DNA of 64,000 bases from the NCBI RefSeq assembly GCF_000282595.1, contig NZ_AKIZ01000017.1, positions 1 through 64,000 of the forward strand, written 5' to 3'. The notes below the pieces were generated by a model. It had not been told where the DNA came from and ran no database searches. It was given only the letters and a program-made list of their open reading frames with translations. Within the stretch, counting starts at the first letter, position 1; every line of letters begins with the position of its first letter. The DNA is from Phyllobacterium sp. YR531. GTDB lineage: Bacteria; Pseudomonadota; Alphaproteobacteria; Rhizobiales; Rhizobiaceae. Made by a program: the position numbers and the translations under genes. Shown piece after piece: positions 1 through 64,000 of this stretch.

Positions 1-351
1 TGAACAGCCATGCTATTTCTCCCAAACTAGTTGCAATATAGCGCACCAGATAAAGACAATAATGACACCCTTATCTGGCTGTCAGGAAGTCTAGAGCAAT
101 ATTTTGCCGTGAGACAACTCGCCAAGGGCAATAATTTCGGATGGCAAAGTATGTTCTTCCGCTAGCGAAGCATGGATGTTGCAGCGTGAATGCTCGACAA
201 GTAGACGGCTAATCTGAATACTTCGCGTTCGTTGGCCGATCAAGATTTGCTTAACTGTGTGTTATTGGGTGCCAGTTGACGGGACAACTTCTGTTGCAAC
301 AAGGCGATCCTGGGTGTTCTCACAACACGGTAAATGATCAGGGAAAGAGTT
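1..351. other. Non-coding left edge
   Basis: No convincing gene is visible on either strand. Every frame is interrupted by stops within short distances and no ribosome-binding site leads into a plausible product. The stretch lies downstream of the receptor gene that ends at 381, so it is probably the 3' flank of the iron-uptake locus plus the intergenic region of a neighbour outside the window. Confidence 0.5.
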
Positions 352-372
352 GCGGGAGAACTGCTCTCCCGC
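352..372 (-). terminator. Hairpin after the TonB-dependent receptor gene
   Basis: An 8-bp perfect inverted repeat (GCGGGAGA at 352-359 pairing with TCTCCCGC at 365-372) lies 9 bases past the receptor stop codon at 381-383. Read on the minus strand it is a GC-rich stem with a short loop followed by a pyrimidine-rich but not continuous T tract, so it is a plausible but imperfect Rho-independent terminator. Confidence 0.55.
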
Positions 373-380
373 TTTCGAAG

Positions 381-2537
381 CTAGAATGCCAGCGAAGCCT
401 GCAAGTAGAACGTCCGTGGCTGACCGACAAATTTGCCGCCATTATTGTCTGTCGAACGCGTAAAGTATTGTTTATCGAACAGATTCTTTACGCCGAATGC
501 AAACTTGAAGTTGTTCTTGTCTTTTTCTGCATCATAGCCGAGACGAAGATTGACCGTGGCATATCCGGGAATGTCGCCGAGGCGGCCGGTGGCGTCTTCG
601 TCTGTAACATACTTGGCTCCCTCGTCAGGCGACCCGGGAGAACGCTGCTTTGATTGCGCGAAAACGTCGGCATTGAATACCCAGTTCTCATATTGATAGC
701 GCGCGCCAATCGAACCGACATGCCGGGAGTAGAAGGGGAGATCCCTGCCAGTGAAAGCTCCTGCCTGAAAGGTGGCTTCCGTATAGGCATAAGTTGCGGA
801 GACAGAGAGGCCATCCAAAGCCGGTGTAAGTCCACCTAGATCATAACGTGCTGCTGCTTCAACACCCCGATGACGGGTCGCTCCCAGATCGGTCCAGATG
901 CCCTCTCCCACGATTGATCGTGTTAGAAGCAGTTCCTTGTCGAAGTCGATGTTGAACAATGTAAGTTCACCGCTCCAGTCGTCTCCTTTGAAATGCGTGC
1001 CTATTTCATAGGTTTTTGCCGTCTCGGGATGTAGTCCCTTGGTGGTTGACGCAAGCTGGCTATATTGTTGCGGACCAAATGAAACGCCAGCATTTGCAAA
1101 CACAGACCACTGATCGTTGAGGCGATAAAGAACAGAGAGTGTCGGCAAAAGCTCCTTGGCGTCTACTTCAGGGTTAAGTGTGCTGGTCACCGCGCCTGCA
1201 CTGAGATTGGTAATATCATTATGCGTGGTGATGAATTCGTAACGCACGCCCGGAGTTACGGTCCAATTTCCATAATCGATCTTGTCATCAATATAGAGGG
1301 CATGAGCGACGGTGCCGCCCTCACTTGTCTGATAAATGTTGGAAGGCGCTTCCTCGGGATCAAAGTCTGAGTTCGGATCGTAATAGCGTGTACGAGAGGC
1401 AGTTTCGGAACTCGTCTCTTTCAGGTACCGGTAACCAATACTTACCTCCTGAACGACTGATCCGCTATCAAACAGGCGTGAGTAACGCGGCTCAATCGCA
1501 AACGTAGTATAGCTGCGCGGGGCTGCTGTCAGCCGGCGCAAACCGGCATTGGCTCCGGACCCTTCCTGTTCTATATGGCTGCCGCGAAACGAGTCCGTGT
1601 AATAGGTCAGCAGTTCAAAATTGTTGACGCCATCATTGTGGGTGTATTTGAGAGAGATATCGCTGCGCCTGCCGGTAAACTCGTCGTAAGAGCGGGTGGA
1701 TTGAAACGGGTCATCATTATACTGCTCGGCAGTCAAACCGCCGGGCATGCGTCCCGATCCCTCAAAATGATGGAGTGAAAGTGCCAATTCATCCGTATCG
1801 GAAATTGCATATTTTCCCTTGAACATGATGTCGTCAATGTCGGTTTTGTCATTGCTTGAGCGGTAACCATCGCCGTGGGTTCCTGAATAAAGCAATGCCC
1901 CTCCAAACCCGTCAGCATTGGTTCCTCCGATGAAGACATTCGGAGTGGATTTCACATTGCTTCCATGACTGGAAATCTGGCTGCCCACGGACGCTTCAGC
2001 CGTGAACTCATCCGGAATATCGCGGGTTACGAAATTGATGATACCGCCGACATTCTGCGGTCCGTAGCGCACCGAACCTGCACCACGCACGACATCGACG
2101 CTCTGAATGTTTCCCAGCGATAGCGGTGCAAGCGAAAGCTGCGGTTGACCATAGGGGGCATAAGCAAGAGGAATTCCATCCATCAGGATTGTGGAACGCG
2201 GAGACAGTCGGGCAGTCAGTCCCCGGACGCCGACATTGAGTGAAACGTCACTGCCGCCTGTGCCATTACTGTCCTGTACTTGCACACCGGGAATTTGCCG
2301 CAGCACTTCACGGATATCGCTCGCCCCTTTTTCTTCAAACTGTTTACGTTCGACAATGCTGCGCGCACCCGGATGCTCAAGTACCTTCTCATCGCTTGGC
2401 TTTGATAACCAGTTGCCAGTGATCGTAATGGGGTCAAGAACTATCGAAGTGCCGGTGTCAGTCGCCTCCTGTGCAATGGAAGGGGAGCCGAGCAGGACAA
2501 TGGCGAGAGTTGCGGCTGAGCGATAATAGGGAAGCAT
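381..2537 (-). CDS. TonB-dependent outer-membrane receptor, FecA-like ferric siderophore/citrate type
   Basis: An outer-membrane beta-barrel receptor that would import a ferric chelate using TonB energy. The 718-residue product from ATG 2537 starts with a typical signal peptide ending near SPSIA-QEA. A TonB-box-like segment (DPITITGN) follows, then a plug domain (RQIPGVQVQD, VRGAGSVRYGPQNVGGIINFVTR), a long barrel rich in alternating aromatic strands, and a C-terminal Phe. The upstream in-frame start at 2579 would put 14 residues before the signal peptide; the start at 2537 has GGAG about 8 bases upstream and is preferred. It lacks the N-terminal signalling domain of true FecA, so regulation through a FecI/FecR pair is not expected, and none is visible nearby. 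The receptor is the last gene of the minus-strand iron locus and sits 313 bases after the RpiR regulator, with its own predicted promoter. The ligand cannot be fixed from sequence; ferric citrate is suggested by the neighbouring FecBCDE-like transporter. Confidence 0.9.
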   Translation of the reverse strand: MLPYYRSAATLAIVLLGSPSIAQEATDTGTSIVLDPITITGNWLSKPSDEKVLEHPGARSIVERKQFEEKGASDIREVLRQIPGVQVQDSNGTGGSDVSLNVGVRGLTARLSPRSTILMDGIPLAYAPYGQPQLSLAPLSLGNIQSVDVVRGAGSVRYGPQNVGGIINFVTRDIPDEFTAEASVGSQISSHGSNVKSTPNVFIGGTNADGFGGALLYSGTHGDGYRSSNDKTDIDDIMFKGKYAISDTDELALSLHHFEGSGRMPGGLTAEQYNDDPFQSTRSYDEFTGRRSDISLKYTHNDGVNNFELLTYYTDSFRGSHIEQEGSGANAGLRRLTAAPRSYTTFAIEPRYSRLFDSGSVVQEVSIGYRYLKETSSETASRTRYYDPNSDFDPEEAPSNIYQTSEGGTVAHALYIDDKIDYGNWTVTPGVRYEFITTHNDITNLSAGAVTSTLNPEVDAKELLPTLSVLYRLNDQWSVFANAGVSFGPQQYSQLASTTKGLHPETAKTYEIGTHFKGDDWSGELTLFNIDFDKELLLTRSIVGEGIWTDLGATRHRGVEAAARYDLGGLTPALDGLSVSATYAYTEATFQAGAFTGRDLPFYSRHVGSIGARYQYENWVFNADVFAQSKQRSPGSPDEGAKYVTDEDATGRLGDIPGYATVNLRLGYDAEKDKNNFKFAFGVKNLFDKQYFTRSTDNNGGKFVGQPRTFYLQASLAF

Positions 2538-2850
2538 GGGAATCTCCGGGACATGAAAAGAGCGCACATGCCGATGCAAAGGGCATGGCCCAAGCTTCGG
2601 ACGCGGCTTGAAATAAAGCTGGAAAAGGGGAGGGTTTGGCTATCTACCCGGTGCTGAAGATCAGACCTGTTAAACTTCCGGCTAATAAAGTGAAGCGCAG
2701 GTCATCCGGTTTTATGAATTGTGCTTGAGCGCGAGCCATGCATGAAACCTTCGACAGAACTGATAATGCAATGCCGCCGACCCCCGGCAGCAAACTGTCG
2801 TGTTCATTACATTATTGTTGTGCTTATTTCAACAAATATAACTATTGAAC
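2538..2850 (-). promoter_or_regulatory. Promoter/leader region of the receptor gene
   Basis: A gene-free stretch of about 310 bases separates the RpiR regulator stop from the receptor start. Its upstream end (2801-2842) carries an element conserved with the region in front of the periplasmic binding protein gene (7711-7752). If that element is the promoter, the receptor mRNA has a leader of roughly 250 bases, in which I see no recognisable riboswitch or strong hairpin. Confidence 0.5.
2801..2842 (-). promoter_or_regulatory. Conserved iron-locus promoter element, copy A
   Basis: About 34 of 42 positions match the element at 7711-7752. On the minus strand both copies contain AGTTATATT, TTGAAATAA, an ACAACA stretch and TGTAATGA in the same order and spacing. 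TTGAAA followed 17 bases later by TAATGA could be -35 and -10 boxes, with the GTTAT/ATAA half-palindrome as operator. Presence before two minus-strand iron genes supports a shared regulator; which one (the local RpiR protein, RirA or Irr) is not shown. Confidence 0.6.
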
Positions 2851-3774
2851 TCATGTTTTGTTTGGACGCACCAGATTGCCGCGCAATCGCGCCAGTTTTT
2901 CCCGACTTACGAGCGCACGTTGCTGATGCTGCACGGCAATACAATAGGCGAGTATGTCGCCAATGACGATTGCGCCAAGACTCCAGCTCGCGAGCCCGGA
3001 GGCCGCACCAATGCTTGCAAGGACGGCAGAAACGTCGGCCTTGTGAATTTCGCAAAGCCTCATGCCACATACTAGAATGATATGGCTTCCGGTCTCGCGC
3101 GCATGTTTGATCAAGGCGCCCAGTTCTGGCAGATCGGATGCCGCATGGAACACGATGACCACATCTGTGGCACGTAAATCTATCAGCTCGTTGGCCAACG
3201 CAAATCCCGTTGTGCGAGAACATCTGGTGCGCAGGCCAACTCTGCTTAATGAGATTGCGCAGTGCTTTGCTTCCACTTCGGAGGTTCCGAAACCAAAGCA
3301 CCAAACCTGGTCGGCATTCTCAAGAATCGTGACTGATTTTTCCAGCTCAACCGCGTCCAGCTTCTCTTGTGTAGAACTCAGGATTTCGTGGGCTGTCGTA
3401 AATATCTGCCCCGTGACCTTCTTGAATTCCGACCCGGTGGCCTTGAAACGGTGAGCCAGCCGTTCGGTCGTTGGGGCGGCCGTGGCCATCGCGCGGCTGC
3501 AAAGCCGCTTCAGTTCCGGGAGGCCTGTGAAGCCCAGGCGGCGTGCCGTGCGGATAACCGTTGCATCGCTGGTTCCCGTTTCAAATGCGATCTGTTCGGC
3601 GCTGCGAAAAATCAGCTCATCCAGCGGGAGCGCGATAAAATAGTCGGCGATTACCAATTCTGATCGGCTCAGCTGGGTTCTATATGTGTCGTAGCGCTCC
3701 TGTAGAAGGGCTGAACTCCGGGCCGTGTTTTCCAAGGTCTGCTGTATACTGTTGGTGTGTCGTTTCTCAGCCAT
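2851..3774 (-). CDS. RpiR-family transcriptional regulator (HTH plus SIS domain)
   Basis: A 307-residue DNA-binding regulator. Residues about 30-105 form the RpiR-type helix-turn-helix (LSRSELVIADYF, IAFETGTSDATVIRTARRLGF). Residues about 130-270 form a SIS fold (VWCFGFGTSEVEAKHCAISLSRVG, VVIVFHAASDLPELGALIKHA), which in this family usually senses a phosphosugar. ATG 3774 is chosen over an in-frame TTG at 3780. The gene starts 32 bases after the siderophore ATPase gene ends at 3807, so it is probably co-transcribed with the transporter. An RpiR protein inside an iron-uptake operon is unusual, because these regulators normally control sugar catabolism. It is a natural candidate for reading the two conserved promoter elements at 2801-2842 and 7711-7752, but the sequence alone does not prove this. 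Confidence 0.88.
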   Translation of the reverse strand: MAEKRHTNSIQQTLENTARSSALLQERYDTYRTQLSRSELVIADYFIALPLDELIFRSAEQIAFETGTSDATVIRTARRLGFTGLPELKRLCSRAMATAAPTTERLAHRFKATGSEFKKVTGQIFTTAHEILSSTQEKLDAVELEKSVTILENADQVWCFGFGTSEVEAKHCAISLSRVGLRTRCSRTTGFALANELIDLRATDVVIVFHAASDLPELGALIKHARETGSHIILVCGMRLCEIHKADVSAVLASIGAASGLASWSLGAIVIGDILAYCIAVQHQQRALVSREKLARLRGNLVRPNKT

Positions 3775-3806
3775 CGCCAAAGTCTACCTGCGCTATCAGT
3801 TTGGGT

Positions 3807-4628
3807 TCAGGCGGTCATGGACACCCATGTTCGCTCTACCTTGAGTGGCAGACATAATGGGGTTCCGTCAACCGGATGGCGAATGACGGCGGCTTCTATA
3901 CCGAAGACATCTTTGATCAGCCCCGGTGTCAGCAAATCAGCGGGAGAGCCAACGGCGTAAATACCGCCATTGGATACCGCGATGATCTCATGGGCAAATT
4001 GGGCCGCCTGATTGAGATCATGGACGACCATGACGATGGTTCTTTTCTCGTTGCGGTTCAACTCGCTGAGCAGATTGAGAATATCTATCTGGTGCGCAAT
4101 ATCGAGGTAGGTTGTCGGTTCGTCCAGCAATAGAATCGGTGTTTCCTGAACAAGCGCCATCGCAATCCAGGCGCGTTGCCGCTGTCCCCCGGATAACAGA
4201 TGCAGGGGCCGTTCGGAAAGCTCTAAAAGATGGGTCGCAGCAAGCGCGCGATCGACAATATCGTCATCTTTTGTTTGCGAGAAACTCAATATGCTCCTGT
4301 GGGGATGTCTGCCAAAGCGGCATAGTTCCCGGACAGTCAGTCCGTCCGGTGAGATCGGGTTTTGCGGGAGAAGCGCCATTATTTTTGCGGTCAGGCGTCT
4401 TGGGTTGCTGGCAATGGATTTGCCGTCAAGAATAACAGAGCCGCTGATCGGGTCTGCTATTCGTCCCAAAGTCCGTAACAAGGTGGATTTGCCGCTGCCA
4501 TTTGAGCCGATCAACGCTGTAATCTTCCCGTCCGGTATGGTCAGGTTTACCTGTGAGAGAACAGACTTGGCTTCGTAGCCTACAGAGAGATTATCGGTTG
4601 AAAGCCGATGGGTTTCGGTTTTATCCAT
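3807..4628 (-). CDS. Iron(III)-chelate ABC transporter ATP-binding protein (FecE/FepC-like)
   Basis: The cytoplasmic ATPase that powers ferric-chelate import across the inner membrane. The 273-residue product has Walker A GSNGSGKST at residues 41-49, signature LSGGQ at 145-149 and Walker B ILLLDEP at 165-171, followed by the H-loop region VVHDLNQ. Length and motif spacing match the FecE/FhuC/BtuD group. ATG 4628 is preferred: it lies inside the last codons of the upstream permease (8-base overlap), a typical coupled start, whereas the longer frame to 4676 would add 16 residues of out-of-frame permease sequence. Fourth gene of the transporter in the order binding protein, permease, permease, ATPase. 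Confidence 0.93.
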   Translation of the reverse strand: MDKTETHRLSTDNLSVGYEAKSVLSQVNLTIPDGKITALIGSNGSGKSTLLRTLGRIADPISGSVILDGKSIASNPRRLTAKIMALLPQNPISPDGLTVRELCRFGRHPHRSILSFSQTKDDDIVDRALAATHLLELSERPLHLLSGGQRQRAWIAMALVQETPILLLDEPTTYLDIAHQIDILNLLSELNRNEKRTIVMVVHDLNQAAQFAHEIIAVSNGGIYAVGSPADLLTPGLIKDVFGIEAAVIRHPVDGTPLCLPLKVERTWVSMTA

Positions 4629-5640
4629 TCGAACGAGCCTCACGATATAACAGATAAAGCAGATAAGGCCCGCCAACTACGGCCGATACTATGCCGGCAG
4701 GGATTTCATTTGGCAGTGCAATCAGCCTACCGACAAGATCAGCCAGAGAAAGCAGCAATGCACCCACGAGTGCCGATGTTGGCAACAGGTATCGTGCGCG
4801 CTGGCTGACAAATGCTTTGGCGATCTGGGGGGCAATAAGGCCGAGAAACCCCACGCTTCCAACACTGGCAACGGCCCCCGCCACCAAAGCGACGGCCACT
4901 ATGACAAGACATGCTCGTGCCCAGCGTGGATTGATCCCCAGACTTGAAAGATTGTCATCGCCAAAACCCGTCAGATCCAGCAGATTGCTTATGAGCACAA
5001 CGATTGGAAGGCATACCAAAAGCCAAAGAGCCAACCATAATACGTCATGACCGGAAGTGCCGAAAACGGTCCCGGCAAGCCATAGCATGGCTTGATCGGA
5101 TTTCGCAGGATAGCTCACCATCAGGAAGTGAGTAATGGCTTGCGCGAGTGCGCCCAGTGCCACACCGACCAAAGCTATGGTTGTAACACTTCCCCCCAAT
5201 CTTTGTCCGATTGCCAAAAGCAGAAAAAGAGCAAGTGTGCTGCCAATAGCAATGCCAGCGGGAATTGCCCAGATCGACCATGCAGGTGGCAGGAGTATAA
5301 CTGCAGCAAGTGCTCCGAGGCCAGCACCTTTGGTGATGCCAATGACATCTGGAGATGCAATGGGATTGCGCAGCGCATTTTGCAGGAGTGCTCCGGACAG
5401 GGCAAAGGCTGCACCGGCCATTATTGAAACAAGCACGCGAGGTGCACGGTATTCCAGAACTATGAATGCGTTTTTTCCGCCGCCAAGTGCTGTCATAACT
5501 TCGCTTATGGAAAGCGGTACTGCACCAAGGGTCATTCCCAGCAAAGACAGAAACAGCAAAGCCGAAAGCAGCGCTGCCCATACGACAAATACATTCTTTC
5601 GTGTGGCTGGTTCAGTAATTTTATGGGGCAAGCTGGTCAT
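4621..5640 (-). CDS. Iron(III)-chelate ABC transporter permease (FecD-like)
   Basis: A 339-residue inner-membrane permease of the FecCD/BtuC family with about nine to ten hydrophobic segments. Recognisable family blocks are the early EYRAPRVLVSIMAGAAFALSGALLQNALRNP and the late VGFLGLIAPQIAK loop, which contacts the ATPase, and ALLLSLADLVGR. It overlaps the upstream permease by 4 bases (ATGA) and the downstream ATPase by 8, so translation is coupled. With the other permease it should form the heterodimeric channel that receives the ferric chelate from the binding protein. Confidence 0.92.
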   Translation of the reverse strand: MTSLPHKITEPATRKNVFVVWAALLSALLFLSLLGMTLGAVPLSISEVMTALGGGKNAFIVLEYRAPRVLVSIMAGAAFALSGALLQNALRNPIASPDVIGITKGAGLGALAAVILLPPAWSIWAIPAGIAIGSTLALFLLLAIGQRLGGSVTTIALVGVALGALAQAITHFLMVSYPAKSDQAMLWLAGTVFGTSGHDVLWLALWLLVCLPIVVLISNLLDLTGFGDDNLSSLGINPRWARACLVIVAVALVAGAVASVGSVGFLGLIAPQIAKAFVSQRARYLLPTSALVGALLLSLADLVGRLIALPNEIPAGIVSAVVGGPYLLYLLYREARSNG

Positions 5641-6662
5641 CGAACACGCTTTCGTGCGGCAATGATCAGAAATGCCGGGGCACCGAGTAAAGCGGTTAAT
5701 ATTCCAACAGGGAGTTCCGCCGGGTAAGCGAAGACGCGCCCGGCCAGATCAGCGCTGCAGAGCAAAAGCGCGCCGCCCAAAGCGCTCAGAATGAGCAATG
5801 CTCGCTGATCTTCGCCAGCAAAAAACCGCACAATATGCGGTACGATCAAACCGACGAATCCGATTGGCCCGGCTACGGCCACTGCAGGGCAAGCCAGAAT
5901 TAAAATCAGCGCGCAGGTAAGTGCAGCAACGTTCTTGGGATACTGGCCGAGCGACTGGCTTGTAATCCGGTCCAGCGCCAGAACGCCGATGTAGCGCGCG
6001 GCAAGAATTGCTCCGATACCGCCAATGACCGTGAAAGGCAGGATGATGAAAACCTTGGGCCATTGTGCAGTGCTGACTGAACCAACAAGCCAGAAAATGA
6101 TATCCTGTGTGGAATTATCTGCGATCAGTACACCCTGAATGAGAGCCGATAGAACCAATTGGATCGTGATGCCTGAAAGCGCAATTTTCATATTGTTCGC
6201 TTTACCATCGAGCGATAGAGCCCACATGATAAAGCCAACAATTGATGCTCCAATGAAAGCAGGGATGACATTGCCGAGCGCCCCGAACGGCGGGAAAACC
6301 ATGGCGAGAAAGACAATTCCTACCGAAGCTCCCGCATTGATGCCAAAAGTCTGAGGTGAGGCGAGGGGATTTCGGGTGAGCGTCTGTATAAGCACACCGG
6401 CCATTGCGAGATTTACCCCTACAAGCGCAGCCAAAGAGGCACGTGGCATTCGCACGTTGAAGATCAACGCTTCGTCGACCGAGCCGTCCCGGTTGAACAG
6501 CAGGGAGAGCGCGCGTCCGATAGACATGCCTGTAGACCCGGCTGCCAGACTTGCCAGAAATGCAAGAGCCAAGAGACCAGCCAAAATCAACAGGAGAATT
6601 ATCCGTCTCCAGCGGAATGGCCGGGCTATTGCTGAATTCGCCGCTTGGTGGTCTCGCAGCAT
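5637..6662 (-). CDS. Iron(III)-chelate ABC transporter permease (FecC-like)
   Basis: A 341-residue FecCD-family permease and partner of the next gene. Family blocks include FNVRMPRASLAALVGVNLAMAGVLIQ, TRNPLASPQTFGINAGAS and VGFVGLIVPHIVRFFAGEDQR. A basic N-terminal tail precedes the first membrane helix. It begins 3 bases after the binding protein gene stops and overlaps the following permease by 4 bases. No frameshift or missing block is visible. Confidence 0.92.
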   Translation of the reverse strand: MLRDHQAANSAIARPFRWRRIILLLILAGLLALAFLASLAAGSTGMSIGRALSLLFNRDGSVDEALIFNVRMPRASLAALVGVNLAMAGVLIQTLTRNPLASPQTFGINAGASVGIVFLAMVFPPFGALGNVIPAFIGASIVGFIMWALSLDGKANNMKIALSGITIQLVLSALIQGVLIADNSTQDIIFWLVGSVSTAQWPKVFIILPFTVIGGIGAILAARYIGVLALDRITSQSLGQYPKNVAALTCALILILACPAVAVAGPIGFVGLIVPHIVRFFAGEDQRALLILSALGGALLLCSADLAGRVFAYPAELPVGILTALLGAPAFLIIAARKRVR

Positions 6663-6665
6663 CGG

Positions 6666-7658
6666 CTACTTTGCGTATAGATTATCAACAACGTCGCGGG
6701 CAATAATCATTGCGGTACGCAATCCCCGAAAGCGCGTATACTGGTTACGATCTACCTCAAATACCTTGCCATTGCGCACCGCAGATATATTCAACCAGAC
6801 CGGGTTTGTACGCCATTGATCGAGCAGGGTGCCTTCGGCATCAGTGGCGATGAACAGCACATCCGGATTGATTGAAGCCAGGCGTTCCAGACCAACGCCT
6901 CCTTCGAGGGGTTTGCTGGAAATCAGGGCTGGTTTCAACCCCATGGCGGTGAAGACCGAACCGCTGAAGGATGATGATGTATGGAGGGTCAGTACATCGG
7001 GTGTAACGACCGCCAGCAGGAAGCTACGCTTTTCGTCGACAGGAACCTTTTTTGCAAGTTCTGCAATAGCGGCTTCATGGTCTTTGATTACTTTCTCACC
7101 GGTCGCTTTGATGCCGAGAGCATCGGCGATCGTGATCAGAGAGTTCTTTATATCGCTATACCCGCCCTCCCAACTGTTCAAGACGACGGTTGGAGCAATG
7201 GATCCAAGCTGATCATATATGTTCGAATGCCTCAACTCATCAGCGACAATCAGATCAGGTGCGATACTGCTGACGAGTTCGAGGTTGGGCTCAAGCCGCG
7301 TGCCGACAGATTTGTATTCGATTTTCTTGCCAAGCAATTGGTTGATACGTTTTGGTTGATTGTCATCCGCGATGCCGGCGGGCACCACACCAAGAGCATC
7401 CAGTGCTTCAACAAAAGAATATTCCAGCGCGATGATATTCTTGGGGTTACCCGTAATTGTCGTGGAACCCAGTTGATGAACGATGGCTCGCTGATCGGGG
7501 GAAGTGTCCTGTGCATATGCACTGCTGCCAGCGGATATCATCATGCATATAAGAAGTTTGGTGTTCAGTTTTCGAGCTGTAACTAAGCCAAGCCGCAATA
7601 TGCTGGGTGTTCTGTTTCGAAAGACGTCAGAAAAAATGAACTTTTGAAAACAACGCAT
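6666..7658 (-). CDS. Periplasmic iron(III)-chelate binding protein (FecB-like)
   Basis: A 330-residue class III (TroA/BtuF-like) solute-binding protein delivering a ferric chelate to the permeases. The N-terminus has a hydrophobic stretch LLICMMISAGSSAYA with probable cleavage before QD near residue 49. The mature part shows family blocks such as NIIALEYSFVEALDALGV, IAPDLIVADELRHS and INPDVLFIATD, and ends with the RGLRTA segment near the C-terminus, common in FecB relatives. The first 25 residues before the signal peptide are long and the RBS at ATG 7658 is weak, so a downstream GTG near 7583 is possible. It is the first gene of the minus-strand operon, directly after the conserved promoter element at 7711-7752. 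Confidence 0.88.
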   Translation of the reverse strand: MRCFQKFIFSDVFRNRTPSILRLGLVTARKLNTKLLICMMISAGSSAYAQDTSPDQRAIVHQLGSTTITGNPKNIIALEYSFVEALDALGVVPAGIADDNQPKRINQLLGKKIEYKSVGTRLEPNLELVSSIAPDLIVADELRHSNIYDQLGSIAPTVVLNSWEGGYSDIKNSLITIADALGIKATGEKVIKDHEAAIAELAKKVPVDEKRSFLLAVVTPDVLTLHTSSSFSGSVFTAMGLKPALISSKPLEGGVGLERLASINPDVLFIATDAEGTLLDQWRTNPVWLNISAVRNGKVFEVDRNQYTRFRGLRTAMIIARDVVDNLYAK

Positions 7659-7710
7659 GTGCTAATCCACTGGTGCTGCCATAACTGACTGGCACGTTGA
7701 GGCGATGTTG

Positions 7711-7752
7711 TGGTCATTACAAGAATGTTGTTGTTATTTCAATTAATATAAC
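7711..7752 (-). promoter_or_regulatory. Conserved iron-locus promoter element, copy B
   Basis: The mate of the element at 2801-2842, here about 50-90 bases upstream of the binding protein start. On the minus strand it reads GTTATATTAA TTGAAATAAC, a 20-base imperfect palindrome with 8 of 10 positions matching between arms. ACAACATTCTTG and TAATGA follow. TTGAAA and TAATGA are 17 bases apart, which fits a sigma-70-type promoter overlapped by an operator. Confidence 0.6.
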
Positions 7753-7759
7753 TGAAAAA

Positions 7760-8246
7760 ATCATATTATCTCCAGATCCATTGCCAGCCCTTGAGGTCTT
7801 GTGATCCAGCGGCGGGAATCGCTTGGAACGACATTGACGGGCACTAAGTGCTTTTGAGTCAGTATAGAGAATATCTTGGTAGCTGTGGATAAATGTACAT
7901 GTTTATAAAAAATAATTTGCATAGCTATTTTAATATGTATTTGTACAATTTGTTTATTTAATAATTATACAAATATAAATCAAAATAAACAGAAAAAATA
8001 TTAATTATATAGATGCCAATGGTTCAATGTAGGCGTATTGAGGTGGTAAATGTCGTACTGTGTACAAACTATCAGTTAAAATTACTATGTTTTATCTAGA
8101 TCGCGTTTAGGGTTTAAACTGTTGTTCACGCTTGATTGCAACTAGTAATAGAAAATACTTGAGTATTTTGGAATGTAAAGTAAGGATAAGTGCTCTACCG
8201 AACAGGTAGATATACGATTCTGGGTGGGGATCGTTTGAGGCGGGGC
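7760..8246. promoter_or_regulatory. AT-rich control region upstream of the autotransporter
   Basis: About 490 bases without a gene, markedly richer in A and T than the rest of the window, particularly 7890-8020. It contains three copies of the palindromic hexamer TGTACA: at 7894-7899 (inside ATGTACAT), 7942-7947 (inside TTGTACAA) and 8061-8066. A small hairpin (TCTACC/GGTAGA, 8193-8210) precedes the gene. The composition suits binding by a xenogeneic silencer or nucleoid protein such as MucR or an H-NS-like factor, which is inference only. Confidence 0.5.
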
Positions 8247-11200
8247 ATGGGGACTATGAAGAAACTGTCAGCTTTATGCGGCCGGAACAGCTATGTTCCG
8301 ACCAATTTTTTTGTATTTTGCTTGAGCCTTGTTTTGCTGGCTTTTGCTGGTCTGCTGACTGCAAATCCTGCATCAGCGCAGAACTGTGGTCCTCACAATA
8401 TTTCAGTGGTGCATGGCGGCTCTGTACAGTTGAATGCCGGTGGTTGCGACCCGTTTGGATTGAACAATCCTTCCGTTACCACGCCCCCTGCCCATGGAAC
8501 AGTCGTAGTCCTGAATATCGACTCTGGTCTGATAGAGTATTCGCATAATGGTGGTTCGGACGTAGCGACATCTGATAGCTTTGTGCTTGCGGGAGCTTCC
8601 GGTCAGTCCATTCCGGTGAATGTAACAATCGGCCCTGCTTCCACTATGACCATTTCACCCGGCGCGCTGGGTTCCATGCGAATTGCGGTTTCATATAGTC
8701 AGAATCTCTCGGCAAGCGGTGGTGTCGCGCCTTACACCTTTGCCGTGGTGTCGGGAAATATTCCCGGATTGTCACTTACCCCGTCGGGCACGATATCAGG
8801 TACTCCAACAGCACGTGGTCCGCACACGTTGGTTGTGGGAGTTACAGACAATACGGGAGCGACGGCGCAGAAGTCATACGGCGTCACTGTTGATAATCCT
8901 ATCATGACGACATCCCCGCTCAATCCAACCTTGGCTGTCGGAGTGGCAAGCACTGCATCCTTTACGACAACCGGCGGTATAGCGCCCTACACATATAACG
9001 TTAATACCGGTACCTTGCCGCCCGGTATAACACTTGCCGCTAATGGCAGCTTGACCGGCACGCCGACTTCGGCTGGGACATATGTTTTTGATATTGTCGC
9101 CCGAGAAAGCAGCACGAGCTCAATTTGTAATTGTCCGTACTTCAAAGTGGATACGGTCACGGTCACGGTAGCCGCAGCACCAACGATCATTGTAAGCCCG
9201 ACCACATTGCCAAGTCCCATGGTTGGAGTAGCCTATAACCGAACGATAACAGCTACTGGTGGCACCGCTCCCTATTCTTTTTCTGTTTCTGCCGGAGCTC
9301 TGCCTGCCGGTTTGGTCATCAGTTCTGCTGGTATACTAAGTGGCACTCCTACTGCCGGCGGTGGCCATAATTTCACAATTCAAGCGAGGGATGCAAATAA
9401 CTTCACTGGTACGCGCGCCTACAGCTCTATTGTGGACGCACCAGTAATTCGCATTAACCCGGATACTTTGTCGGATGCGCAAGTGGGTCTCGCTTACAAT
9501 GAGCAACTTGATGCAGTGGGAGGTACAGCACCGAGAACTCTTGCCGTTACAGCAGGGAATTTGCCGACAGGAATGACACTCTCTCCTGGTGGACTACTAT
9601 CTGGAACACCGACATCAGCTGGTAATTTTAACTTCACTCTTACTGCAACGGATAGCAGCACTGGTGGGGGGCCATATCGTTATAATCAGAGTTTCTCACT
9701 CGTGGTGATTCCTGCGCCGTTAACGCTGCCTGCAACGAGTCTTGCAACGGGAGCAGTGGGAAGTGCTTACTCAGCTTCGATCAATCCTGCGACTGGTGGT
9801 GTCAGCCCTTATACATATGTGTTGACTGCGGGAGCATTGCCCGCTGGTATAACATTGAGTGCAACGGGCGGTATAAGCGGTACGCCAACCGCAACGGGTG
9901 CCTTCAATTTCACGGTGACCGCGACCGATAGTGCATCTGTAACAGCCACTCAGAATTACACCTTGAATATCAGCGCCCCTACACTGTCGATGACACCGCC
10001 TGCCGGAACCTTGTCAATGACCTACGGGCAAGCGTTTGCGCAGAACTTCGTCGCAAGTGGCGGTACTGCTCCTTACACTTATGCTGTGTCCGCAGGTGCC
10101 TTGCCCGCGGGTGTGGCTCTCAATGCTTCCACAGGGGCCTTGTCAGGAACGCCAACAGTCACCGGCCTGTTTACCATGTCTATCAGGGCAACGGACAGTT
10201 CAACGGGAGCGGGTGCGCCGTTTGCGAGAACCCAAAACTACGTTATCCAAGTGGCGTCTCCAACCATTACAATCGCTCCTGCTACTGTAACTGGCGGACA
10301 GGTTGGTGTCGCCTACACCGGTACATTGACAGCTGCTGGAGGTATCGGGGCTTACAGCTTTTCCGTGACTGCTGGCACTTTGCCGGCCGGTATAGCATTG
10401 GCTGCCTCCGGCCAGTTGTCGGGCACTCCAACATCTTCCGGTACATTCAACTTTACAGCGAGTGCCACAGACTCCAATGGCCAAACCGGCTCGCGTGCTT
10501 ATGCATTAGTCGTTGGTGCACCGACCATCACCGTGGCGCCTGCGTCCTTGCCGGATGGAACCGTCGCATCGGCCTATAGCCAGACGGTATCTGCAACGGG
10601 CGGCATTGCGCCTTATTCCTTTGCGGTTTCTGCAGGAGCACTTCCTGCCGGGATAACTTTGAATACCTCAACAGGCGTGCTCAGCGGGACACCAACGGGC
10701 GAAGTCAACGCGAACTTCAGCATTTCTGCCACAGACAGCAGCGGCGGTGGCGGACCCTTTACCGGAACCCGGTCTTACACTCTGGCAATCAATGCGCCGA
10801 CAATAAACCTGCCTGCAACGACACTTTCCAATGGCACGGTTGCAACCGCCTACACTGCAACGTTGAATGCCGCGAGCGGAGGCACCGCACCCTATACTTA
10901 TGCGGTGACAGCTGGTGCACTACCGGCAGGATTGACACTGGCATCGGATGGTACGATTAGCGGTACGCCCACAACGCAGGTAAATGCCAATTTTGCAGTG
11001 ACAGTAACAGACAACAGTCCTGGACCAGGCCCATATACTGCTGTTCGTGGTTATTCGCTGATCATCGATGCTCCAACGCTTTCACTGCCTGCAACGACAC
11101 TTTCCAATGGCACGGTTGCAACCGCCTACACTGCAACGTTGAATCCCGCGACTGGAGGAACTGCACCATATACTTATGCCGTCACCGGCGGAGCTTTGCC

Positions 11201-14171
11201 TGCAGGACTGGTTCTTGCTTCAGATGGTACGATCAGCGGCACACCGACGACGCAGGTAAATGCCAATTTCATTGTAACCGCGACGGATAACAGTCCGACG
11301 CCCGGACCCTATACCGCAAGCCGTGCATACACACTCATCATTGATGCGCCGACAATAACACTGCCAGCAACAGTGCTTGCCAATGGCACGGTTACAACCG
11401 CCTACACAGCAACTCTCAACGGTGCGACTGGCGGCACAGGCCCATATACCTATGCGGTGACTGCTGGTGCACTACCGGCAGGGCTGGCATTGGCATCGGA
11501 TGGCACGATCAGCGGCACGCCTACGACGCAGGTAAATGCCAACTTCACAGTCACGGCTACGGATAACAGTCCGACGCCGGGGCCGTATACGGCAAGTCGC
11601 GCCTACGCACTTGTCATAGATGCTCCTACACTTGTTTTGCCGGCCACCGTTTTCGCTTCGGGTACCGTCGGGACAGCCTATTCGGCATCGTTGAATCCGG
11701 CCAGTGGTGGTACTGCGCCTTACAGCTATGCCATTACGGCAGGAGCCCTGCCGGCGGGACTAACGCTTTCGGCAGCAGGCGCAGTCACTGGTACCCCAAC
11801 TGCCGTTGAGAGCACAAACTTTACAGTTACTGCAACGGATGCGAGCCCCACACCCGGTCCCTACACGATCAGCCGGGCCTATAGCATCACCACAGTGGAT
11901 ACTGTGCCTGTGGCAAACCCTGCTACCGCTACGGTGGGCTATCAAAGTGGTCCAACTCCGATAGGTCTTAACATAACGGGAGGGACAGCGACTTCCGTCG
12001 CAATCTCTACAGCGCCGACATCGGGAACAGCAGTCGCTAGCGGGACGACGATCACATATCAGCCGGCGGCCGGGTTCACCGGGGTTGCAACCTTTGCCTA
12101 TACGGCTTCAAACGCATCAGGCACTTCCGCTCCGGCAACTGTGACAGTTACGGTGACGGCTGCTCCACCTGTCGCGCAGCCATTGGCGGTCTCCGTTCAA
12201 TTCAACCAGCCCAGGAGTTTCACGCTCACGGCGACAGGCGCTGGACCTTTGACCTTCGAGCTTCAAACAGCTCCAGCCAATGGTACAATGGTTGTGGGAA
12301 CAACCGGCAGTTCAACTTATACGCCGAACACCGGTTTCAGCGGTGCTGACAGCGCAACCTACAAGGTTACCGGCGTTGGGGGTGTTGCTACCGCCAATGT
12401 GACTTTCACAGTGGCAGGACCAGCCATTATTGCCGAACTTACAGGTCTTTCTCCAAGTACCGGAACGCTTCAGCCTGCATTCTCGCCAGCGGTGGGAAGC
12501 TACCGTTTGAAACTGCCCAACACTCAAGAGACAATCTCGCTTGTTCCAACATCGCGGGACATCAACTCCGCGATAACCGTGCAGGGGCGTAGCGTAACGT
12601 CAGGTTCGTCAAGCCAAGCCATCAAACTGGCTGTTGGGGAGACGCGTATTGCCGTCATTGTCACCGCGCAGGACGGCTCCACATCCAAGACCTATGAGGT
12701 TGTTGCTGAACGGCTTCCTCCTGCTCCGGTCGCTGCATCAAGATCGGTAGAGGTTATCGCCGGTCAGACGGCTCGTGTCGATTTGACAGAGGGCTCAACC
12801 GGCGGCCCATTCTCCGCTGCCCGGCTTGTCAGCCTGTCGGACCCTGAAGCGGGAAGTGTGACCATCGAAAAGAACGGAAATCGTTATGAGATGGTATACG
12901 CTTCCAAGGTCGCATTTGGCGGTTCGCTGGAAGCAAAATACACGCTGGCAAATGCTTATGGCACATCCAGCCCGGCAACGATAACTTTCGTTGTCATAGC
13001 CCGCCCCGATCCGTCGAAAGATCCCGAGGTAATCGGATTGCTCACGGCGCAGGCAGACAGCGCCAAGCGGTTTGCGACCAACCAGATCAGGAACTTCAAT
13101 TCCAGGCTTGAGCAACTGCACGATGAGGGAGATCGCCGCAGCAACAGCATGGCAGTCCGGCTTGGATTTACCGAGCAGGATGAACCTGACAACATTGACG
13201 AGCCATTCGACAATGTTCTCCGCAACGATCCAAACTCGAAATATATGGATCAATCATCCAATGGTGTGCCAGACTTTGCAGCACACTCATTCGCTGAAGA
13301 GGAAAGAAAGAACAAAAAAGCCACGCAGCCCGCACCCGACATGAATATGGGCCGCCTTGCAGTGTGGACCGGCGGGTTTGTCAATTTTGGCGAACGCGAC
13401 AATGATGGCCTGAATCTTGACTATACGACAGTGGGTGTCAGCGCTGGTATGGATTACCGTTTCTCCAAACAGTTCGTGGCAGGCTTCGGTTTCGGATATG
13501 GCCGCGATGCGACTGATATAGGTGAAAACGGAACAGAAAGCCGGGCCAATGCCTACAGTGCTGCAGTTTACGGCAGCTATTCTCCGGTCAAGTCGGTATT
13601 CATTGATGGTCTCATCGGCGGAAGCTGGCTGGACTTCAACAGTGAGCGCTACATTACATCAACCGGCGAGTTTGCTTCGGGCGATCGTGATGGCACGCAG
13701 ATATTTGGCTCGCTGACTGCAAGCTATGAACACAGGAATGAAGCATGGCTTGTATCTCCATACGGGCGATTTGACTTCTCCCGTTCATGGCTCGAAGGCT
13801 TTACCGAGCGGGGAGGCAATGGCCTTGCCCTGGAATATGGCGAGCAAACTGTTGATACCCTCTCCGGTATTCTTGGTATCCGCTTCGAATACACCATGCC
13901 CATGGATTGGGGGGTGCTCAAGCCGGGCCTGCGGGCAGAATACACCCATGACTTCGAAGGTTCGAGCAGGGTCAAGCTTGGCTATGCCGACTTCGGTGGC
14001 TTGCCTTACGACGTCGAAACCGAAAGCAGCGGTGATGACTATGTTACATTTGGTGCATCGCTGGATGCTGCGCTCAATTCCGACTGGTCTGCCAACTTTG
14101 ATTACAGAACCGCGGTCGGAGCCGACGATCAGAACCATGCATTTGGACTGAGGGTCGCAAAACGCTTCTGA
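8247..14171 (+). CDS. Autotransporter adhesin with 12 Ig-like repeats and a C-terminal beta-barrel
   Basis: A surface protein of about 1,970 residues predicted to export its own passenger (type V secretion). A long signal peptide begins at MKKLSALCG and ends near ANPASAQ. After a short N-terminal domain come 12 repeats of 86-94 residues (8643-11903), each with GG(T/I)APYTYAV, LPAG and SGTPT, as in the putative Ig-fold (He_PIG) family. Two further Ig/cadherin-like domains (about 11904-12420), a cadherin-like beta-sandwich (LTGLSPSTGTL) and another beta domain follow. An autotransporter barrel of about 276 residues starts near MGRLAVWTGGFVNFG (13341) and ends in LRVAKRF with terminal Phe. ATG 8247 follows GAGGCGGGG; ATG 8256 is an equally possible start; an upstream in-frame extension to 8190 would not fit a signal peptide. 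Single-gene unit followed by a strong terminator. A role in adhesion or aggregation is inferred. Confidence 0.9.
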   Translation: MGTMKKLSALCGRNSYVPTNFFVFCLSLVLLAFAGLLTANPASAQNCGPHNISVVHGGSVQLNAGGCDPFGLNNPSVTTPPAHGTVVVLNIDSGLIEYSHNGGSDVATSDSFVLAGASGQSIPVNVTIGPASTMTISPGALGSMRIAVSYSQNLSASGGVAPYTFAVVSGNIPGLSLTPSGTISGTPTARGPHTLVVGVTDNTGATAQKSYGVTVDNPIMTTSPLNPTLAVGVASTASFTTTGGIAPYTYNVNTGTLPPGITLAANGSLTGTPTSAGTYVFDIVARESSTSSICNCPYFKVDTVTVTVAAAPTIIVSPTTLPSPMVGVAYNRTITATGGTAPYSFSVSAGALPAGLVISSAGILSGTPTAGGGHNFTIQARDANNFTGTRAYSSIVDAPVIRINPDTLSDAQVGLAYNEQLDAVGGTAPRTLAVTAGNLPTGMTLSPGGLLSGTPTSAGNFNFTLTATDSSTGGGPYRYNQSFSLVVIPAPLTLPATSLATGAVGSAYSASINPATGGVSPYTYVLTAGALPAGITLSATGGISGTPTATGAFNFTVTATDSASVTATQNYTLNISAPTLSMTPPAGTLSMTYGQAFAQNFVASGGTAPYTYAVSAGALPAGVALNASTGALSGTPTVTGLFTMSIRATDSSTGAGAPFARTQNYVIQVASPTITIAPATVTGGQVGVAYTGTLTAAGGIGAYSFSVTAGTLPAGIALAASGQLSGTPTSSGTFNFTASATDSNGQTGSRAYALVVGAPTITVAPASLPDGTVASAYSQTVSATGGIAPYSFAVSAGALPAGITLNTSTGVLSGTPTGEVNANFSISATDSSGGGGPFTGTRSYTLAINAPTINLPATTLSNGTVATAYTATLNAASGGTAPYTYAVTAGALPAGLTLASDGTISGTPTTQVNANFAVTVTDNSPGPGPYTAVRGYSLIIDAPTLSLPATTLSNGTVATAYTATLNPATGGTAPYTYAVTGGALPAGLVLASDGTISGTPTTQVNANFIVTATDNSPTPGPYTASRAYTLIIDAPTITLPATVLANGTVTTAYTATLNGATGGTGPYTYAVTAGALPAGLALASDGTISGTPTTQVNANFTVTATDNSPTPGPYTASRAYALVIDAPTLVLPATVFASGTVGTAYSASLNPASGGTAPYSYAITAGALPAGLTLSAAGAVTGTPTAVESTNFTVTATDASPTPGPYTISRAYSITTVDTVPVANPATATVGYQSGPTPIGLNITGGTATSVAISTAPTSGTAVASGTTITYQPAAGFTGVATFAYTASNASGTSAPATVTVTVTAAPPVAQPLAVSVQFNQPRSFTLTATGAGPLTFELQTAPANGTMVVGTTGSSTYTPNTGFSGADSATYKVTGVGGVATANVTFTVAGPAIIAELTGLSPSTGTLQPAFSPAVGSYRLKLPNTQETISLVPTSRDINSAITVQGRSVTSGSSSQAIKLAVGETRIAVIVTAQDGSTSKTYEVVAERLPPAPVAASRSVEVIAGQTARVDLTEGSTGGPFSAARLVSLSDPEAGSVTIEKNGNRYEMVYASKVAFGGSLEAKYTLANAYGTSSPATITFVVIARPDPSKDPEVIGLLTAQADSAKRFATNQIRNFNSRLEQLHDEGDRRSNSMAVRLGFTEQDEPDNIDEPFDNVLRNDPNSKYMDQSSNGVPDFAAHSFAEEERKNKKATQPAPDMNMGRLAVWTGGFVNFGERDNDGLNLDYTTVGVSAGMDYRFSKQFVAGFGFGYGRDATDIGENGTESRANAYSAAVYGSYSPVKSVFIDGLIGGSWLDFNSERYITSTGEFASGDRDGTQIFGSLTASYEHRNEAWLVSPYGRFDFSRSWLEGFTERGGNGLALEYGEQTVDTLSGILGIRFEYTMPMDWGVLKPGLRAEYTHDFEGSSRVKLGYADFGGLPYDVETESSGDDYVTFGASLDAALNSDWSANFDYRTAVGADDQNHAFGLRVAKRF
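8643..11903 (+). repeat. Twelve tandem Ig-like repeats in the autotransporter
   Basis: Tandem units of about 258-282 bases, all in frame, each encoding one Ig-like module. Units 1-8 are diverged. Units 9-12 start at 10800, 11076, 11352 and 11628, exactly 276 bases apart, and encode 92 residues each. Unit boundaries fall at an (I/V)(D/N)AP-T(I/L) junction. Confidence 0.9.
10800..11627 (+). repeat. Near-identical repeat units 9-11 of the autotransporter
   Basis: Three consecutive 276-base units share long identical DNA stretches, for example the stretch encoding PATTLSNGTVATAYTATLN in units 9 and 10 and the one encoding SDGTISGTPTTQVNANF in all three. Such identity suggests recent duplication or gene conversion and gives substrates for unit loss or gain by recombination. 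Confidence 0.85.
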
Positions 14172-14191
14172 GCATAACTGCAGTTTACTTG

Positions 14192-14226
14192 ATATCGGCC
14201 AGAGCAAGCTCTGGCCGATATTTTTT
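14192..14226 (+). terminator. Rho-independent terminator after the autotransporter
   Basis: A perfect 14-bp inverted repeat (14192-14205 with 14208-14221; core CGGCCAGAGC/GCTCTGGCCG) is followed by a T run ending at 14226. It lies 20 bases past the autotransporter stop and is the strongest intrinsic terminator in the window. Confidence 0.92.
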
Positions 14227-14281
14227 GATTTTCGTTCAACCTTTTTTCAAGTCACAACGTCTAGTCATGTCTGTGAAAAAT

Positions 14282-14309
14282 TCATCATACAATAAACAAT
14301 AATTTGTAT
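14282..14309. promoter_or_regulatory. Candidate FadR-type operator before the uronate TRAP operon
   Basis: TCATCATACAA (14282-14292) is followed by TTGTAT (14304-14309), giving perfect ATACAA/TTGTAT arms with an 11-base spacer. The same 11-base word occurs at 42756-42766 before kdgD. TTGTATGA-type half sites are known for FadR-subfamily regulators. It lies about 170 bases upstream of the binding protein start; the FadR-type regulator of this operon is the likely reader. Confidence 0.5.
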
Positions 14310-14479
14310 ATTGACATTATTTATTGCGATCCATATCGATATTGGCTGTGGGAGAGCTGGCAGCGCAGAGCGCTATCGGGGCGGGAGTATCTTCGGGAGG
14401 AGAGTTAGGCCACCCCGTTGCCAGTCGAATTTATGCTGACGGGCATATGCCCGTGGATCAAAAAAGGGGAGGACACGAC

Positions 14480-15454
14480 ATGTATATTTCCAGACTGACA
14501 ACCTTAACATTTGTGATTGGATCGCTGCTCGTTGGAGCTGCAAGCGCCGAGACGCAATTGCGATCGGCTGATACACATCCGGACGGGTATCCAACTGTTG
14601 AAGCCGTCAAATATATGGGCGAGCTTATCAAGGAACGCACTGCCGGGCGTTATGGCGTGGAGGTTTATCATTCGGCGCAGCTTGGCGAAGAAAAGGATAC
14701 AATCGAACAGACACAAGCCGGTGTAATCGATTTCAACCGCGTTTCTATGGGACCTTTCAACGGGATTGTTCCGGTTACTCAGGTGCCATCGCTTCCTTAT
14801 ATTTTCCGCTCGACTGACCATATGCGCCATACGATGGATGGACCGGTTGGTGAGGAAATCCTGAAAGCATTCGAGGCACATAATCTCGTCGGTCTGGCGT
14901 TTTACGATTCAGGTGCCCGTTCGTTCTACAATACCAAGAAACCCATCACCTCCCTTGAGGATCTGAAAGGTATGAAGTTCCGTGTCATCCAGTCGGATGT
15001 CTTCGTGGACATGGTGAATGCGCTGGGAGCGAATGCCACGCCGATGGCTTATGGCGAGGTTTACTCGGCACTGGAGACAGGCGTCATTGATGGGGCGGAG
15101 AACAACTGGCCAAGCTTCGAATCGGCCAAGCACTTCGAAGTTGCCAAGTTCTACACACTCGACCAGCACCAGATCGTTCCTGAAGTTCTCGTCATGTCAA
15201 AATCGAGTTGGGACAAGCTTACACCGGAAGATCAGGCGATTTTCCGGCAGGCTGCGAAGGATAGCGTCGTCAAGATGCGCGAGCTGTGGGATGCCCGCGA
15301 AAAGAAGTCGCGTGAAATTGTTGAGGCGGCAGGTGTGAAGATCAACGAAATCGACAAGAAGCCGCTTATCGATGCAATGAAACCTGTTCATGAGAAGTAC
15401 CTGTCGACACCTGAGTTGAAAGACGTGGCAGCGCGCATTCAGGCAACAGAATAA
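14480..15454 (+). CDS. TRAP transporter substrate-binding protein (DctP family)
   Basis: A periplasmic solute receptor of 324 residues that would capture a sugar acid and deliver it to the DctQ/DctM pair. The N-terminal [23 protein letters not shown] is a signal peptide cleaved before ETQ. The mature protein has DctP family landmarks: [45 protein letters not shown] and the conserved [18 protein letters not shown] block. ATG 14480 follows a strong AAGGGGAGG. First gene of an operon with TRAP permeases, a FadR-type regulator, kduI and kdgF, which suggests an unsaturated or ordinary hexuronate as ligand (inference). Confidence 0.93.
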
Positions 15455-15463
15455 GGGGCCTGA

Positions 15464-15494
15464 TGGCATGGAGGTCATTTGGCGCTCCATGCCA
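15464..15494 (+). other. Intercistronic hairpin after the TRAP binding protein gene
   Basis: A 10-bp perfect stem (TGGCATGGAG at 15464-15473 with CTCCATGCCA at 15485-15494) lies 10 bases past the binding protein stop, with no T tract. Such stem-loops commonly protect the 3' end of binding protein mRNA or cause partial termination, so that receptor is made in excess over permease. Confidence 0.6.
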
Positions 15495-15529
15495 CTAGAC
15501 AGACGATGAGCCGGGATGGGGATAGGGCG

Positions 15530-16120
15530 ATGGCCGACATCAATTCGAGGAAAGGCGGACAGCCACTTTCCAAAAGCCGCGAGCGCTTGCTGCGCTGGAG
15601 TGCGGTTCTTACAAAGGTAAATCATTATGCGCTCTACCTTGCGGGGTTTGGCCTTGTCCTCATGACGGCGCTGGTGGTCTATCAGGTGTTCTCGCGATTC
15701 GTACTCAACTCATCGCCAAGCTGGACAGAAACCAGTGCCATTATGGTGATGAGCTGGTTCATCTTTCTTGGTTCAGCCATTGGCGTGCGTGAAAACTTCC
15801 ATATGGGTTTTGATGTGCTCCTCTACATACTGCCTAAGGGCAGCAAAGCGGCCCTGCGGACGATTTCAGATGTGATCGTATTGGGATTCGCACTGGGAAT
15901 GGTCTGGTACGGCTGCAAGCTGGTTGCCCTTACCTGGAACTCGACAATTCCCTCTCTAGGATTACCGGGTGGCTTCGACTATCTGCCACTGGTTGCAGGT
16001 GGTCTGCTGATCAGCCTGTTTGCGCTGGAGCGCATAATCCTGCGTTTTGCCGGTGTCAGTGTCGACAAGGAAATCAACCTTGAAGACGTACCTGACATGC
16101 CAAGCGTTCAGGAGGCCTAA
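15530..16120 (+). CDS. TRAP transporter small permease (DctQ family)
   Basis: A 196-residue inner-membrane protein with four hydrophobic segments, the usual DctQ layout. Conserved DctQ features visible are the early helix YALYLAGFGLVLMTALVVYQVFSRFV, the PSWTET motif, and VRENFHMGFDVLLYILP with the conserved acidic and His residues. ATG 15530, after GATGGGGATAGGG, is chosen; the longer frame to 15479 would run through the intercistronic hairpin. It pairs with the large permease starting 2 bases downstream. Confidence 0.9.
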   Translation: MADINSRKGGQPLSKSRERLLRWSAVLTKVNHYALYLAGFGLVLMTALVVYQVFSRFVLNSSPSWTETSAIMVMSWFIFLGSAIGVRENFHMGFDVLLYILPKGSKAALRTISDVIVLGFALGMVWYGCKLVALTWNSTIPSLGLPGGFDYLPLVAGGLLISLFALERIILRFAGVSVDKEINLEDVPDMPSVQEA

Positions 16121-16122
16121 CC

Positions 16123-17403
16123 ATGGATCTATGGATATTATTTGGTGTTTTCACCCTTCTGATGTTCATCGGAACACCGATAGCGTTTTGTCTGGGTGCT
16201 GCAAGCTTTGCAACAGTTCTCTATCTTGGCCTCCCGCCCTTGGTTGTATTCCAGCGGCTGAACTCCGGCATGAGTGCCTTTTCCCTGATGGCGATACCGT
16301 TTTTCATCTATGCCGGTGATCTGATGGTCCGCGGCGGGATTGCACAGCGGATTGTTTCCTTCGCCGGTTCCCTCGTCGGGCATCTGCGTGGCGGTCTGGG
16401 GCAGGTCAACATAATCGCAGCCACCATGTTTGGCGGCATCTCCGGATCTGCGGTCGCTGAAGCCGCAGCTGTTGGCGGATTGATGATCCCGCAAATGAAG
16501 GCACGGGGTTACGGTGCAGATTATGCCGTCAATGTAACGTCCATGGCGGCTTTGATAGCCCTGCTTTTGCCGCCGTCACAGAACATGATCATCTATTCCA
16601 TTGCTGGTGGTGGTAAGATTTCCATCGCTGATCTGTTTACAGCGGGTATCATGCCCGGTCTTCTGCTGGCCGCATCCTTGATGGTAACGGCGTATTTTGT
16701 GGCGCGTAAACGCGGATATCCCATTGAGCGGTTTCAGGGTTTTGCACGGGCGGGCCGTCTGGCAGTCATTGCCATACCGGGATTGCTGCTTATAGGCATT
16801 ATATTCGGCGGTGTTCGCTCGGGTATTTTCACGGCTACGGAAAGCTCCTGTATCGCAGTCGTATACGCTCTGCTGGTCACGGTTTTCGGCTATAAGTCCA
16901 TGAAGTGGGATGATTTTGTCCATGCAACCATGGGTGCAGTACGCACGACTGCCATGGTGCTGCTGATCATAGGAACTGCCGCCTCGTTCAGCTGGCTGAT
17001 GGCCTATCTGAAAGTCCCGTTAGCGCTTATCGCCGGGATGAATGCCATTTCGACAGATCCGCTGGTGGTGCTCCTGTTGCTCAATGTCCTTATGCTCCTT
17101 TTGGGCACATTCATGGATATGGGGCCGATGATCATTATCTGCACGCCGATTTTCCTGCCAATGGCGACGCATTATGGCGTCGATCCTGTCCATTTCGGCG
17201 TCATCCTGATCCTCAATCTGGGTATTGGCTTGAACACACCGCCCGTAGGGACCGTGCAATTCGTGGCCTGTGCCGTAGGCAAGATAACTGTGTGGGAAGC
17301 AATGCGCTCCATATGGCCGTTCTACGGTGCTGGAATTGTGGTTCTTGGGCTTGTCACCTATATTCCGGCGATCTCGCTCTGGCTTCCGAGCGTCTTCAAA
17401 TAG
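16123..17403 (+). CDS. TRAP transporter large permease (DctM family)
   Basis: A 426-residue sodium-coupled permease subunit with about 12 hydrophobic segments. Family blocks include IPFFIYAGDLMVRGGIAQRI, VNIIAATMFGGISGSAVAEAAAVG, LLPPSQNMIIYS, and the late GTFMDMGPMIIICTPIFLPM and LNLGIGLNTPPVGTVQF. It is intact and normal in length. With the DctQ partner and the DctP receptor it forms a complete tripartite transporter. Confidence 0.94.
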   Translation: MDLWILFGVFTLLMFIGTPIAFCLGAASFATVLYLGLPPLVVFQRLNSGMSAFSLMAIPFFIYAGDLMVRGGIAQRIVSFAGSLVGHLRGGLGQVNIIAATMFGGISGSAVAEAAAVGGLMIPQMKARGYGADYAVNVTSMAALIALLLPPSQNMIIYSIAGGGKISIADLFTAGIMPGLLLAASLMVTAYFVARKRGYPIERFQGFARAGRLAVIAIPGLLLIGIIFGGVRSGIFTATESSCIAVVYALLVTVFGYKSMKWDDFVHATMGAVRTTAMVLLIIGTAASFSWLMAYLKVPLALIAGMNAISTDPLVVLLLLNVLMLLLGTFMDMGPMIIICTPIFLPMATHYGVDPVHFGVILILNLGIGLNTPPVGTVQFVACAVGKITVWEAMRSIWPFYGAGIVVLGLVTYIPAISLWLPSVFK

Positions 17404-17416
17404 AGGCGGCATCAAT

Positions 17417-18181
17417 ATGGACATTGTGACTGATCTGAAGGTTGAGAGAAAGCCCAAGCTTTCCGAAACGGTTGTTGCGGCAATTCGCGAGCAGCTGCAG
17501 GCGGGGCTGATTCAGCCTGGCCAGAAGCTGCCCACGGAAGGGCAGTTAACCGAGACCTTCGGCGTTAGTCGTACTGTTATCCGCGAGGCTTTGGCTCAAC
17601 TCGCCGCTGCAGGGCTGGTCGAACCGCGGCAGGGTGCAGGCGTTTTCGTCATCGAACAACTTTCCACGGCGTTTAGCGCTCTTACTTCCGAGATGGGAAC
17701 CAAGAATTCGATTGCACTGAACGTGCTTGAGGTGCGGCTTGCGATTGAAATCGAATCTGCCGGCTTGGCTGCCATCCGTCACAATGCAGCGCAGGAAGCA
17801 GAAATTCAGGAAGCTTTTTTTGAGTTCGACATGCTGCTGTTGAAGGACCAACCCACCGGGCCGGCTGATCTTGCCTTCCATCGCGCAATAGCCAGCGCCA
17901 CCAACAATCCCTTTTATGTCGAAATGCTCGATGTTCTCGGGCGGCGTGCGATCCCGTGTGATGTCACTTCACCATGGTCAACAGAGGTAGCGCAATCGGA
18001 GGAATATCAACGCGGGTTACAGCGCGAACATCTGGCAATCCTCAACGCGATTTCTGCAGGGGACGCCGAAGCGGCTCGCGTAGCCATGCGCGCCCACCTC
18101 ACTGCCAGCCAGAGGCGTTACCTTGGACGAATTCAGGCGCGCCACGGTTTTTATGAAGCCGGTTCCATAAAGGAGCCATAG
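17417..18181 (+). CDS. FadR-subfamily GntR transcriptional regulator
   Basis: A 254-residue repressor-type regulator. The winged helix (residues about 12-80) shows LSETVVAAIREQLQAGLIQPG, KLPTEGQLTETFGVSRTVIREALAQL and EPRQGAGVFV. An FCD ligand domain follows, with the typical EVRLAIEIESAGLAA and the ligand/metal region ADLAFHRAIASATNNPFYVEML. ATG 17417 follows AGAGGCGGC. It sits between the TRAP genes and kduI, so it probably controls this operon in response to a uronate intermediate. The candidate operator is 14282-14309. Confidence 0.9.
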   Translation: MDIVTDLKVERKPKLSETVVAAIREQLQAGLIQPGQKLPTEGQLTETFGVSRTVIREALAQLAAAGLVEPRQGAGVFVIEQLSTAFSALTSEMGTKNSIALNVLEVRLAIEIESAGLAAIRHNAAQEAEIQEAFFEFDMLLLKDQPTGPADLAFHRAIASATNNPFYVEMLDVLGRRAIPCDVTSPWSTEVAQSEEYQRGLQREHLAILNAISAGDAEAARVAMRAHLTASQRRYLGRIQARHGFYEAGSIKEP

Positions 18182-18208
18182 ACGAATGAGAGATAGTTTC
18201 AGGATACA

Positions 18209-19060
18209 ATGACCCAAGATCATACCGAGTACAGCTCACGTTACGCCATCGATCCGGTAGCAGCTTCCGCAATGGGGACGGATGAACTGCGGCACAATTT
18301 TCACATTGGTAATCTGTTCGAGCCGGGCAAGATCAATCTCACCTATACACACTATGACCGCATGATCGTGGGGGGCGCGACGCCTTTTGATGGTGAGCTT
18401 AAGCTTGAAGCGATAAAGCCGACGGGTACGAAGAATTTTCTTGATCGCCGTGAGCTTATTATCGTCAATGTAGGCGAAAAAGGCATTGTGATTGCAGGTG
18501 GCCAACCTTACGAGCTGGCCGAACGCGACATGCTTTATGTTGGAATGGGGGTTGAGGCGGTAACATTCACATCGTCGAATGGTGATAAACCTGCAAAATT
18601 CTATCTGTTGAGCGCACCTGCTCACCATACCTATCCAACCCGGCACATTCGCATCGGAGATGCCAAGCGCGTTGATCTTGGCAGTCAGGCAACATCGAAC
18701 GAACGGTCGATCTTTCAGTTCATCCACGCGGATGGTGTTAAAACCTGCCAGCTCGTTGTGGGCATGACCCAACTTGCGCAAGGTTCGGTATGGAACACAA
18801 TGCCGTGTCACGTGCATGACCGCCGCATGGAAGCCTATCTCTATTTCGACCTTCCTGAGACAGCGCGGGTATTCCATTTCATGGGAGAGCCGGACGAAAC
18901 ACGGCATATCGTGATGCGCAATGAAGAAGCTGTGCTGTCACCGGGCTGGTCAATCCATTCGGGATCTGGAACGTCCAACTATGCATTTATCTGGGCGATG
19001 GCCGGCGACAATGTCGACTACACAGATGTCGATCCCGTTACCATGGATGATCTGAAATGA
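18209..19060 (+). CDS. kduI: 4-Deoxy-L-threo-5-hexosulose-uronate ketol-isomerase
   Basis: Converts 5-keto-4-deoxyuronate (DKI), released from unsaturated uronates, into 3-deoxy-D-glycero-2,5-hexodiulosonate (DKII), a cytoplasmic step of pectin and glycosaminoglycan-type uronate breakdown. The 283-residue length matches KduI. The zinc ligands expected for the family are visible as His201, His203 and Glu208 (HVHDRRMEAYLYFD) and His250 (WSIHSGSGTSNYAF). It overlaps the next gene by 4 bases. The next enzyme, the NADH-dependent KduD, is not in this operon; the SDR at 40133 is a distant and unproven candidate. Confidence 0.95.
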   Translation: MTQDHTEYSSRYAIDPVAASAMGTDELRHNFHIGNLFEPGKINLTYTHYDRMIVGGATPFDGELKLEAIKPTGTKNFLDRRELIIVNVGEKGIVIAGGQPYELAERDMLYVGMGVEAVTFTSSNGDKPAKFYLLSAPAHHTYPTRHIRIGDAKRVDLGSQATSNERSIFQFIHADGVKTCQLVVGMTQLAQGSVWNTMPCHVHDRRMEAYLYFDLPETARVFHFMGEPDETRHIVMRNEEAVLSPGWSIHSGSGTSNYAFIWAMAGDNVDYTDVDPVTMDDLK

Positions 19061-19404
19061 GCCATGCAATCGGAAGCGGGTATTTTGTAGCGGCGGAAGA
19101 TAGCATCTGGGAAAATACCGAGCCGGGTGTGAAGCGACGGATCATAGCCTATCTCGATGAGTTGATGTTGGTCGAGGTGCTGTTCGAAAAGAATGCTGTA
19201 GGAAGCCTGCATTCGCACCCGCATGTTCAAGGCAGCTATGTAGCCGAAGGCCGGTTCGAAGTGACGATTGATGGGGTGTCCAAAATACTTGAGCAGGGTG
19301 GAAGCTTTATCGTCCCAGGCAATTTGGTGCATGGGGTGAAGGCTCTCGAAAAAGGGCGGTTGATCGATTCGTTCACGCCGCACAGGGCTGAGTTTCTAAA
19401 GTAG
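19057..19404 (+). CDS. kdgF: KdgF-like cupin, unsaturated uronate ring-opening protein
   Basis: A 115-residue single-domain cupin. Proteins of this type (KdgF) speed the conversion of 4,5-unsaturated uronate monomers to the linear keto form used by KduI. The metal site is visible as SLHSHPHVQGSY (His52, His54, His56, Gln58) and His92 (NLVHGVK), in a cupin frame with GRFEVTIDG and GGSFIVPGN. The ATGA overlap with kduI shows coupling. Together the two genes strongly point to an operon for unsaturated galacturonate, glucuronate or alginate-type monomers. It stops 2 bases short of the convergent oxidase gene. Confidence 0.85.
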   Translation: MSHAIGSGYFVAAEDSIWENTEPGVKRRIIAYLDELMLVEVLFEKNAVGSLHSHPHVQGSYVAEGRFEVTIDGVSKILEQGGSFIVPGNLVHGVKALEKGRLIDSFTPHRAEFLK

Positions 19405-19405
19405 G

Positions 19406-20776
19406 TTACACAACTTTGCCGGGATTCATAATTCCGTTCGGGTCAAGCAGGGATTTGATTGAACGCATCAAATTCAGCTTGACCGGATCAACGAGTGTTT
19501 CAAGTTCAGCCTTCTTGTCCAATCCAATTCCGTGTTCGGCAGAAAATGATCCGCCAAATTCGCGCAGACCTGAGTAAATCAGAGATTTAACCGCCTGCTT
19601 GTCAGGTATTCCGGCAACACCAACATGCAGGTTGCCGTCGCCGAGGTGGCCAAAAGCAAAACCGTATACATCCGGACCTAGAGCTGTGATCCCCTCATCG
19701 AATTGTTTCAACCAGTGCTCCAAATGCTGGAGAGGCACGGAAATGTCGAACCAGTGTCCCTGCGGGTAGGCCCGATCAATCACGCTGCTGTCCTCGCGAA
19801 TATTCCATATCTCTCGACGCTCTTTTTCACTCTGCGCAAGAATGGCATCAAGCACTAAACCTTCGTCAATGGCTTTCGCCAAGGCGCTTTCCAATATGGA
19901 TTGCGCCGCTGACTGTTCGGCTGCATCAGTCTCAATGATAAGGTAAATTGGGGCTTTCGTGATGGCAGTGAGCGTCGCAGGCCCGAGATTGTCTACCGCT
20001 ACCATGAAGTATTCATTTGCCATGAACTCTGCGCGTAGCAAATGTAGATTGTGACTGGCCTGCAAACGGTGGAAGAGCGCAATAGCGGCTGTTGCAGATG
20101 GACAGGCAACAAGGGCCGTGGCTGTAAATCCGTCCGGTGGAGCCAGCTTCAAAACTGCTCGCGTTATAACACCAAGCGTTCCTTCAGCACCGATGAATAG
20201 TTGCTTCAGGTCATATCCTTCATTGGATTTCGATACTTGTGCCATGTCACTCATGATACGCCCATCAGACAGTACCACTTCGAGACCAAGCACACGCTGA
20301 CGCATGATACCATGGCGGAAAGCTTCCATGCCTCCGGCATTTGTTGAGATCATTCCACCAATTGTGGCGCTGCCGCGGGAAGCAATGTCGATGCCTGTAG
20401 AAAGCCTGTGATGTGCCGCTGCCTCCTGTAGCGCATGCAGTGTAACACCGCCCTGCACGATGGCCGTGCCAGCAGATGCAGACAGCGCTTCGATACTGTT
20501 CATCAAGGAGAGGGAGAGGATAATTTGCCCGCTTGCAGATATCCCACCACCAACAAGCCCTGTCCTTCCACCATGGGTGACAACCGGTATTTTATGCTCG
20601 TTACACAATCGCAGTACAGCGGCGACTTCTGCCGTGGATCGTGGGGCAACCATCAATCCGGCATCAAGATTACGCTCGTCTGAACCCGGATGTATTACGC
20701 CAAGGGCATCTCCAACCCTTATACCCCCCGTGCCGACGATTAGTTGGAGTTCAGCAAGAATGCTCTCTTCGATCAT
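19406..20776 (-). CDS. FAD-linked 2-hydroxyacid dehydrogenase (GlcD/D-lactate dehydrogenase type)
   Basis: A 456-residue flavoprotein of the VAO/PCMH family. The N-terminal FAD domain shows VVTHGGRTGLVGGG and the family block ATIGGMISTNAGGMEAFRHG. The C-terminal FAD-oxidase domain ends with GFAFGHLGDGNLHVG and SAEHGIGLDKK, typical of GlcD, DLD and D-2-hydroxyglutarate dehydrogenases. It oxidises a D-2-hydroxy acid; the substrate is unknown. It overlaps the upstream permease by 4 bases and is the last gene of the polyamine-type ABC operon, so its substrate may be derived from the imported compound. Confidence 0.88.
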   Translation of the reverse strand: MIEESILAELQLIVGTGGIRVGDALGVIHPGSDERNLDAGLMVAPRSTAEVAAVLRLCNEHKIPVVTHGGRTGLVGGGISASGQIILSLSLMNSIEALSASAGTAIVQGGVTLHALQEAAAHHRLSTGIDIASRGSATIGGMISTNAGGMEAFRHGIMRQRVLGLEVVLSDGRIMSDMAQVSKSNEGYDLKQLFIGAEGTLGVITRAVLKLAPPDGFTATALVACPSATAAIALFHRLQASHNLHLLRAEFMANEYFMVAVDNLGPATLTAITKAPIYLIIETDAAEQSAAQSILESALAKAIDEGLVLDAILAQSEKERREIWNIREDSSVIDRAYPQGHWFDISVPLQHLEHWLKQFDEGITALGPDVYGFAFGHLGDGNLHVGVAGIPDKQAVKSLIYSGLREFGGSFSAEHGIGLDKKAELETLVDPVKLNLMRSIKSLLDPNGIMNPGKVV

Positions 20777-21585
20777 TGAGGATCCGTCGCTTTGCGGCGG
20801 TCAATGAAGATTCTCAGGGCAAGTATGATTGCAGTGACAAGAATCAGAAGAACCGAGATCGCGGCAATTGCCGGATCAATATTATCTCGAAGTCCCATCC
20901 ACATAAGCCGGGGGAGGGTGATGGCGTTGACGCTGGTAATGAACAGGGTAACGCCGATCTCCTCCCAGGAAAGCACAAATGAAAGAAGTGCGGCCGTAGC
21001 AATGCCAAATTTGATGTTGGGAATGATGACTTTAAAGGCTCGGGTTGTGAGGTTGGCTCCGAGACCACGTGCTGCAAGGTCTATACGCCGGTCGACCTGA
21101 AACAGTGCAACGAGAATAAGCACAACTGCAAATGGCGTTGTCATCACGGCATGGGCGAGCGCTACACCCAGCCAGGTGTCATATCCGATCCAGTTGTTAA
21201 AGCTCGAAAGGGCGGTCATGAGGAAATAGAGCGTCATCGCCGATACAACTGGAGGAACGATCAGCGGCAACAATACAAAGCCGATAAGCAGAGCTGAGAA
21301 GCGCGGCTGAAACATCCAGATCCCAAGTCCGAACATCGTCGCCAGTGCGGTTGCAACAGCACTGGAGAGGATGCCGATACGCAGGCTGAGCAAAATGCTT
21401 TGCATCCATGCCGGATTGTCGAGAAGCGCCTGATAATGACGAAGCGACAAGGCACCCGAAGGCATTGAAAGAAAACGGGCGGGGGTAAATGATACCGGTA
21501 TAACGGCAATGAGCGGCATAAGCAGAAAGATCGCAACGGCGGTTGCCAGGATCAGTAATATGGGGCCGGGGCGGGATGATTGCAT
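20773..21585 (-). CDS. ABC transporter permease, PotC-like
   Basis: A 270-residue inner-membrane permease of the spermidine/putrescine/2-aminoethylphosphonate group with six hydrophobic segments. The coupling EAA-type loop is visible as IDLAARGLGANLTTRAFKVI. ATG 21585 is chosen because it lies 5 bases after the stop of the partner permease; an in-frame extension to 21753 would lie inside that gene. It forms the heterodimeric channel with the preceding PotB-like protein. Confidence 0.9.
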   Translation of the reverse strand: MQSSRPGPILLILATAVAIFLLMPLIAVIPVSFTPARFLSMPSGALSLRHYQALLDNPAWMQSILLSLRIGILSSAVATALATMFGLGIWMFQPRFSALLIGFVLLPLIVPPVVSAMTLYFLMTALSSFNNWIGYDTWLGVALAHAVMTTPFAVVLILVALFQVDRRIDLAARGLGANLTTRAFKVIIPNIKFGIATAALLSFVLSWEEIGVTLFITSVNAITLPRLMWMGLRDNIDPAIAAISVLLILVTAIILALRIFIDRRKATDPQ

Positions 21586-21589
21586 CGCT

Positions 21590-22420
21590 TTAGCCCACCA
21601 TATGTGCGGGTTTGATGAAACGGCGAAGCAATGCCAGTAAAATTCCGATGAAGAGAACGAGGACAACACTGATTGCGGCACCAAGACCCCAATCCGGGCT
21701 CTGGAATATTCGGAGATAAACCAGTTCCGCCACCATGACGCTGCGCCCGCCACCGAGGATTGCAGGCGTTACGAAAAAACCGAGTGCGAATACGAAGACG
21801 ATGAGCGCAGCTCCGATCAGCCCGCCATAGGTCAGCGGCACAAAGACCGTCCAGAATGTTCTTGTTCTTGACGAACCCATGCCGCGCGCCGCCAGCAGAA
21901 CACGCTCATCAATGCTTCGCATGGCAGAGGCGATAGGAAATACCGCAAAGGGAATGAGGAAATGCGTCATGCCTATAATAACGCCAAATTCATTGCGCGC
22001 CAAAGCCAGTGGCTCACTGATAATACCTGCCGATTGTAACCAGGTATTGATCAGGCCGCGATTGGACAACATTGCCAGCCAACCGAAAGCACGGGTGAGA
22101 ACAGAAATCCAGAAGGGAACGAGAATACAAAACTCTGCGAGTGCGCGTTGCAGCGAATTACCGCGCACCCAGACGTAGGCGATGGCATAGGCTGTAATCA
22201 GCGATGTAGCAGTGACAATCAGGCAAATGCGCAGAGTGCGGATGAAAACGGATTGTACAAGCGGATCGGTAAATACGGCTACATACTGACCAAGTCCGGT
22301 TTCCGGCAAAGTGAAACTCCAGCGGACCACGCCAAGAAAAGGCACGACATAGGCAAGCCCCAAAAACAGGAGCAGAGGCGCTAACAACAGGATCTTTCTA
22401 GAGGTTGCCGACTTGCTCAT
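21590..22420 (-). CDS. ABC transporter permease, PotB-like
   Basis: A 276-residue permease with six hydrophobic segments. Family features include PLLLFLGLAYVVPFLGVVRWSF at the N-terminus and the EAA-type loop IDERVLLAARGMGSSRTRTFW. It follows the binding protein gene after a 64-base gap that contains a strong hairpin (22449-22478) and directly precedes the PotC-like permease. Confidence 0.9.
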   Translation of the reverse strand: MSKSATSRKILLLAPLLLFLGLAYVVPFLGVVRWSFTLPETGLGQYVAVFTDPLVQSVFIRTLRICLIVTATSLITAYAIAYVWVRGNSLQRALAEFCILVPFWISVLTRAFGWLAMLSNRGLINTWLQSAGIISEPLALARNEFGVIIGMTHFLIPFAVFPIASAMRSIDERVLLAARGMGSSRTRTFWTVFVPLTYGGLIGAALIVFVFALGFFVTPAILGGGRSVMVAELVYLRIFQSPDWGLGAAISVVLVLFIGILLALLRRFIKPAHMVG

Positions 22421-22448
22421 TCACCATGCCTTGTTGCGAACTGCAAAT

Positions 22449-22478
22449 TAGCGCGAGGTCACGGGGAACCTCGCGCTA
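22449..22478 (-). other. Intercistronic hairpin between binding protein and permease genes
   Basis: An 11-bp perfect stem (TAGCGCGAGGT at 22449-22459 with ACCTCGCGCTA at 22468-22478) with an 8-base loop lies just past the binding protein stop. There is no T run. It probably stabilises the upstream mRNA or partly terminates, giving more binding protein than permease, like the hairpin at 15464-15494. Confidence 0.65.
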
Positions 22479-22484
22479 TATCAC

Positions 22485-23600
22485 TTATGCCGATATGACT
22501 TTCGTATATTCGTCGAACGCCTTGCCGTAGTTCTCGGCATACCATTCCATATCAAGCGGAACCTGCTTCGCCATGTTCGCTGGATCCACGCAATTTATGC
22601 GCTTCTTGTCGTCTGGTATCAGTGCATCGGTTGCCGGATTCGCCGGGCCTTGACCCAGCAGATTGAACATTTCAAGTTGGCGCTCGGGTGTCTGGGCGCT
22701 GGCGATAAACTTCATCGCATTGTCCTTGCCGCCCGGATTGTTTTTCATAATCGCAAGGGCGCCGGGGGAGATCAGGCCCTGATCCCAAACAAACTTGATT
22801 GTGCCGCCCGAGTCCTGTTCGATCAATTGCGCGCGTGTTGACCAGATCAGTGCCATGGATGCTTCACCGTCGATGAGGACTGACTGGCTTTCAGCACCCC
22901 CGCCCCAATAGGCCACGACGTTCTCTTTAAATGCCGCAATCTTGTCGTGAGCGCGCTTGAGATCGAGCGGATAAAGTTTTTCAGGAGCGACACCATCACC
23001 CATCAAGGCCGCTTCCCACATGGCAGCGCCCCATTTGTACATGGAGCGTTTGCCGGGAAACTTCTTCACGTCAAAGAAATCAGCCATGCCCGTCGGCACC
23101 TGATCGCCGAATTTCGAAGAGTCATAGGCAATGATGTACGAAAAGAAATAAGTTGATGCTGCCGTATCCCAGCCAAAACCCGGACGCATCTTGTTCCTGT
23201 CAACGATGGAATAATCGATTGGTTCGAGCATGCCTTGTTTGCCGAGTGAAATGCCGGAGAACGGATCAACGTCAAGCAGGTCCCAGCTGGGTTTACCGCT
23301 CTTGAACTGGGCAGTTATCGCGCCTTCCGTTGGGCCTGACCCGTCCATCTTGACGGTGACACCACTTTCCTTGGTAAAGGGCTGCCCATAAGCCTTGTCA
23401 TAGGCCGTCATGGCATCACCGCCCCAGTTGACCAGAACCAGTTCTTTTGCTTGCGCATAGGAGCCGGTGGAGCGAAGAAGGGCAGGGGCACCAGCCAGAA
23501 AAATAGCGGCCATCTGTGTAAATCGCCTGCGGCTTATTTCGCCGCTCTCGACCTTGCTGGCGAGTATTTCGAGGCAGTCTTTTTGAAATGCGTTATCCAT
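22485..23600 (-). CDS. ABC transporter periplasmic binding protein, PotD-like, probably Tat-exported
   Basis: A 371-residue extracellular solute-binding protein of the spermidine/putrescine family. The N-terminus carries a twin-arginine-like signal (SRRRFTQMAAIFLAG), with cleavage expected after the SYAQA region. The mature part includes VLVNWGGDAMTAYDKAYG and SMYKWGAAMWEAALMGDGV, typical for binding proteins of polyamine, phosphonate or putative opine importers. ATG 23600 follows AGAGGGA at good spacing; ten extra residues from 23630 would lack that site. The ligand is not assignable from sequence. Confidence 0.88.
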   Translation of the reverse strand: MDNAFQKDCLEILASKVESGEISRRRFTQMAAIFLAGAPALLRSTGSYAQAKELVLVNWGGDAMTAYDKAYGQPFTKESGVTVKMDGSGPTEGAITAQFKSGKPSWDLLDVDPFSGISLGKQGMLEPIDYSIVDRNKMRPGFGWDTAASTYFFSYIIAYDSSKFGDQVPTGMADFFDVKKFPGKRSMYKWGAAMWEAALMGDGVAPEKLYPLDLKRAHDKIAAFKENVVAYWGGGAESQSVLIDGEASMALIWSTRAQLIEQDSGGTIKFVWDQGLISPGALAIMKNNPGGKDNAMKFIASAQTPERQLEMFNLLGQGPANPATDALIPDDKKRINCVDPANMAKQVPLDMEWYAENYGKAFDEYTKVISA

Positions 23601-23645
23601 TTTTGTTTCCCTCTGGATTGTCGTTGTCACATTCCTGAATGCAGC

Positions 23646-24752
23646 CTAACTCCCATTCGGCAGCAAAAAGCCTTGGTGGACTGGCCACGACACCCACACA
23701 TCCGTGTCAGGCGGCATCGGCTGTGTTGTCGCTGTTGGCATTGAAACTGCCAGACTTGTGCCCATACGTGTTCGCAAATGATATTTGGTCGAAGCGCCCA
23801 GATAGGTAGCACCTTCGACGCGGCAGGTAATGGCATTGCAATTTGCGTCACGACCATCAGTAGTGATTACCATGTGTTCAGGACGCACCGCCGCTACTGC
23901 GGCTCTACCTGCGAGTATTGCCGATTTGTTAACAACGATCGTCTGTTCTTCAAACCTGCCGGATGCGCGCTCGCCGTCGAGTTGGACAGTATCCAATGGC
24001 AGAAGATTGATCTCACCGAGGAACTCGGCGACAAAGCGGTTTGTTGGCCGTTCATAGACTTCTTGCGGTTTGCCAACCTGCAGCAGCTCGCCATGATTGA
24101 AGATGGCTACGCGGGAAGACAGGGCAAGCGCTTCGGATTGATCGTGTGTGACGAAAACGAACGTCGTGCCGGTTTCTTGATGCAGTCTTTTGGCTTCTTC
24201 CTGCATCATTTCGCGAAGATTTTTGTCCAGAGCTGAAAAGGGTTCATCCAGCAGCAATACTGAGGGTTCGAATGCCAAGGCGCGGGCAAGAGCGACACGC
24301 TGCTGCTGGCCGCCGGAAAGCTTTGCCGGCAGTTTTTTCTCATGGCCAACGAGTCCGACCCGTTCAACCATTTCGCCGACCCTGCGTTTGATATCCGCAG
24401 CAGAACGGCGGCGTACCTTGAGAGGAAAAGCAATGTTCTGCTCCACAGTCAGATGCGGGAAGAGGGCATATCCCTGAAACACCATCCCATAGGAACGATC
24501 TTCTGCCGGCACGCTGGTAATGTCTTTGCCGTCCATCACCAGCTTGCCTGATGTTGGAGCAAGGAAACCGGCCAGGATCATGAGAAACGTGGTTTTGCCG
24601 GACCCTGAGGGTCCCAGAAGGGTTAAAAATTCACCTCGCTTGATATCAAGCGAAAGATCTTTGAGCGCATGAAATGCGCCAAATGACTTGCCAATGGATA
24701 TAGCCTTTATCTCGGCGGCTTTCGTGTCGCCCAGTTGCATGCCTTGAGGCAT
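23646..24752 (-). CDS. ABC transporter ATP-binding protein, PotA-like
   Basis: A 368-residue ATPase of the PotA/FbpC/UgpC class. Walker A GPSGSGKT lies at residues 47-54, then LSGGQQQR, VLLLDEPFSALD and the H-loop VTHDQSEA, followed by a C-terminal TOBE-type domain (residues about 250-365). ATG 24752 follows GAGG with good spacing. It is the first gene of the operon ATPase, binding protein, permease, permease, FAD oxidase, and lies next to a LysR gene on the same strand. Confidence 0.93.
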   Translation of the reverse strand: MPQGMQLGDTKAAEIKAISIGKSFGAFHALKDLSLDIKRGEFLTLLGPSGSGKTTFLMILAGFLAPTSGKLVMDGKDITSVPAEDRSYGMVFQGYALFPHLTVEQNIAFPLKVRRRSAADIKRRVGEMVERVGLVGHEKKLPAKLSGGQQQRVALARALAFEPSVLLLDEPFSALDKNLREMMQEEAKRLHQETGTTFVFVTHDQSEALALSSRVAIFNHGELLQVGKPQEVYERPTNRFVAEFLGEINLLPLDTVQLDGERASGRFEEQTIVVNKSAILAGRAAVAAVRPEHMVITTDGRDANCNAITCRVEGATYLGASTKYHLRTRMGTSLAVSMPTATTQPMPPDTDVWVSWPVHQGFLLPNGS

Positions 24753-24881
24753 TGATTGACCTCTTTCCCCTGCTTTTAAAACGAAGCCTAGGCACAATCT
24801 GCGATTACGACAATTGAATTATATTACCCTGACACGTGAATGAAATTCACGCCATCTCAAATTTCAGTCGGATGTGCGTAT

Positions 24882-25772
24882 TCAAGCATTACGGGTTTGT
24901 GACAGACGCGATTTCAACCACTCGGTGAACGCAAGCTGTGCCGGATGATCTATTCTGGCATAGTCGGTTACTAGAAAATATGACTTTGGTGATTTGATAG
25001 CGAGGTCAAATGGCTGGATAAGCTGACCGCCTCGCATTGCCTTTCTGCAGGTGAGTTTGTCGCCCATGGCGATACCCTGCGCGGTGATGGCTGCAGAGAA
25101 CACCAGATTCATGTCCGAGAATATGATTCCCCGTTCGGAATCGGGATTGTCAACATTTGCCAAGGCCAGCCAGAGCGTCCAATCTTCGAAATCGACCAAG
25201 TGCAGCAGAGGTGCACGCAATATATCCTTGGGCTCGGCCAGTCCGCCCAGTTTGTTGAGAAGAACAGGACTGCACAGTGGGGTGAATTCGATCTCGCAAA
25301 GCAGATCCACCGCTCTATTTGGCCAGTTGCCATCACCAAAAGCAATAAACAGGTCAATTCCCGGTGCGGTAACGTCATCGAGTTTCCGTGGTGTCACTAT
25401 GCGCAGCGAGATATCAGGATACTTTTCCTGAAACTCCGCAATATGGGTGCAAAGCCAAAGCGACGCGAAGCCGGATGTGCAGCTAATGGTCAAGGTTCCG
25501 CCAGTGCTGGCGGGACTGTGACGCCCACCAGCATCGTCAATGACAATGAGTGCCTTACGGACATCATTGGCATATTTGCGTCCGCGTGGTGTCAGGATGA
25601 CGCCTTTGCCATCTCGTTGCAGCAGTTCAAAGCCCAGATCGCGTTCCAGTAAGCGCAACTGGTGACTGACCGCGCTACGCGTTAAATGCAATTCTTCTGC
25701 AGAGCGCCAAACACTGCCATGTCTTGCGAAGCTCTCCAGCGCCCGCAGTGCCTGAGTAGAGGGTATCCGCAT
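24882..25772 (-). CDS. LysR-family transcriptional regulator, GcvA-like
   Basis: A 296-residue LysR protein. The N-terminal winged helix (residues 5-65) shows ALRALESFARHGSVWRSAEELHLTRSAVSHQLRLLE, and the effector domain includes LLHLVDFEDWTLWL, typical of the GcvA/AmpR branch. It is divergent from the M20 amidohydrolase gene (106-base gap) and lies upstream of the ABC operon on its own strand. By LysR convention it probably controls the divergent gene and perhaps the transporter. Confidence 0.92.
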   Translation of the reverse strand: MRIPSTQALRALESFARHGSVWRSAEELHLTRSAVSHQLRLLERDLGFELLQRDGKGVILTPRGRKYANDVRKALIVIDDAGGRHSPASTGGTLTISCTSGFASLWLCTHIAEFQEKYPDISLRIVTPRKLDDVTAPGIDLFIAFGDGNWPNRAVDLLCEIEFTPLCSPVLLNKLGGLAEPKDILRAPLLHLVDFEDWTLWLALANVDNPDSERGIIFSDMNLVFSAAITAQGIAMGDKLTCRKAMRGGQLIQPFDLAIKSPKSYFLVTDYARIDHPAQLAFTEWLKSRLSQTRNA

Positions 25773-25878
25773 GCGTAACCTTCAATCTGAGGTGAATAGA
25801 ATTTGCACGTTTTGAGAAAACATATCACTTTTTCTCTCACCTTCCAGATGATTATCTGGCGGCCGGCGGGAGATAATC

Positions 25879-27465
25879 GTGGCTACGGCATCATACGCAT
25901 CAGCACTCAGTTTCATTGACGGACACAAAGCCGATCTTTCAGTATCTGCACGAACAATCTTCGATTTCGGTGAAACTGCCTGGCGGGAATATCAATCCTC
26001 GGACTGGTATGTCCGGCGCTTGCGGCAAGAGGGATTTGACGTAGAGGTTGGCTCCGCAGGAATGCCCACCGCCTTTTGCGCGCATTGGACCAATAAAGTC
26101 GGGATGACGGGAAAATCACCGACAATTGGCATGTATGCGGAATATGATGCCGTACCGGGCAATTGTCAGGCCGCCGTCACTTGCAAACAGCCACGAGTAG
26201 GTCTCAATGAACATGCTGGTGGTCACACTGACCCTCATTCCGGTCTTGGAATATCATCGCTGGGCGGATTGCTGGCTACCAAGGCAGCGATGGAAAAACA
26301 CGGCATAGCAGGGACGCTGCGTTTTACCGGTGAACCTGCCGAGAAGGTGCGTGGTTCCAAACCCATTCATGCTGCCAAAGGCTATTATGACGGGTTGGAT
26401 GGAATGATTTCATTCCATCCATTCTACATGCTGCCGCTTTGCAACACGGTGCGATGGGACACGCATTGCGGTGCTGCTTATTCGATGATCTACCGCTTCA
26501 TCTGTGATCAGCCGGAACTTTGGGGTTTGAGCGATGGCGCTCCCATTCCGCAGTCACATTCTGCTATCCGTGCACCCGGCGCAAATGACGCGCTAATGAT
26601 GATGTATATGGCGTCAAAAGCCTTGCGTGACTCCATGCTGCCGCATCAGGGAGGTTGGTCTATTAGTGAGGCAATTCTAACGGCTGGCCAAGCTACCGCT
26701 GATAATCTGCCCGCTGGACTTGCAGAAATCCAGTACATGATGCGCGTGCCCACCATACCAATGGCTGAGCAGGTTACCGCTGCGTTGGACCGCAATGCTG
26801 AACATGCTGCTGCGATGACTGGTTGCAGGGTGGAGCGGCATTGGGTTTGTAAATCAAGGCCGGGGCTTGCAAACCACGCCATGGCCGGGATTACTTGGGA
26901 TGCGCTCAACATTGTTGGTGCCCCGCATTGGGAAGAGTCTGCAAAAGCAATTGCGCGTGAGATACAAGTCAATGCCGGTATGGCGGCCATGGCAGAACCG
27001 TTTCTCGATGAATGCGAGCGGTTGATTTCGCCACAGGAGGCAGAGGCGATATTGCGTCGTGATTTGCCACCATCGCAGATCAATTCCACTTCCGATGATT
27101 ATACCGACATGACATGGCACGCGCCGACAGTGCGGTTTTACGTGGCGCGCCCTGCGTTGAAAGCGCCGAAGGGCGCAGCTTATCCGGGTTGGGTAATGAA
27201 TGCGCTTGGCGGGATATCCGAGACGATCGATCCGATGATCAGCTGCGCTGCAAAAACAGTTGCGCTGACAGCCTTACGATTGCTGGAAGATGAAAGCGCC
27301 CGGCGCACGGCAAAGGACGAGTTTATTGAACGGACCGGTGGTGGCGTGGGAGGATCCCAATGGATTGCGCCGCTTTGCGATTATGAGCCACCGATCCATT
27401 TCCGTTGGCCGGAATACATAACAACAGCGCGTGGCACCGAATGGTGGATACCGAACGCTGTATAA
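25879..27465 (+). CDS. M20-family amidohydrolase, AbgB-like
   Basis: A 528-residue zinc peptidase/amidohydrolase related to p-aminobenzoyl-glutamate hydrolase subunit B. Visible blocks are TIGMYAEYDAVPGNCQAA, the metal region EHAGGHTDPHSGLGISSLGG and FTGEPAEKVRG, and the late SDDYTDMTWHAPTVRFYVARP, all in the order of the AbgB family. GTG 25879 follows GGCGGGAG. It hydrolyses an amide bond; the substrate is unknown. The 13-base gap to the deiminase-like gene indicates a two-gene operon acting on one compound, perhaps a guanidino or acylated amino acid brought in by the neighbouring ABC importer. Confidence 0.85.
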   Translation: MATASYASALSFIDGHKADLSVSARTIFDFGETAWREYQSSDWYVRRLRQEGFDVEVGSAGMPTAFCAHWTNKVGMTGKSPTIGMYAEYDAVPGNCQAAVTCKQPRVGLNEHAGGHTDPHSGLGISSLGGLLATKAAMEKHGIAGTLRFTGEPAEKVRGSKPIHAAKGYYDGLDGMISFHPFYMLPLCNTVRWDTHCGAAYSMIYRFICDQPELWGLSDGAPIPQSHSAIRAPGANDALMMMYMASKALRDSMLPHQGGWSISEAILTAGQATADNLPAGLAEIQYMMRVPTIPMAEQVTAALDRNAEHAAAMTGCRVERHWVCKSRPGLANHAMAGITWDALNIVGAPHWEESAKAIAREIQVNAGMAAMAEPFLDECERLISPQEAEAILRRDLPPSQINSTSDDYTDMTWHAPTVRFYVARPALKAPKGAAYPGWVMNALGGISETIDPMISCAAKTVALTALRLLEDESARRTAKDEFIERTGGGVGGSQWIAPLCDYEPPIHFRWPEYITTARGTEWWIPNAV

Positions 27466-27478
27466 TGAGGAGAGAACA

Positions 27479-28414
27479 ATGACCCGTCATGAGAATGGTT
27501 TTGATAGCGATGCATTTACGCTGAAACGGCGTAATCCAAATGGCGCGACCAAACCGCTTGCCAATTGGGGATTTCGTAATGAGACTGATCCGCTGACGGA
27601 CGTATTGCTCGGGTCGCCAGCATTCTTGCGCCATATGGCAACAAGCTCACTTTCGCGCAAACATTTGCGGGAAGCACCCTGTAATATTCAGACTGCACAG
27701 GCCCAGCATAAGGAGCTTGTGGCAGCCTATGAACATTTCAATGTCAACATCCATTGGCACGAGCCCGAGCCGGAACTGCCAATGCAGGTTTATTCCCGCG
27801 ACTCCAGTGTTATGACGCCGTATGGCGCCATCATTACCGCTATGGCGAACTGGTGGCGGCGGGGAGAGAATTACGCGGCGATCCGTACCTATGAGCGGCT
27901 TGGGATTCCGATCTACGATATGGTAACAGCCGGTACTTTCGAAGGCGGCGATTTTAATGTCATCGAGGAAGGGTGTGTTCTGATTGGCTGTGGTGGTGCC
28001 AGAACACAGGAAGAAGGTGCTCGTCAGGTAGAAGAATGGTTCCGCAAAGAAGGTTGGGAAACGCGACTGGCCTTTATAGACGAATACTATGTCCACATTG
28101 ACCTCATGGTTGTGCCCATCGCGCCAAAGCTTACAGCTGTATGCCTGGCCTGTACGGAGCCCGGCATCGTCGAGTGGTTGAAGTCCAAAGGCCATGAAAT
28201 CATTGATGTGCCTTTTCAGGACACGATGAACCTAGGCTGCAATTTCATGTCGCTTGGCAAGGACCGGATTATCGCACCCACCTCAAGCAAGACATTGATC
28301 GAAAAATTGAGAGCAACAGGTTTTGAGGTTGCAGCGGTCGATATGAGCGAGATTTCCAAAACCGGTGGCGGGATACATTGCATGGCACAGGCATTGCTGC
28401 GGTCTCCGCAGTAG
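27479..28414 (+). CDS. Arginine deiminase/amidinotransferase-superfamily enzyme (DDAH-like)
   Basis: A 311-residue enzyme of the guanidino-modifying superfamily. Family motifs include VYSRDSSVMTPYGAI, GTFEGGDFNVI, YYVHIDLMVVPI (catalytic His region) and the C-terminal GGGIHCMAQALL with the expected nucleophilic Cys. Members hydrolyse or transfer amidino groups of arginine, methylated arginines or related guanidines; the exact substrate cannot be read. ATG 27479 follows AGGAGAG. It is co-transcribed with the M20 amidohydrolase and ends 2 bases before the convergent AraC-type gene. Confidence 0.85.
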   Translation: MTRHENGFDSDAFTLKRRNPNGATKPLANWGFRNETDPLTDVLLGSPAFLRHMATSSLSRKHLREAPCNIQTAQAQHKELVAAYEHFNVNIHWHEPEPELPMQVYSRDSSVMTPYGAIITAMANWWRRGENYAAIRTYERLGIPIYDMVTAGTFEGGDFNVIEEGCVLIGCGGARTQEEGARQVEEWFRKEGWETRLAFIDEYYVHIDLMVVPIAPKLTAVCLACTEPGIVEWLKSKGHEIIDVPFQDTMNLGCNFMSLGKDRIIAPTSSKTLIEKLRATGFEVAAVDMSEISKTGGGIHCMAQALLRSPQ

Positions 28415-28416
28415 CG

Positions 28417-29166
28417 CTATCTAAAGTAGCGTCCGGGAGTGATGCCGAATGTTTTGCGAAACATTGAAATGAACGCGCTGACATTGTCATAGCCAAGATC
28501 GAAAGCGATGGTTGTGACCGGTATCTTTTCTGAGAGCATTTCAAGGGCACGCATAAGGCGTGCCCGCTGCCGCCATTCCATAAAGCTATATCCTGTTTCT
28601 TTGTGAAATCGCCTTGAAAGAGTTCGCGAGGCAATAGCTGCCCACTCTGCCCATTCCTGCATCCGGCGATTATCCTCCGGATTTTTTATCAGCGCATTGG
28701 CGATACGGACCAGTCTCTCATCGACAGGCATTGCCAGACTGAATTTCTCCTCTGGAGCATTTATGATTTCGTCAAGAATGACATCTGCTACACGTTTTTC
28801 GCGAGGGGACAGGATAGTTTGTTCCCATGACGTCGCACGCTCTGCCGCTGCTTTTAACAGGCCACTTACCCTTATAATGAGTGGCCTGTTCGGAAGATCG
28901 GTACAATATGTTTCATGTACATAGACACTCCAGCCTTCAAACGGGCCGTGAGAAAGAAGCTGATGTTCTGTTCGGGGAGGAATCCAAACCGCGTGAACTG
29001 CCGGAACGACCCATCTGCCAGTGTCCGCCCCGATCGACAGCAGGCCTGATACCGTTCCCAGTAACTGGCCATGGCTATGGTGATGCCGGTTCAGATTTGG
29101 CATGCGGTCAGGCAATGTCCTCACAGCCGAAATAGACGCTTCAGAAGCAAAGTCAGGCTCGTTCAT
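28417..29166 (-). CDS. AraC-family transcriptional regulator
   Basis: A 249-residue regulator with an N-terminal cupin-type sensing domain (HSHGQLLGTVSGLLSIGADTGRWVVPAVHAVWIPPRTEHQLL is the recognisable AraC_binding pattern, in shortened form HSHGQL plus WIPPRTEH). A C-terminal double helix-turn-helix covers residues 150-245 (WAEWAAIASRTLSRRFHKET, TTIAFDLGYDNVSAFISMFR). It is transcribed towards the deiminase-like gene and divergent from the small SnoaL-like gene at 29266, which is its most likely target. Confidence 0.9.
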   Translation of the reverse strand: MNEPDFASEASISAVRTLPDRMPNLNRHHHSHGQLLGTVSGLLSIGADTGRWVVPAVHAVWIPPRTEHQLLSHGPFEGWSVYVHETYCTDLPNRPLIIRVSGLLKAAAERATSWEQTILSPREKRVADVILDEIINAPEEKFSLAMPVDERLVRIANALIKNPEDNRRMQEWAEWAAIASRTLSRRFHKETGYSFMEWRQRARLMRALEMLSEKIPVTTIAFDLGYDNVSAFISMFRKTFGITPGRYFR

Positions 29167-29265
29167 CAGATTGGCCTCAAAACAGTATTCATTGGCATGA
29201 ATCGCGTAGCGGCGCCGATTTCTATCATGACAGAGTGAGGGAAACTAGTTTAAAGGAACCAAGAC

Positions 29266-29676
29266 ATGCCAGGACTATCGAAAGCCGCAATGCAAGGACT
29301 GATAGAGAATGCACTGAAAAGCATGCTCGACCCTAACGTCCCTGCCGAACAACTGAGTGAATTTTTCTCTCGCGACTATAGGCAGGATGTAGACGGCACA
29401 ACGCTGGATTATGACGGATTCATTGCGCATGCAAAGGATCTCAAGAAGTCCATCTCGTCAGGCAAAGCCATTTTTGAAATGATGATGTTCGATGGCGGTA
29501 ACGTTGCAGACGTTCATATTATAGAGGCAACGAAAACGAACGGTGAGAAAATCAAAGTGAAGGTGATTGCCATTTTTACAATAGGAGATGGTAAGATTAC
29601 CCGTGTCAACGAGCTGACCCATCTGCTCTCCGGATCTCCGGAAGACAGAAATATGGGATCGCGTACCTCCCATTAG
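29266..29676 (+). CDS. SnoaL-like (NTF2-fold) small protein
   Basis: A 136-residue protein with the pattern of the NTF2/SnoaL fold: an N-terminal helix, the segment EFFSRDYRQDVDGTTLDYDGFIAHAKDLK, and C-terminal strands ending in VIAIFTIGDGKITRVNELTHLL. Such proteins are small isomerases, hydrolases or ligand carriers. No catalytic residues can be assigned with confidence. It is divergent from the AraC-type gene at a 99-base distance, so it is probably regulated by it. Confidence 0.7.
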   Translation: MPGLSKAAMQGLIENALKSMLDPNVPAEQLSEFFSRDYRQDVDGTTLDYDGFIAHAKDLKKSISSGKAIFEMMMFDGGNVADVHIIEATKTNGEKIKVKVIAIFTIGDGKITRVNELTHLLSGSPEDRNMGSRTSH

Positions 29677-29797
29677 CATGAGTCTGCCAGATTCTGGTTG
29701 CATTTAGTGGTAAGCATTCTTATCGAAACCTTTGGCGGGTTTATCAAGCTGCTTTATCGTTTCGCCCATACTTCTAAATACAAATCCAAGGCCTGAT

Positions 29798-31519
29798 GTG
29801 CATAGCGAAGTCGCATTGATCTCAACAGTTGCCGTAAGTTTTGTGGCCGCAGCAATCTGCGGCTACCTGGCTGACCGGCTATGGCTGCCTCCACTTGTTG
29901 GGTATCTTTTCGCAGGTATCATGCTGGGGCCGTTCACACCCGGCTTCATTGCCGATAGCGGATTGGCAGCACAACTTTCTGAAATGGGCGTTATTCTGCT
30001 CATGTTCGGCGTGGGGCTGCATTTCTCGGCATCAGAGCTTCTGGCTGTTCGCAATATTGCCATTCCGGGGGCCATCGTACAAATCCTGTTGGCAGGTCTG
30101 CTGGGAATTGGCCTTAGCTCGCTCTTTGGCTGGGGTATAGGAGCTGGTGTTGTTTTCGGATTGAGCCTTTCGGTGGCCAGTACAGTAGTACTCCTCAAAG
30201 CACTGGAAGAGCGCAATCTCGTTAACAGTGCCAATGGCCGCGTTGCCGTTGGCTGGCTGATTGTGGAAGATCTCGCCATGGTATTGGCTCTGGTCCTGCT
30301 TCCAGCCTTGGCAGAAGTGCTCGGAGCGCAGACGGGTGCAGGCATTGGCGGAACACAACTTGCGTTGAATCTCACCATTACGCTTCTTAAGGTTGCGGCG
30401 TTCGCAGTCATGGCGGCATATCTCGGGCCAAAGGTTGTTCCGTGGTTGCTGACATTGATTGCCCGTACAGGATCACGTGAGCTATTTACGCTATCGGTTC
30501 TGGCCATCGCACTGGGAATTGCGTTTGGTTCAGCCGAGGTTTTTGGCGTTTCGTTCGCCTTGGGTGCGTTCTTTGCCGGTGTGGTTATGAGTGAGTCCAA
30601 CCTCAGCCACAGAGCCGCGGCAGATTCATTGCCGCTTCAAAATGCCTTTTCGGTCCTGTTTTTCATATCAGTCGGAATGCTTTTTGACCCATCCATTCTC
30701 GTGCGCGAACCCTTGGCAGTGATAGGCGCGCTGCTGGTCATTATTCTTGGAAAATCGATTATCGCATTCGGGATAGTACTGGCTTTGCGTTATCCCGTTG
30801 GCATGGGCCTGACTGTGGCAGCGGGACTTGCGCAGATTGGCGAATTTTCGTTCATTCTCGCTGGTCTGGGCGTTTCGTTGAAGTTGCTGCCCAAAGAGGG
30901 GCAGGACCTTATTCTGGCTGGCGCGATCCTTTCGATAACCTTGAATCCGATAATCTTTGCTTCCGCCGAAAAGCTGAAAAAGACAGCCTTGGCCAAATGG
31001 CCAATCTGGTGTGACCGGCATGGGAAAACGAAGCATGAGCGGCTGGAACGCGAACTTGCGACGATCAGAGCGGCAGGCGAAGAGCGCGACAGGAAGCATG
31101 AGCACAAGCTTAAACAGCTCATAGAAACTTTCCCCTTGTTCTCCCAGTTGGACAAGACTTCGCGCGAGGAACTGTTCCTTCTGTTCAGACCAAAATCAGC
31201 TGCTCCCGGCGAACGTGTCATCCGCGTAGGTGATCGGGGCGATGGCATGTATTTCATCGTCTCCGGCGCCGTCGAAGTACGGCTGGATAATGCCGATGTT
31301 CCGCTGGATGCAGGGGCGTTCTTTGGTGAAATGGCGCTGTTGAGTGGTGGCCGTCGCACAGCGGATGTGGTCGCTATCGATTTTTGCCAGTTTCTCGTAT
31401 TGGACCGCCGGGATTTCAATATTTTTGCGTCACGTTATCCAGGACTTCGGGCTGCGGTCACCGCCATGGCACGAGAGCGAGCCGAGATGAATACGTCTCG
31501 CCAGCAAACAGATCAATAA
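29798..31519 (+). CDS. CPA2 monovalent cation:proton antiporter with cyclic-nucleotide-binding domain
   Basis: A 573-residue inner-membrane transporter. Residues about 1-385 form a KefB/RosB-type Na+/H+ exchanger domain with 12-13 helices (LPPLVGYLFAGIMLGPFTPGF, VGWLIVEDLAMVLALVLLP, VSFALGAFFAGVVMSES, GLAQIGEFSFILAGLG). A charged linker (residues 415-455) leads to a C-terminal cyclic-nucleotide-binding domain (FRPKSAAPGERVIRVGD, MYFIVSGAVEV, FFGEMALLSGGRRTADV). The usual TrkA-N domain of KefC is replaced by the cNMP domain, suggesting gating by a cyclic nucleotide. GTG 29798 after AAGG is preferred to an upstream TTG at 29732. Confidence 0.85.
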   Translation: MHSEVALISTVAVSFVAAAICGYLADRLWLPPLVGYLFAGIMLGPFTPGFIADSGLAAQLSEMGVILLMFGVGLHFSASELLAVRNIAIPGAIVQILLAGLLGIGLSSLFGWGIGAGVVFGLSLSVASTVVLLKALEERNLVNSANGRVAVGWLIVEDLAMVLALVLLPALAEVLGAQTGAGIGGTQLALNLTITLLKVAAFAVMAAYLGPKVVPWLLTLIARTGSRELFTLSVLAIALGIAFGSAEVFGVSFALGAFFAGVVMSESNLSHRAAADSLPLQNAFSVLFFISVGMLFDPSILVREPLAVIGALLVIILGKSIIAFGIVLALRYPVGMGLTVAAGLAQIGEFSFILAGLGVSLKLLPKEGQDLILAGAILSITLNPIIFASAEKLKKTALAKWPIWCDRHGKTKHERLERELATIRAAGEERDRKHEHKLKQLIETFPLFSQLDKTSREELFLLFRPKSAAPGERVIRVGDRGDGMYFIVSGAVEVRLDNADVPLDAGAFFGEMALLSGGRRTADVVAIDFCQFLVLDRRDFNIFASRYPGLRAAVTAMARERAEMNTSRQQTDQ

Positions 31520-31664
31520 CAGGAATTTGCGACCTGCCGATATGACGTGCCTTGATTTAGCAAAATTCATTGCCTATTTCACGGGTGCACTCAGGAGCTT
31601 ACGACAATGAAAATCACAACCGGAACTTCATTCGCTTTACCCGCAATGGAATTATCGGTTTGGT

Positions 31665-33257
31665 ATGTCAGCTCATCTCGTTCTGCAAAATATTTCATAC
31701 ACCACGGCTGAAGGCCGCACACTTTTCGAATCCCTCGACCTTAGTCTTGATCGCATGCGAACCGGTCTTGTCGGCCGGAACGGCGCAGGTAAATCCACGC
31801 TTCTGAAACTCATCACTGGCGAATATGCGATGCAATCCGGTGCAATCAGCCAAGCTGGCTCTTTGGGTGTCTTGAGGCAGGCAATCCAAGCTTCGGACAC
31901 CAGAACAATTATCGACGAGCTGGACGCTGCTGGCGCTTATCAAACGATACAGCGAATGATCAGCGGCACTGGTACTCTTGCGGACAGTGCAGAGGCGGAT
32001 TGGACTCTGGAATCGCGATTGGCGGAGGCATTGGAGCAGGTGGGTTTGCAAGGTTGTGATCCGATGCGGAATCTTTCGACATTGAGTGGTGGGCAAAGAA
32101 CGCGGGTTTCACTCGCCGCGCTGATCCTGAAAAAACCGGACATCATTCTTCTTGATGAGCCGACCAATAATCTTGATCGTGATGGCCGACAGGCGGTGGT
32201 GGACTTTCTTGCCCAGTGGAGAGGCAGCGCATTGGTTGTCAGTCATGACAGGCAGGTGTTGCGCACGATGGATAGGATTGTCGAACTATCGAGCCTTGGG
32301 CTGAAGGCTTACGGCGGAAATTGGGATGAATATAAGCAACAAAAAGACAAGGAAGTAGCTGTAGCTGATCATGACCTTGTGGTCGCGCAACGCAACCTCG
32401 CCGAACTTGCACGCAAGGCGAGGATTGTTGCAGAACGAAAAGCCAGAAAAGATTCAGCAGGCAAGCGATCGCGTGCCAAAGCTGGTCTAAGCAAACTTAT
32501 TCTCGACGCCCGCGAGGATCGTGCAGAAAAAACGACTGGGCGCGACAGGCAACTGGCAGATCGGCAACGCCAGAAGGCCGATCTGGAACTGCAATCGGCA
32601 ATATCCAAAATTGAGCAGATTAAACCAGTTTCATTCGACATTGGCGCATCAAAGGTGCCGCAAGGAAAGACGGTTCTAGCCTTTCAGAATGTTACGGGAG
32701 GTCCAGATGAGCAAGCCCCGATAATTCAGCGCTTTTCCTTTACTATTGAGGGTGGGGAACGTGTTGCAGTTACGGGACCGAATGGTTCTGGAAAAACAAC
32801 ACTCCTTCGTCTTGCTATCGGTGAGCTTTGGCCAATAGCGGGTAGAGTTCACAGGTCAGGCCCGTTTGCCATGCTGGATCAGAATGTGAACCTTCTGGAC
32901 ACTGAAGGCACGGTTTTGCAAAGCTTCAAAAGGCTCAACCCGGACAGCACGGACAATGATTGCCGCGCTGCGCTGGCGCGTTTTCTTTTTCGCGCAGATT
33001 CTGCTTTGCGGCCTGTGTCGACCCTAAGTGGCGGTGAAATGCTCCGTGCCGGTTTGGCCTGTGTTCTGGGGGGTAATTGGCCTCCTGATTTGCTTATCCT
33101 TGATGAGCCCACCAATCATCTTGACCTGATGTCCATCGCAGCAATCGAAACTGCGCTAAATGCCTATGACGGTGCGATACTCACAGTCAGCCATGACGAG
33201 GACTTTCTGTCGGAAATTGGTATCGGAAGGCGTATTGCACTCAATGAAGTTGTATGA
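31665..33257 (+). CDS. ABC-F family ATPase
   Basis: A 530-residue soluble protein with two ABC domains and no membrane segment. Domain 1 has GRNGAGKST, LSGGQRTR and LLDEPTNNLD; domain 2 has GPNGSGKTT, LSGGEMLR and LDEPTNHLD. The linker between them (residues 225-320) is highly charged and helical, rich in Lys, Arg and Glu. ABC-F proteins act on the ribosome as translation factors or antibiotic-protection proteins; housekeeping (Uup/YheS-like) and resistance roles cannot be told apart here. ATG 31665 has a weak ribosome-binding site. Confidence 0.9.
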   Translation: MSAHLVLQNISYTTAEGRTLFESLDLSLDRMRTGLVGRNGAGKSTLLKLITGEYAMQSGAISQAGSLGVLRQAIQASDTRTIIDELDAAGAYQTIQRMISGTGTLADSAEADWTLESRLAEALEQVGLQGCDPMRNLSTLSGGQRTRVSLAALILKKPDIILLDEPTNNLDRDGRQAVVDFLAQWRGSALVVSHDRQVLRTMDRIVELSSLGLKAYGGNWDEYKQQKDKEVAVADHDLVVAQRNLAELARKARIVAERKARKDSAGKRSRAKAGLSKLILDAREDRAEKTTGRDRQLADRQRQKADLELQSAISKIEQIKPVSFDIGASKVPQGKTVLAFQNVTGGPDEQAPIIQRFSFTIEGGERVAVTGPNGSGKTTLLRLAIGELWPIAGRVHRSGPFAMLDQNVNLLDTEGTVLQSFKRLNPDSTDNDCRAALARFLFRADSALRPVSTLSGGEMLRAGLACVLGGNWPPDLLILDEPTNHLDLMSIAAIETALNAYDGAILTVSHDEDFLSEIGIGRRIALNEVV

Positions 33258-33262
33258 CGGGA

Positions 33263-34501
33263 CTACTGAAGGTGGGAGCGAGTCAACCATGAGATGATGC
33301 CGTGGGCCGCTGCCCTGCCGGTAGCAAAACAGGCGGTCAAAAGATATCCGCCGGTCGGTGCTTCCCAATCCAGCATTTCTCCAGCGACGAACAGACCGGG
33401 GATTGCCTTCAGCATGTAATTTTCATCAATGCTGTCCCATTCTACACCCCCTGCTGAGGAAATGGCTTCGGCAATGGGACGCGTACTCACCACAGGTATA
33501 GACAGGTTCTTGATACTCGTGGCGATTTTTTCAGGACTTGCCAAATCAGTATCGGCTGAAAAGTTTCGCAGCAACGCAAGTTTGACGCCGTCAATACCTG
33601 CAGCCTTACGCAGGCGGTTGGAGAAACTTGTCTTGGTGTTTTGCCGTGTCAGGTCGCTCACCAAACGTTGCAATGATCGTCCCGGGGCAAGATCGACAAG
33701 GAGGGACGCTTTGCCCGTGGCCGCCAGCTCTTCACGCAGGCTTGCCGCGTGTGCGTACACAAGACTGCCTTCAATCCCATGCCAGGTGATCACAAACTCA
33801 CCGGGGATCGTACCGGCGTTGGAAGTTGCCGTGACAGCCTTGACAGGTTGGCCTGCAAACCGGTCGCGGAAGACCTCGTCCCAAGCGACATCAAAGCCAC
33901 AATTAGCTGGCTGTAACACGCTGACATTGACGCCGGCATCTTGCAACCAGACTGTCCAATTGGCATCTGAGCCAAGGCGCGGCCAGCTGGCACCACCAAG
34001 CGCCAGCATCGCTACATCGGGCTGTGCTTTGATCTGGCCATCTGGTGTATCAAACAGATAAGCTGTCCCTGAAAATCCAACCCATCGATGACGCGTCCGA
34101 ACGTTCACTCCCCGGCTTTCCAGCCTTTTCAACCAGGCGCGCAACAAGGGGGACGCCTTCATAGCTTTTGGAAACACACGTCTGGAAGAGCCGACGAAAG
34201 TCTGAATGCCCAGCTCCTCGGCCCAGGCACGAACAGCATCCGGCTCGAACCCATCAAGGGCAGGGCGCAGGCGTTCTGAAGCCGCGCCGAAACGGGTTAC
34301 AAACTGCGTATAATCCTCGGCATGGGTCAGGTTAAGTCCGGATTTTCCAGCAAGCAGAAATTTGCGGCTGAGGGTCGGCATACTGTCATAGACAGTTATC
34401 GTGTGACCAGAGAGCGACAGAATTTCCGCAGCTGCCAGCCCGGCGGGCCCACCTCCGATAATCGCGATCTCTTTTATTTGCACCTGCAAGCCTGTCTGCA
34501 T
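33263..34501 (-). CDS. HI0933/BaiN-type NAD(P)/FAD flavoprotein
   Basis: A 412-residue flavoprotein. A dinucleotide-binding motif at the N-terminus (IIGGGPAGLAAAEILSLSGH) is followed by SGLNLTHAEDY, and the family C-terminus VEWDSIDENYMLKAIPGLFVAGEMLDW plus GGYLLTACFATGRAAA. These match the HI0933-like/BaiN group, whose physiological reaction is mostly unknown. It is convergent with the ABC-F gene (5-base gap) and separate from the acyl-CoA synthetase, which ends 9 bases upstream on the same strand, so the two could be co-transcribed. Confidence 0.88.
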   Translation of the reverse strand: MQTGLQVQIKEIAIIGGGPAGLAAAEILSLSGHTITVYDSMPTLSRKFLLAGKSGLNLTHAEDYTQFVTRFGAASERLRPALDGFEPDAVRAWAEELGIQTFVGSSRRVFPKAMKASPLLRAWLKRLESRGVNVRTRHRWVGFSGTAYLFDTPDGQIKAQPDVAMLALGGASWPRLGSDANWTVWLQDAGVNVSVLQPANCGFDVAWDEVFRDRFAGQPVKAVTATSNAGTIPGEFVITWHGIEGSLVYAHAASLREELAATGKASLLVDLAPGRSLQRLVSDLTRQNTKTSFSNRLRKAAGIDGVKLALLRNFSADTDLASPEKIATSIKNLSIPVVSTRPIAEAISSAGGVEWDSIDENYMLKAIPGLFVAGEMLDWEAPTGGYLLTACFATGRAAAHGIISWLTRSHLQ

Positions 34502-34510
34502 TTTGAGAAA

Positions 34511-36118
34511 TCAGGCGTCGAGTTCTTTCCGTCTGATGAGTTCGTCCCGTATCAGTTTCTTGGCAATCTTGCCATATGCAGACTTCGGCATTTCCGGCCA
34601 GAAGACAAATCGTTTGGGCAGTTTGTATCGCGCCATCTTGTTCCCAAGCCATTCGATGATTGCTGTGCTATCAGGTTTTGCACCGGATCGTGCTACGCAG
34701 ACGGCCAGCCCGACTTCACCCCATACTGGATCAGGAATGCCAATCACGGCGACCTCGCTAATATCCGGATGTGTAAGTATTTTCTCCTCGATTTCCCGCG
34801 GGTAGACATTGGAGCCGCCTGAAATATACATGTCAGATGCTCGGCCCGTGATAAAAAGAAAACCCTCATTATCAAGGTGACCGAGATCACCTGTACGGAA
34901 CCAACCATTGCGGAAAGCTTTTTCGTTTGCTTCGGGGTTATTGTAATAGCCCGCAAATACGGCGGGACCTATGACGCAGATTTCGCCCGTCTCACCCGGC
35001 GCAAGTTCCTTGCCGGTCTCCTCCTGGATGGAGATTTGCATACCTGTCCGTGCATAGCCGCATGTACCAACTTTCAGATTGGAATGATCTTCGCTCGAAT
35101 GGCATTCTGGGGGCAATACGGTAATGTTTCCGGTTACCTCACCAAGCCCAAAATACTGAACGATGACAGAGCCAAGTGTCTTCAGAGCATGTATCTGGTC
35201 AGTTCGATACATGGGAGCACCTGCGTAGATAACATAACGTAGCGATGAGTGATCGTGAGTACTAACGGAGGGGTGTTCTGTCAGAATTTTGAGGATGGTT
35301 GGAACCGTGAACATGTTGCTCACCTGCCATTTTTCCACCAGACGCCAAGCTTCTGCCGCATCAAATTTTTCTGTTGGCAGAAGAATGGTTTTTGCACCCC
35401 GCGCAACTTGTGTGAGCTGATGAATGCCTGCCCCATGCGACAAGGGAGCGACAACTAGCGATGCATCCGTTTGTGTGGTCCCGGGCATCAGATCGCAGAG
35501 ATGATTGGTTATGACAAAAGCCATTTGCCCATGGGTTAGTATAGCAGCCTTAGGCCTGCCAGTTGTACCGGAGGTAAAGAAGAACCAGCAGGGATCGTCA
35601 TGGTTTACGGAAACCAATGGTGTAACCTGGCCGGAGAACTCATCGACCAGCATATCATATTCGTCACCAAACTGGCTGGTGCCAATGCTGATGGTGAATT
35701 CAAGGCTCTCGCTTGCTGCAAGGCAAGCGGCTGCATGATCGGGAAAGGCACTCCCGCAAATCATGCCTTTTGCTCCGCTGGCCATGGCAAGATAGGCCAC
35801 CTCATCGGGCGTTTGCCGGAAATTCGCGGGTACCCATATTGCACCGAGCTTGAAGCAGGCAAACATCGACTCAAACATCTGATTGCAGTTTTGCGATTGA
35901 ATGAGAATGCGGTCGCCCTTGGTAACTCCGAATTTGATTTGCAGAGCCGCCGCCATGGCATTAACGCGACGGTCTATTTGTGCCCAGGTCCATGTTTTGT
36001 CCGCCCAGACAAAGCCAATCTCATTGGAATACCGAAGTGCAGTTTCATGCAGGAAATTGGCGAGGTTCATTACTCGCCTAGTCATGGGAACAATGGATAA
36101 TCCCGCAGCCTGCGTCAT
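34511..36118 (-). CDS. AMP-dependent acyl-CoA synthetase
   Basis: A 535-residue class I adenylate-forming ligase that activates a carboxylic acid as acyl-AMP and then acyl-CoA. Motifs: FFFTSGTTGRPKAAILTHGQ (P-loop), YFGLGEVTG, GWFRTGDLGHLDNEGFLFITGR, and the C-terminal YISGGSNVYPREIEEKI and SAYGKIAKK with the catalytic Lys. The substrate is not readable from sequence. The ATG overlaps the stop of the IclR regulator (TAATG), so the two are one operon, and the regulator probably senses a compound related to its substrate. Confidence 0.92.
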   Translation of the reverse strand: MTQAAGLSIVPMTRRVMNLANFLHETALRYSNEIGFVWADKTWTWAQIDRRVNAMAAALQIKFGVTKGDRILIQSQNCNQMFESMFACFKLGAIWVPANFRQTPDEVAYLAMASGAKGMICGSAFPDHAAACLAASESLEFTISIGTSQFGDEYDMLVDEFSGQVTPLVSVNHDDPCWFFFTSGTTGRPKAAILTHGQMAFVITNHLCDLMPGTTQTDASLVVAPLSHGAGIHQLTQVARGAKTILLPTEKFDAAEAWRLVEKWQVSNMFTVPTILKILTEHPSVSTHDHSSLRYVIYAGAPMYRTDQIHALKTLGSVIVQYFGLGEVTGNITVLPPECHSSEDHSNLKVGTCGYARTGMQISIQEETGKELAPGETGEICVIGPAVFAGYYNNPEANEKAFRNGWFRTGDLGHLDNEGFLFITGRASDMYISGGSNVYPREIEEKILTHPDISEVAVIGIPDPVWGEVGLAVCVARSGAKPDSTAIIEWLGNKMARYKLPKRFVFWPEMPKSAYGKIAKKLIRDELIRRKELDA

Positions 36119-36981
36119 TAATTTGCTCCATCGATACGTGTTCCGGGCCGTACAGGAATAATCGGGCGTTTTAACCGCCCGTTTATTGGCTGGAGGTGTG
36201 CCAGCCGCGCTTCGATCTTTTTTGCTTCGACTTGCATAAGGGCTACCAGCTCAACCTGCCGGGCGGCCTGCATGCGGCTATCAATTGCGGCAATACTCAA
36301 AGCACCTGCAGGTCGCCTATCGGGATAATGAATTGCAAGTCCTATGGCCCAGGAATTTGCAAGAATTCTGCCGGGATTGAGCGCGAATCCGGCTTCCCGT
36401 GTCGTCGCTATATCCAGCCGTATTTGAGATGGAGCCAGATTTGGATATTCCGTCACAAGTACCGAGTGGTTGGCTTCCAGAACGGCTTCGATTTCCTCGT
36501 CCTGCAAAGCCGACAGAATGGCCAGAGATCCGGCACCCACACCAAGAGGATGCCGGTACCCCGCCTGTAAAGCGTGAGTGCGAATCTGATAGGTACCTTC
36601 CTCGCGATGCAGGCAAACGGACGAGGTTTCTCTTTGGATGGAAAGAAAGCTTGTATCCTCTGTCTTCGCAGACAGTGTCGTAAGGCTATCGCGGGAAATC
36701 TGCAGTAGACCGTAGCGGCGCGAGGCGAGGGTTCCAAGAATATAGGCTTCCTCGCCAAGATAGTAGCGACGTGTCAAACTATCCTGCTCAAGCATACCGG
36801 AGCGGATCAAGGCAAGCAGCAGGCGGCGCGTTGTCGGTTTGTTTAGACCGCCCTGTTCCACAAGCTCGCTAAGGGTTGCGCCTTGGTCGCCGAAATAGCT
36901 GATGAGACTAAGCAGGCTTAGCGCCCTATCCACACTTTGTGCACCGCTAAGACTGGGCGTCGAACTTACGCGCTGTTCCAT
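36118..36981 (-). CDS. IclR-family transcriptional regulator
   Basis: A 287-residue IclR protein. The N-terminal winged helix (residues about 13-75) shows QSVDRALSLLSLISYFGDQGATLSELVEQGGLNKPTTRRLL, and the C-terminal effector domain includes LGVGAGSLAILSALQ and NSWAIGLAIHYPDRRPAGALSIAAI. It is divergent from the TRAP transporter genes (218-base gap), which contain a palindromic candidate operator at 36999-37014 and a repeat of it at 37109-37120. It probably controls both the acyl-CoA synthetase operon and the TRAP operon. Confidence 0.93.
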   Translation of the reverse strand: MEQRVSSTPSLSGAQSVDRALSLLSLISYFGDQGATLSELVEQGGLNKPTTRRLLLALIRSGMLEQDSLTRRYYLGEEAYILGTLASRRYGLLQISRDSLTTLSAKTEDTSFLSIQRETSSVCLHREEGTYQIRTHALQAGYRHPLGVGAGSLAILSALQDEEIEAVLEANHSVLVTEYPNLAPSQIRLDIATTREAGFALNPGRILANSWAIGLAIHYPDRRPAGALSIAAIDSRMQAARQVELVALMQVEAKKIEARLAHLQPINGRLKRPIIPVRPGTRIDGAN

Positions 36982-36998
36982 ACTGCACTTCCTCTTTG

Positions 36999-37014
36999 GT
37001 CCATAATATGGATC
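36999..37014. promoter_or_regulatory. Candidate IclR operator, copy 1
   Basis: CCATA-A-TATGG forms a perfect odd palindrome at 37001-37011, extended to GTCCATAATATGGATC. It is 18 bases upstream of the IclR start codon, suggesting autoregulation. The last 12 bases (ATAATATGGATC) recur at 37109-37120. Confidence 0.55.
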
Positions 37015-37108
37015 GATATTTCTTCATATAAGACAATGTCATAAAAAAGATTGCAAGACCGCTGTGTTTGTCTATGATTTTGACGAACACTAGGAGGAGT
37101 TGCATTCT

Positions 37109-37120
37109 ATAATATGGATC
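37109..37120. promoter_or_regulatory. Candidate IclR operator, copy 2
   Basis: ATAATATGGATC is identical to the right part of copy 1, 106 bases away, and lies about 79 bases upstream of the TRAP binding protein start. It has only one well-defined palindrome arm, as is common for a second site of a dimeric or tetrameric regulator. Confidence 0.5.
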
Positions 37121-37198
37121 ATAACGTCGGTATGGCAAAGGAGGTTGCTTTATCGGACGGGTCTGCAAGGCTGCAAGAGATACCCCGGGAGGAATTCA

Positions 37199-38215
37199 AT
37201 GTATAATCTGTCACGCCGTAAGATGCTGCTGGCCGCTGGTTCAACGCTGGTCGCAAGCCCGTTTATAATGAGACGTCCGGCAATGGCTGCCGAATTCTCT
37301 TATAAATATGCCAATAACCTGCCCGTTTCGCATCCAATGAATATCCGTGCCAAGGAAGCGGCGGACAAGATCAAGGAAGAAACGGGCGGACGCTTTGAAT
37401 TATCGATCTTCCCGTCAAGCCAGCTTGGATCCGATACAGATACGCTAAGTCAGCTGCGTTCCGGTGCGGTTGAGTTTTTCACCCTATCCGGTCTTATTCT
37501 TTCGACGCTTGTGCCAGCCGCATCAATCAACGGTATCGGTTTTGCGTTTCCTGACAGTGCAACGGTCTGGAAGGCCATGGATGGCGATCTTGGCGCGTAT
37601 GTACGTGCGCAGATCGAAAAGTCCAATCTCGTTGCCATGGACAAAATCTGGGACAACGGCTTCCGTCATATTACGTCCAGTACAAAACCGATTGTGACGC
37701 CGGATGATCTGAAGAACTTCAAGATCCGCGTGCCGGTCAGCCCCTTGTGGACATCCATGTTCACCGCCTTCCAATCGTCACCCGCCAGCATCAACTTCAA
37801 TGAAGTTTACTCGTCACTGCAGACGAAAGTGGTAGATGGCCAAGAGAATCCGCTCGCCATCATTTCGACCGCAAAGCTTTATGAGGTTCAGAAGTATTGC
37901 TCCTTGACGAGCCATATGTGGGACGGCTTCTGGTTCCTTTCAAATCGCCGGGCCTGGGAAGCACTCCCGGATGATGTAAAGGAAATCGTCTCCAGGAATA
38001 TCAATGCCGCCGGTTTGGCCGAGCGCGACGACGTGGCCAAGCTGACAGAAACGCTGCAGGCAGATCTCAAAGCCAAAAATCTTGAATTCAACACGCCCGA
38101 CCCTGCTCCATTCCGCGAGGCATTGCGCAGTGCTGGCTTCTATTCCGAATGGAAGGGCAAGTATGGCGATGAGGCTTGGGGGCTTCTGGAAAAAGTCGTC
38201 GGCCAGTTGGCCTGA
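37199..38215 (+). CDS. TRAP transporter substrate-binding protein (DctP family), Tat-type signal
   Basis: A 338-residue periplasmic receptor. The N-terminus carries SRRKMLLAAGSTLVASPFIMRRPAMAA, a twin-arginine-type signal, unlike the Sec signal of the first TRAP receptor at 14480. Family blocks are NNLPVSHPMNIRAKEAADKIKEET, NFKIRVPVSPLWTSMFTAF and NFNEVYSSLQTKVVDGQENP. ATG 37199 follows GGGAGG. It is the first gene of the operon TRAP receptor, fused permease, SDR, PPC protein. The ligand is likely a small organic acid, which would fit the linked acyl-CoA synthetase, but is unproven. Confidence 0.93.
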   Translation: MYNLSRRKMLLAAGSTLVASPFIMRRPAMAAEFSYKYANNLPVSHPMNIRAKEAADKIKEETGGRFELSIFPSSQLGSDTDTLSQLRSGAVEFFTLSGLILSTLVPAASINGIGFAFPDSATVWKAMDGDLGAYVRAQIEKSNLVAMDKIWDNGFRHITSSTKPIVTPDDLKNFKIRVPVSPLWTSMFTAFQSSPASINFNEVYSSLQTKVVDGQENPLAIISTAKLYEVQKYCSLTSHMWDGFWFLSNRRAWEALPDDVKEIVSRNINAAGLAERDDVAKLTETLQADLKAKNLEFNTPDPAPFREALRSAGFYSEWKGKYGDEAWGLLEKVVGQLA

Positions 38216-38231
38216 TCGAGGGCCGTAGCGG

Positions 38232-40133
38232 ATGGCCAGCGTAAAAATAACTGAAGGCGCGGTCGCTGCGGGCGAAGAAAGTATTCTTTCCCCCGCGCAA
38301 CGCGATGACCATTCCTTTCTCTCCAGATGCGATCGGTTCCTTGGTCATCTGGTGGAATATCCGGTGGCCTTTCTCGTGGTGGCAGAAGTTGTCATTCTTT
38401 TTGCCGGAATCGTTGCGCGTTATGTTTTACATCGCCCTTTGATTTGGTCGGATGAGTTGGCTTCGATCCTGTTTCTCTGGCTTGCCATGCTGGGTGCTGT
38501 GGTTGCTTTCCGTCGCGGCGAACATATGCGTATGACTGCGCTGGTCGGAATGATGAGCCCGGCACGCCGTGCATTTTTTGATGTGGTTGCTGTTGTCGGC
38601 GCACTGGCCTTTCTTCTGTTCATTATCTATCCCGCATATGACTACGCGCATGAGGAAACCTATATAACCACACCGGCATTGGAGATTGCCAATGCATGGC
38701 GTGCAGCCGCTTTGCCGGTAGGTGCAGCGCTCATGATTGTTTCGTCGCTGATCAAGCTTTCGCAGGTTTCCAATCTACGCAACGTGATCAAGGCTGTCGT
38801 TCTTATCGGCGCTATCGCATTTATATTCTGGCTGCTCGGTCCATCGTTGAAAACGCTTGGTAATATCAATTTGCTGATATTCTTCGTCGGCATCGTTGCT
38901 GCGCTGGTATTGAGCGGTGTGCCGATTGCCTTCTCGTTCGGGCTGGCAACATTCGGTTATCTGTCTTTGACTACGAATGTTCCGATGCTCGTTGTTGTTG
39001 GCCGAATGGATGAGGGGATGTCGCATCTCATTTTGCTGGCTGTCCCCCTTTTCGTTTTCCTTGGCGTTCTTATCGAAATGACCGGCATGGCCCGTGCCAT
39101 GGTGCAGTTTCTTGCGAGCCTGCTCGGTCACGTTCGCGGTGGTCTGTCCTATGTGCTGATTGGTGCCATGTATCTGGTCTCCGGTATTTCAGGCGCAAAA
39201 GCCGCTGATATGGCGGCCGTTGCGCCGGTGCTGTTTCCGGAAATGAAAGCACGTGGTGCAAAACCCGGTGAGCTTGTGGCGCTCCTTTCCGCCACCGGCG
39301 CGCAAACCGAAACCGTACCGCCAAGTCTCGTACTGATCACGATAGGTTCAGTGACAGGTGTATCTATCGCCGCATTGTTTACGGGAGGATTGCTGCCCGG
39401 CGTAGTCCTCGCAATCATGTTGTGTTTCGTCGTCAGGCATCGCTATCGCAACGAAGACCTTTCCCATGTAACCAAGGCAACCGGCAGGCAGATTGGCCGC
39501 GCATTCCTGATCGCATTACCGGCTTTGGCTTTGCCATTCATTATCCGTGCAGCTGTGGTTGAAGGGGTGGCTACGGCAACGGAAGTGTCGACCATCGGAA
39601 TTGTCTATGCCGTCTTTGCCGGCCTGTTGATCTATAGGCAGTTCGACTGGAAGCGTTTGAAGCCCATGCTTGTAGACACGGCTTCATTGTCAGGTGCCAT
39701 CCTGTTGATCATTGGTGCGGCAACCGCCATGGCGTGGGCACTGACACAGTCGGGCTTCTCCCGCGACCTCGCAGCCGTCATGAGTGCCTTGCCCGGCGGC
39801 CCTGTAACGTTTCTCGCTGTTTCGATTGTGGCCTTCATCATCCTTGGCAGTGTCCTTGAGGGCATTCCGGCTATTGTGCTGTTCGGCCCGCTGCTCTTTC
39901 CGATTGCCCAGCAGGTTGGCGTGCATGAAGTCCACTATGCGATGGTGGTTATTCTTGCCATGGGTATCGGTCTTTTTGCGCCTCCGTTCGGTGTTGGCTA
40001 TTATGCTGCCTGCGCCATTGGACGCGTCAATCCCGATGAGGGAATGAGACCGATCTGGGGTTATCTGGTTGCCTTGATCATTGGCACTATTCTGGTTGCT
40101 GCCATCCCTTGGATTTCAACTGGATTTCTTTGA
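38232..40133 (+). CDS. Fused TRAP transporter permease (DctQM)
   Basis: A 633-residue fusion. Residues about 40-190 form the small DctQ-type domain (LIWSDELASILFLWLAMLGAVVAFRRGEHMRM), and residues about 210-630 the large DctM-type domain (VPLFVFLGVLIEMTGMARAM, GAMYLVSGISGAKAADMAAVAP, GLFAPPFGVGYYAACAIG). The two are joined by one extra helix, as in natural QM fusions. It starts 16 bases after the receptor gene and its TGA overlaps the ATG of the SDR gene. The SDR start at 40133 shows this is a coupled operon. Confidence 0.93.
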   Translation: MASVKITEGAVAAGEESILSPAQRDDHSFLSRCDRFLGHLVEYPVAFLVVAEVVILFAGIVARYVLHRPLIWSDELASILFLWLAMLGAVVAFRRGEHMRMTALVGMMSPARRAFFDVVAVVGALAFLLFIIYPAYDYAHEETYITTPALEIANAWRAAALPVGAALMIVSSLIKLSQVSNLRNVIKAVVLIGAIAFIFWLLGPSLKTLGNINLLIFFVGIVAALVLSGVPIAFSFGLATFGYLSLTTNVPMLVVVGRMDEGMSHLILLAVPLFVFLGVLIEMTGMARAMVQFLASLLGHVRGGLSYVLIGAMYLVSGISGAKAADMAAVAPVLFPEMKARGAKPGELVALLSATGAQTETVPPSLVLITIGSVTGVSIAALFTGGLLPGVVLAIMLCFVVRHRYRNEDLSHVTKATGRQIGRAFLIALPALALPFIIRAAVVEGVATATEVSTIGIVYAVFAGLLIYRQFDWKRLKPMLVDTASLSGAILLIIGAATAMAWALTQSGFSRDLAAVMSALPGGPVTFLAVSIVAFIILGSVLEGIPAIVLFGPLLFPIAQQVGVHEVHYAMVVILAMGIGLFAPPFGVGYYAACAIGRVNPDEGMRPIWGYLVALIIGTILVAAIPWISTGFL

Positions 40134-40936
40134 TGGCTGACAGACTGAAGAACAAGATCGCAATTGTTTTCGGCGCAGGTTCATCGGGCGAAGGATGGAG
40201 CAATGGCAAAGCGGCAGCTGTGGCTTATGCAAGGGAAGGGGCTTTTGTTTTTTGCGCTGACTTGAGTTTTGAGTCTGCCAAAGAAACCGCAGACATCATA
40301 TCAGGGGATGGGTTGGCTGGTATTGCCATAGCTGCAGACGTCACGGATACCAGTTCCGTGAATGAGGTCGTTGCGACAGCACTCAATCAGCACGGTCGCA
40401 TCGATATCCTCCATAACAATGTTGGCGTAGTAACGGCTGGCGGGCCAGAGCAGCTTGAAGAAGAAGCTTTCCGGGCATCGCTCGACATCAATGTCGGTTC
40501 AGTTTTCCGAACTGCGAAAGCGGTTTTGCCTCATATGGTGAAGAGAAAATCCGGCGTAATCATCAACATATCTTCGCTCGCAGCGATACGTTGGACCGGA
40601 TATCCATATTTTGCCTATTATACTGCCAAAGGTGCTGTCAATCAGGCTACAGTTGCACTGGCAATGCAATATGCAAAACACGGCATCAGAGCCAATTGCA
40701 TTATGCCCGGACTTATAGATACGCCACTTATCTACAAGCAGATTTCCGGCAACTATGCTTCAGTGGAAGATATGGTCAACGAAAGAAACCGGCTTGTTCC
40801 GATGGGGCATATGGGAACCGCATTTGACGTAGCCAATGCTGCAGTCTTTCTGGCATCTGATGAAGCCCGCTTCATCACCGGAGTTTGCTTGCCGGTGGAT
40901 GGTGGCCAAAGCTGTTCGGCGGTTGCCGGTGTCTGA
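40133..40936 (+). CDS. Short-chain dehydrogenase/reductase
   Basis: A 267-residue classical SDR. The nucleotide motif is VFGAGSSGEGWSNGKAAAVAY, the NAG-like segment is ILHNNVGVV, and the catalytic Ser and YxxxK are in INISSLAAI and YYTAKGAVNQ. The C-terminus has IMPGLIDTPLIY. It reduces or oxidises a hydroxy or keto group with NAD(P)(H). The substrate is probably the compound imported by the TRAP system or a derivative. ATG 40133 overlaps the permease stop by one base. It could be a uronate-pathway enzyme (KduD-like) but the diagnostic context is missing. Confidence 0.9.
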   Translation: MADRLKNKIAIVFGAGSSGEGWSNGKAAAVAYAREGAFVFCADLSFESAKETADIISGDGLAGIAIAADVTDTSSVNEVVATALNQHGRIDILHNNVGVVTAGGPEQLEEEAFRASLDINVGSVFRTAKAVLPHMVKRKSGVIINISSLAAIRWTGYPYFAYYTAKGAVNQATVALAMQYAKHGIRANCIMPGLIDTPLIYKQISGNYASVEDMVNERNRLVPMGHMGTAFDVANAAVFLASDEARFITGVCLPVDGGQSCSAVAGV

Positions 40937-41789
40937 ACGGCGGCTCTTGCAGCCGGGCCCTGTTGCAGCTCAGCGCTTCGAAAGCTTTGAGGGCAGGGGC
41001 CGGCAGTTGGAATTCATGCTTCAACCCGGACTTAGTATCAATGAGGCCATTGCGCGCCCTTTGCTTGCGGCGAACATCCGGACAGCAACGCTGCAAATTG
41101 AGGGCGGCGCATTTGCTCCGCTTCATTATCTGATGCCTGCATTGTCGACCGACAGCGTTCACGCCGCCTGGTATAGCGACCAATATTCACCTCCTGATGA
41201 AACGCACCTCGAACGTGGCAATGTAACTTTTGGCGAGCGCGATGGTGCCCCTTTCATTCATTGTCATGCAATCTGGAATGAAGCTGATGGAACGCGGAAT
41301 GCTGGCCATATTCTCCCGTATGAGACGATTGTCAGTCAGCCTGTTCGGGCAATGGCTTGGGGTGTCGATAATATAGCGATGATATCTGAGCCGGATGCGG
41401 AAACCGGCTTTACCCTGTTCCATCCAGTGCAGCGAAGCCTTCCGGAAATGGATGTGTCCGGCTCGCGTATGATCTTTGCGCGCGTTGCCCCCAATGAAGA
41501 TATTCTTGGTGCACTGGAGGCTATATGCCTGAAACACGATATCAAGAAAGCAGTGGTCCGAGGTAGCATCGGCAGCTTGATTGGCGCGCGTTATGAGGAC
41601 GGCAGCATTGTCGATGATGTCGCAACGGAAGTGTTTGTACTTGAGGGCTTGGTAGACAGCAGTACCATTGCGACCCGTATGAAGATCGCAATGGTGGACA
41701 CAAGGGGCGCTATCACCCAAGGCCTTATCAAAAGAGGCGAGAATCCTGTCTGCATTACCTTCGAGATATGTCTGGAAGAAACAGTCTGA
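40929..41789 (+). CDS. Tandem PPC (DUF296)-domain protein
   Basis: A 286-residue protein that appears to contain two copies of the PPC/DUF296 fold. The first covers residues about 20-140 (LLAANIRTATLQIEGGAFAPLHYLMP, GAPFIHCHAIWNEADGTRNAGHILPYETIV). The second covers residues about 170-285 (DILGALEAICLKHDIKKAVVRGSIGSLIGA, EVFVLEGLVDSS, ITQGLIKRGENPVCITFEICLEE). GTG 40929 overlaps the SDR end by 8 bases. A single-copy PPC domain is common in bacteria, while a duplicated one in a transport operon is not. Its biochemical role is unknown; I would not call it DNA-binding. Confidence 0.7.
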   Translation: MSERRLLQPGPVAAQRFESFEGRGRQLEFMLQPGLSINEAIARPLLAANIRTATLQIEGGAFAPLHYLMPALSTDSVHAAWYSDQYSPPDETHLERGNVTFGERDGAPFIHCHAIWNEADGTRNAGHILPYETIVSQPVRAMAWGVDNIAMISEPDAETGFTLFHPVQRSLPEMDVSGSRMIFARVAPNEDILGALEAICLKHDIKKAVVRGSIGSLIGARYEDGSIVDDVATEVFVLEGLVDSSTIATRMKIAMVDTRGAITQGLIKRGENPVCITFEICLEETV

Positions 41790-41791
41790 CC

Positions 41792-42706
41792 TTACGCCTG
41801 CGGACCCAGTTTCTCGATAAGGGCTGACAAATCCGCAATGTCATTTGCAGTGCAGTCAGTGAGCGGTGGCCGGACAGGCCCTGCGGAGCGTCCGACTATC
41901 GCCGCCCCTGCTTTAACGATGCTTACTGCATAGCCCGACACCCGATTTCGAATAGCGATATAGGGAATGAAAAATTCGCTTAGCAGACGCGAGGTGGTGG
42001 CGTGGTCGTTATCACTGACCGCCTTATAGAAGGTGAGGGCAGTTCTAGGAATGAAATTGAACACTGCTGATGAGTAAACGTCGACGCCCATTGCCTTGTA
42101 AGCCTCGGCGTAAACCTCGGCAGTCGGCAATCCGCCCAGATAGGAAAAACGGTCGCCGAGTCGCCTGCGGATGGTGACCATGTTTTCAATCTCGCCGACA
42201 CCATCCTTGAAGCCGATAAGATTGGGACATTTTTCGGCCAACCGCTCCAGTGCATCTGCATTGAGTTTGCAGACATTGCGATTGTACACGATGACTCCGA
42301 GGCTGGTTGCAGCGCATACGGCTTCAACGTGGCGCGAGATACCTTCGATGCTGGTCTCGGTAAGATAATGTGGGAGCAACAACAGGCCCGCAGCGCCATT
42401 TTTCTCGGCATCCCTCGCCATTTGTGCAGCGATGCGTGTTCCATAAGCTGCAGTTGCAAGAATAGGGAACTCCTTGCCGCATGCGGCAACTGCGGTGCGC
42501 ACAACGTTCTCATGCTCGGCAGGTGTCAACGAAAACCCTTCGCCGGTTCCGCCCCCGACGAAAAGAGCAGATGCACCATAAGGAGCGAGCCAGGCAAGGC
42601 GTTCGGCGTAGGAGGACTGTGCGAAATCACCGTTCTGATCAAAATCGGTGACCGGGAAAGAGAGTAGGCCTGAGCTGATTGTTTTCTTGAGTGTCTCGTA
42701 ATGCAT
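41792..42706 (-). CDS. kdgD: 5-Dehydro-4-deoxyglucarate dehydratase
   Basis: A 304-residue DapA-superfamily enzyme converting 5-keto-4-deoxy-D-glucarate to 2,5-dioxopentanoate (alpha-ketoglutarate semialdehyde) with loss of water and CO2. Diagnostic blocks are [32 protein letters not shown], the Schiff-base Lys in [11 protein letters not shown] and [18 protein letters not shown], and [22 protein letters not shown] near the C-terminus, all characteristic of KdgD. ATG 42706 follows GAGG at good spacing; 20 extra residues upstream to 42766 have no support. It serves D-glucarate/galactarate and oxidised uronates. It is convergent with the PPC gene and lies downstream of a FadR-type gene on the same strand. 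Confidence 0.92.
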
Positions 42707-42750
42707 GGAAAGCCTCATCTGGTATCTGTTGATCCAGTAATTAGCACGAG

Positions 42751-42767
42751 GTATGTCATCATACAAC
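42751..42767. promoter_or_regulatory. Candidate FadR-type operator before kdgD
   Basis: GTATG-TCAT-CATAC (42751-42764) is a perfect arm pair, and TCATCATACAA (42756-42766) is identical to a word at 14282-14292 before the uronate TRAP operon. It is about 45-61 bases upstream of the kdgD start. Confidence 0.55.
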
Positions 42768-42807
42768 TACATTGCGCTAATTTTGTATTACTTGCCACTC
42801 GAATTGA

Positions 42808-43533
42808 TCAGGATACTTTTTCGGCCTTGGATGCGGTAGCTCTCAAGCGATCGCGGCTGCTACCTAGATGCAGACGCATTGCCGCCCGGGCTCCCTCGAC
42901 GTCCTGGCCTCTTATAGCTTGATAGATCTGGTCATGTTCCCGATTTACACGTTCGAGATATTGCCGTTGCGGCAGATCATTCATTTTGTGGGTCTGCAAG
43001 CGGGTGCGGGGAATAAGCACTTCCCCCAAGTAGTTGAACATGCTAAGGAAATGGCGATTTTTTGTTGCAGAAGCTATTGCACGGTGAAACTCCAGATCGG
43101 CCAGAACCGAGCTTTCACCCCGTTCGATAGTCTCATTCATCATGTCCAATGAACTCTTGAGTCGTGCAAGATCATCTTCGTCTCGGCGGACGGCGGCAAG
43201 TGCTGCAGCCTCCAATTCAATGGATATGCGCAGTTCCATAACGCTTACGATCTCTTCCAGCAATTCAAGATTGTCTTCCTCAATCCTGAAGGGAGCTGCT
43301 GGCACGTCTTTAAGCACAAAAGCGCCGATTCCCTGCTGCGTGTGCACCAGTCCCTTTGCCTTCAGATTAGCGATGGCCTCGCGTACGACTGTCCGGCTTA
43401 CATTAAACTCGCTTATCATGTCCTGCTCGGTTGGCAGGCGCTCACCCCGGCTGTACTGCCCCGTGCTGATCCGATCAGCGATAGCCTTAACCAATTGAAC
43501 TGTAAGGGTTTCTCTTTTTCCTATGCTCGACAT
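42808..43533 (-). CDS. FadR-subfamily GntR transcriptional regulator
   Basis: A 241-residue regulator with an N-terminal winged helix (LTVQLVKAIADRISTGQYSRGE, LPTEQDMISEFNVSRTVVREAIANL, VHTQQGIGAFVL) and a C-terminal FCD domain (MELRISIELEAAALAAVRRDE, DLEFHRAIASATKNRHFLSMF). It is 101 bases upstream of kdgD on the same strand and divergent from the peptide-type ABC operon (298-base gap). Candidate operators lie at 42751-42767 before kdgD and at 43791-43804 before the ABC operon. It resembles the UxuR/ExuR branch, but the ligand is unproven. Confidence 0.9.
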   Translation of the reverse strand: MSSIGKRETLTVQLVKAIADRISTGQYSRGERLPTEQDMISEFNVSRTVVREAIANLKAKGLVHTQQGIGAFVLKDVPAAPFRIEEDNLELLEEIVSVMELRISIELEAAALAAVRRDEDDLARLKSSLDMMNETIERGESSVLADLEFHRAIASATKNRHFLSMFNYLGEVLIPRTRLQTHKMNDLPQRQYLERVNREHDQIYQAIRGQDVEGARAAMRLHLGSSRDRLRATASKAEKVS

Positions 43534-43790
43534 TTGTGCCTTTCGAGATGATCAGAAGCTGGAGCGCAGGCTTTCTTTATTGCTCTGAGTACACTACCAG
43601 AAGCCGCTATCATAAGCGCAATTTGGTAAGGTAAGATATCATATATATTTGGAGTAAAGAATTCTCCAAAGATTTTATGAGGTTAAGCCCATAATTTCGA
43701 TTGAGGCCAGCGAAAAACACCGCGCTTATGCATTAAAACTTATCAAGAAATGCATCTTCGGGCTTGCCGAGGCAAAATTTCAATACTACG
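43534..43790. promoter_or_regulatory. Divergent intergenic region between the FadR-type gene and the ABC importer
   Basis: About 257 bases without a gene. The FadR promoter should lie in the left half (AT-rich ATATCATATATA near 43637-43650). The ABC operon promoter lies to the right, next to the operator at 43791-43804. No further structure is visible. Confidence 0.4.
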
Positions 43791-43804
43791 ATGTCATACA
43801 ACAT
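43791..43804. promoter_or_regulatory. Candidate FadR-type operator before the ABC importer operon
   Basis: ATGT-CATACA-ACAT is a symmetric site containing TCATACAA, the core shared with 42756-42766 and 14282-14292. It ends 27 bases before the binding protein ATG, close enough to overlap the ribosome-binding region or a promoter end, consistent with repression. Confidence 0.5.
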
Positions 43805-43831
43805 AAGAAGAAGATGACTAGGGAGGTATCT

Positions 43832-45436
43832 ATGTCTCATGTTCGTACCCTGCTTGCTGGCACAGTGGCATTGGCCTCCATGCTGGCAATTAATGTAGCG
43901 GCCGCCAAGACGCCGCAAGACCAACTTGTTATCGGCATGAACATGGTGAATCTCACCAGTCTCGATCCACACAATGTGAATTCCTATGAATCTTATCACG
44001 TCATCGCGAATCTTTACGATACGTTGGTTCGAAACGACGCCGCGACGCCCGGCAAGGTTTTGCCGCTGCTCGCTAAATCCTGGGCGGTTACGCCGGATGG
44101 CACGATTGAATTTACTCTTGACGAAAAGGCGACATTTCAAACCGGGCGCAAGGTTACAGCTGCAGACGTGGCCTATTCCTTTCAACGTGCCGTAAAACTT
44201 GGCCTGTTGGGAAAGACCTATTTCACCAATTGGGGTTATACACCCGAGAACGTAGATCAGAAGTTCCGCGCCAAAGACGATGCAACCTTCGTCATGGAGG
44301 TGGCTACGCCCGTTGCTCCTTCCTTGAAGTTGGGCGCACTTACCCGTGCATATGGTGCGATTGTCGATAAAGAAGTCATCGCCGAGCACGAAAAAGATGG
44401 CGATATGGGACGCGGATGGCTGGCCTCGAATGCGGCTGGTTCAGGCGCATTCTCACTAAATCGCTGGAATCCCAACGATATTGTCGTGCTTAATCGCAAT
44501 GACGAATATTGGGGCGGTGAGCCGAAGATGAAGCGCGTGCTCGTCAGGCATTTACCCGAGTCGCAGACAGAGCGTTTGCAGCTTGAGAAGGGCGATCTTG
44601 ATGTTGGCTTTCAGCTCGTTTCCGCGGACATTGATGGTTTGGCAAAAAATCCCGATATTGTCATAGATCGTCTGGTCGGATCTGGTTTTTATTATCTTAT
44701 CATGAGCACGAAGGACCCGGAATTTGCAAAGCCGGAAGTGCGCAAAGCGCTGCGCTACTGTATCAATTACAAAGACATCAATGATGTCGTGATGAAGAAC
44801 TACGGAAAAAGTGCGACGACCTTTGTTCCAGCAGACATCCCCGGTTATATCCCCGATATCGGCAATGTTTACGACCCGGCAAAGTGCAAGCAGGATTTGG
44901 CCTCTGCCGGTTATGGCGATGGCTTCAGCAAACAGTTGCTTTCGTTGAATTCAACACCCTATGCCGATCTGGCAACGGCTATTCAACAGAACCTCGCAGT
45001 GGCCGGTATTAAAGTCGATATTCAGACCGGCAATGGTGACCAAACCTATGGACCGATGCGGGATCGTAAGTTTCAGCTGGGTGTAGGACGTACAGCGTCT
45101 TCTGCACAAACCGATGCAGATGGCTGGGTTCGTACTCATGCATATAATCCCGACAACAAGGACGATGCGAACCTTGCCAATCTTCAGGCATGGCGCGCAT
45201 CCTTTGAATTGCCGGAAGTAAACAGGCTGATAGACGAAGCAGCAGCAATAACCGACAATGAAGAAAAGCGTGTCGAGCTTTACAAGCAGGCACTAAAGCT
45301 TTTCGAAGAATCCGGTCCGCCAATCATTCCCATCTCACAACGCGTTGATCCTTATGCCAAGAGCGCACGATTGAAGAATTATGTTGGTGATATTGGCTGG
45401 ATGACCCGTTGGGATCAGGTCGAGAAGCAGGATTAA
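43832..45436 (+). CDS. ABC transporter periplasmic binding protein (SBP_bac_5, DppA-like)
   Basis: A 534-residue solute-binding protein of the peptide/nickel/oligosaccharide class. A signal peptide (MSHVRTLLAGTVALASMLAINVAAA) is followed by NMVNLTSLDPHNVNSYESYHV, LAKSWAVTPDGTIEFTLDEKATF and AADVAYSFQRAV, standard for the family. ATG 43832 follows AGGGAGG. Because the downstream genes are UxuA and an IolB-like isomerase, the cargo is more likely an oligosaccharide or sugar-acid glycoside than a peptide (inference). Confidence 0.92.
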   Translation: MSHVRTLLAGTVALASMLAINVAAAKTPQDQLVIGMNMVNLTSLDPHNVNSYESYHVIANLYDTLVRNDAATPGKVLPLLAKSWAVTPDGTIEFTLDEKATFQTGRKVTAADVAYSFQRAVKLGLLGKTYFTNWGYTPENVDQKFRAKDDATFVMEVATPVAPSLKLGALTRAYGAIVDKEVIAEHEKDGDMGRGWLASNAAGSGAFSLNRWNPNDIVVLNRNDEYWGGEPKMKRVLVRHLPESQTERLQLEKGDLDVGFQLVSADIDGLAKNPDIVIDRLVGSGFYYLIMSTKDPEFAKPEVRKALRYCINYKDINDVVMKNYGKSATTFVPADIPGYIPDIGNVYDPAKCKQDLASAGYGDGFSKQLLSLNSTPYADLATAIQQNLAVAGIKVDIQTGNGDQTYGPMRDRKFQLGVGRTASSAQTDADGWVRTHAYNPDNKDDANLANLQAWRASFELPEVNRLIDEAAAITDNEEKRVELYKQALKLFEESGPPIIPISQRVDPYAKSARLKNYVGDIGWMTRWDQVEKQD

Positions 45437-45453
45437 GGTCAGGTTAGCGCAGC

Positions 45454-46515
45454 ATGGTCAATCAGATGGAAACAACGGTCCGGACGCCGGTAAAGCGTCC
45501 GGGTCTGCGGAAATACCGCCGTTTCAGCGGCTCGGTATTCAGTGTTCTGACGACATTGTTTCTATTGGTTCTTCTCACTTTCGTCATTGGGCGATTGATG
45601 CCGGTCGATCCCGTCATTGCGGTGGTCGGACCGGATGCTGATCGAGCGACATACCTCAAGGTCAAGCAGGAGCTTGGTCTTGACCTGCCCATCTTCCAGC
45701 AATTCTGGATTTTCTTCAAAAACCTGCTTCATGGAGACTTTGGCAGCACCTTGCTGACAGGTCGCCCGGTGATGGAAGATATTGTCCGCGTCCTGCCGGC
45801 GACAATTGAGCTTGCTACGGTCACCATCATTCTTGGTGCAGGTATCGGCATTCCCCTCGGCGTATATGCTGCGGTCAATCGGGGGCGGTTTGCCGACCAT
45901 GCAGTGAGATTGATTGCGCTGCTCGGCCATTCCACGCCGATTTTCTGGATTGGTATGGTTGGCCTGATGCTGTTCTATGCCAAATTGGGATGGGTTGGCG
46001 GGTCTGGTCGAATTGATCTCTTCTACGAAGACATTGTGCCCAGCGTGACAGGTTTCCTCTTGATTGATGCTTTGCTCGCTTGGGACATGGACGTGTTCTG
46101 GAGTGCTGTCTCGCACATCATACTTCCAGCTTCCGTGCTCGCTTATGCCTCAATCGCCTATATAAGCCGTATAACGCGCAGCTTCATGCTGGAACAACTC
46201 AGTCAGGAATATGTCACAACTGCCCGGGCAAAAGGTGTTCCACGCAATGGTGTGATTTGGCATCACGCTTTCAAGAATATCAGGGTGCAACTCGTCACTG
46301 TTGTCGCACTTTCCTATGGCGGCATGCTGGAGGGGGCCGTGCTGATTGAGACAGTGTTCGGCTGGCCGGGCTTTGGACAATATCTCACCAACGCGCTGGT
46401 TATCGGCGACATGAATGTGGTGGTTGCATGTACGCTGATCATCGGCTGCGTATTCATCGTGCTCAATGTCATCTCTGATTTGCTGTACAGATTTTTTGAT
46501 CCGAGGATTCAATGA
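45454..46515 (+). CDS. ABC transporter permease (DppB-like)
   Basis: A 353-residue inner-membrane permease with six helices, longer than the usual 310-340 because of an extended N-terminus and an external loop (residues 180-215). Family features: LTFVIGRLMPVDPV, LLHGDFGSTLLTGRPV and the coupling loop LSQEYVTTARAKGVPRNGVI. It overlaps dppC by 4 bases (ATGA). Confidence 0.92.
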   Translation: MVNQMETTVRTPVKRPGLRKYRRFSGSVFSVLTTLFLLVLLTFVIGRLMPVDPVIAVVGPDADRATYLKVKQELGLDLPIFQQFWIFFKNLLHGDFGSTLLTGRPVMEDIVRVLPATIELATVTIILGAGIGIPLGVYAAVNRGRFADHAVRLIALLGHSTPIFWIGMVGLMLFYAKLGWVGGSGRIDLFYEDIVPSVTGFLLIDALLAWDMDVFWSAVSHIILPASVLAYASIAYISRITRSFMLEQLSQEYVTTARAKGVPRNGVIWHHAFKNIRVQLVTVVALSYGGMLEGAVLIETVFGWPGFGQYLTNALVIGDMNVVVACTLIIGCVFIVLNVISDLLYRFFDPRIQ

Positions 46516-47420
46516 GTACCCAAAGCAAAGGGCTGACGGCCTGGCTCACGACAGAAGAGCCTGCAAGCGCCACCCATGCGGCCTTTCAAAATGCCTGGCG
46601 TGTCTGGTCACGCTTTGCGTCGAATCCGCTTGGTATCGCCGGATTGATTATCATCCTTCTTCTCGTATTCATTGCGATTTTCGTCCCGTGGCTGGCCCCA
46701 TATTCTCCATTCGAGCAAAACCTCCGGGAAGCGCTTGTGGCACCCAACAGTCAGCATCTGTTTGGCACTGATGAGCTTGGCCGGGATATTCTCAGCCGTA
46801 TCCTTTGGGGTAGTCGCATTACGCTTTCAATCGTCATGATTGTGAGCGTCATTGTAGCACCGATAGGTCTTCTGGTTGGATGTATCGCCGGATATTATGG
46901 TGGTTGGGTAGACACCATTCTGATGCGCATCACTGAGTTGTTCCTCTCCTTTCCAAGTCTGATATTGGCGCTCGCTTTTGTTGCGGCACTCGGGCCAAGT
47001 CTCAACAATGCAATTATTGCCATTGCCCTCACGCAATGGCCGCCAATCGCGAGACTCGCCCGCGCGGAATCATTGAATTTGCGCAAGCGCGATCACATCT
47101 CGGCAGTGCGTCTTATGGGGGCTTCGAGCATACGGATTATACTGGGCCATATTGCCCCGCTATGCATACCATCCGTGATTGTACGCATAACGCTCAATAT
47201 GGCCGGTATCATCCTGACGGCTGCAGGTCTCGGCTTTCTTGGTCTTGGTGCACAGCCACCGAGTCCTGAATGGGGCGCTATGGTTTCAACCGGCCGGCGC
47301 TTCATGCTTGACAGTTGGTGGGTCGGAACCATTCCGGGCATTTCCATCCTGTTTGTCAGTCTGGCTTTCAACCTTGTCGGTGACGCTTTGCGCGATGCAC
47401 TCGACCCGAGGCAGGAGTAG
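46512..47420 (+). CDS. ABC transporter permease (DppC-like)
   Basis: A 302-residue permease partner. The N-terminal cytoplasmic extension (residues 1-40) and six helices match DppC/OppC. Recognisable are the HLFGTDELGRDILSRILWGSRI motif, the coupling loop SLNLRKRDHISAVRLMGASSIRII and PPSPEWGAMVS near the C-terminus. It starts inside the stop of the preceding gene. Confidence 0.92.
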   Translation: MSTQSKGLTAWLTTEEPASATHAAFQNAWRVWSRFASNPLGIAGLIIILLLVFIAIFVPWLAPYSPFEQNLREALVAPNSQHLFGTDELGRDILSRILWGSRITLSIVMIVSVIVAPIGLLVGCIAGYYGGWVDTILMRITELFLSFPSLILALAFVAALGPSLNNAIIAIALTQWPPIARLARAESLNLRKRDHISAVRLMGASSIRIILGHIAPLCIPSVIVRITLNMAGIILTAAGLGFLGLGAQPPSPEWGAMVSTGRRFMLDSWWVGTIPGISILFVSLAFNLVGDALRDALDPRQE

Positions 47421-47424
47421 AGCC

Positions 47425-48255
47425 ATGAGCGACACGCTCCTTTCCGTTAAAGATCTCCGGATAAGTTTCAATGGCGCTGCCGGGTCGTTTGACGCGGTGC
47501 GCGGGGTTTCTTTCGACCTTGGCCGCGAAAAGCTTGGTATTGTAGGAGAATCCGGCTCTGGCAAAAGTATGACGGGGCGCGCCATCATGCGCCTCACGCC
47601 ACCGTCAGCCATGGTCAAGGCGGAGCACATACAGCTTGGGGATGTCGATATTCTTCATGCATCCGAGAAGACAATGTACGGTATACGGGGTCGCCGCATC
47701 GGCCTCATTATGCAGGACCCGAAATACTCACTGAACCCTGTTGTCAGTGTTGGCGAGCAGATCGCTGAAGCTTACCGTATTCACGCGCGGGCAACATCAT
47801 CGCAGGCACGTGAGAAAGCTGTGGCAATGCTGGGTGCCGTGCAAATACGGGATCCAGAGCGGGTCTATCGCATGTATCCGCATGAAATGTCAGGCGGAAT
47901 GGGTCAGCGTATCATGATTGCCATGATGCTTGTCTCCGAGCCTGAAATATTGATTGCTGACGAAGCGACATCTGCATTGGACGTCACCGTGCGGCTGGAG
48001 ATCCTTAATCTGCTGAATGAACTTGTCGAGAAGCGCGGGCTTGGCTTGATCTTCATCAGCCACGATCTCAATCTCGTTCGCCGATTCTGCGACCGAGTGC
48101 TGATCATGTATCGCGGCCGGGTGGTTGAAACGCTAAAAGCCAGCGAGCTTGGGCAGGCAACCCATCCCTATACGCGAGGGCTGCTTGAGGCGATGCCGCG
48201 CATACACGCGTCACGCAAGCGTTTGCCTATTCTGCAAAGGGATGAAGCATGGTGA
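47425..48255 (+). CDS. ABC transporter ATP-binding protein (DppD-like)
   Basis: A 276-residue ATPase. Walker A GESGSGKS is near residue 40, the signature is MSGGMGQR, and Walker B reads LIADEATSALDVTV, with Ala where most members have Pro, a mild deviation. The family C-terminus (YTRGLLEAMPR) is present. It starts 4 bases after dppC at ATG 47425; the longer in-frame extension into dppC is not a real start. It forms the heterodimeric motor with the next gene. Confidence 0.92.
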   Translation: MSDTLLSVKDLRISFNGAAGSFDAVRGVSFDLGREKLGIVGESGSGKSMTGRAIMRLTPPSAMVKAEHIQLGDVDILHASEKTMYGIRGRRIGLIMQDPKYSLNPVVSVGEQIAEAYRIHARATSSQAREKAVAMLGAVQIRDPERVYRMYPHEMSGGMGQRIMIAMMLVSEPEILIADEATSALDVTVRLEILNLLNELVEKRGLGLIFISHDLNLVRRFCDRVLIMYRGRVVETLKASELGQATHPYTRGLLEAMPRIHASRKRLPILQRDEAW

Positions 48256-48259
48256 CAAA

Positions 48260-49048
48260 ATGAGTGGTTCAGTCATCGAAATAGACAATCTGAATGTCAC
48301 GTTTGGCGAAGGTACAGATGCGCGCCGTGCAGTCGATGGGGTTAGCTTTTCAGTCAATCGCGGCGAAACTTTCGGCCTTGTCGGCGAATCCGGATCGGGC
48401 AAGTCAACGATTTTGCGGGCAATCACCGGTCTCGTGCATGGCGACGCAGATACTCTACGGGTTGCCGGTGAAGACATCCGCACGAAACGCGGACGAGAAT
48501 TTTATCGTAAGGTGCAGATGGTCTTTCAGGATCCTTATGAAGCGCTGCACCCGCGCCACACTGTTTGGCGTCAACTGATGGAACCTGCCAGAATCCAGGC
48601 AATTCCGGATGCCGAGGCACGTGGCCATGCAGCACTTGATTCCGTCGGCTTGAGTAGGGCTTTGCTCTGGCGTTATCCCCATCAGCTTTCCGGCGGGCAA
48701 AGGCAGCGTGTTGCAATCGCCCGTGCGCTGATGTCCGGGCCAGATATATTGCTTCTGGATGAACCCACATCAGCGCTTGATGTCTCGGTACAGGCCGAAA
48801 TTCTTAACCTGCTCAGTGATCTGCAGGATGAGCGAGGCCTGACGTACCTAATGGTCAGTCACGATCTCGGCGTTGTTGCCCATATGTGCAAACGCACGGC
48901 AGTAATGCAGGCTGGCAAGATCGTTGAGACGCTGGATGTGGAGGCGCTCATTAATGGCGGCACAACACAGGAATACACAAAAAAACTCATCGCAGCGAGC
49001 GAAGCTTACGGTGAAGACCCTGCTGAACTTGCCGCAGTACATGCATAA
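48260..49048 (+). CDS. ABC transporter ATP-binding protein (DppF-like)
   Basis: A 262-residue ATPase with Walker A GESGSGKST, signature LSGGQRQR, Walker B ILLLDEPTSALDVSVQ and the H-loop VSHDLG. It completes the importer. ATG 48260 lies 4 bases after the dppD stop with a weak site GGTGA; an alternative ATG at 48242 overlaps dppD and gives six more residues. Its C-terminal segment (TQEYTKKLIAASEAYG) matches the family. Confidence 0.9.
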   Translation: MSGSVIEIDNLNVTFGEGTDARRAVDGVSFSVNRGETFGLVGESGSGKSTILRAITGLVHGDADTLRVAGEDIRTKRGREFYRKVQMVFQDPYEALHPRHTVWRQLMEPARIQAIPDAEARGHAALDSVGLSRALLWRYPHQLSGGQRQRVAIARALMSGPDILLLDEPTSALDVSVQAEILNLLSDLQDERGLTYLMVSHDLGVVAHMCKRTAVMQAGKIVETLDVEALINGGTTQEYTKKLIAASEAYGEDPAELAAVHA

Positions 49049-49060
49049 CGGGAGTAGAAC

Positions 49061-50038
49061 ATGTTTCTAGGCACACAGTTTCGTGCACGGGACGACGATG
49101 ATTATCGTGTCATGGCGCAGTTGGGTATCGAACATGTTTGTGCGGACCCGGCAGGCAATCCGCATGACTGGACATTGGATATTCTCCAGCGGCATCGCGA
49201 TCATGTTGAAAGTTTCGGACTTTCAGTGGATATGATTCAACTGCCATTAAGCTCGCGTGTCATAGAGAAGCAGTACAGTCCGGACATTCTTTCTGCCGGC
49301 CCTGAACGAGATAGGCAAATTGATTCCATATGCCGCCTGATCGAACGTACGGCGCAGGCGGGAATTCCTGCGGTGAAGTACAATCTCAATATTATTGGCA
49401 TTCCGCGGACAGAACTTGAAACGGGACGCGGTGGTTCGCGAAATGACGCATTTCGCTGGGACAAAGCTGATCATGACGAGGCACCAACCATTGCGGGCGT
49501 TTTGGACGAGGATGAAAATTGGGAGCGGATCGATTACTTTCTTGAACGGGTAATTCCTGTCGCTGAAGCCAACAAGGTGCGCCTGGCCTGCCATCCTCAC
49601 GATCCATATACCCCGCCGGGCTATCGCGGTGTTACGCGGGTTCTCGGAACTGTCGAAGGCCTCAAGAAGTTTGTGCTGATGCGTGAGAACCCCTATCACG
49701 GCCTGAATTTTTGCCAGGGCACAGTAGGTGAAATGCTGGATAATCCAGCCGAGGAAATTTTCGACGTCGTCCGGTGGTTCGGGGAGCGTGGAAAGCTCTT
49801 CAACGTTCATTTCCGCAATATTCGTGGGGGAAAACTCTCCTTTATGGAAACTTTTCCGGAAGAGGGTGACATGGATATGTGGCGCTCGCTCAAGACCTAT
49901 GCCGAAGTTGGCTACAAGTACATGATCATGCCGGACCATGTTCCGCAGATTTCAGGGCGCGATCCGCAAAACACTGCATTTGCCTTCAGCTATGGATACA
50001 TTGCTGCCTTGCTGCAAGTGCTCAACAGCAAGGTGTAA
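49061..50038 (+). CDS. uxuA: Mannonate dehydratase (UxuA family)
   Basis: A 325-residue TIM-barrel enzyme dehydrating D-mannonate to 2-keto-3-deoxygluconate (KDG). Active-site family blocks are visible: VRLACHPHDPYTPPGYRGV, GLNFCQGTVGEML, LFNVHFRNIRGG and MIMPDHVPQISG. It is shorter than E. coli UxuA (about 394 residues), as in many alphaproteobacterial relatives, so the substrate range may differ. It follows the importer after 12 bases and ends 4 bases before the IolB-like gene, indicating a sugar-acid operon. Confidence 0.88.
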   Translation: MFLGTQFRARDDDDYRVMAQLGIEHVCADPAGNPHDWTLDILQRHRDHVESFGLSVDMIQLPLSSRVIEKQYSPDILSAGPERDRQIDSICRLIERTAQAGIPAVKYNLNIIGIPRTELETGRGGSRNDAFRWDKADHDEAPTIAGVLDEDENWERIDYFLERVIPVAEANKVRLACHPHDPYTPPGYRGVTRVLGTVEGLKKFVLMRENPYHGLNFCQGTVGEMLDNPAEEIFDVVRWFGERGKLFNVHFRNIRGGKLSFMETFPEEGDMDMWRSLKTYAEVGYKYMIMPDHVPQISGRDPQNTAFAFSYGYIAALLQVLNSKV

Positions 50039-50042
50039 TAAC

Positions 50043-50876
50043 ATGTCTGCGAAGATGATCCGTGCTTATGACAATGCCAATGAGCCTTTGCTGGTGGGCG
50101 ATGATCCTACAAGGCTTATCCATTTCAACCTTGTGAAACTTGTTGCTAACGAGACCTATAGTTACAATTTGTCCGAATTTGAAACCGCTGTTGTCCCGAT
50201 GTTCGGTAGTTGCCATGTGTTGGTTGATGGCCAGACGTTCGAGCAGGTCGGAAAGCGCGAAAATGTTTGGTCGGGGCAAGCTGACTCGGTCTATGCGGGC
50301 CCAGACGCCAGCGTTCAAATCACAGCCGTGACCGATTGCGAGATCGCCATTGCCGGTGGTCGTTGGAATGACAGAATGGAGCCTTTCCGGGTAACGCCGG
50401 ATGAGGTAGATATGGTCGATGTTGGCTCGAACGAAACGAAATCCCGCCGCCGGATTTTCCACATCCTGGGAAACAAGCAGGCCGATCGCGTTGGACGTCT
50501 TCTTGTTAGTGAGCTTTATGCGGACGAGGGCTGTTGGTCAGGATACCCACCTCACAAGCATGATACTGACCAACCGGGAGAGACGGCGCATGAGGAGCTC
50601 TATCACTGGCGCTTTGATCCGCCCAGCGGCTTTGGTACCCAATTGTGGTATGAGGAAGGCCAGGAGCCGCATGCTCATGTGACGCGTAACGGCGATACTT
50701 TTGCTTTTTCTACCGGGTATCATCCAACAGCAACTTCACCCGGCCACGCCTCCTATATATTCACAATTCTTGTTGGCAAGACACAGCGCTCTCTCGTGCA
50801 GAATTTTGAAGAGGTTCATCGGCCTCTTATGGCAAAAATACCGGGTATCGACGCGATGCGTGCGAAGTTCAAATAG
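50043..50876 (+). CDS. IolB-like (5-deoxyglucuronate isomerase family) bicupin
   Basis: A 277-residue protein of the IolB/KduI-like cupin superfamily. Diagnostic segments: the metal region GCWSGYPPHKHDTDQPGE, EELYHWRFDPPSGFG, HAHVTRNGDTF and STGYHPTATSPGHASYIF. IolB proper isomerises 5-deoxyglucuronate in inositol catabolism, but no other iol gene is present; the linkage to UxuA and the ABC importer argues for an isomerase acting on a uronate or aldose in this pathway. ATG 50043 lies 4 bases after the uxuA stop. It ends 6 bases before the convergent secretion gene. Confidence 0.82.
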   Translation: MSAKMIRAYDNANEPLLVGDDPTRLIHFNLVKLVANETYSYNLSEFETAVVPMFGSCHVLVDGQTFEQVGKRENVWSGQADSVYAGPDASVQITAVTDCEIAIAGGRWNDRMEPFRVTPDEVDMVDVGSNETKSRRRIFHILGNKQADRVGRLLVSELYADEGCWSGYPPHKHDTDQPGETAHEELYHWRFDPPSGFGTQLWYEEGQEPHAHVTRNGDTFAFSTGYHPTATSPGHASYIFTILVGKTQRSLVQNFEEVHRPLMAKIPGIDAMRAKFK

Positions 50877-50882
50877 GACTGG

Positions 50883-53003
50883 TCACGCGCCAGACTCTCG
50901 AACCAGCACAGTGAGGACACGGCGCCAACCGCGTGCGAGGAGACTCTCTGCCCGCCCGTCAACAAGCAGAATCCCGCTTTGCGTTTGGGTCAGCTCTGGA
51001 GCAGCGCCGGTAACATTTGCAGTTACAGCATATTGAGCTGACACCGGCAGGAAGCGGCCCTTTGATGCGGGATGAACCGCGAGCTTGCCGCCAAACTGGG
51101 AAGTGAGTTGCGGAACTTCAATCTGTTTTGCGCTGGAGACTGCGAAGCCGCTGAGCGCCACTTCAAGTCTGTTTTGCGTCAAGTCATCGGGAATAAAAAA
51201 TCCGCTGGCTCCTTCCTCAACACGTGCTCTGTCTTCGCCGCCGATGTATCCGCGGATCACAGCTTTTCCAGGACTCGCCAGATAGGCGAATTGATCTTTA
51301 CGCGAGACCCATTGTCCGGGAGCAATCTCACCGTTGAGGTCAGCAATCTTGCCATCGAATGGCGCTCGGATGACCAGCTTGGCTTCACGTTCGGTCAATC
51401 CGCCGCGTTTGGCAATGAGCCGGTTAAGTTCATTCTCAACGACGTTTTTCTGGGTGAGGTCTTCAGAGCTTGCGCCAATCCGGGCAAGCCGGCGTTTTGC
51501 GAGGGCAATTTCAATGTCCGCAAGCTCGCGCTCCTGAACGAGAGCTGGTGAAGCGACAACGAAGAGAATGTCGCCCTTCGCTACAGTCTGGTTGCGTTTT
51601 ACATTTATCTGCTCAACACGACCGGGTTCTTCGGAATAGAGTCTTACAAAAGTTTCGGGCAGCAGGATTGCTGGCGCTCTTACCTGGGTCGACAGCGGCA
51701 ATGCCAACAGGACAATGCCCACGGTAGCAATTGCCAGTGTCACGTAAGTCCGTCGGGCTTTAAAAATATCCTCTCGCATGGACCACCATTCTTTCAGTTC
51801 AGACCATACGGGGCGGATCATGAAAAACCCTACCTCGACGGCAAACAGCACTATTCCAACAAGCTTGATTGTAAAGTGATAAACAAGGAGCGCGATACCG
51901 ACATAAAGCAGCAGCCGGTAAATCGTGGTGCATATGGCATATATCGTTACGATGGCATCGAGTCGTGGAGGAAAATACTCAGGCGGAGGATAACCCAATC
52001 CGAAAAGGAATTCACGCAGCCGCCAGCGCATATGCCTGAACGCCCGGGGCTGCAGATTTTCGATCCCGAGAAAGTCAGCAAGTATGTAATAGCCATCGAA
52101 GCGCATGAACGGGTTGGTATTGATCACAAGGCTAAGCAACCAGCCTACAGCGGCCAGAACGAAAATCGCGCTGCGCAAGGGACCATCTGGAATAAATGCC
52201 CAGAGGAACAATGCAAATGCCGCCACGCAAAGCTCGGTAATAACGCCTGCACAATCGATCAGAATTCTGGAACGGCGTGATTTGAGCCGCCAGGCATCGG
52301 AAACGTCCGTGTAGAGCAGTGGGATCATCACCATGAAGGCAACGCCCATTGTTGGTATGCGGCATCGATACATATGCGCGACATAGGCATGGCCCAACTC
52401 GTGCAAAGATTTTATCACGGCTACGGAAACGAGCGATAGGGCTGCGCCTTCCAGCGAAAACACGTATGGAAAAGTCCGCAGAAACGCGTCCCATTGCCGG
52501 GAGACGAGATAAAGACCTGCCAGTCCGACGAGCGCAGCAAATACAAGAAATGCCCGGGTGAACAAGAACGACACATAGGGCCAGGATGCACGAATAAAAT
52601 TCTGCGGTCGTACGAGCGGTATACGAAAGAACAGGTAATTGTGGATCAGCTGCATAAACAGCGAGTGACGGCGATTTGCGCTTTCATGAAGGCCGCGCCA
52701 GCTACCGGAAAGAGGCTGGGCAAGAAAGAAATTGGCGTCAAGCATTCGCATGACAAGGCCGATCTCTTCAACGTCAGTTTGCCTGCCAAACCGCTGCTGC
52801 AAAGCGAGGTTCAATCTGTTGAGGGTGGGACTGCGATTCCAGAGCGACAGAAGCTGGAACATTTCATAAGTAATACGAAAAAAACGATTGCGGATCGGAT
52901 CGAGAACCACCCAGACAGGCGCTCCGGAATAACTCGCCCCGCCGCGGAAAATCTGCAAATCTTCACGCAGCGCCGGTAAGGGCAAATCCGTAGGCGTTGT
53001 CAT
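50883..53003 (-). CDS. Site-2 protease (M50)-HlyD fusion protein
   Basis: A 706-residue membrane protein. Residues about 10-100 form a soluble N-terminal domain resembling a PqqD/RRE-type peptide-binding fold (PVWVVLDPIRNRFFRITYEMFQLLSLW). Residues about 140-405 hold membrane helices with the zinc-protease motif HELGH (201-205), YTDVSDAW (231-238) and the second S2P motif NPFMRFDGYY (Asp303). A HlyD-type periplasmic region (residues 440-706) follows, with a barrel-sandwich hybrid (EEPGRVEQINVKRNQTVAKG, VIRAPFDGKIADLNGEIAPGQWV) and a short hairpin. All catalytic residues are intact, so it is predicted to be an active intramembrane protease that is also an adaptor. It overlaps the preceding HlyD gene by 4 bases. 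Last gene of the secretion operon. Confidence 0.85.
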   Translation of the reverse strand: MTTPTDLPLPALREDLQIFRGGASYSGAPVWVVLDPIRNRFFRITYEMFQLLSLWNRSPTLNRLNLALQQRFGRQTDVEEIGLVMRMLDANFFLAQPLSGSWRGLHESANRRHSLFMQLIHNYLFFRIPLVRPQNFIRASWPYVSFLFTRAFLVFAALVGLAGLYLVSRQWDAFLRTFPYVFSLEGAALSLVSVAVIKSLHELGHAYVAHMYRCRIPTMGVAFMVMIPLLYTDVSDAWRLKSRRSRILIDCAGVITELCVAAFALFLWAFIPDGPLRSAIFVLAAVGWLLSLVINTNPFMRFDGYYILADFLGIENLQPRAFRHMRWRLREFLFGLGYPPPEYFPPRLDAIVTIYAICTTIYRLLLYVGIALLVYHFTIKLVGIVLFAVEVGFFMIRPVWSELKEWWSMREDIFKARRTYVTLAIATVGIVLLALPLSTQVRAPAILLPETFVRLYSEEPGRVEQINVKRNQTVAKGDILFVVASPALVQERELADIEIALAKRRLARIGASSEDLTQKNVVENELNRLIAKRGGLTEREAKLVIRAPFDGKIADLNGEIAPGQWVSRKDQFAYLASPGKAVIRGYIGGEDRARVEEGASGFFIPDDLTQNRLEVALSGFAVSSAKQIEVPQLTSQFGGKLAVHPASKGRFLPVSAQYAVTANVTGAAPELTQTQSGILLVDGRAESLLARGWRRVLTVLVRESGA

Positions 53004-54400
53004 ATTCCCAAACGCTGCCGAATCGTCGCGATGGGCCGGCGAAACAGGTAATAGGCCAGCGGCACCTTGTCGCCCGATATCTGGGCAGTACCGCGAATGC
53101 CAAGACGCATTGCTTCTGGTGCATCTTCCAATGTGGCGTAGACGCGATAGGCCAAGACATCGCCCTCGATCATCTGGGCCTCAAAGGAAGCTGCTCTAAC
53201 GGTCGCCCGAATTGGCTGTAGAGGATCACTGTCCAGAAATGCGCGTACAGGCGCTCCGGCTTTAACCGCAATGGCGTCGGCAACAGGAACATCTATACGG
53301 ATTTGGGTGCGCTGCGGATTGGCTACCTCCATTAAACGCTCTCCGGTGGATACAGGGCGTCCAATCAGATCACGCTTATCGGTATACATGACTACACCGG
53401 CTTCCGGTGATGTAACTTGTGTGCGTGCCAGTAAATCGCTGGCGTAGTTGCGTTTGGCAGTTGCCAAAGATAATTCCGTGCCGGCAATTGCCAGATCCCC
53501 GCGCAGTTTTGGATCGGCTATTGCACCCTGAGTTACCTGTTTCAGCTTTGCCTGAGCAACGTTGACTTCCTGCTCGGCAACGGAGAGCTCATTGCGCAAT
53601 GCGGTATCCGACATGCGTAGCAGAAGCTGTCCGGCAGCAACATTTGCATTGGGGTCAACTTCGATCGCTTCGATAACGCCATCGATTGGTGCTGCAACGA
53701 TCCGTGGTTCAACGGGGACAATTTCCGTAGGAGCCAGTACGGTCAGTGGCACAGGTATGAATCCGGCAATGACGGCTATGGCGACACCGGCAAGCAGAAA
53801 TGGCTTCAGCCGAAGCCGGCGTTTGAGTTTGCGTGTCCCTGTCAATGCCGACCAGGAATGGCTGTAGGTTTCAGCAAGCCGGGTTACAACAACCAGATCG
53901 GTCTGGTTCCAAGGCACTTCACGGGCCAGCAGCATGCCGCCAAAGACATATCCGTCACGTAGTTTCAGCGGAAACCATGCGAGAAACCGATAGGGAAAAT
54001 TCTTGTGCTCTTCATCATCAGGCGGGCAATAGGCAGGCAGTGTAAACTCACGAATCTCGTGAAGGCCAATATCTGCCTCAAGCGCTGCGACAACACTTTC
54101 GATCCAGCGGATTCGCGGTGAGTCCCGTTCAACTTTTCCCATTGCCGAAACGGCTGCAACGCGTTGAGGCTTGCCCTTTCGGGTGAAGACAAAAACCTGA
54201 CGTGCCCGGCTGAGCTTGGGCGTTTCATTGGCGATCAGAAAGGTCAGTTCCCCTACTGTCTCTGCCTGCCTTGTATCGGCTTCAATCTTGAGAAGGAGAT
54301 CAAAAGCCTGCTGATTGCGTTGCTCCAGTTTAACCGGGCTGACTGGTTGGAGCTGAACCGGCTCTTGCAAAGGGGCTTTCTCAACCATTGGGAACCGCAA
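53000..54400 (-). CDS. HlyD-family adaptor with GAF-like N-terminal domain
   Basis: A 466-residue inner-membrane adaptor. Residues about 30-190 form a cytoplasmic GAF-like domain (AFDLLLKIEADTRQAETVGELTFLIANE, RQVFVFTRKGKPQRVAAVS, VFGGMLLAREVPW). One membrane helix (200-220) leads to a HlyD domain with a lipoyl half (GVIEAIEVDPNANVAAGQLLLRM), a helical hairpin of 80-90 residues and a beta-barrel (TQIRIDVPVADAIAVKAGAPVRA). Cytosolic sensing domains on adaptors are unusual. It overlaps both neighbours (20 bases with the upstream adaptor, 4 with the M50 fusion). Confidence 0.85.
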   Translation of the reverse strand: MRFPMVEKAPLQEPVQLQPVSPVKLEQRNQQAFDLLLKIEADTRQAETVGELTFLIANETPKLSRARQVFVFTRKGKPQRVAAVSAMGKVERDSPRIRWIESVVAALEADIGLHEIREFTLPAYCPPDDEEHKNFPYRFLAWFPLKLRDGYVFGGMLLAREVPWNQTDLVVVTRLAETYSHSWSALTGTRKLKRRLRLKPFLLAGVAIAVIAGFIPVPLTVLAPTEIVPVEPRIVAAPIDGVIEAIEVDPNANVAAGQLLLRMSDTALRNELSVAEQEVNVAQAKLKQVTQGAIADPKLRGDLAIAGTELSLATAKRNYASDLLARTQVTSPEAGVVMYTDKRDLIGRPVSTGERLMEVANPQRTQIRIDVPVADAIAVKAGAPVRAFLDSDPLQPIRATVRAASFEAQMIEGDVLAYRVYATLEDAPEAMRLGIRGTAQISGDKVPLAYYLFRRPIATIRQRLGI

Positions 54401-55148
54401 ACTTTGCTGGCCCGCTCATTCCGGGCAGAACGCCGGCAGTGTCGCCTGTAAAGCGTGCGGTGATCTTTACCGTCTGGCTGACAGGATCAACGACTGCAGC
54501 AACACGTGACACTTCTGCAGGAATTGTCGTCCCGGTTTCTTCAATTGTTACGTTGAATGACGCGCCGGGCTTCAGCCATCTGAGCCACACTCCCGGCACG
54601 AGCATATCTATCTCAAGCCCGGTATCACCGACTATCTGCATGAGGGGCGCTGTGCGATCGGGAAATTCATGTGCATGAGCGCGCATTGTTGCAATGCGCC
54701 CGTCAAACGGAGCTTTGATCGTGCAACGTGAAAACTTGCTTTGAAATGCCTCCATTTCGGCCGTTGCCTGCTCGATTTTCGCCTTTGCGAGGTCAACCTC
54801 AAACTTGCCGACAGCGTTCAATTTTGCCAGACGTGCACTATTGTCGGCCGTCAGCTGCTCGGCACGCAGCACTGCCTGAGCTGACTTCAATTGGGCAGCC
54901 AGGTCTCCGCAGTCAAACACAGCCAGAACTTCGCCCTTCTTGAAAGATTGACCTTCCCGAAATGGCAGGGACTCGATCCGTGCGTCTATATCCGTAGAAA
55001 TCCATGACTCATTGACAGCCCGAACAATTCCCCGGATTGCTCCGCCATTTTCCTGGGCGCCTGCGGTGCCTGAAAGGACGATGCACGTCATGAATGCACA
55101 GAGATTCAAGGCGCTCGTCAGCCGGGTTGCGTTGCCAAGGGCCGCCAT
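54381..55148 (-). CDS. Periplasmic HlyD/RND-type adaptor protein
   Basis: A 255-residue adaptor with an N-terminal signal peptide (ALNLCAFMTCIVLSGTAGAQE), so it is fully periplasmic rather than inner-membrane anchored. It shows the lipoyl half DARIESLPFREGQSFKKGEVLAVFDCGDL, a helical hairpin and the closing half CTIKAPFDGRIATMRAHAHEF. It is short because the membrane-proximal domain is missing. ATG 55148 follows AAGGAGA. It lies 59 bases after the TolC-family gene and overlaps the GAF-HlyD gene. Confidence 0.85.
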   Translation of the reverse strand: MAALGNATRLTSALNLCAFMTCIVLSGTAGAQENGGAIRGIVRAVNESWISTDIDARIESLPFREGQSFKKGEVLAVFDCGDLAAQLKSAQAVLRAEQLTADNSARLAKLNAVGKFEVDLAKAKIEQATAEMEAFQSKFSRCTIKAPFDGRIATMRAHAHEFPDRTAPLMQIVGDTGLEIDMLVPGVWLRWLKPGASFNVTIEETGTTIPAEVSRVAAVVDPVSQTVKITARFTGDTAGVLPGMSGPAKFAVPNG

Positions 55149-55207
55149 GACTGTCTCCTTTCCAGATCCTTTGGGACCAAAGGTACAGCCATATTGACCG
55201 GTCGTCA

Positions 55208-56677
55208 TTATTTTACTCCGGCAACGACCAAAGTGCCCTTCTCGCCGCGTTCGATCCACATGTCTTTGAGCTGTGCGGAGATTGTACTGACGGGAGCATC
55301 AGTGCTGAGGCCTGCGGGGAAGGGATCAAGCCCGAGAGAGGCGTAGACATTGGCATAGGCATTCTGCAGGTCGGCATAGGCCATATCCAGCTTGGCATCG
55401 GCCAGGAGCGTATTCATCTCCTCACGAATGAGAATCTGCTCGCTGGTACGCTGCGCGGCGGTTTCGGAGCGGACCTGTGTTAAAAGCCGGTGAGAAACAT
55501 TGGAAAGCGCCGAGGCTGTGGAATAGGATTTCTGCAGATGTCCATAACGCACGCGGCTGATATGAACCTGTGTCATGACAGCCATGGCGACGGAAAGCGC
55601 CCTTGCATCCAGCGCGGCCTTTTGCGCATCCACCTTCTTCATCAAGGCGGGAGTGCTGGTGAGCTTCAAGAGGTTCCAGCTGACCTTGGATCCCCATGAG
55701 ATCCAGTCATTGGCAGCGATGAACTTGTTGGAGTCATAATTGACGCCCGCATAGATGTTGAAGTTGGGCAGAAGCTCGAGCATTGCTGCATCGACTTCCT
55801 TGTCATTGATGCGCATGCGATAGGCAACTTCCCGCATTTCGGGACGATTGCTGGCGGCGATGGCGAAAAGACCATGAAGATCATTGGGCAAGCCAAGCTT
55901 GGTGCCGCGCCGCTTGGGCAGGGCCAGGCTGAAATTGCTGCCGGGCTCGACATTCATCAGCGCCGCAAGCTGGCTCTTGGCAACCTTGAGTTCGCCCTCC
56001 AGCATTTCGACTTCACGCTTGACCTGGATCAGCTCCCGCTCATAGGTGAGCGCGACCAGCGGCGAGCTTTCCTCACCGGTGGCCAGTTGCTTGGTATCGC
56101 GCAGGGCTCTGGACACACGCCCCTCAAGCCCGCGCATGCGGCCAACCAGCCGCTCATAGCTGACAGCCCGCCAATAGGCGGTGCGCACATCCTCGATCAC
56201 GCGATTGACGATTTTGCGCTTCATCTCCTGCTGGATGAGGGCTTCGTCGGCAGCTTGCTTGGCGCGGACATAGGACAGGCCGAAATCCAGAATGTTCCAC
56301 GAGAACGTCAGGTCCGACGACAGAATATCGGTGTCGCGGGTGGATGGCGTCGACGAATCAGCATCGTTGCGGCCAGCATACCCCGATGCAGCGACGAGGT
56401 TAGGCAACATATTATAGCTTGCCAGTTCAACATTGCGGATTTTGAGCGCCGCTTCCATGATCTCGACTTTAGTGTCGAGATTATATTTCAACGCCCGTGC
56501 CATAGCATCATAAAGCGTGATGGATCCCGTTACGGGCTCTTGATTTGCAGTGGCTCTGGCAAGCTTTTCATTGGCGAACATCAAATTCTGTTCTGCAGTA
56601 AGCGGGTCCATTTTAACCGCGCAACCCGCAATTAGGACACTTAACGACAGCGCCAATACCTGCTTCTTCATGCCCAT
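55208..56677 (-). CDS. TolC-family outer-membrane efflux lipoprotein
   Basis: A 489-residue outer-membrane channel protein. A lipoprotein signal ends at LIAGC (Cys19 counting from ATG 56677), followed by the OEP domain: long amphipathic helices (YDAMARALKYNLDTKVEIMEAALKIRNVELASYNMLPNL), a membrane-strand segment LTFSWNILDFGLSYVRAKQAADEAL and the second repeat NWISWGSKVSWNLLKLTS. It is the first gene of the minus-strand secretion operon and should form the exit duct for the giant protein encoded divergently. GGGG lies just upstream of the start; ATG 56671 is an alternative. Confidence 0.88.
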   Translation of the reverse strand: MGMKKQVLALSLSVLIAGCAVKMDPLTAEQNLMFANEKLARATANQEPVTGSITLYDAMARALKYNLDTKVEIMEAALKIRNVELASYNMLPNLVAASGYAGRNDADSSTPSTRDTDILSSDLTFSWNILDFGLSYVRAKQAADEALIQQEMKRKIVNRVIEDVRTAYWRAVSYERLVGRMRGLEGRVSRALRDTKQLATGEESSPLVALTYERELIQVKREVEMLEGELKVAKSQLAALMNVEPGSNFSLALPKRRGTKLGLPNDLHGLFAIAASNRPEMREVAYRMRINDKEVDAAMLELLPNFNIYAGVNYDSNKFIAANDWISWGSKVSWNLLKLTSTPALMKKVDAQKAALDARALSVAMAVMTQVHISRVRYGHLQKSYSTASALSNVSHRLLTQVRSETAAQRTSEQILIREEMNTLLADAKLDMAYADLQNAYANVYASLGLDPFPAGLSTDAPVSTISAQLKDMWIERGEKGTLVVAGVK

Positions 56678-56701
56678 CGCACCCCGAAAATCATAATGCA
56701 A

Positions 56702-57005
56702 ATCACTTGGACTTGACGTTCAACCTTGACTAGCAATAACCTTTGTTTGCAACTCTTGGCAACTGGTCAAAATAAAAGTTGAGGGATGAAAAGAATTTAA
56801 CACGCGCTATAGCCCCTTATTGAAAGGGTTTAGCCCGATGTTTCGACATTTCCAACTTTAATATATCAGAGAGCATTTGTACTTTGAACTATAGAAACGT
56901 TCTATGCCTAAGTTGTGCGGGGTTTGATTTGCAACCAACCGTTGACCGCCGGACAAAATGCGACAACACTGCAACTAGACTGAATCTCTTTATAGGATGC
57001 TTGGA
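56702..57005. promoter_or_regulatory. Divergent promoter region of the secretion operon and the giant protein
   Basis: About 300 bases without a gene, holding the two divergent promoters. Several TTGAC-like words (for example near 56711-56730) may be -35 boxes, but I cannot assign them. No strong palindrome, riboswitch or small gene is visible. AGGA lies about 12 bases before the giant gene start. Confidence 0.45.
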
Positions 57006-60000
57006 ATGAACGAGCGTTTCCGCTTACCGAAGGCCGCCGCAGACAAGAAACAAAGCTTGTCTGCATCCAAGCAATCCGCCGCCCGCTACGCCTCCATGCT
57101 GATGGAGTTGGAGCAGCGTATCGCCTTTGACGCCGCCGGTGTTGCCACTGTGGAAAAGGCCAATGAGAAAGCGCCTACGCCTGAAGTTGATGCCCAACAT
57201 GAGGGAGCGGCGGACAAGTCATCTGCCAAGGATCATTCAGCACTGGTTGAGGCGCTGAACAAGACGGACGTCGCCAAAACGGAAGCGCCCAAAGCTGCTG
57301 AGCCCGTTCAGGTCGTCTTCATTGATAGTTCGGTGACGGACTATAAGGATCTGCTGAAAGACATTAAAGGCGACTATAAGACAGTAATCCTGAACAGTTC
57401 GACCGACGGCGTGGAACAGATGGCGCAAGTGCTGAAAGGCATGGACAATGTCAGTGCTGTCCACATTTTGTCGCACGGAAACCAAGGCGTTCTCAATCTC
57501 GGCATGGGTACGCTGACCGAGCAGACAATGTCGGGACGCTATTCTGATGAACTGCAGAGCATACGCGGGTCACTCACGGATGATGCTGATATTCTGATCT
57601 ACGGTTGTAATTTTGCTGAAGGGGAGAGTGGCGCTCGCGCAGCTACCCTTATGAGTAATCTTACCGGCGCAGACGTTGCTGCTTCAACAGATATAACCGG
57701 CAGTTCCCGTCATGGTGGTGACTGGACACTGGAATATCGTGCCGGCGTTATCGATACGGATGCTTTGCGCGCCGATAATTGGGACCACATGCTGGCCCAG
57801 ACGACTATAAATCCTGGCGGTGGTATTCTCGCCGATGGTTCGGATGGATTGAAGATTTATGTCACAAATCTTGGACAGTTCCAGGTTACTTACCAAGGCA
57901 AGAACCAGTTTTACAGTAACACCATAACGGATACGAGCGTTAATCTTTTCAACGGCATGTATATGTCCGTTGGAAATCGCGTTATTGGTCCTGATACCGG
58001 CGCTGAAAATATGACGAAGGTCGCTTGGGTATCCGGCGGCGCTCAAACATTGAGCGGTACAGGCACCGCCGCTGATCCATACGTGGTTGCCACAAGACTG
58101 TATTACGATGCCAATTCCAATGGAGTCTATAATGCTGCTACAGATGTTCAGGTAATCGTTACCACATCATACATTGCAGGCACCAAGTACTTCACCAACA
58201 ATGTGACAGTAACTCCGCCCACCAGTAACAATCTCGCAATCAAATTCTACCATGCGGCAGATACGTATCTGGGTGGTTCGGATGCGGGGCCTGCCTATGC
58301 GCTTGCTCCCGGTATCGGGTCGACAACAAGCACCTCTGCCGATCTGCAGGTCATCGGCGTACGGCGTGATGCCGGAACTGCAAGTGAGGTATTCGTCGGT
58401 TTTGCCGAAGTAGATGGCGGACGCCAGTTCGACCGATTCTATTCGGGCCTCTACAATGGCACCGGGCTTTATGGCGGTATTGCCAACGGCGGCGATATTA
58501 CCAATACGATTACGACTGCTGCCAACACCGATAACGGGCTTGGGGTGCAGTTCAATCTCGGGTCAGGAAATACGCCAACCAGTTTCAGTTACCGGCTTGT
58601 GTTCGACAGTGATACGACGCTTGACCTTGATGCAAACAACAGCACTGCCGCCGGCAACAATTATGTAACGTCATATGGTGTCGGCAGTAATACACCTGTG
58701 AATGTCGTTGACAGCGATATTGCGATTACTAACGTCGTTGCCGATATCTCACGGGCAACGGTCACTCTTACCAATCTTCAGGCTGGTGACACCTTGAGCT
58801 TGCTGGGTGTGCTGCCTGCAGGGATCACGGCGTCCGTAGCTGGAAATGTTGTTACGCTGACCGGCAGTGCCAGCGAGGCCTCCTATCAGGCAGCGTTGAG
58901 GCAGATTGTTTTTAATACTTCCAGCTCAGTGCTTACGAACCGGAGCCTTACTGTTTCGGTATTCAATGAAATCTCCTCCGAGGCGACATCTGCCAATACA
59001 ACGATCAATGTCAGCCGCGCGCCGATTGTTGATCTCAATTCGGGAACGAATCCCTCGCAGATCATCACCAACGGGGCTGCGCCCGGTGGTGGTGGCTGGG
59101 CTGCGGGAGGAGCAACAGGAGGAGTCATAAACGGGGGATATGCCTGGAGCGGTGATAGCGCTACAGGCACGTTGAGGCAGAATGGCATCACCGGCTGGGA
59201 TGTTGGCTCAGCACCTTCTGGCGCGGCACAACTTACTTTTGACCTTGCGTGGAACAATGGTATCCCTGACAATGGCGCGGCTGCAACGCTGGAAGTGTCG
59301 ATCGGCGGTGTTGTTTATGCCCGCATAACAACGGGTACCATTGTCGGTACACCAAACGTTGCAACGGTTACGTTTCTGAACGGCGCATCCGGTTCCCCTT
59401 CTTTAATTGGAAGCTCGGCAGCGGGGGCGTGGACCCCGGCATCAATTACTCTGAATTTGCCATCGACAGTGGCTGCTACCGGTGATCTCATATTCAGTTA
59501 TGCGGCCGGGACAGGCGGGCGTGACGATATCTTCATCGACAATGTCAGCGTGTTTACGCAAGTTGATGCGACGGCAGGAAACAATTTCACCAACTCCTAT
59601 ACGGAAAATGGAGTTGGTGTTTCAATTGCCGATACTGACAATACAGTGCGCGATGTCGACAGCACGACAATGGCATCCGCGACGATCGTCCTGACAAATG
59701 CCTTTGCTGGTGACATGCTTAATATTGGCAGTCTTCCTGCAGGAATCACCGGATCGATTGATACATCGATTGCCGGTCAGATTACTCTGACACTATCAGG
59801 AACGGCATCAAAAGCTGATTATGCAGCGGCGATCCGCGCTATTACGTTCTCAAGCTCCAGTGAAAACCCCTCGACGACCAATCGTGTGATCAATGTCACG
59901 GTCAACGATGGCGCACTCAATTCAGCTGTTTCGACAACGACAATTACAGTTGCTGCCGTCAATGATGCGCCCGTAAACACACTGCCGGTTGCCGGATGGA

Positions 60001-63000
60001 CGACCAATGAAGATACGAGCTTCGTTCTGAATGGTCTTTCGGTAACCGATCCGGATGCAACGGGTATCATATCAGTCAGCCTCACAGTGGGCTCCGGCAC
60101 GCTAACAGCGGTCAATGGCACCGGTGTTACAATATCGGGTTCCGGTACAGGCACGCTGATCTTGAGCGGAACGCTTGCCAACATTAATGCCTATTTGAAC
60201 TCTGCGTCAGCACCAACCTATGTGCCTGTTGACAACGCCAATGGTCCGGTTTCATTGACCATGGTAACCAATGATGGCGGGAGCTCCGGTACGGGTGGAC
60301 CATTGTCGGATACTGATGTCCGAACAATTACAATCGTTCCTGTCAATGATGCGCCAATGGTGGATCTTAACGGTAATCCGCCTGTCAATGTTCCTGTTTC
60401 GGGTGGTGGCACCTTCTCGCAACCAAGCGTTGATGCAGGCACAGAACGCACAAATTCCGTAACGTTCACGCTCGATAATGGCCAACTGGTGGACCAGACC
60501 CGTGCTGTAGTCTCATTGACGACAATCGACGATGCATTCCGAATTATTGTCAATGGCCGCGCAATTTCCGGTGGAATCATAGGAGTGGATGCAAGCAATC
60601 CTGCTGGCACACGGCTGGCATTCGGCGATGGCAGCACGGTTGGGACCGGATGGATTGCCAATGTGAATGGCTTGCCTCGTGTCGAAGTGCGTATCACTGA
60701 AACCGGCATAGAGTTCTGGGGAACGCGATCCACGACATCTACTGTGCTTGAGCAGCTTTTCTTCCCCGCAGCGCTGTCACTTCCAAATTTTGTGGCCGGT
60801 ACAAACACAATTACAATTGCCAATGCGGATGGCAATGGCGCGGAATCGATGAGTGGTGTGGTGTCGGTCACGACTCAGAGTGCGGATTTCTCCACCTCGT
60901 ACACGGAGCAGGGCGCAGGCATAGCTATCGTCGATAACGATACGATAATTATCGATATCGACAGTGCCAATATGTCATCGGCAACTATTGTCATCACCAA
61001 TGGTCAGCCTGGAGACCTTCTTGCGATAAATGGTGCTCTTCCCGCGGGGATTACCGCGAACTGGAATGCTGCAACCTTTACCATGACATTGACCGGCTCT
61101 GCTTCTAAGGCGGCCTATGAAACGGCGCTGGAGCAGATTCGTTATTCGTCAAGTTCGGATAATCCCACAGCCGGTGGCTCCGAACCATCACGCACCCTGA
61201 CAGTTGTTGCCAATGACGGCCAGCTGGACTCCAATGTTGCGACCACGACGATTGCCATCACAGCCGTCAATGATGCACCGGTGAACACGTTGCCTGGGAG
61301 TTATTCGGGCAATGAGGATACGAATATTCCACTGACGGGGATTTCGATTTCGGATGGCGATGCCAATGGCGGGACGATCACGGTTACGCTGAATGTCGGC
61401 TCTGGTACGCTGAATGCTGCGGCAGGCGGCAGTGTGACGGTTGGCGGTTCGGGCACCGGAACGCTGACGCTGACGGGTACGCTTGCCAATATCAACGCCT
61501 ACCTTGCGGCCACATCTCCGACATTCACGCCGGGTGCTGATTTCAATGGCCCGGTCACATTGACGATGACGACCAATGATGGCGGCAACACGGGTACAGG
61601 CGGTCCGCTGACGGATGTCGATACACGCACCATCACGGTTGTGCCGGTCAATGATGCTCCTGTGCTCGATCTTGATGCATCGGGTGCAGGAACAGGCTAT
61701 TCGACGAGCTATACGGAGAATGGCACCGGCGTTGCCATTGTTGATACGGACAGTTCCATCACCGACATCGACAATGCCAATATTGCTTCGGCTAGCATTG
61801 TTATCGCCAATGGTCAGGCAGGGGATATCCTTGCCATCAGTGGTGCATTGCCAGCTGGAATTACAGCGACATGGAATCCGGCAACATTCACGCTGACCTT
61901 GTCAGGCTCTGCCTCCAAGGCTGCCTATGAAACGGCGCTGGAACAGGTTCGTTATTCATCCAGTTCGGATAATCCGTCGACCACGCCGCGCAGCATCAAT
62001 ATCTCGGTCAATGATGGGGCGGCAAACTCCAATGTTGCGGTTTCAACCGTCAATGTGGTTGCGGTCAATGATGCGCCGGTCAATGGCATTCCCGGTGGAG
62101 GTTATACGGTCAATGAGGATACACCCCTGCCGCTGACCGGCCTTTCGGTTACCGATCCTGATGCCAATGGCGGCACCATGACGATAACGCTGAGCGTGGG
62201 TTCGGGCACATTGTCGGCTGCCAATAATGCCGGAGTTACGGTTGGTGGTAATGGGACCGGCACGCTGACGCTGACGGGTACACTGGCCAATATCAATGCC
62301 TATCTCGCTTCAGCTTCTGCACCTTCCTATACGCCGGTTGCCGACTTCAATGGTTCTGTCACGCTGACGATGACGAGCAGTGACGGTGCGTTGAGCGATA
62401 CGGACACGGCTACGATCACGATCAATCCGGTCGCTGATATCGCCAATGATACGGCCACGACCAATGAAGACACCGCTACCATCATCAATGTGAATGGCAA
62501 TGACAGCTTCGAGAATGCCGGCCACCAGATCACGGCGATTAATGGCCTGCCGATTGCAGTTGGCGGAACGGTTGCAGTTTCCAACGGCACGGTGCTGCTC
62601 AATGCCAATGGCACGCTGACCTTTACACCCAATGCCAATGTCAACGGCAGTGCCAGCTTCACCTATACCGTCACATCCGGCGGTACCACCGAAACAGCAA
62701 CCGTCGATGTCGCCATCACGGCTGTCAATGATGCACCGGTGAATAGTGTACCTTCTACTCAAACAACAAATGAAGACACTGCTGTCGTTTTTGCACCATC
62801 CTCGGGAAATGCACTTACAGTTACCGATGTTGACGGGGGCGTGTTGACCGTCACCATCAGCGTTACGAATGGCACATTCTCGCTTGCCGGCATTGCAGGG
62901 CTGACCTTCACGGCAGGCGATGGAACCGCCGACGGAACGATGACCTTCTCCGGTACAGCGGCTGCAATCAATGCCGCATTGACAGGGGCGGCCTATGTTC

Positions 63001-64000
63001 CGACTGCTGATTATAACGGATCGGCACAACTCAGCATTCAAACCAGCGACGGTGCACTTGCCGACAGCGATACAGTAGACATCAACATCGTTGCGGTTGC
63101 TGATATTGCTGATGACAATGCGACAACCGATGAAGACGTTGCGGTTAACATCCCTGTGCTGGCCAACGATAGTTTCGAGAATTCCGGGCGTGCAATCACC
63201 GCCATAAACGGGATCGCAATTATTGCGGGTGGACCAGCCATTAATGTCAGCAATGGACAGGTCCAGCTCAATGCCAACGGCACACTGACCTTTACACCAA
63301 CCACTGATTTCAATGGCCAGACGAGCTTTACCTATACGGTTACTTCTGGCGGGCGGACGGAAACTGCGACCGTCAATGTCGATGTCGCGTCTATCAACAC
63401 ACCACCGACAAATACCCTGCCAGCCGGTTATACAACGCTTGAAGACAATCCGCTCGGTTTGACCGGGTTGCAAATATCCGATGCCGATGCAGGAACCGGA
63501 AGTGTTTCGGTCACGCTCTCCGTCAATGCGGGTACATTGTCAGCTCTTGCCGGATCAAATGTGTCGGTTTCCGGTTCCGGTACTGGCACACTGATTTTGA
63601 CGGGCACACTTGCTGATATCAATGCATATCTCTCGGCAGCTTCGAGACCTACCTTTAGCCCGGCAGCCAATGCTTCCGGTACCGTCACTTTGACGATGAC
63701 CACTAATGACAACGGTAATACAGGTGGACCGGCTCTGATAGATGTCGATACGTCGACGATCACCATAACGCCAGTCAATGATGCGCCTTCTGGCGTTGAC
63801 CAGACAGTGACTGTCAACGAAGACACAACATTTACCTTTACCCCGGCAAATTTTGGCTTCACCGACCCTAATGACAACCCCGGAAACACACTGGCGGCTG
63901 TCGTTATCACCACTATACCGCTCAACGGCACTTTGGCGCTGAACGGAACCGCGGTGACTGCTGGCCAGGTTATACTGGCGAGTGATATCGCCAATCTAAC
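57006..64000 (+). CDS. Giant DUF4347 repeat protein, probable secreted adhesin (3' end beyond window)
   Basis: An uninterrupted reading frame of 2,331 codons from ATG 57006 to the right edge; the stop lies outside. There is no ordinary signal peptide. Residues 1-100 are Ala/Lys/Glu-rich and contain LEQRIAFDAAG (residues 35-45), resembling the LEPR-XLL motif at the N-terminus of many large exported proteins. A DUF4347 domain spans residues about 103-264, with AVHILSHGNQG (His157) and ILIYGCNFAEG (Cys201). After about 58,650 two kinds of cadherin/VCBS-like modules alternate, about 120-135 residues each, with VNDAPVNTLP, NEDT, GSGTLTAV, SGSGTGTLTLTGTLANINAYL and SYTENGTGVAIVD. A non-repeat Gly-rich insert lies near 59,030-59,560. 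The repeats and lack of Cys fit a calcium-binding, type I-secreted adhesin. It is divergent from the TolC/HlyD/M50-HlyD operon, its probable export machinery. Confidence 0.9.
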   Translation, partial: MNERFRLPKAAADKKQSLSASKQSAARYASMLMELEQRIAFDAAGVATVEKANEKAPTPEVDAQHEGAADKSSAKDHSALVEALNKTDVAKTEAPKAAEPVQVVFIDSSVTDYKDLLKDIKGDYKTVILNSSTDGVEQMAQVLKGMDNVSAVHILSHGNQGVLNLGMGTLTEQTMSGRYSDELQSIRGSLTDDADILIYGCNFAEGESGARAATLMSNLTGADVAASTDITGSSRHGGDWTLEYRAGVIDTDALRADNWDHMLAQTTINPGGGILADGSDGLKIYVTNLGQFQVTYQGKNQFYSNTITDTSVNLFNGMYMSVGNRVIGPDTGAENMTKVAWVSGGAQTLSGTGTAADPYVVATRLYYDANSNGVYNAATDVQVIVTTSYIAGTKYFTNNVTVTPPTSNNLAIKFYHAADTYLGGSDAGPAYALAPGIGSTTSTSADLQVIGVRRDAGTASEVFVGFAEVDGGRQFDRFYSGLYNGTGLYGGIANGGDITNTITTAANTDNGLGVQFNLGSGNTPTSFSYRLVFDSDTTLDLDANNSTAAGNNYVTSYGVGSNTPVNVVDSDIAITNVVADISRATVTLTNLQAGDTLSLLGVLPAGITASVAGNVVTLTGSASEASYQAALRQIVFNTSSSVLTNRSLTVSVFNEISSEATSANTTINVSRAPIVDLNSGTNPSQIITNGAAPGGGGWAAGGATGGVINGGYAWSGDSATGTLRQNGITGWDVGSAPSGAAQLTFDLAWNNGIPDNGAAATLEVSIGGVVYARITTGTIVGTPNVATVTFLNGASGSPSLIGSSAAGAWTPASITLNLPSTVAATGDLIFSYAAGTGGRDDIFIDNVSVFTQVDATAGNNFTNSYTENGVGVSIADTDNTVRDVDSTTMASATIVLTNAFAGDMLNIGSLPAGITGSIDTSIAGQITLTLSGTASKADYAAAIRAITFSSSSENPSTTNRVINVTVNDGALNSAVSTTTITVAAVNDAPVNTLPVAGWTTNEDTSFVLNGLSVTDPDATGIISVSLTVGSGTLTAVNGTGVTISGSGTGTLILSGTLANINAYLNSASAPTYVPVDNANGPVSLTMVTNDGGSSGTGGPLSDTDVRTITIVPVNDAPMVDLNGNPPVNVPVSGGGTFSQPSVDAGTERTNSVTFTLDNGQLVDQTRAVVSLTTIDDAFRIIVNGRAISGGIIGVDASNPAGTRLAFGDGSTVGTGWIANVNGLPRVEVRITETGIEFWGTRSTTSTVLEQLFFPAALSLPNFVAGTNTITIANADGNGAESMSGVVSVTTQSADFSTSYTEQGAGIAIVDNDTIIIDIDSANMSSATIVITNGQPGDLLAINGALPAGITANWNAATFTMTLTGSASKAAYETALEQIRYSSSSDNPTAGGSEPSRTLTVVANDGQLDSNVATTTIAITAVNDAPVNTLPGSYSGNEDTNIPLTGISISDGDANGGTITVTLNVGSGTLNAAAGGSVTVGGSGTGTLTLTGTLANINAYLAATSPTFTPGADFNGPVTLTMTTNDGGNTGTGGPLTDVDTRTITVVPVNDAPVLDLDASGAGTGYSTSYTENGTGVAIVDTDSSITDIDNANIASASIVIANGQAGDILAISGALPAGITATWNPATFTLTLSGSASKAAYETALEQVRYSSSSDNPSTTPRSINISVNDGAANSNVAVSTVNVVAVNDAPVNGIPGGGYTVNEDTPLPLTGLSVTDPDANGGTMTITLSVGSGTLSAANNAGVTVGGNGTGTLTLTGTLANINAYLASASAPSYTPVADFNGSVTLTMTSSDGALSDTDTATITINPVADIANDTATTNEDTATIINVNGNDSFENAGHQITAINGLPIAVGGTVAVSNGTVLLNANGTLTFTPNANVNGSASFTYTVTSGGTTETATVDVAITAVNDAPVNSVPSTQTTNEDTAVVFAPSSGNALTVTDVDGGVLTVTISVTNGTFSLAGIAGLTFTAGDGTADGTMTFSGTAAAINAALTGAAYVPTADYNGSAQLSIQTSDGALADSDTVDINIVAVADIADDNATTDEDVAVNIPVLANDSFENSGRAITAINGIAIIAGGPAINVSNGQVQLNANGTLTFTPTTDFNGQTSFTYTVTSGGRTETATVNVDVASINTPPTNTLPAGYTTLEDNPLGLTGLQISDADAGTGSVSVTLSVNAGTLSALAGSNVSVSGSGTGTLILTGTLADINAYLSAASRPTFSPAANASGTVTLTMTTNDNGNTGGPALIDVDTSTITITPVNDAPSGVDQTVTVNEDTTFTFTPANFGFTDPNDNPGNTLAAVVITTIPLNGTLALNGTAVTAGQVILASDIANL
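58650..63780 (+). repeat. Alternating cadherin/VCBS-like repeats in the giant gene
   Basis: In-frame repeats at the DNA level. The stretch around 61,095-61,166 (ending TTCGGATAATCC) recurs with few changes 810 bases later at 61,905-61,976, a spacing of 270 codons, equal to one pair of modules. GTCAATGATGC is the recurrent junction word (for example 59,959, 60,347, 61,266 and 62,064). The similarity decays from the centre outward, implying successive duplications. Confidence 0.8.

Follow-up and report, generated by a model that had tools for sequence, protein, structure and literature searches.

Here, we describe a locus of Phyllobacterium sp. YR531 in which the gene for a giant protein on the forward strand diverges from a reverse-strand operon encoding a TolC-family channel, two HlyD-type adaptors (one of them with a single predicted TM segment) and an M50 protease fused to HlyD (Table 1). 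The window, meaning the whole stretch of 64,000 nucleotides that was analysed, is positions 1-64000 of contig C17, which extends to 91,663 in an assembly of 4,997,302 bases. The arrangement given in the initial annotation is borne out by the ORFs and by Pfam.

Gene content of the locus

Table 1. Genes and domains of the putative export locus in the window, with the models that identify them.
Feature	Position	Strand	Basis
M50-HlyD fusion, 706 aa	50883..53003	-	ORF; Pfam Peptidase_M50 and HlyD_3
Parts of the M50-HlyD fusion	residues ~9-105, PqqD-like; site-2 protease core with HELGH 201-205 and Asp303; several TM segments; residues ~440-706, HlyD part		
Inner-membrane HlyD adaptor, 466 aa	53000..54400	-	Pfam HlyD; one predicted TM at 196-229; weak GAF-like N-terminus
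HlyD adaptor, RND type, 292 aa as ORF	54381..55259	-	Pfam HlyD; TIGR01730 above cut-off
TolC-family outer-membrane channel, 497 aa as ORF	55208..56701	-	Pfam OEP
Giant putative substrate	56997..64000, cut by the window; full end at 73559 on the contig	+	Pfam DUF4347, cadherin/Big_9

The two divergent ORFs start 295 bp apart, these being mechanical first starts; the real starts of the TolC gene and of the RND-type HlyD gene probably lie later than their ORF starts. The locus holds HlyD-type adaptors and a TolC-type channel, none of which attains the type I subfamily cut-offs (TIGR01843 and TIGR01844). In having an RND-type adaptor and TolC it resembles the tripartite efflux pumps (RND, MFS or ABC), but no RND, MFS or ABC pump was seen in the operon. 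The protein first described as a GAF-HlyD keeps the HlyD half of that name; its GAF-like part is weak, with no GAF match in the protein itself and a PF01590 match in 3 of 25 homologues.

Gene names in the flanks were assigned by eye from the ORFs. To the right of the giant (in positions 63001-91663) lie a D-Ala-D-Ala carboxypeptidase gene with a SPOR-like end and amino-acid uptake genes, and farther along the contig a LysM protein gene followed by genes resembling those of type III secretion systems or flagella, up to the contig end at 91663. To the left, at 47239-49048, are two ATPases of the oligopeptide-importer type, so the earlier statement that the window holds no ATPase stands for exporters only.

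Conservation and spread of the protease-adaptor fusion

Pfam Peptidase_M50 spans residues 191-338 of the fusion protein and matches all 31 homologues. The site-2 protease residues had been read as intact, and this is upheld: H201, E202, H205 and D303 are invariant in the 31-row alignment, and the copies of E. coli, Hafnia, Kosakonia and Magnetospirillum retain all four. The N-terminus is PqqD-like by profile comparison, residues 9-105 aligning with PqqD at 94.6% in HHalign against 0.6% or less for seven control windows, while the Pfam PqqD model matched one of the 31 homologues (E 0.15). Hydropathy predicts several TM segments in the protein. The M50 core is shared with the maturation proteases of daptides and epipeptides (NF041824 and NF058609); the daptide model NF041824 scores 154 bits over residues 35-394, under its cut-off of 300 bits. 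Unlike those proteases, the protein described here is fused to an HlyD adaptor and stands beside a giant substrate rather than a short peptide.

Of 8,000 candidates scored in a search for M50-HlyD proteins, 6,712 were homologues at E 0.001. The closest named homologue among the matches listed is that of Phyllobacterium sp. 628 (83% identity), and the relatives of the genome are rhizobial. From a genome scan we kept the best 80 of 590 candidate loci; the scan patterns included FDGY, so that conservation of FDGY in these 80 is by construction. The 80 loci, to which we refer as canonical, span alpha-, beta- and gammaproteobacteria, Nitrospira and SAR11, and their holders include rhizobia, Hyphomicrobium, Azospirillum, sphingomonads, Nitrospira, Pelagibacteraceae, Pseudomonas, Pectobacterium, Methylomonas and Colwellia, among others. 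The GAF-like HlyD lies directly upstream of the M50-HlyD gene in 71 of the 80, and an HlyD upstream of the GAF-like HlyD in 64. TolC is found within 54 of the loci and a DUF4347 ORF within 37, many loci being cut by contig ends. In five Pseudomonas loci (L068, L073, L075, L077 and L082), a sulfotransferase-like ORF was seen by eye near the locus in all five and a glycosyltransferase-like ORF in four.

The M50-HlyD gene is constant in the homologous loci, which were themselves found through it; an independent check comes from genome counts. The DUF4347 profile used for the loci was built from the same loci with the tag region included, and the genome counts use Pfam PF14252. Among 299 genomes of the phylum, 55 have a canonical M50-HlyD and 69 have DUF4347 at a score above its cut-off; 50 have both (hence 50 of the 55 M50-HlyD genomes), 5 the M50-HlyD only, 19 DUF4347 only and 225 neither, giving an odds ratio of 118 (Fisher p 4e-35, kinship ignored). 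Here a canonical M50-HlyD is one scoring at least 400 bits, a threshold of our own chosen once it was seen that no score fell between 321 and 474 bits, and at most three candidates per genome were scored. Under the same limit, 40 of 85 canonical M50-HlyD genes have DUF4347 on their contig at a distance of 25 kb or less. Of the five M50-HlyD genomes lacking DUF4347, G235 carries a tagged giant at its locus; the other four show a truncated giant or none.

The locus also occurs on mobile DNA. The order giant-TolC-HlyD-HlyD-M50-HlyD is found between IS and Tn3 remnants in E. coli G5, E. coli KMi029 (on the chromosome) and Hafnia, and the identical five-gene order is carried by Kosakonia and Magnetospirillum plasmids. 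The stretch from TolC to M50 occurs in 24 of 5,426 E. coli genomes, 22 of which hold most of it, and in 27 plasmid records (Escherichia 18, Citrobacter 8, Hafnia 1); the giant was inspected in the records of E. coli G5, E. coli KMi029, Hafnia and Kosakonia. In E. coli KMi029, the cassette sits in a genomic island adjoining a tRNA-Thr gene.

The giant protein and its N-terminal tag

In full, the giant protein comprises 5,520 aa with one Cys and ends at position 73,559 of the contig. It carries DUF4347 at residues 106-256 (E 4e-49) and tandem-95/cadherin/Big_9 repeats, and no RTX repeat was found in its 5,520 aa. It had been introduced as a LEPR/DUF4347 giant, of which the DUF4347 part is confirmed and the LEPR part must be amended: the protein has LEQRIAFDA near residue 40, and the LEPR-XLL model NF012209 does not match it even at E 10.

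LEQRIAFDA belongs to a tag that we report as a new feature of the substrates of this locus, with the consensus LExR-x-x-[F/L]-D-[A/G] (the x-x pair being hydrophobic) preceded by a basic stretch. The form LExR-hydrophobic-hydrophobic-F-D-[A/G] is present in all 37 DUF4347 ORFs whose N-terminus lies inside one of the 80 loci. The tag also occurs in all 11 genomes in which the giant is upstream, with L in place of F in three (G005, G305 and G308) and Y in a fourth (G314). The E. coli and Hafnia giants have LESRQLFDG and the Kosakonia giant LEPRMLFDG; the tag is absent from the short pMSR-1 substrate, and no tagged giant was seen beside the two M50-HlyD genes of one genome (G063). Many of the giants ran past the end of the stretch examined and are incomplete. 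Hydropathy is lower in the tag region than in the N-termini of the TolC proteins from the same loci (median 1.32 versus 2.33), which argues against an ordinary Sec signal; the window's giant, at 1.23, has no cleavable hydrophobic Sec signal as judged by hydropathy. The giants of L051 and L203 end in a hydrophobic hairpin rather than the usual tail.

Is the partner of the protease-adaptor the tag or the DUF4347 domain? For the 19 DUF4347 genomes without a canonical M50-HlyD, the stretches examined came from 17 and from G112, with G288 left out. The tag occurs in none of 20 DUF4347 ORFs from such genomes (17 loci; ORFs from 14 genomes), and a looser pattern matches two of these ORFs, within the DUF4347 domain. 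Tagged giants with no DUF4347 match exist as well (in L058, L193 and L207). DUF4347 as the export signal is weakened by both observations, and it is the LExR tag, more than DUF4347 itself, that goes with M50-HlyD. The proposal that the M50-HlyD protein is coupled to its substrate gains backing from this N-terminal tag, from the PqqD-like domain and from a sister clade with another tag (see below).

What might the protease do with a tagged giant? One option is a device for release or surface retention: the M50-HlyD complex would hold or cut the tagged N-terminus of a giant that is exported along a different path, much as LapD and LapG control LapA-type adhesins. LapA-type adhesins are retained and cleaved at their N-terminus, and the intact protease residues and the N-terminal position of the tag would suit such a role. 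Against this, a conduit is encoded in the locus itself, in the form of TolC and three adaptors, and no LapD- or LapG-like gene was noticed in the cassettes as annotated; we find this option quite unlikely. The LapA system is outlined in PMC6584795. The MRP adhesin of Pectobacterium (ECA3266), a candidate for the same system, was set apart by its published description, which is that of a type I system with LapG (PMC6963963, PMC6584795). The S-layer system of Methylomicrobium was likewise rejected as a match, being described as an ordinary PrtD-type system.

Taken together, we judge it likely that this is a dedicated locus for the export or display of LExR-tagged giants without an ABC exporter of its own.

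The export route and its motor

The initial annotation had considered an ABC ATPase to the right of the giant as the energy source. This did not hold: neither the ORFs nor a profile of 12 of the genome's own ABC exporters gave an ABC exporter from the giant to the contig end at 91,663, 27.7 kb past the window, and an ABC ATPase just past the window is thereby ruled out. The initial annotation named, as its own refutation, such an ATPase next to the giant combined with homologous loci mostly lacking M50-HlyD, and neither was the case. No ABC exporter was found in the flanks of any of the 80 canonical loci either; the profile matched 13 ORFs there, each over the ATPase half only, and it covers the full-length ATPase in a positive control from Phyllobacterium (L228). 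The locus shares with the type I systems (ABC-HlyD-TolC, including the LapBCE/LapA type) a TolC and HlyD-type adaptors beside a giant repeat protein; it differs in the lack of an ABC exporter, in having three adaptors with one fused to a protease, in the conserved N-terminal tag and in a giant without RTX repeats.

The ABC ATPase of a type I system could nonetheless be encoded elsewhere, the locus providing TolC and the adaptors and the M50 protein trimming the substrate as an accessory. Candidates exist: of the 15 ABC_membrane matches in our genome, two are PrtD-type ATPases above cut-off, encoded away from the locus; Nitrospira defluvii has one HlyB-type ATPase; and in Phyllobacterium sp. 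628 a type I HlyD/ATPase pair lies about 5 kb from the M50-HlyD gene. Moreover, type I secretion signals are C-terminal, and a C-terminal motif is enriched in the giants (24 of 43 tails versus 72 of 1370 internal 60-mers, by a pattern picked after the data were seen). The empty flanks of the 80 loci speak against such a system, as do other genomes with the locus. Six SAR11 genomes with the locus, perhaps incomplete, have eight ABC_membrane proteins, and the seven classified (that of L092 was left out) are MsbA- or PglK-like with none reaching the type I cut-off. Nitrospira UBC2 has six, the five classified being MsbA-like or of peptide-exporter types and none at the type I cut-off. Further counter-evidence is the absence of an ABC gene from the mobile five-gene cassettes of E. 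coli, Hafnia and Kosakonia, together with the giant's want of RTX repeats. On balance, we consider an unlinked ABC exporter unlikely.

Two side observations belong here. The Phyllobacterium sp. 628 locus (L228, on plasmid p_1) is reduced to the GAF-like HlyD and M50-HlyD genes, which adjoin an HrpK-domain gene and the type I HlyD/ATPase pair; TolC, HlyD and a giant were not found in it. A search of our genome for a C39 peptidase gave one weak domain match elsewhere and no lead.

A different motor is suggested by a sister clade. In a 60-row tree, the M50-HlyD proteins scoring low against the canonical profile and the canonical ones form two sides of one branch with support 100/100. A SecA-like ORF is present in 25 of 33 sister loci, with none in the stretch examined of the other eight. 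SecA_DEAD matches at E 1e-90 or better in seven of the eight sister ORFs scanned (that of L196 is weak), and the Walker A motif is retained in 22 of 27 sister SecA-like ORFs, being missing in L196, L261, L271 and fragments. Like ours, sister loci place M50-HlyD, HlyDs and, in some of them, TolC next to a giant whose N-terminus bears a LExR motif, here that of LEPR-XLL (NF012209); the sister motif ends in S-[A/G] whereas the canonical one ends in D-[A/G]. Although sister-locus giants are mostly cut, LEPR-XLL giants are annotated in one locus with SecA (L255) and one without (L256), NF012209 exceeds its curated cut-off in a locus without SecA (L186), and LEDRILLSA occurs in one with it (L270); the pairing of SecA with LEPR-XLL is therefore frequent and not strict. 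PMC10868602 mentions that one LEPR-XLL giant has RTX at its C-terminus, so that such proteins may use type I export too. Two sister-clade plasmid loci (L256 and L257) have a small DUF3467 gene between the giant and HlyD. In canonical loci, by contrast, a dedicated SecA is to be rejected, the SecA profile having no match in any of the 80; our own genome has one SecA, and SecA_DEAD matches just once in 24 of the 55 canonical genomes.

The absence of both an ABC exporter and a SecA-like gene from the canonical loci, widely conserved as these are, would also suit an inner-membrane channel formed by the protease-adaptor complex itself and driven by proton-motive force or by folding of the exported repeats. 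We know of no site-2 protease with channel activity, and the SecA-like gene mostly present in the sister-clade operon points, by analogy, to a Sec-type motor rather than a protease-built channel, which we regard as improbable. Since most sister loci carry a SecA-like ATPase next to M50-HlyD, SecA may be the motor, a proposal to which we would give nearly an even chance.

In light of these findings, we infer the following route and topology for SecA-powered export. The three HlyD-type adaptors and TolC would form an envelope-spanning conduit for tagged giant surface proteins, with two adaptors in the inner membrane, one of these fused to the PqqD-like domain and the site-2 protease. By analogy with the binding of peptide leaders by other domains of this kind, the PqqD-like domain would bind the tag; whether it reads the tag we consider evenly balanced. 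The site-2 protease would probably cut or release the tagged end of the giant, and the adaptors would hand the chain on to TolC. The motor would not be an ABC ATPase of the locus, and the inner-membrane step would most likely be powered by SecA, here the housekeeping SecA by analogy with the sister clade. As a whole, this ABC-free TolC/adaptor exporter, with a PqqD-protease-adaptor that reads and probably cleaves the tag and SecA as the likely motor, is our best explanation, held at somewhat less than even confidence.

More tentatively still, the locus may represent a separate class of Gram-negative secretion: SecA-powered and TolC-dependent, with no ABC motor, in which a PqqD/S2P/HlyD fusion couples cleavage of the LExR tag to export of the giant, which exists in two clades (with its own SecA-like ATPase or with the housekeeping SecA), and whose five-gene cassette travels. 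The motor that defines type I systems is absent from the locus, and we could find no counterpart of the protease-adaptor and tag. A survey of the open-access literature, in which four papers name DUF4347 and two LEPR-XLL, returned no account of this system.

If this is correct, Proteobacteria, Nitrospira and SAR11 would export many of their giant surface proteins without an ABC motor or an RTX signal, and a site-2 protease would work within a secretion machine. The substrates would be listable from sequence by their N-terminal tag, and the E. coli, Kosakonia and Rhizobium versions would make the question of the motor approachable by plain deletions.
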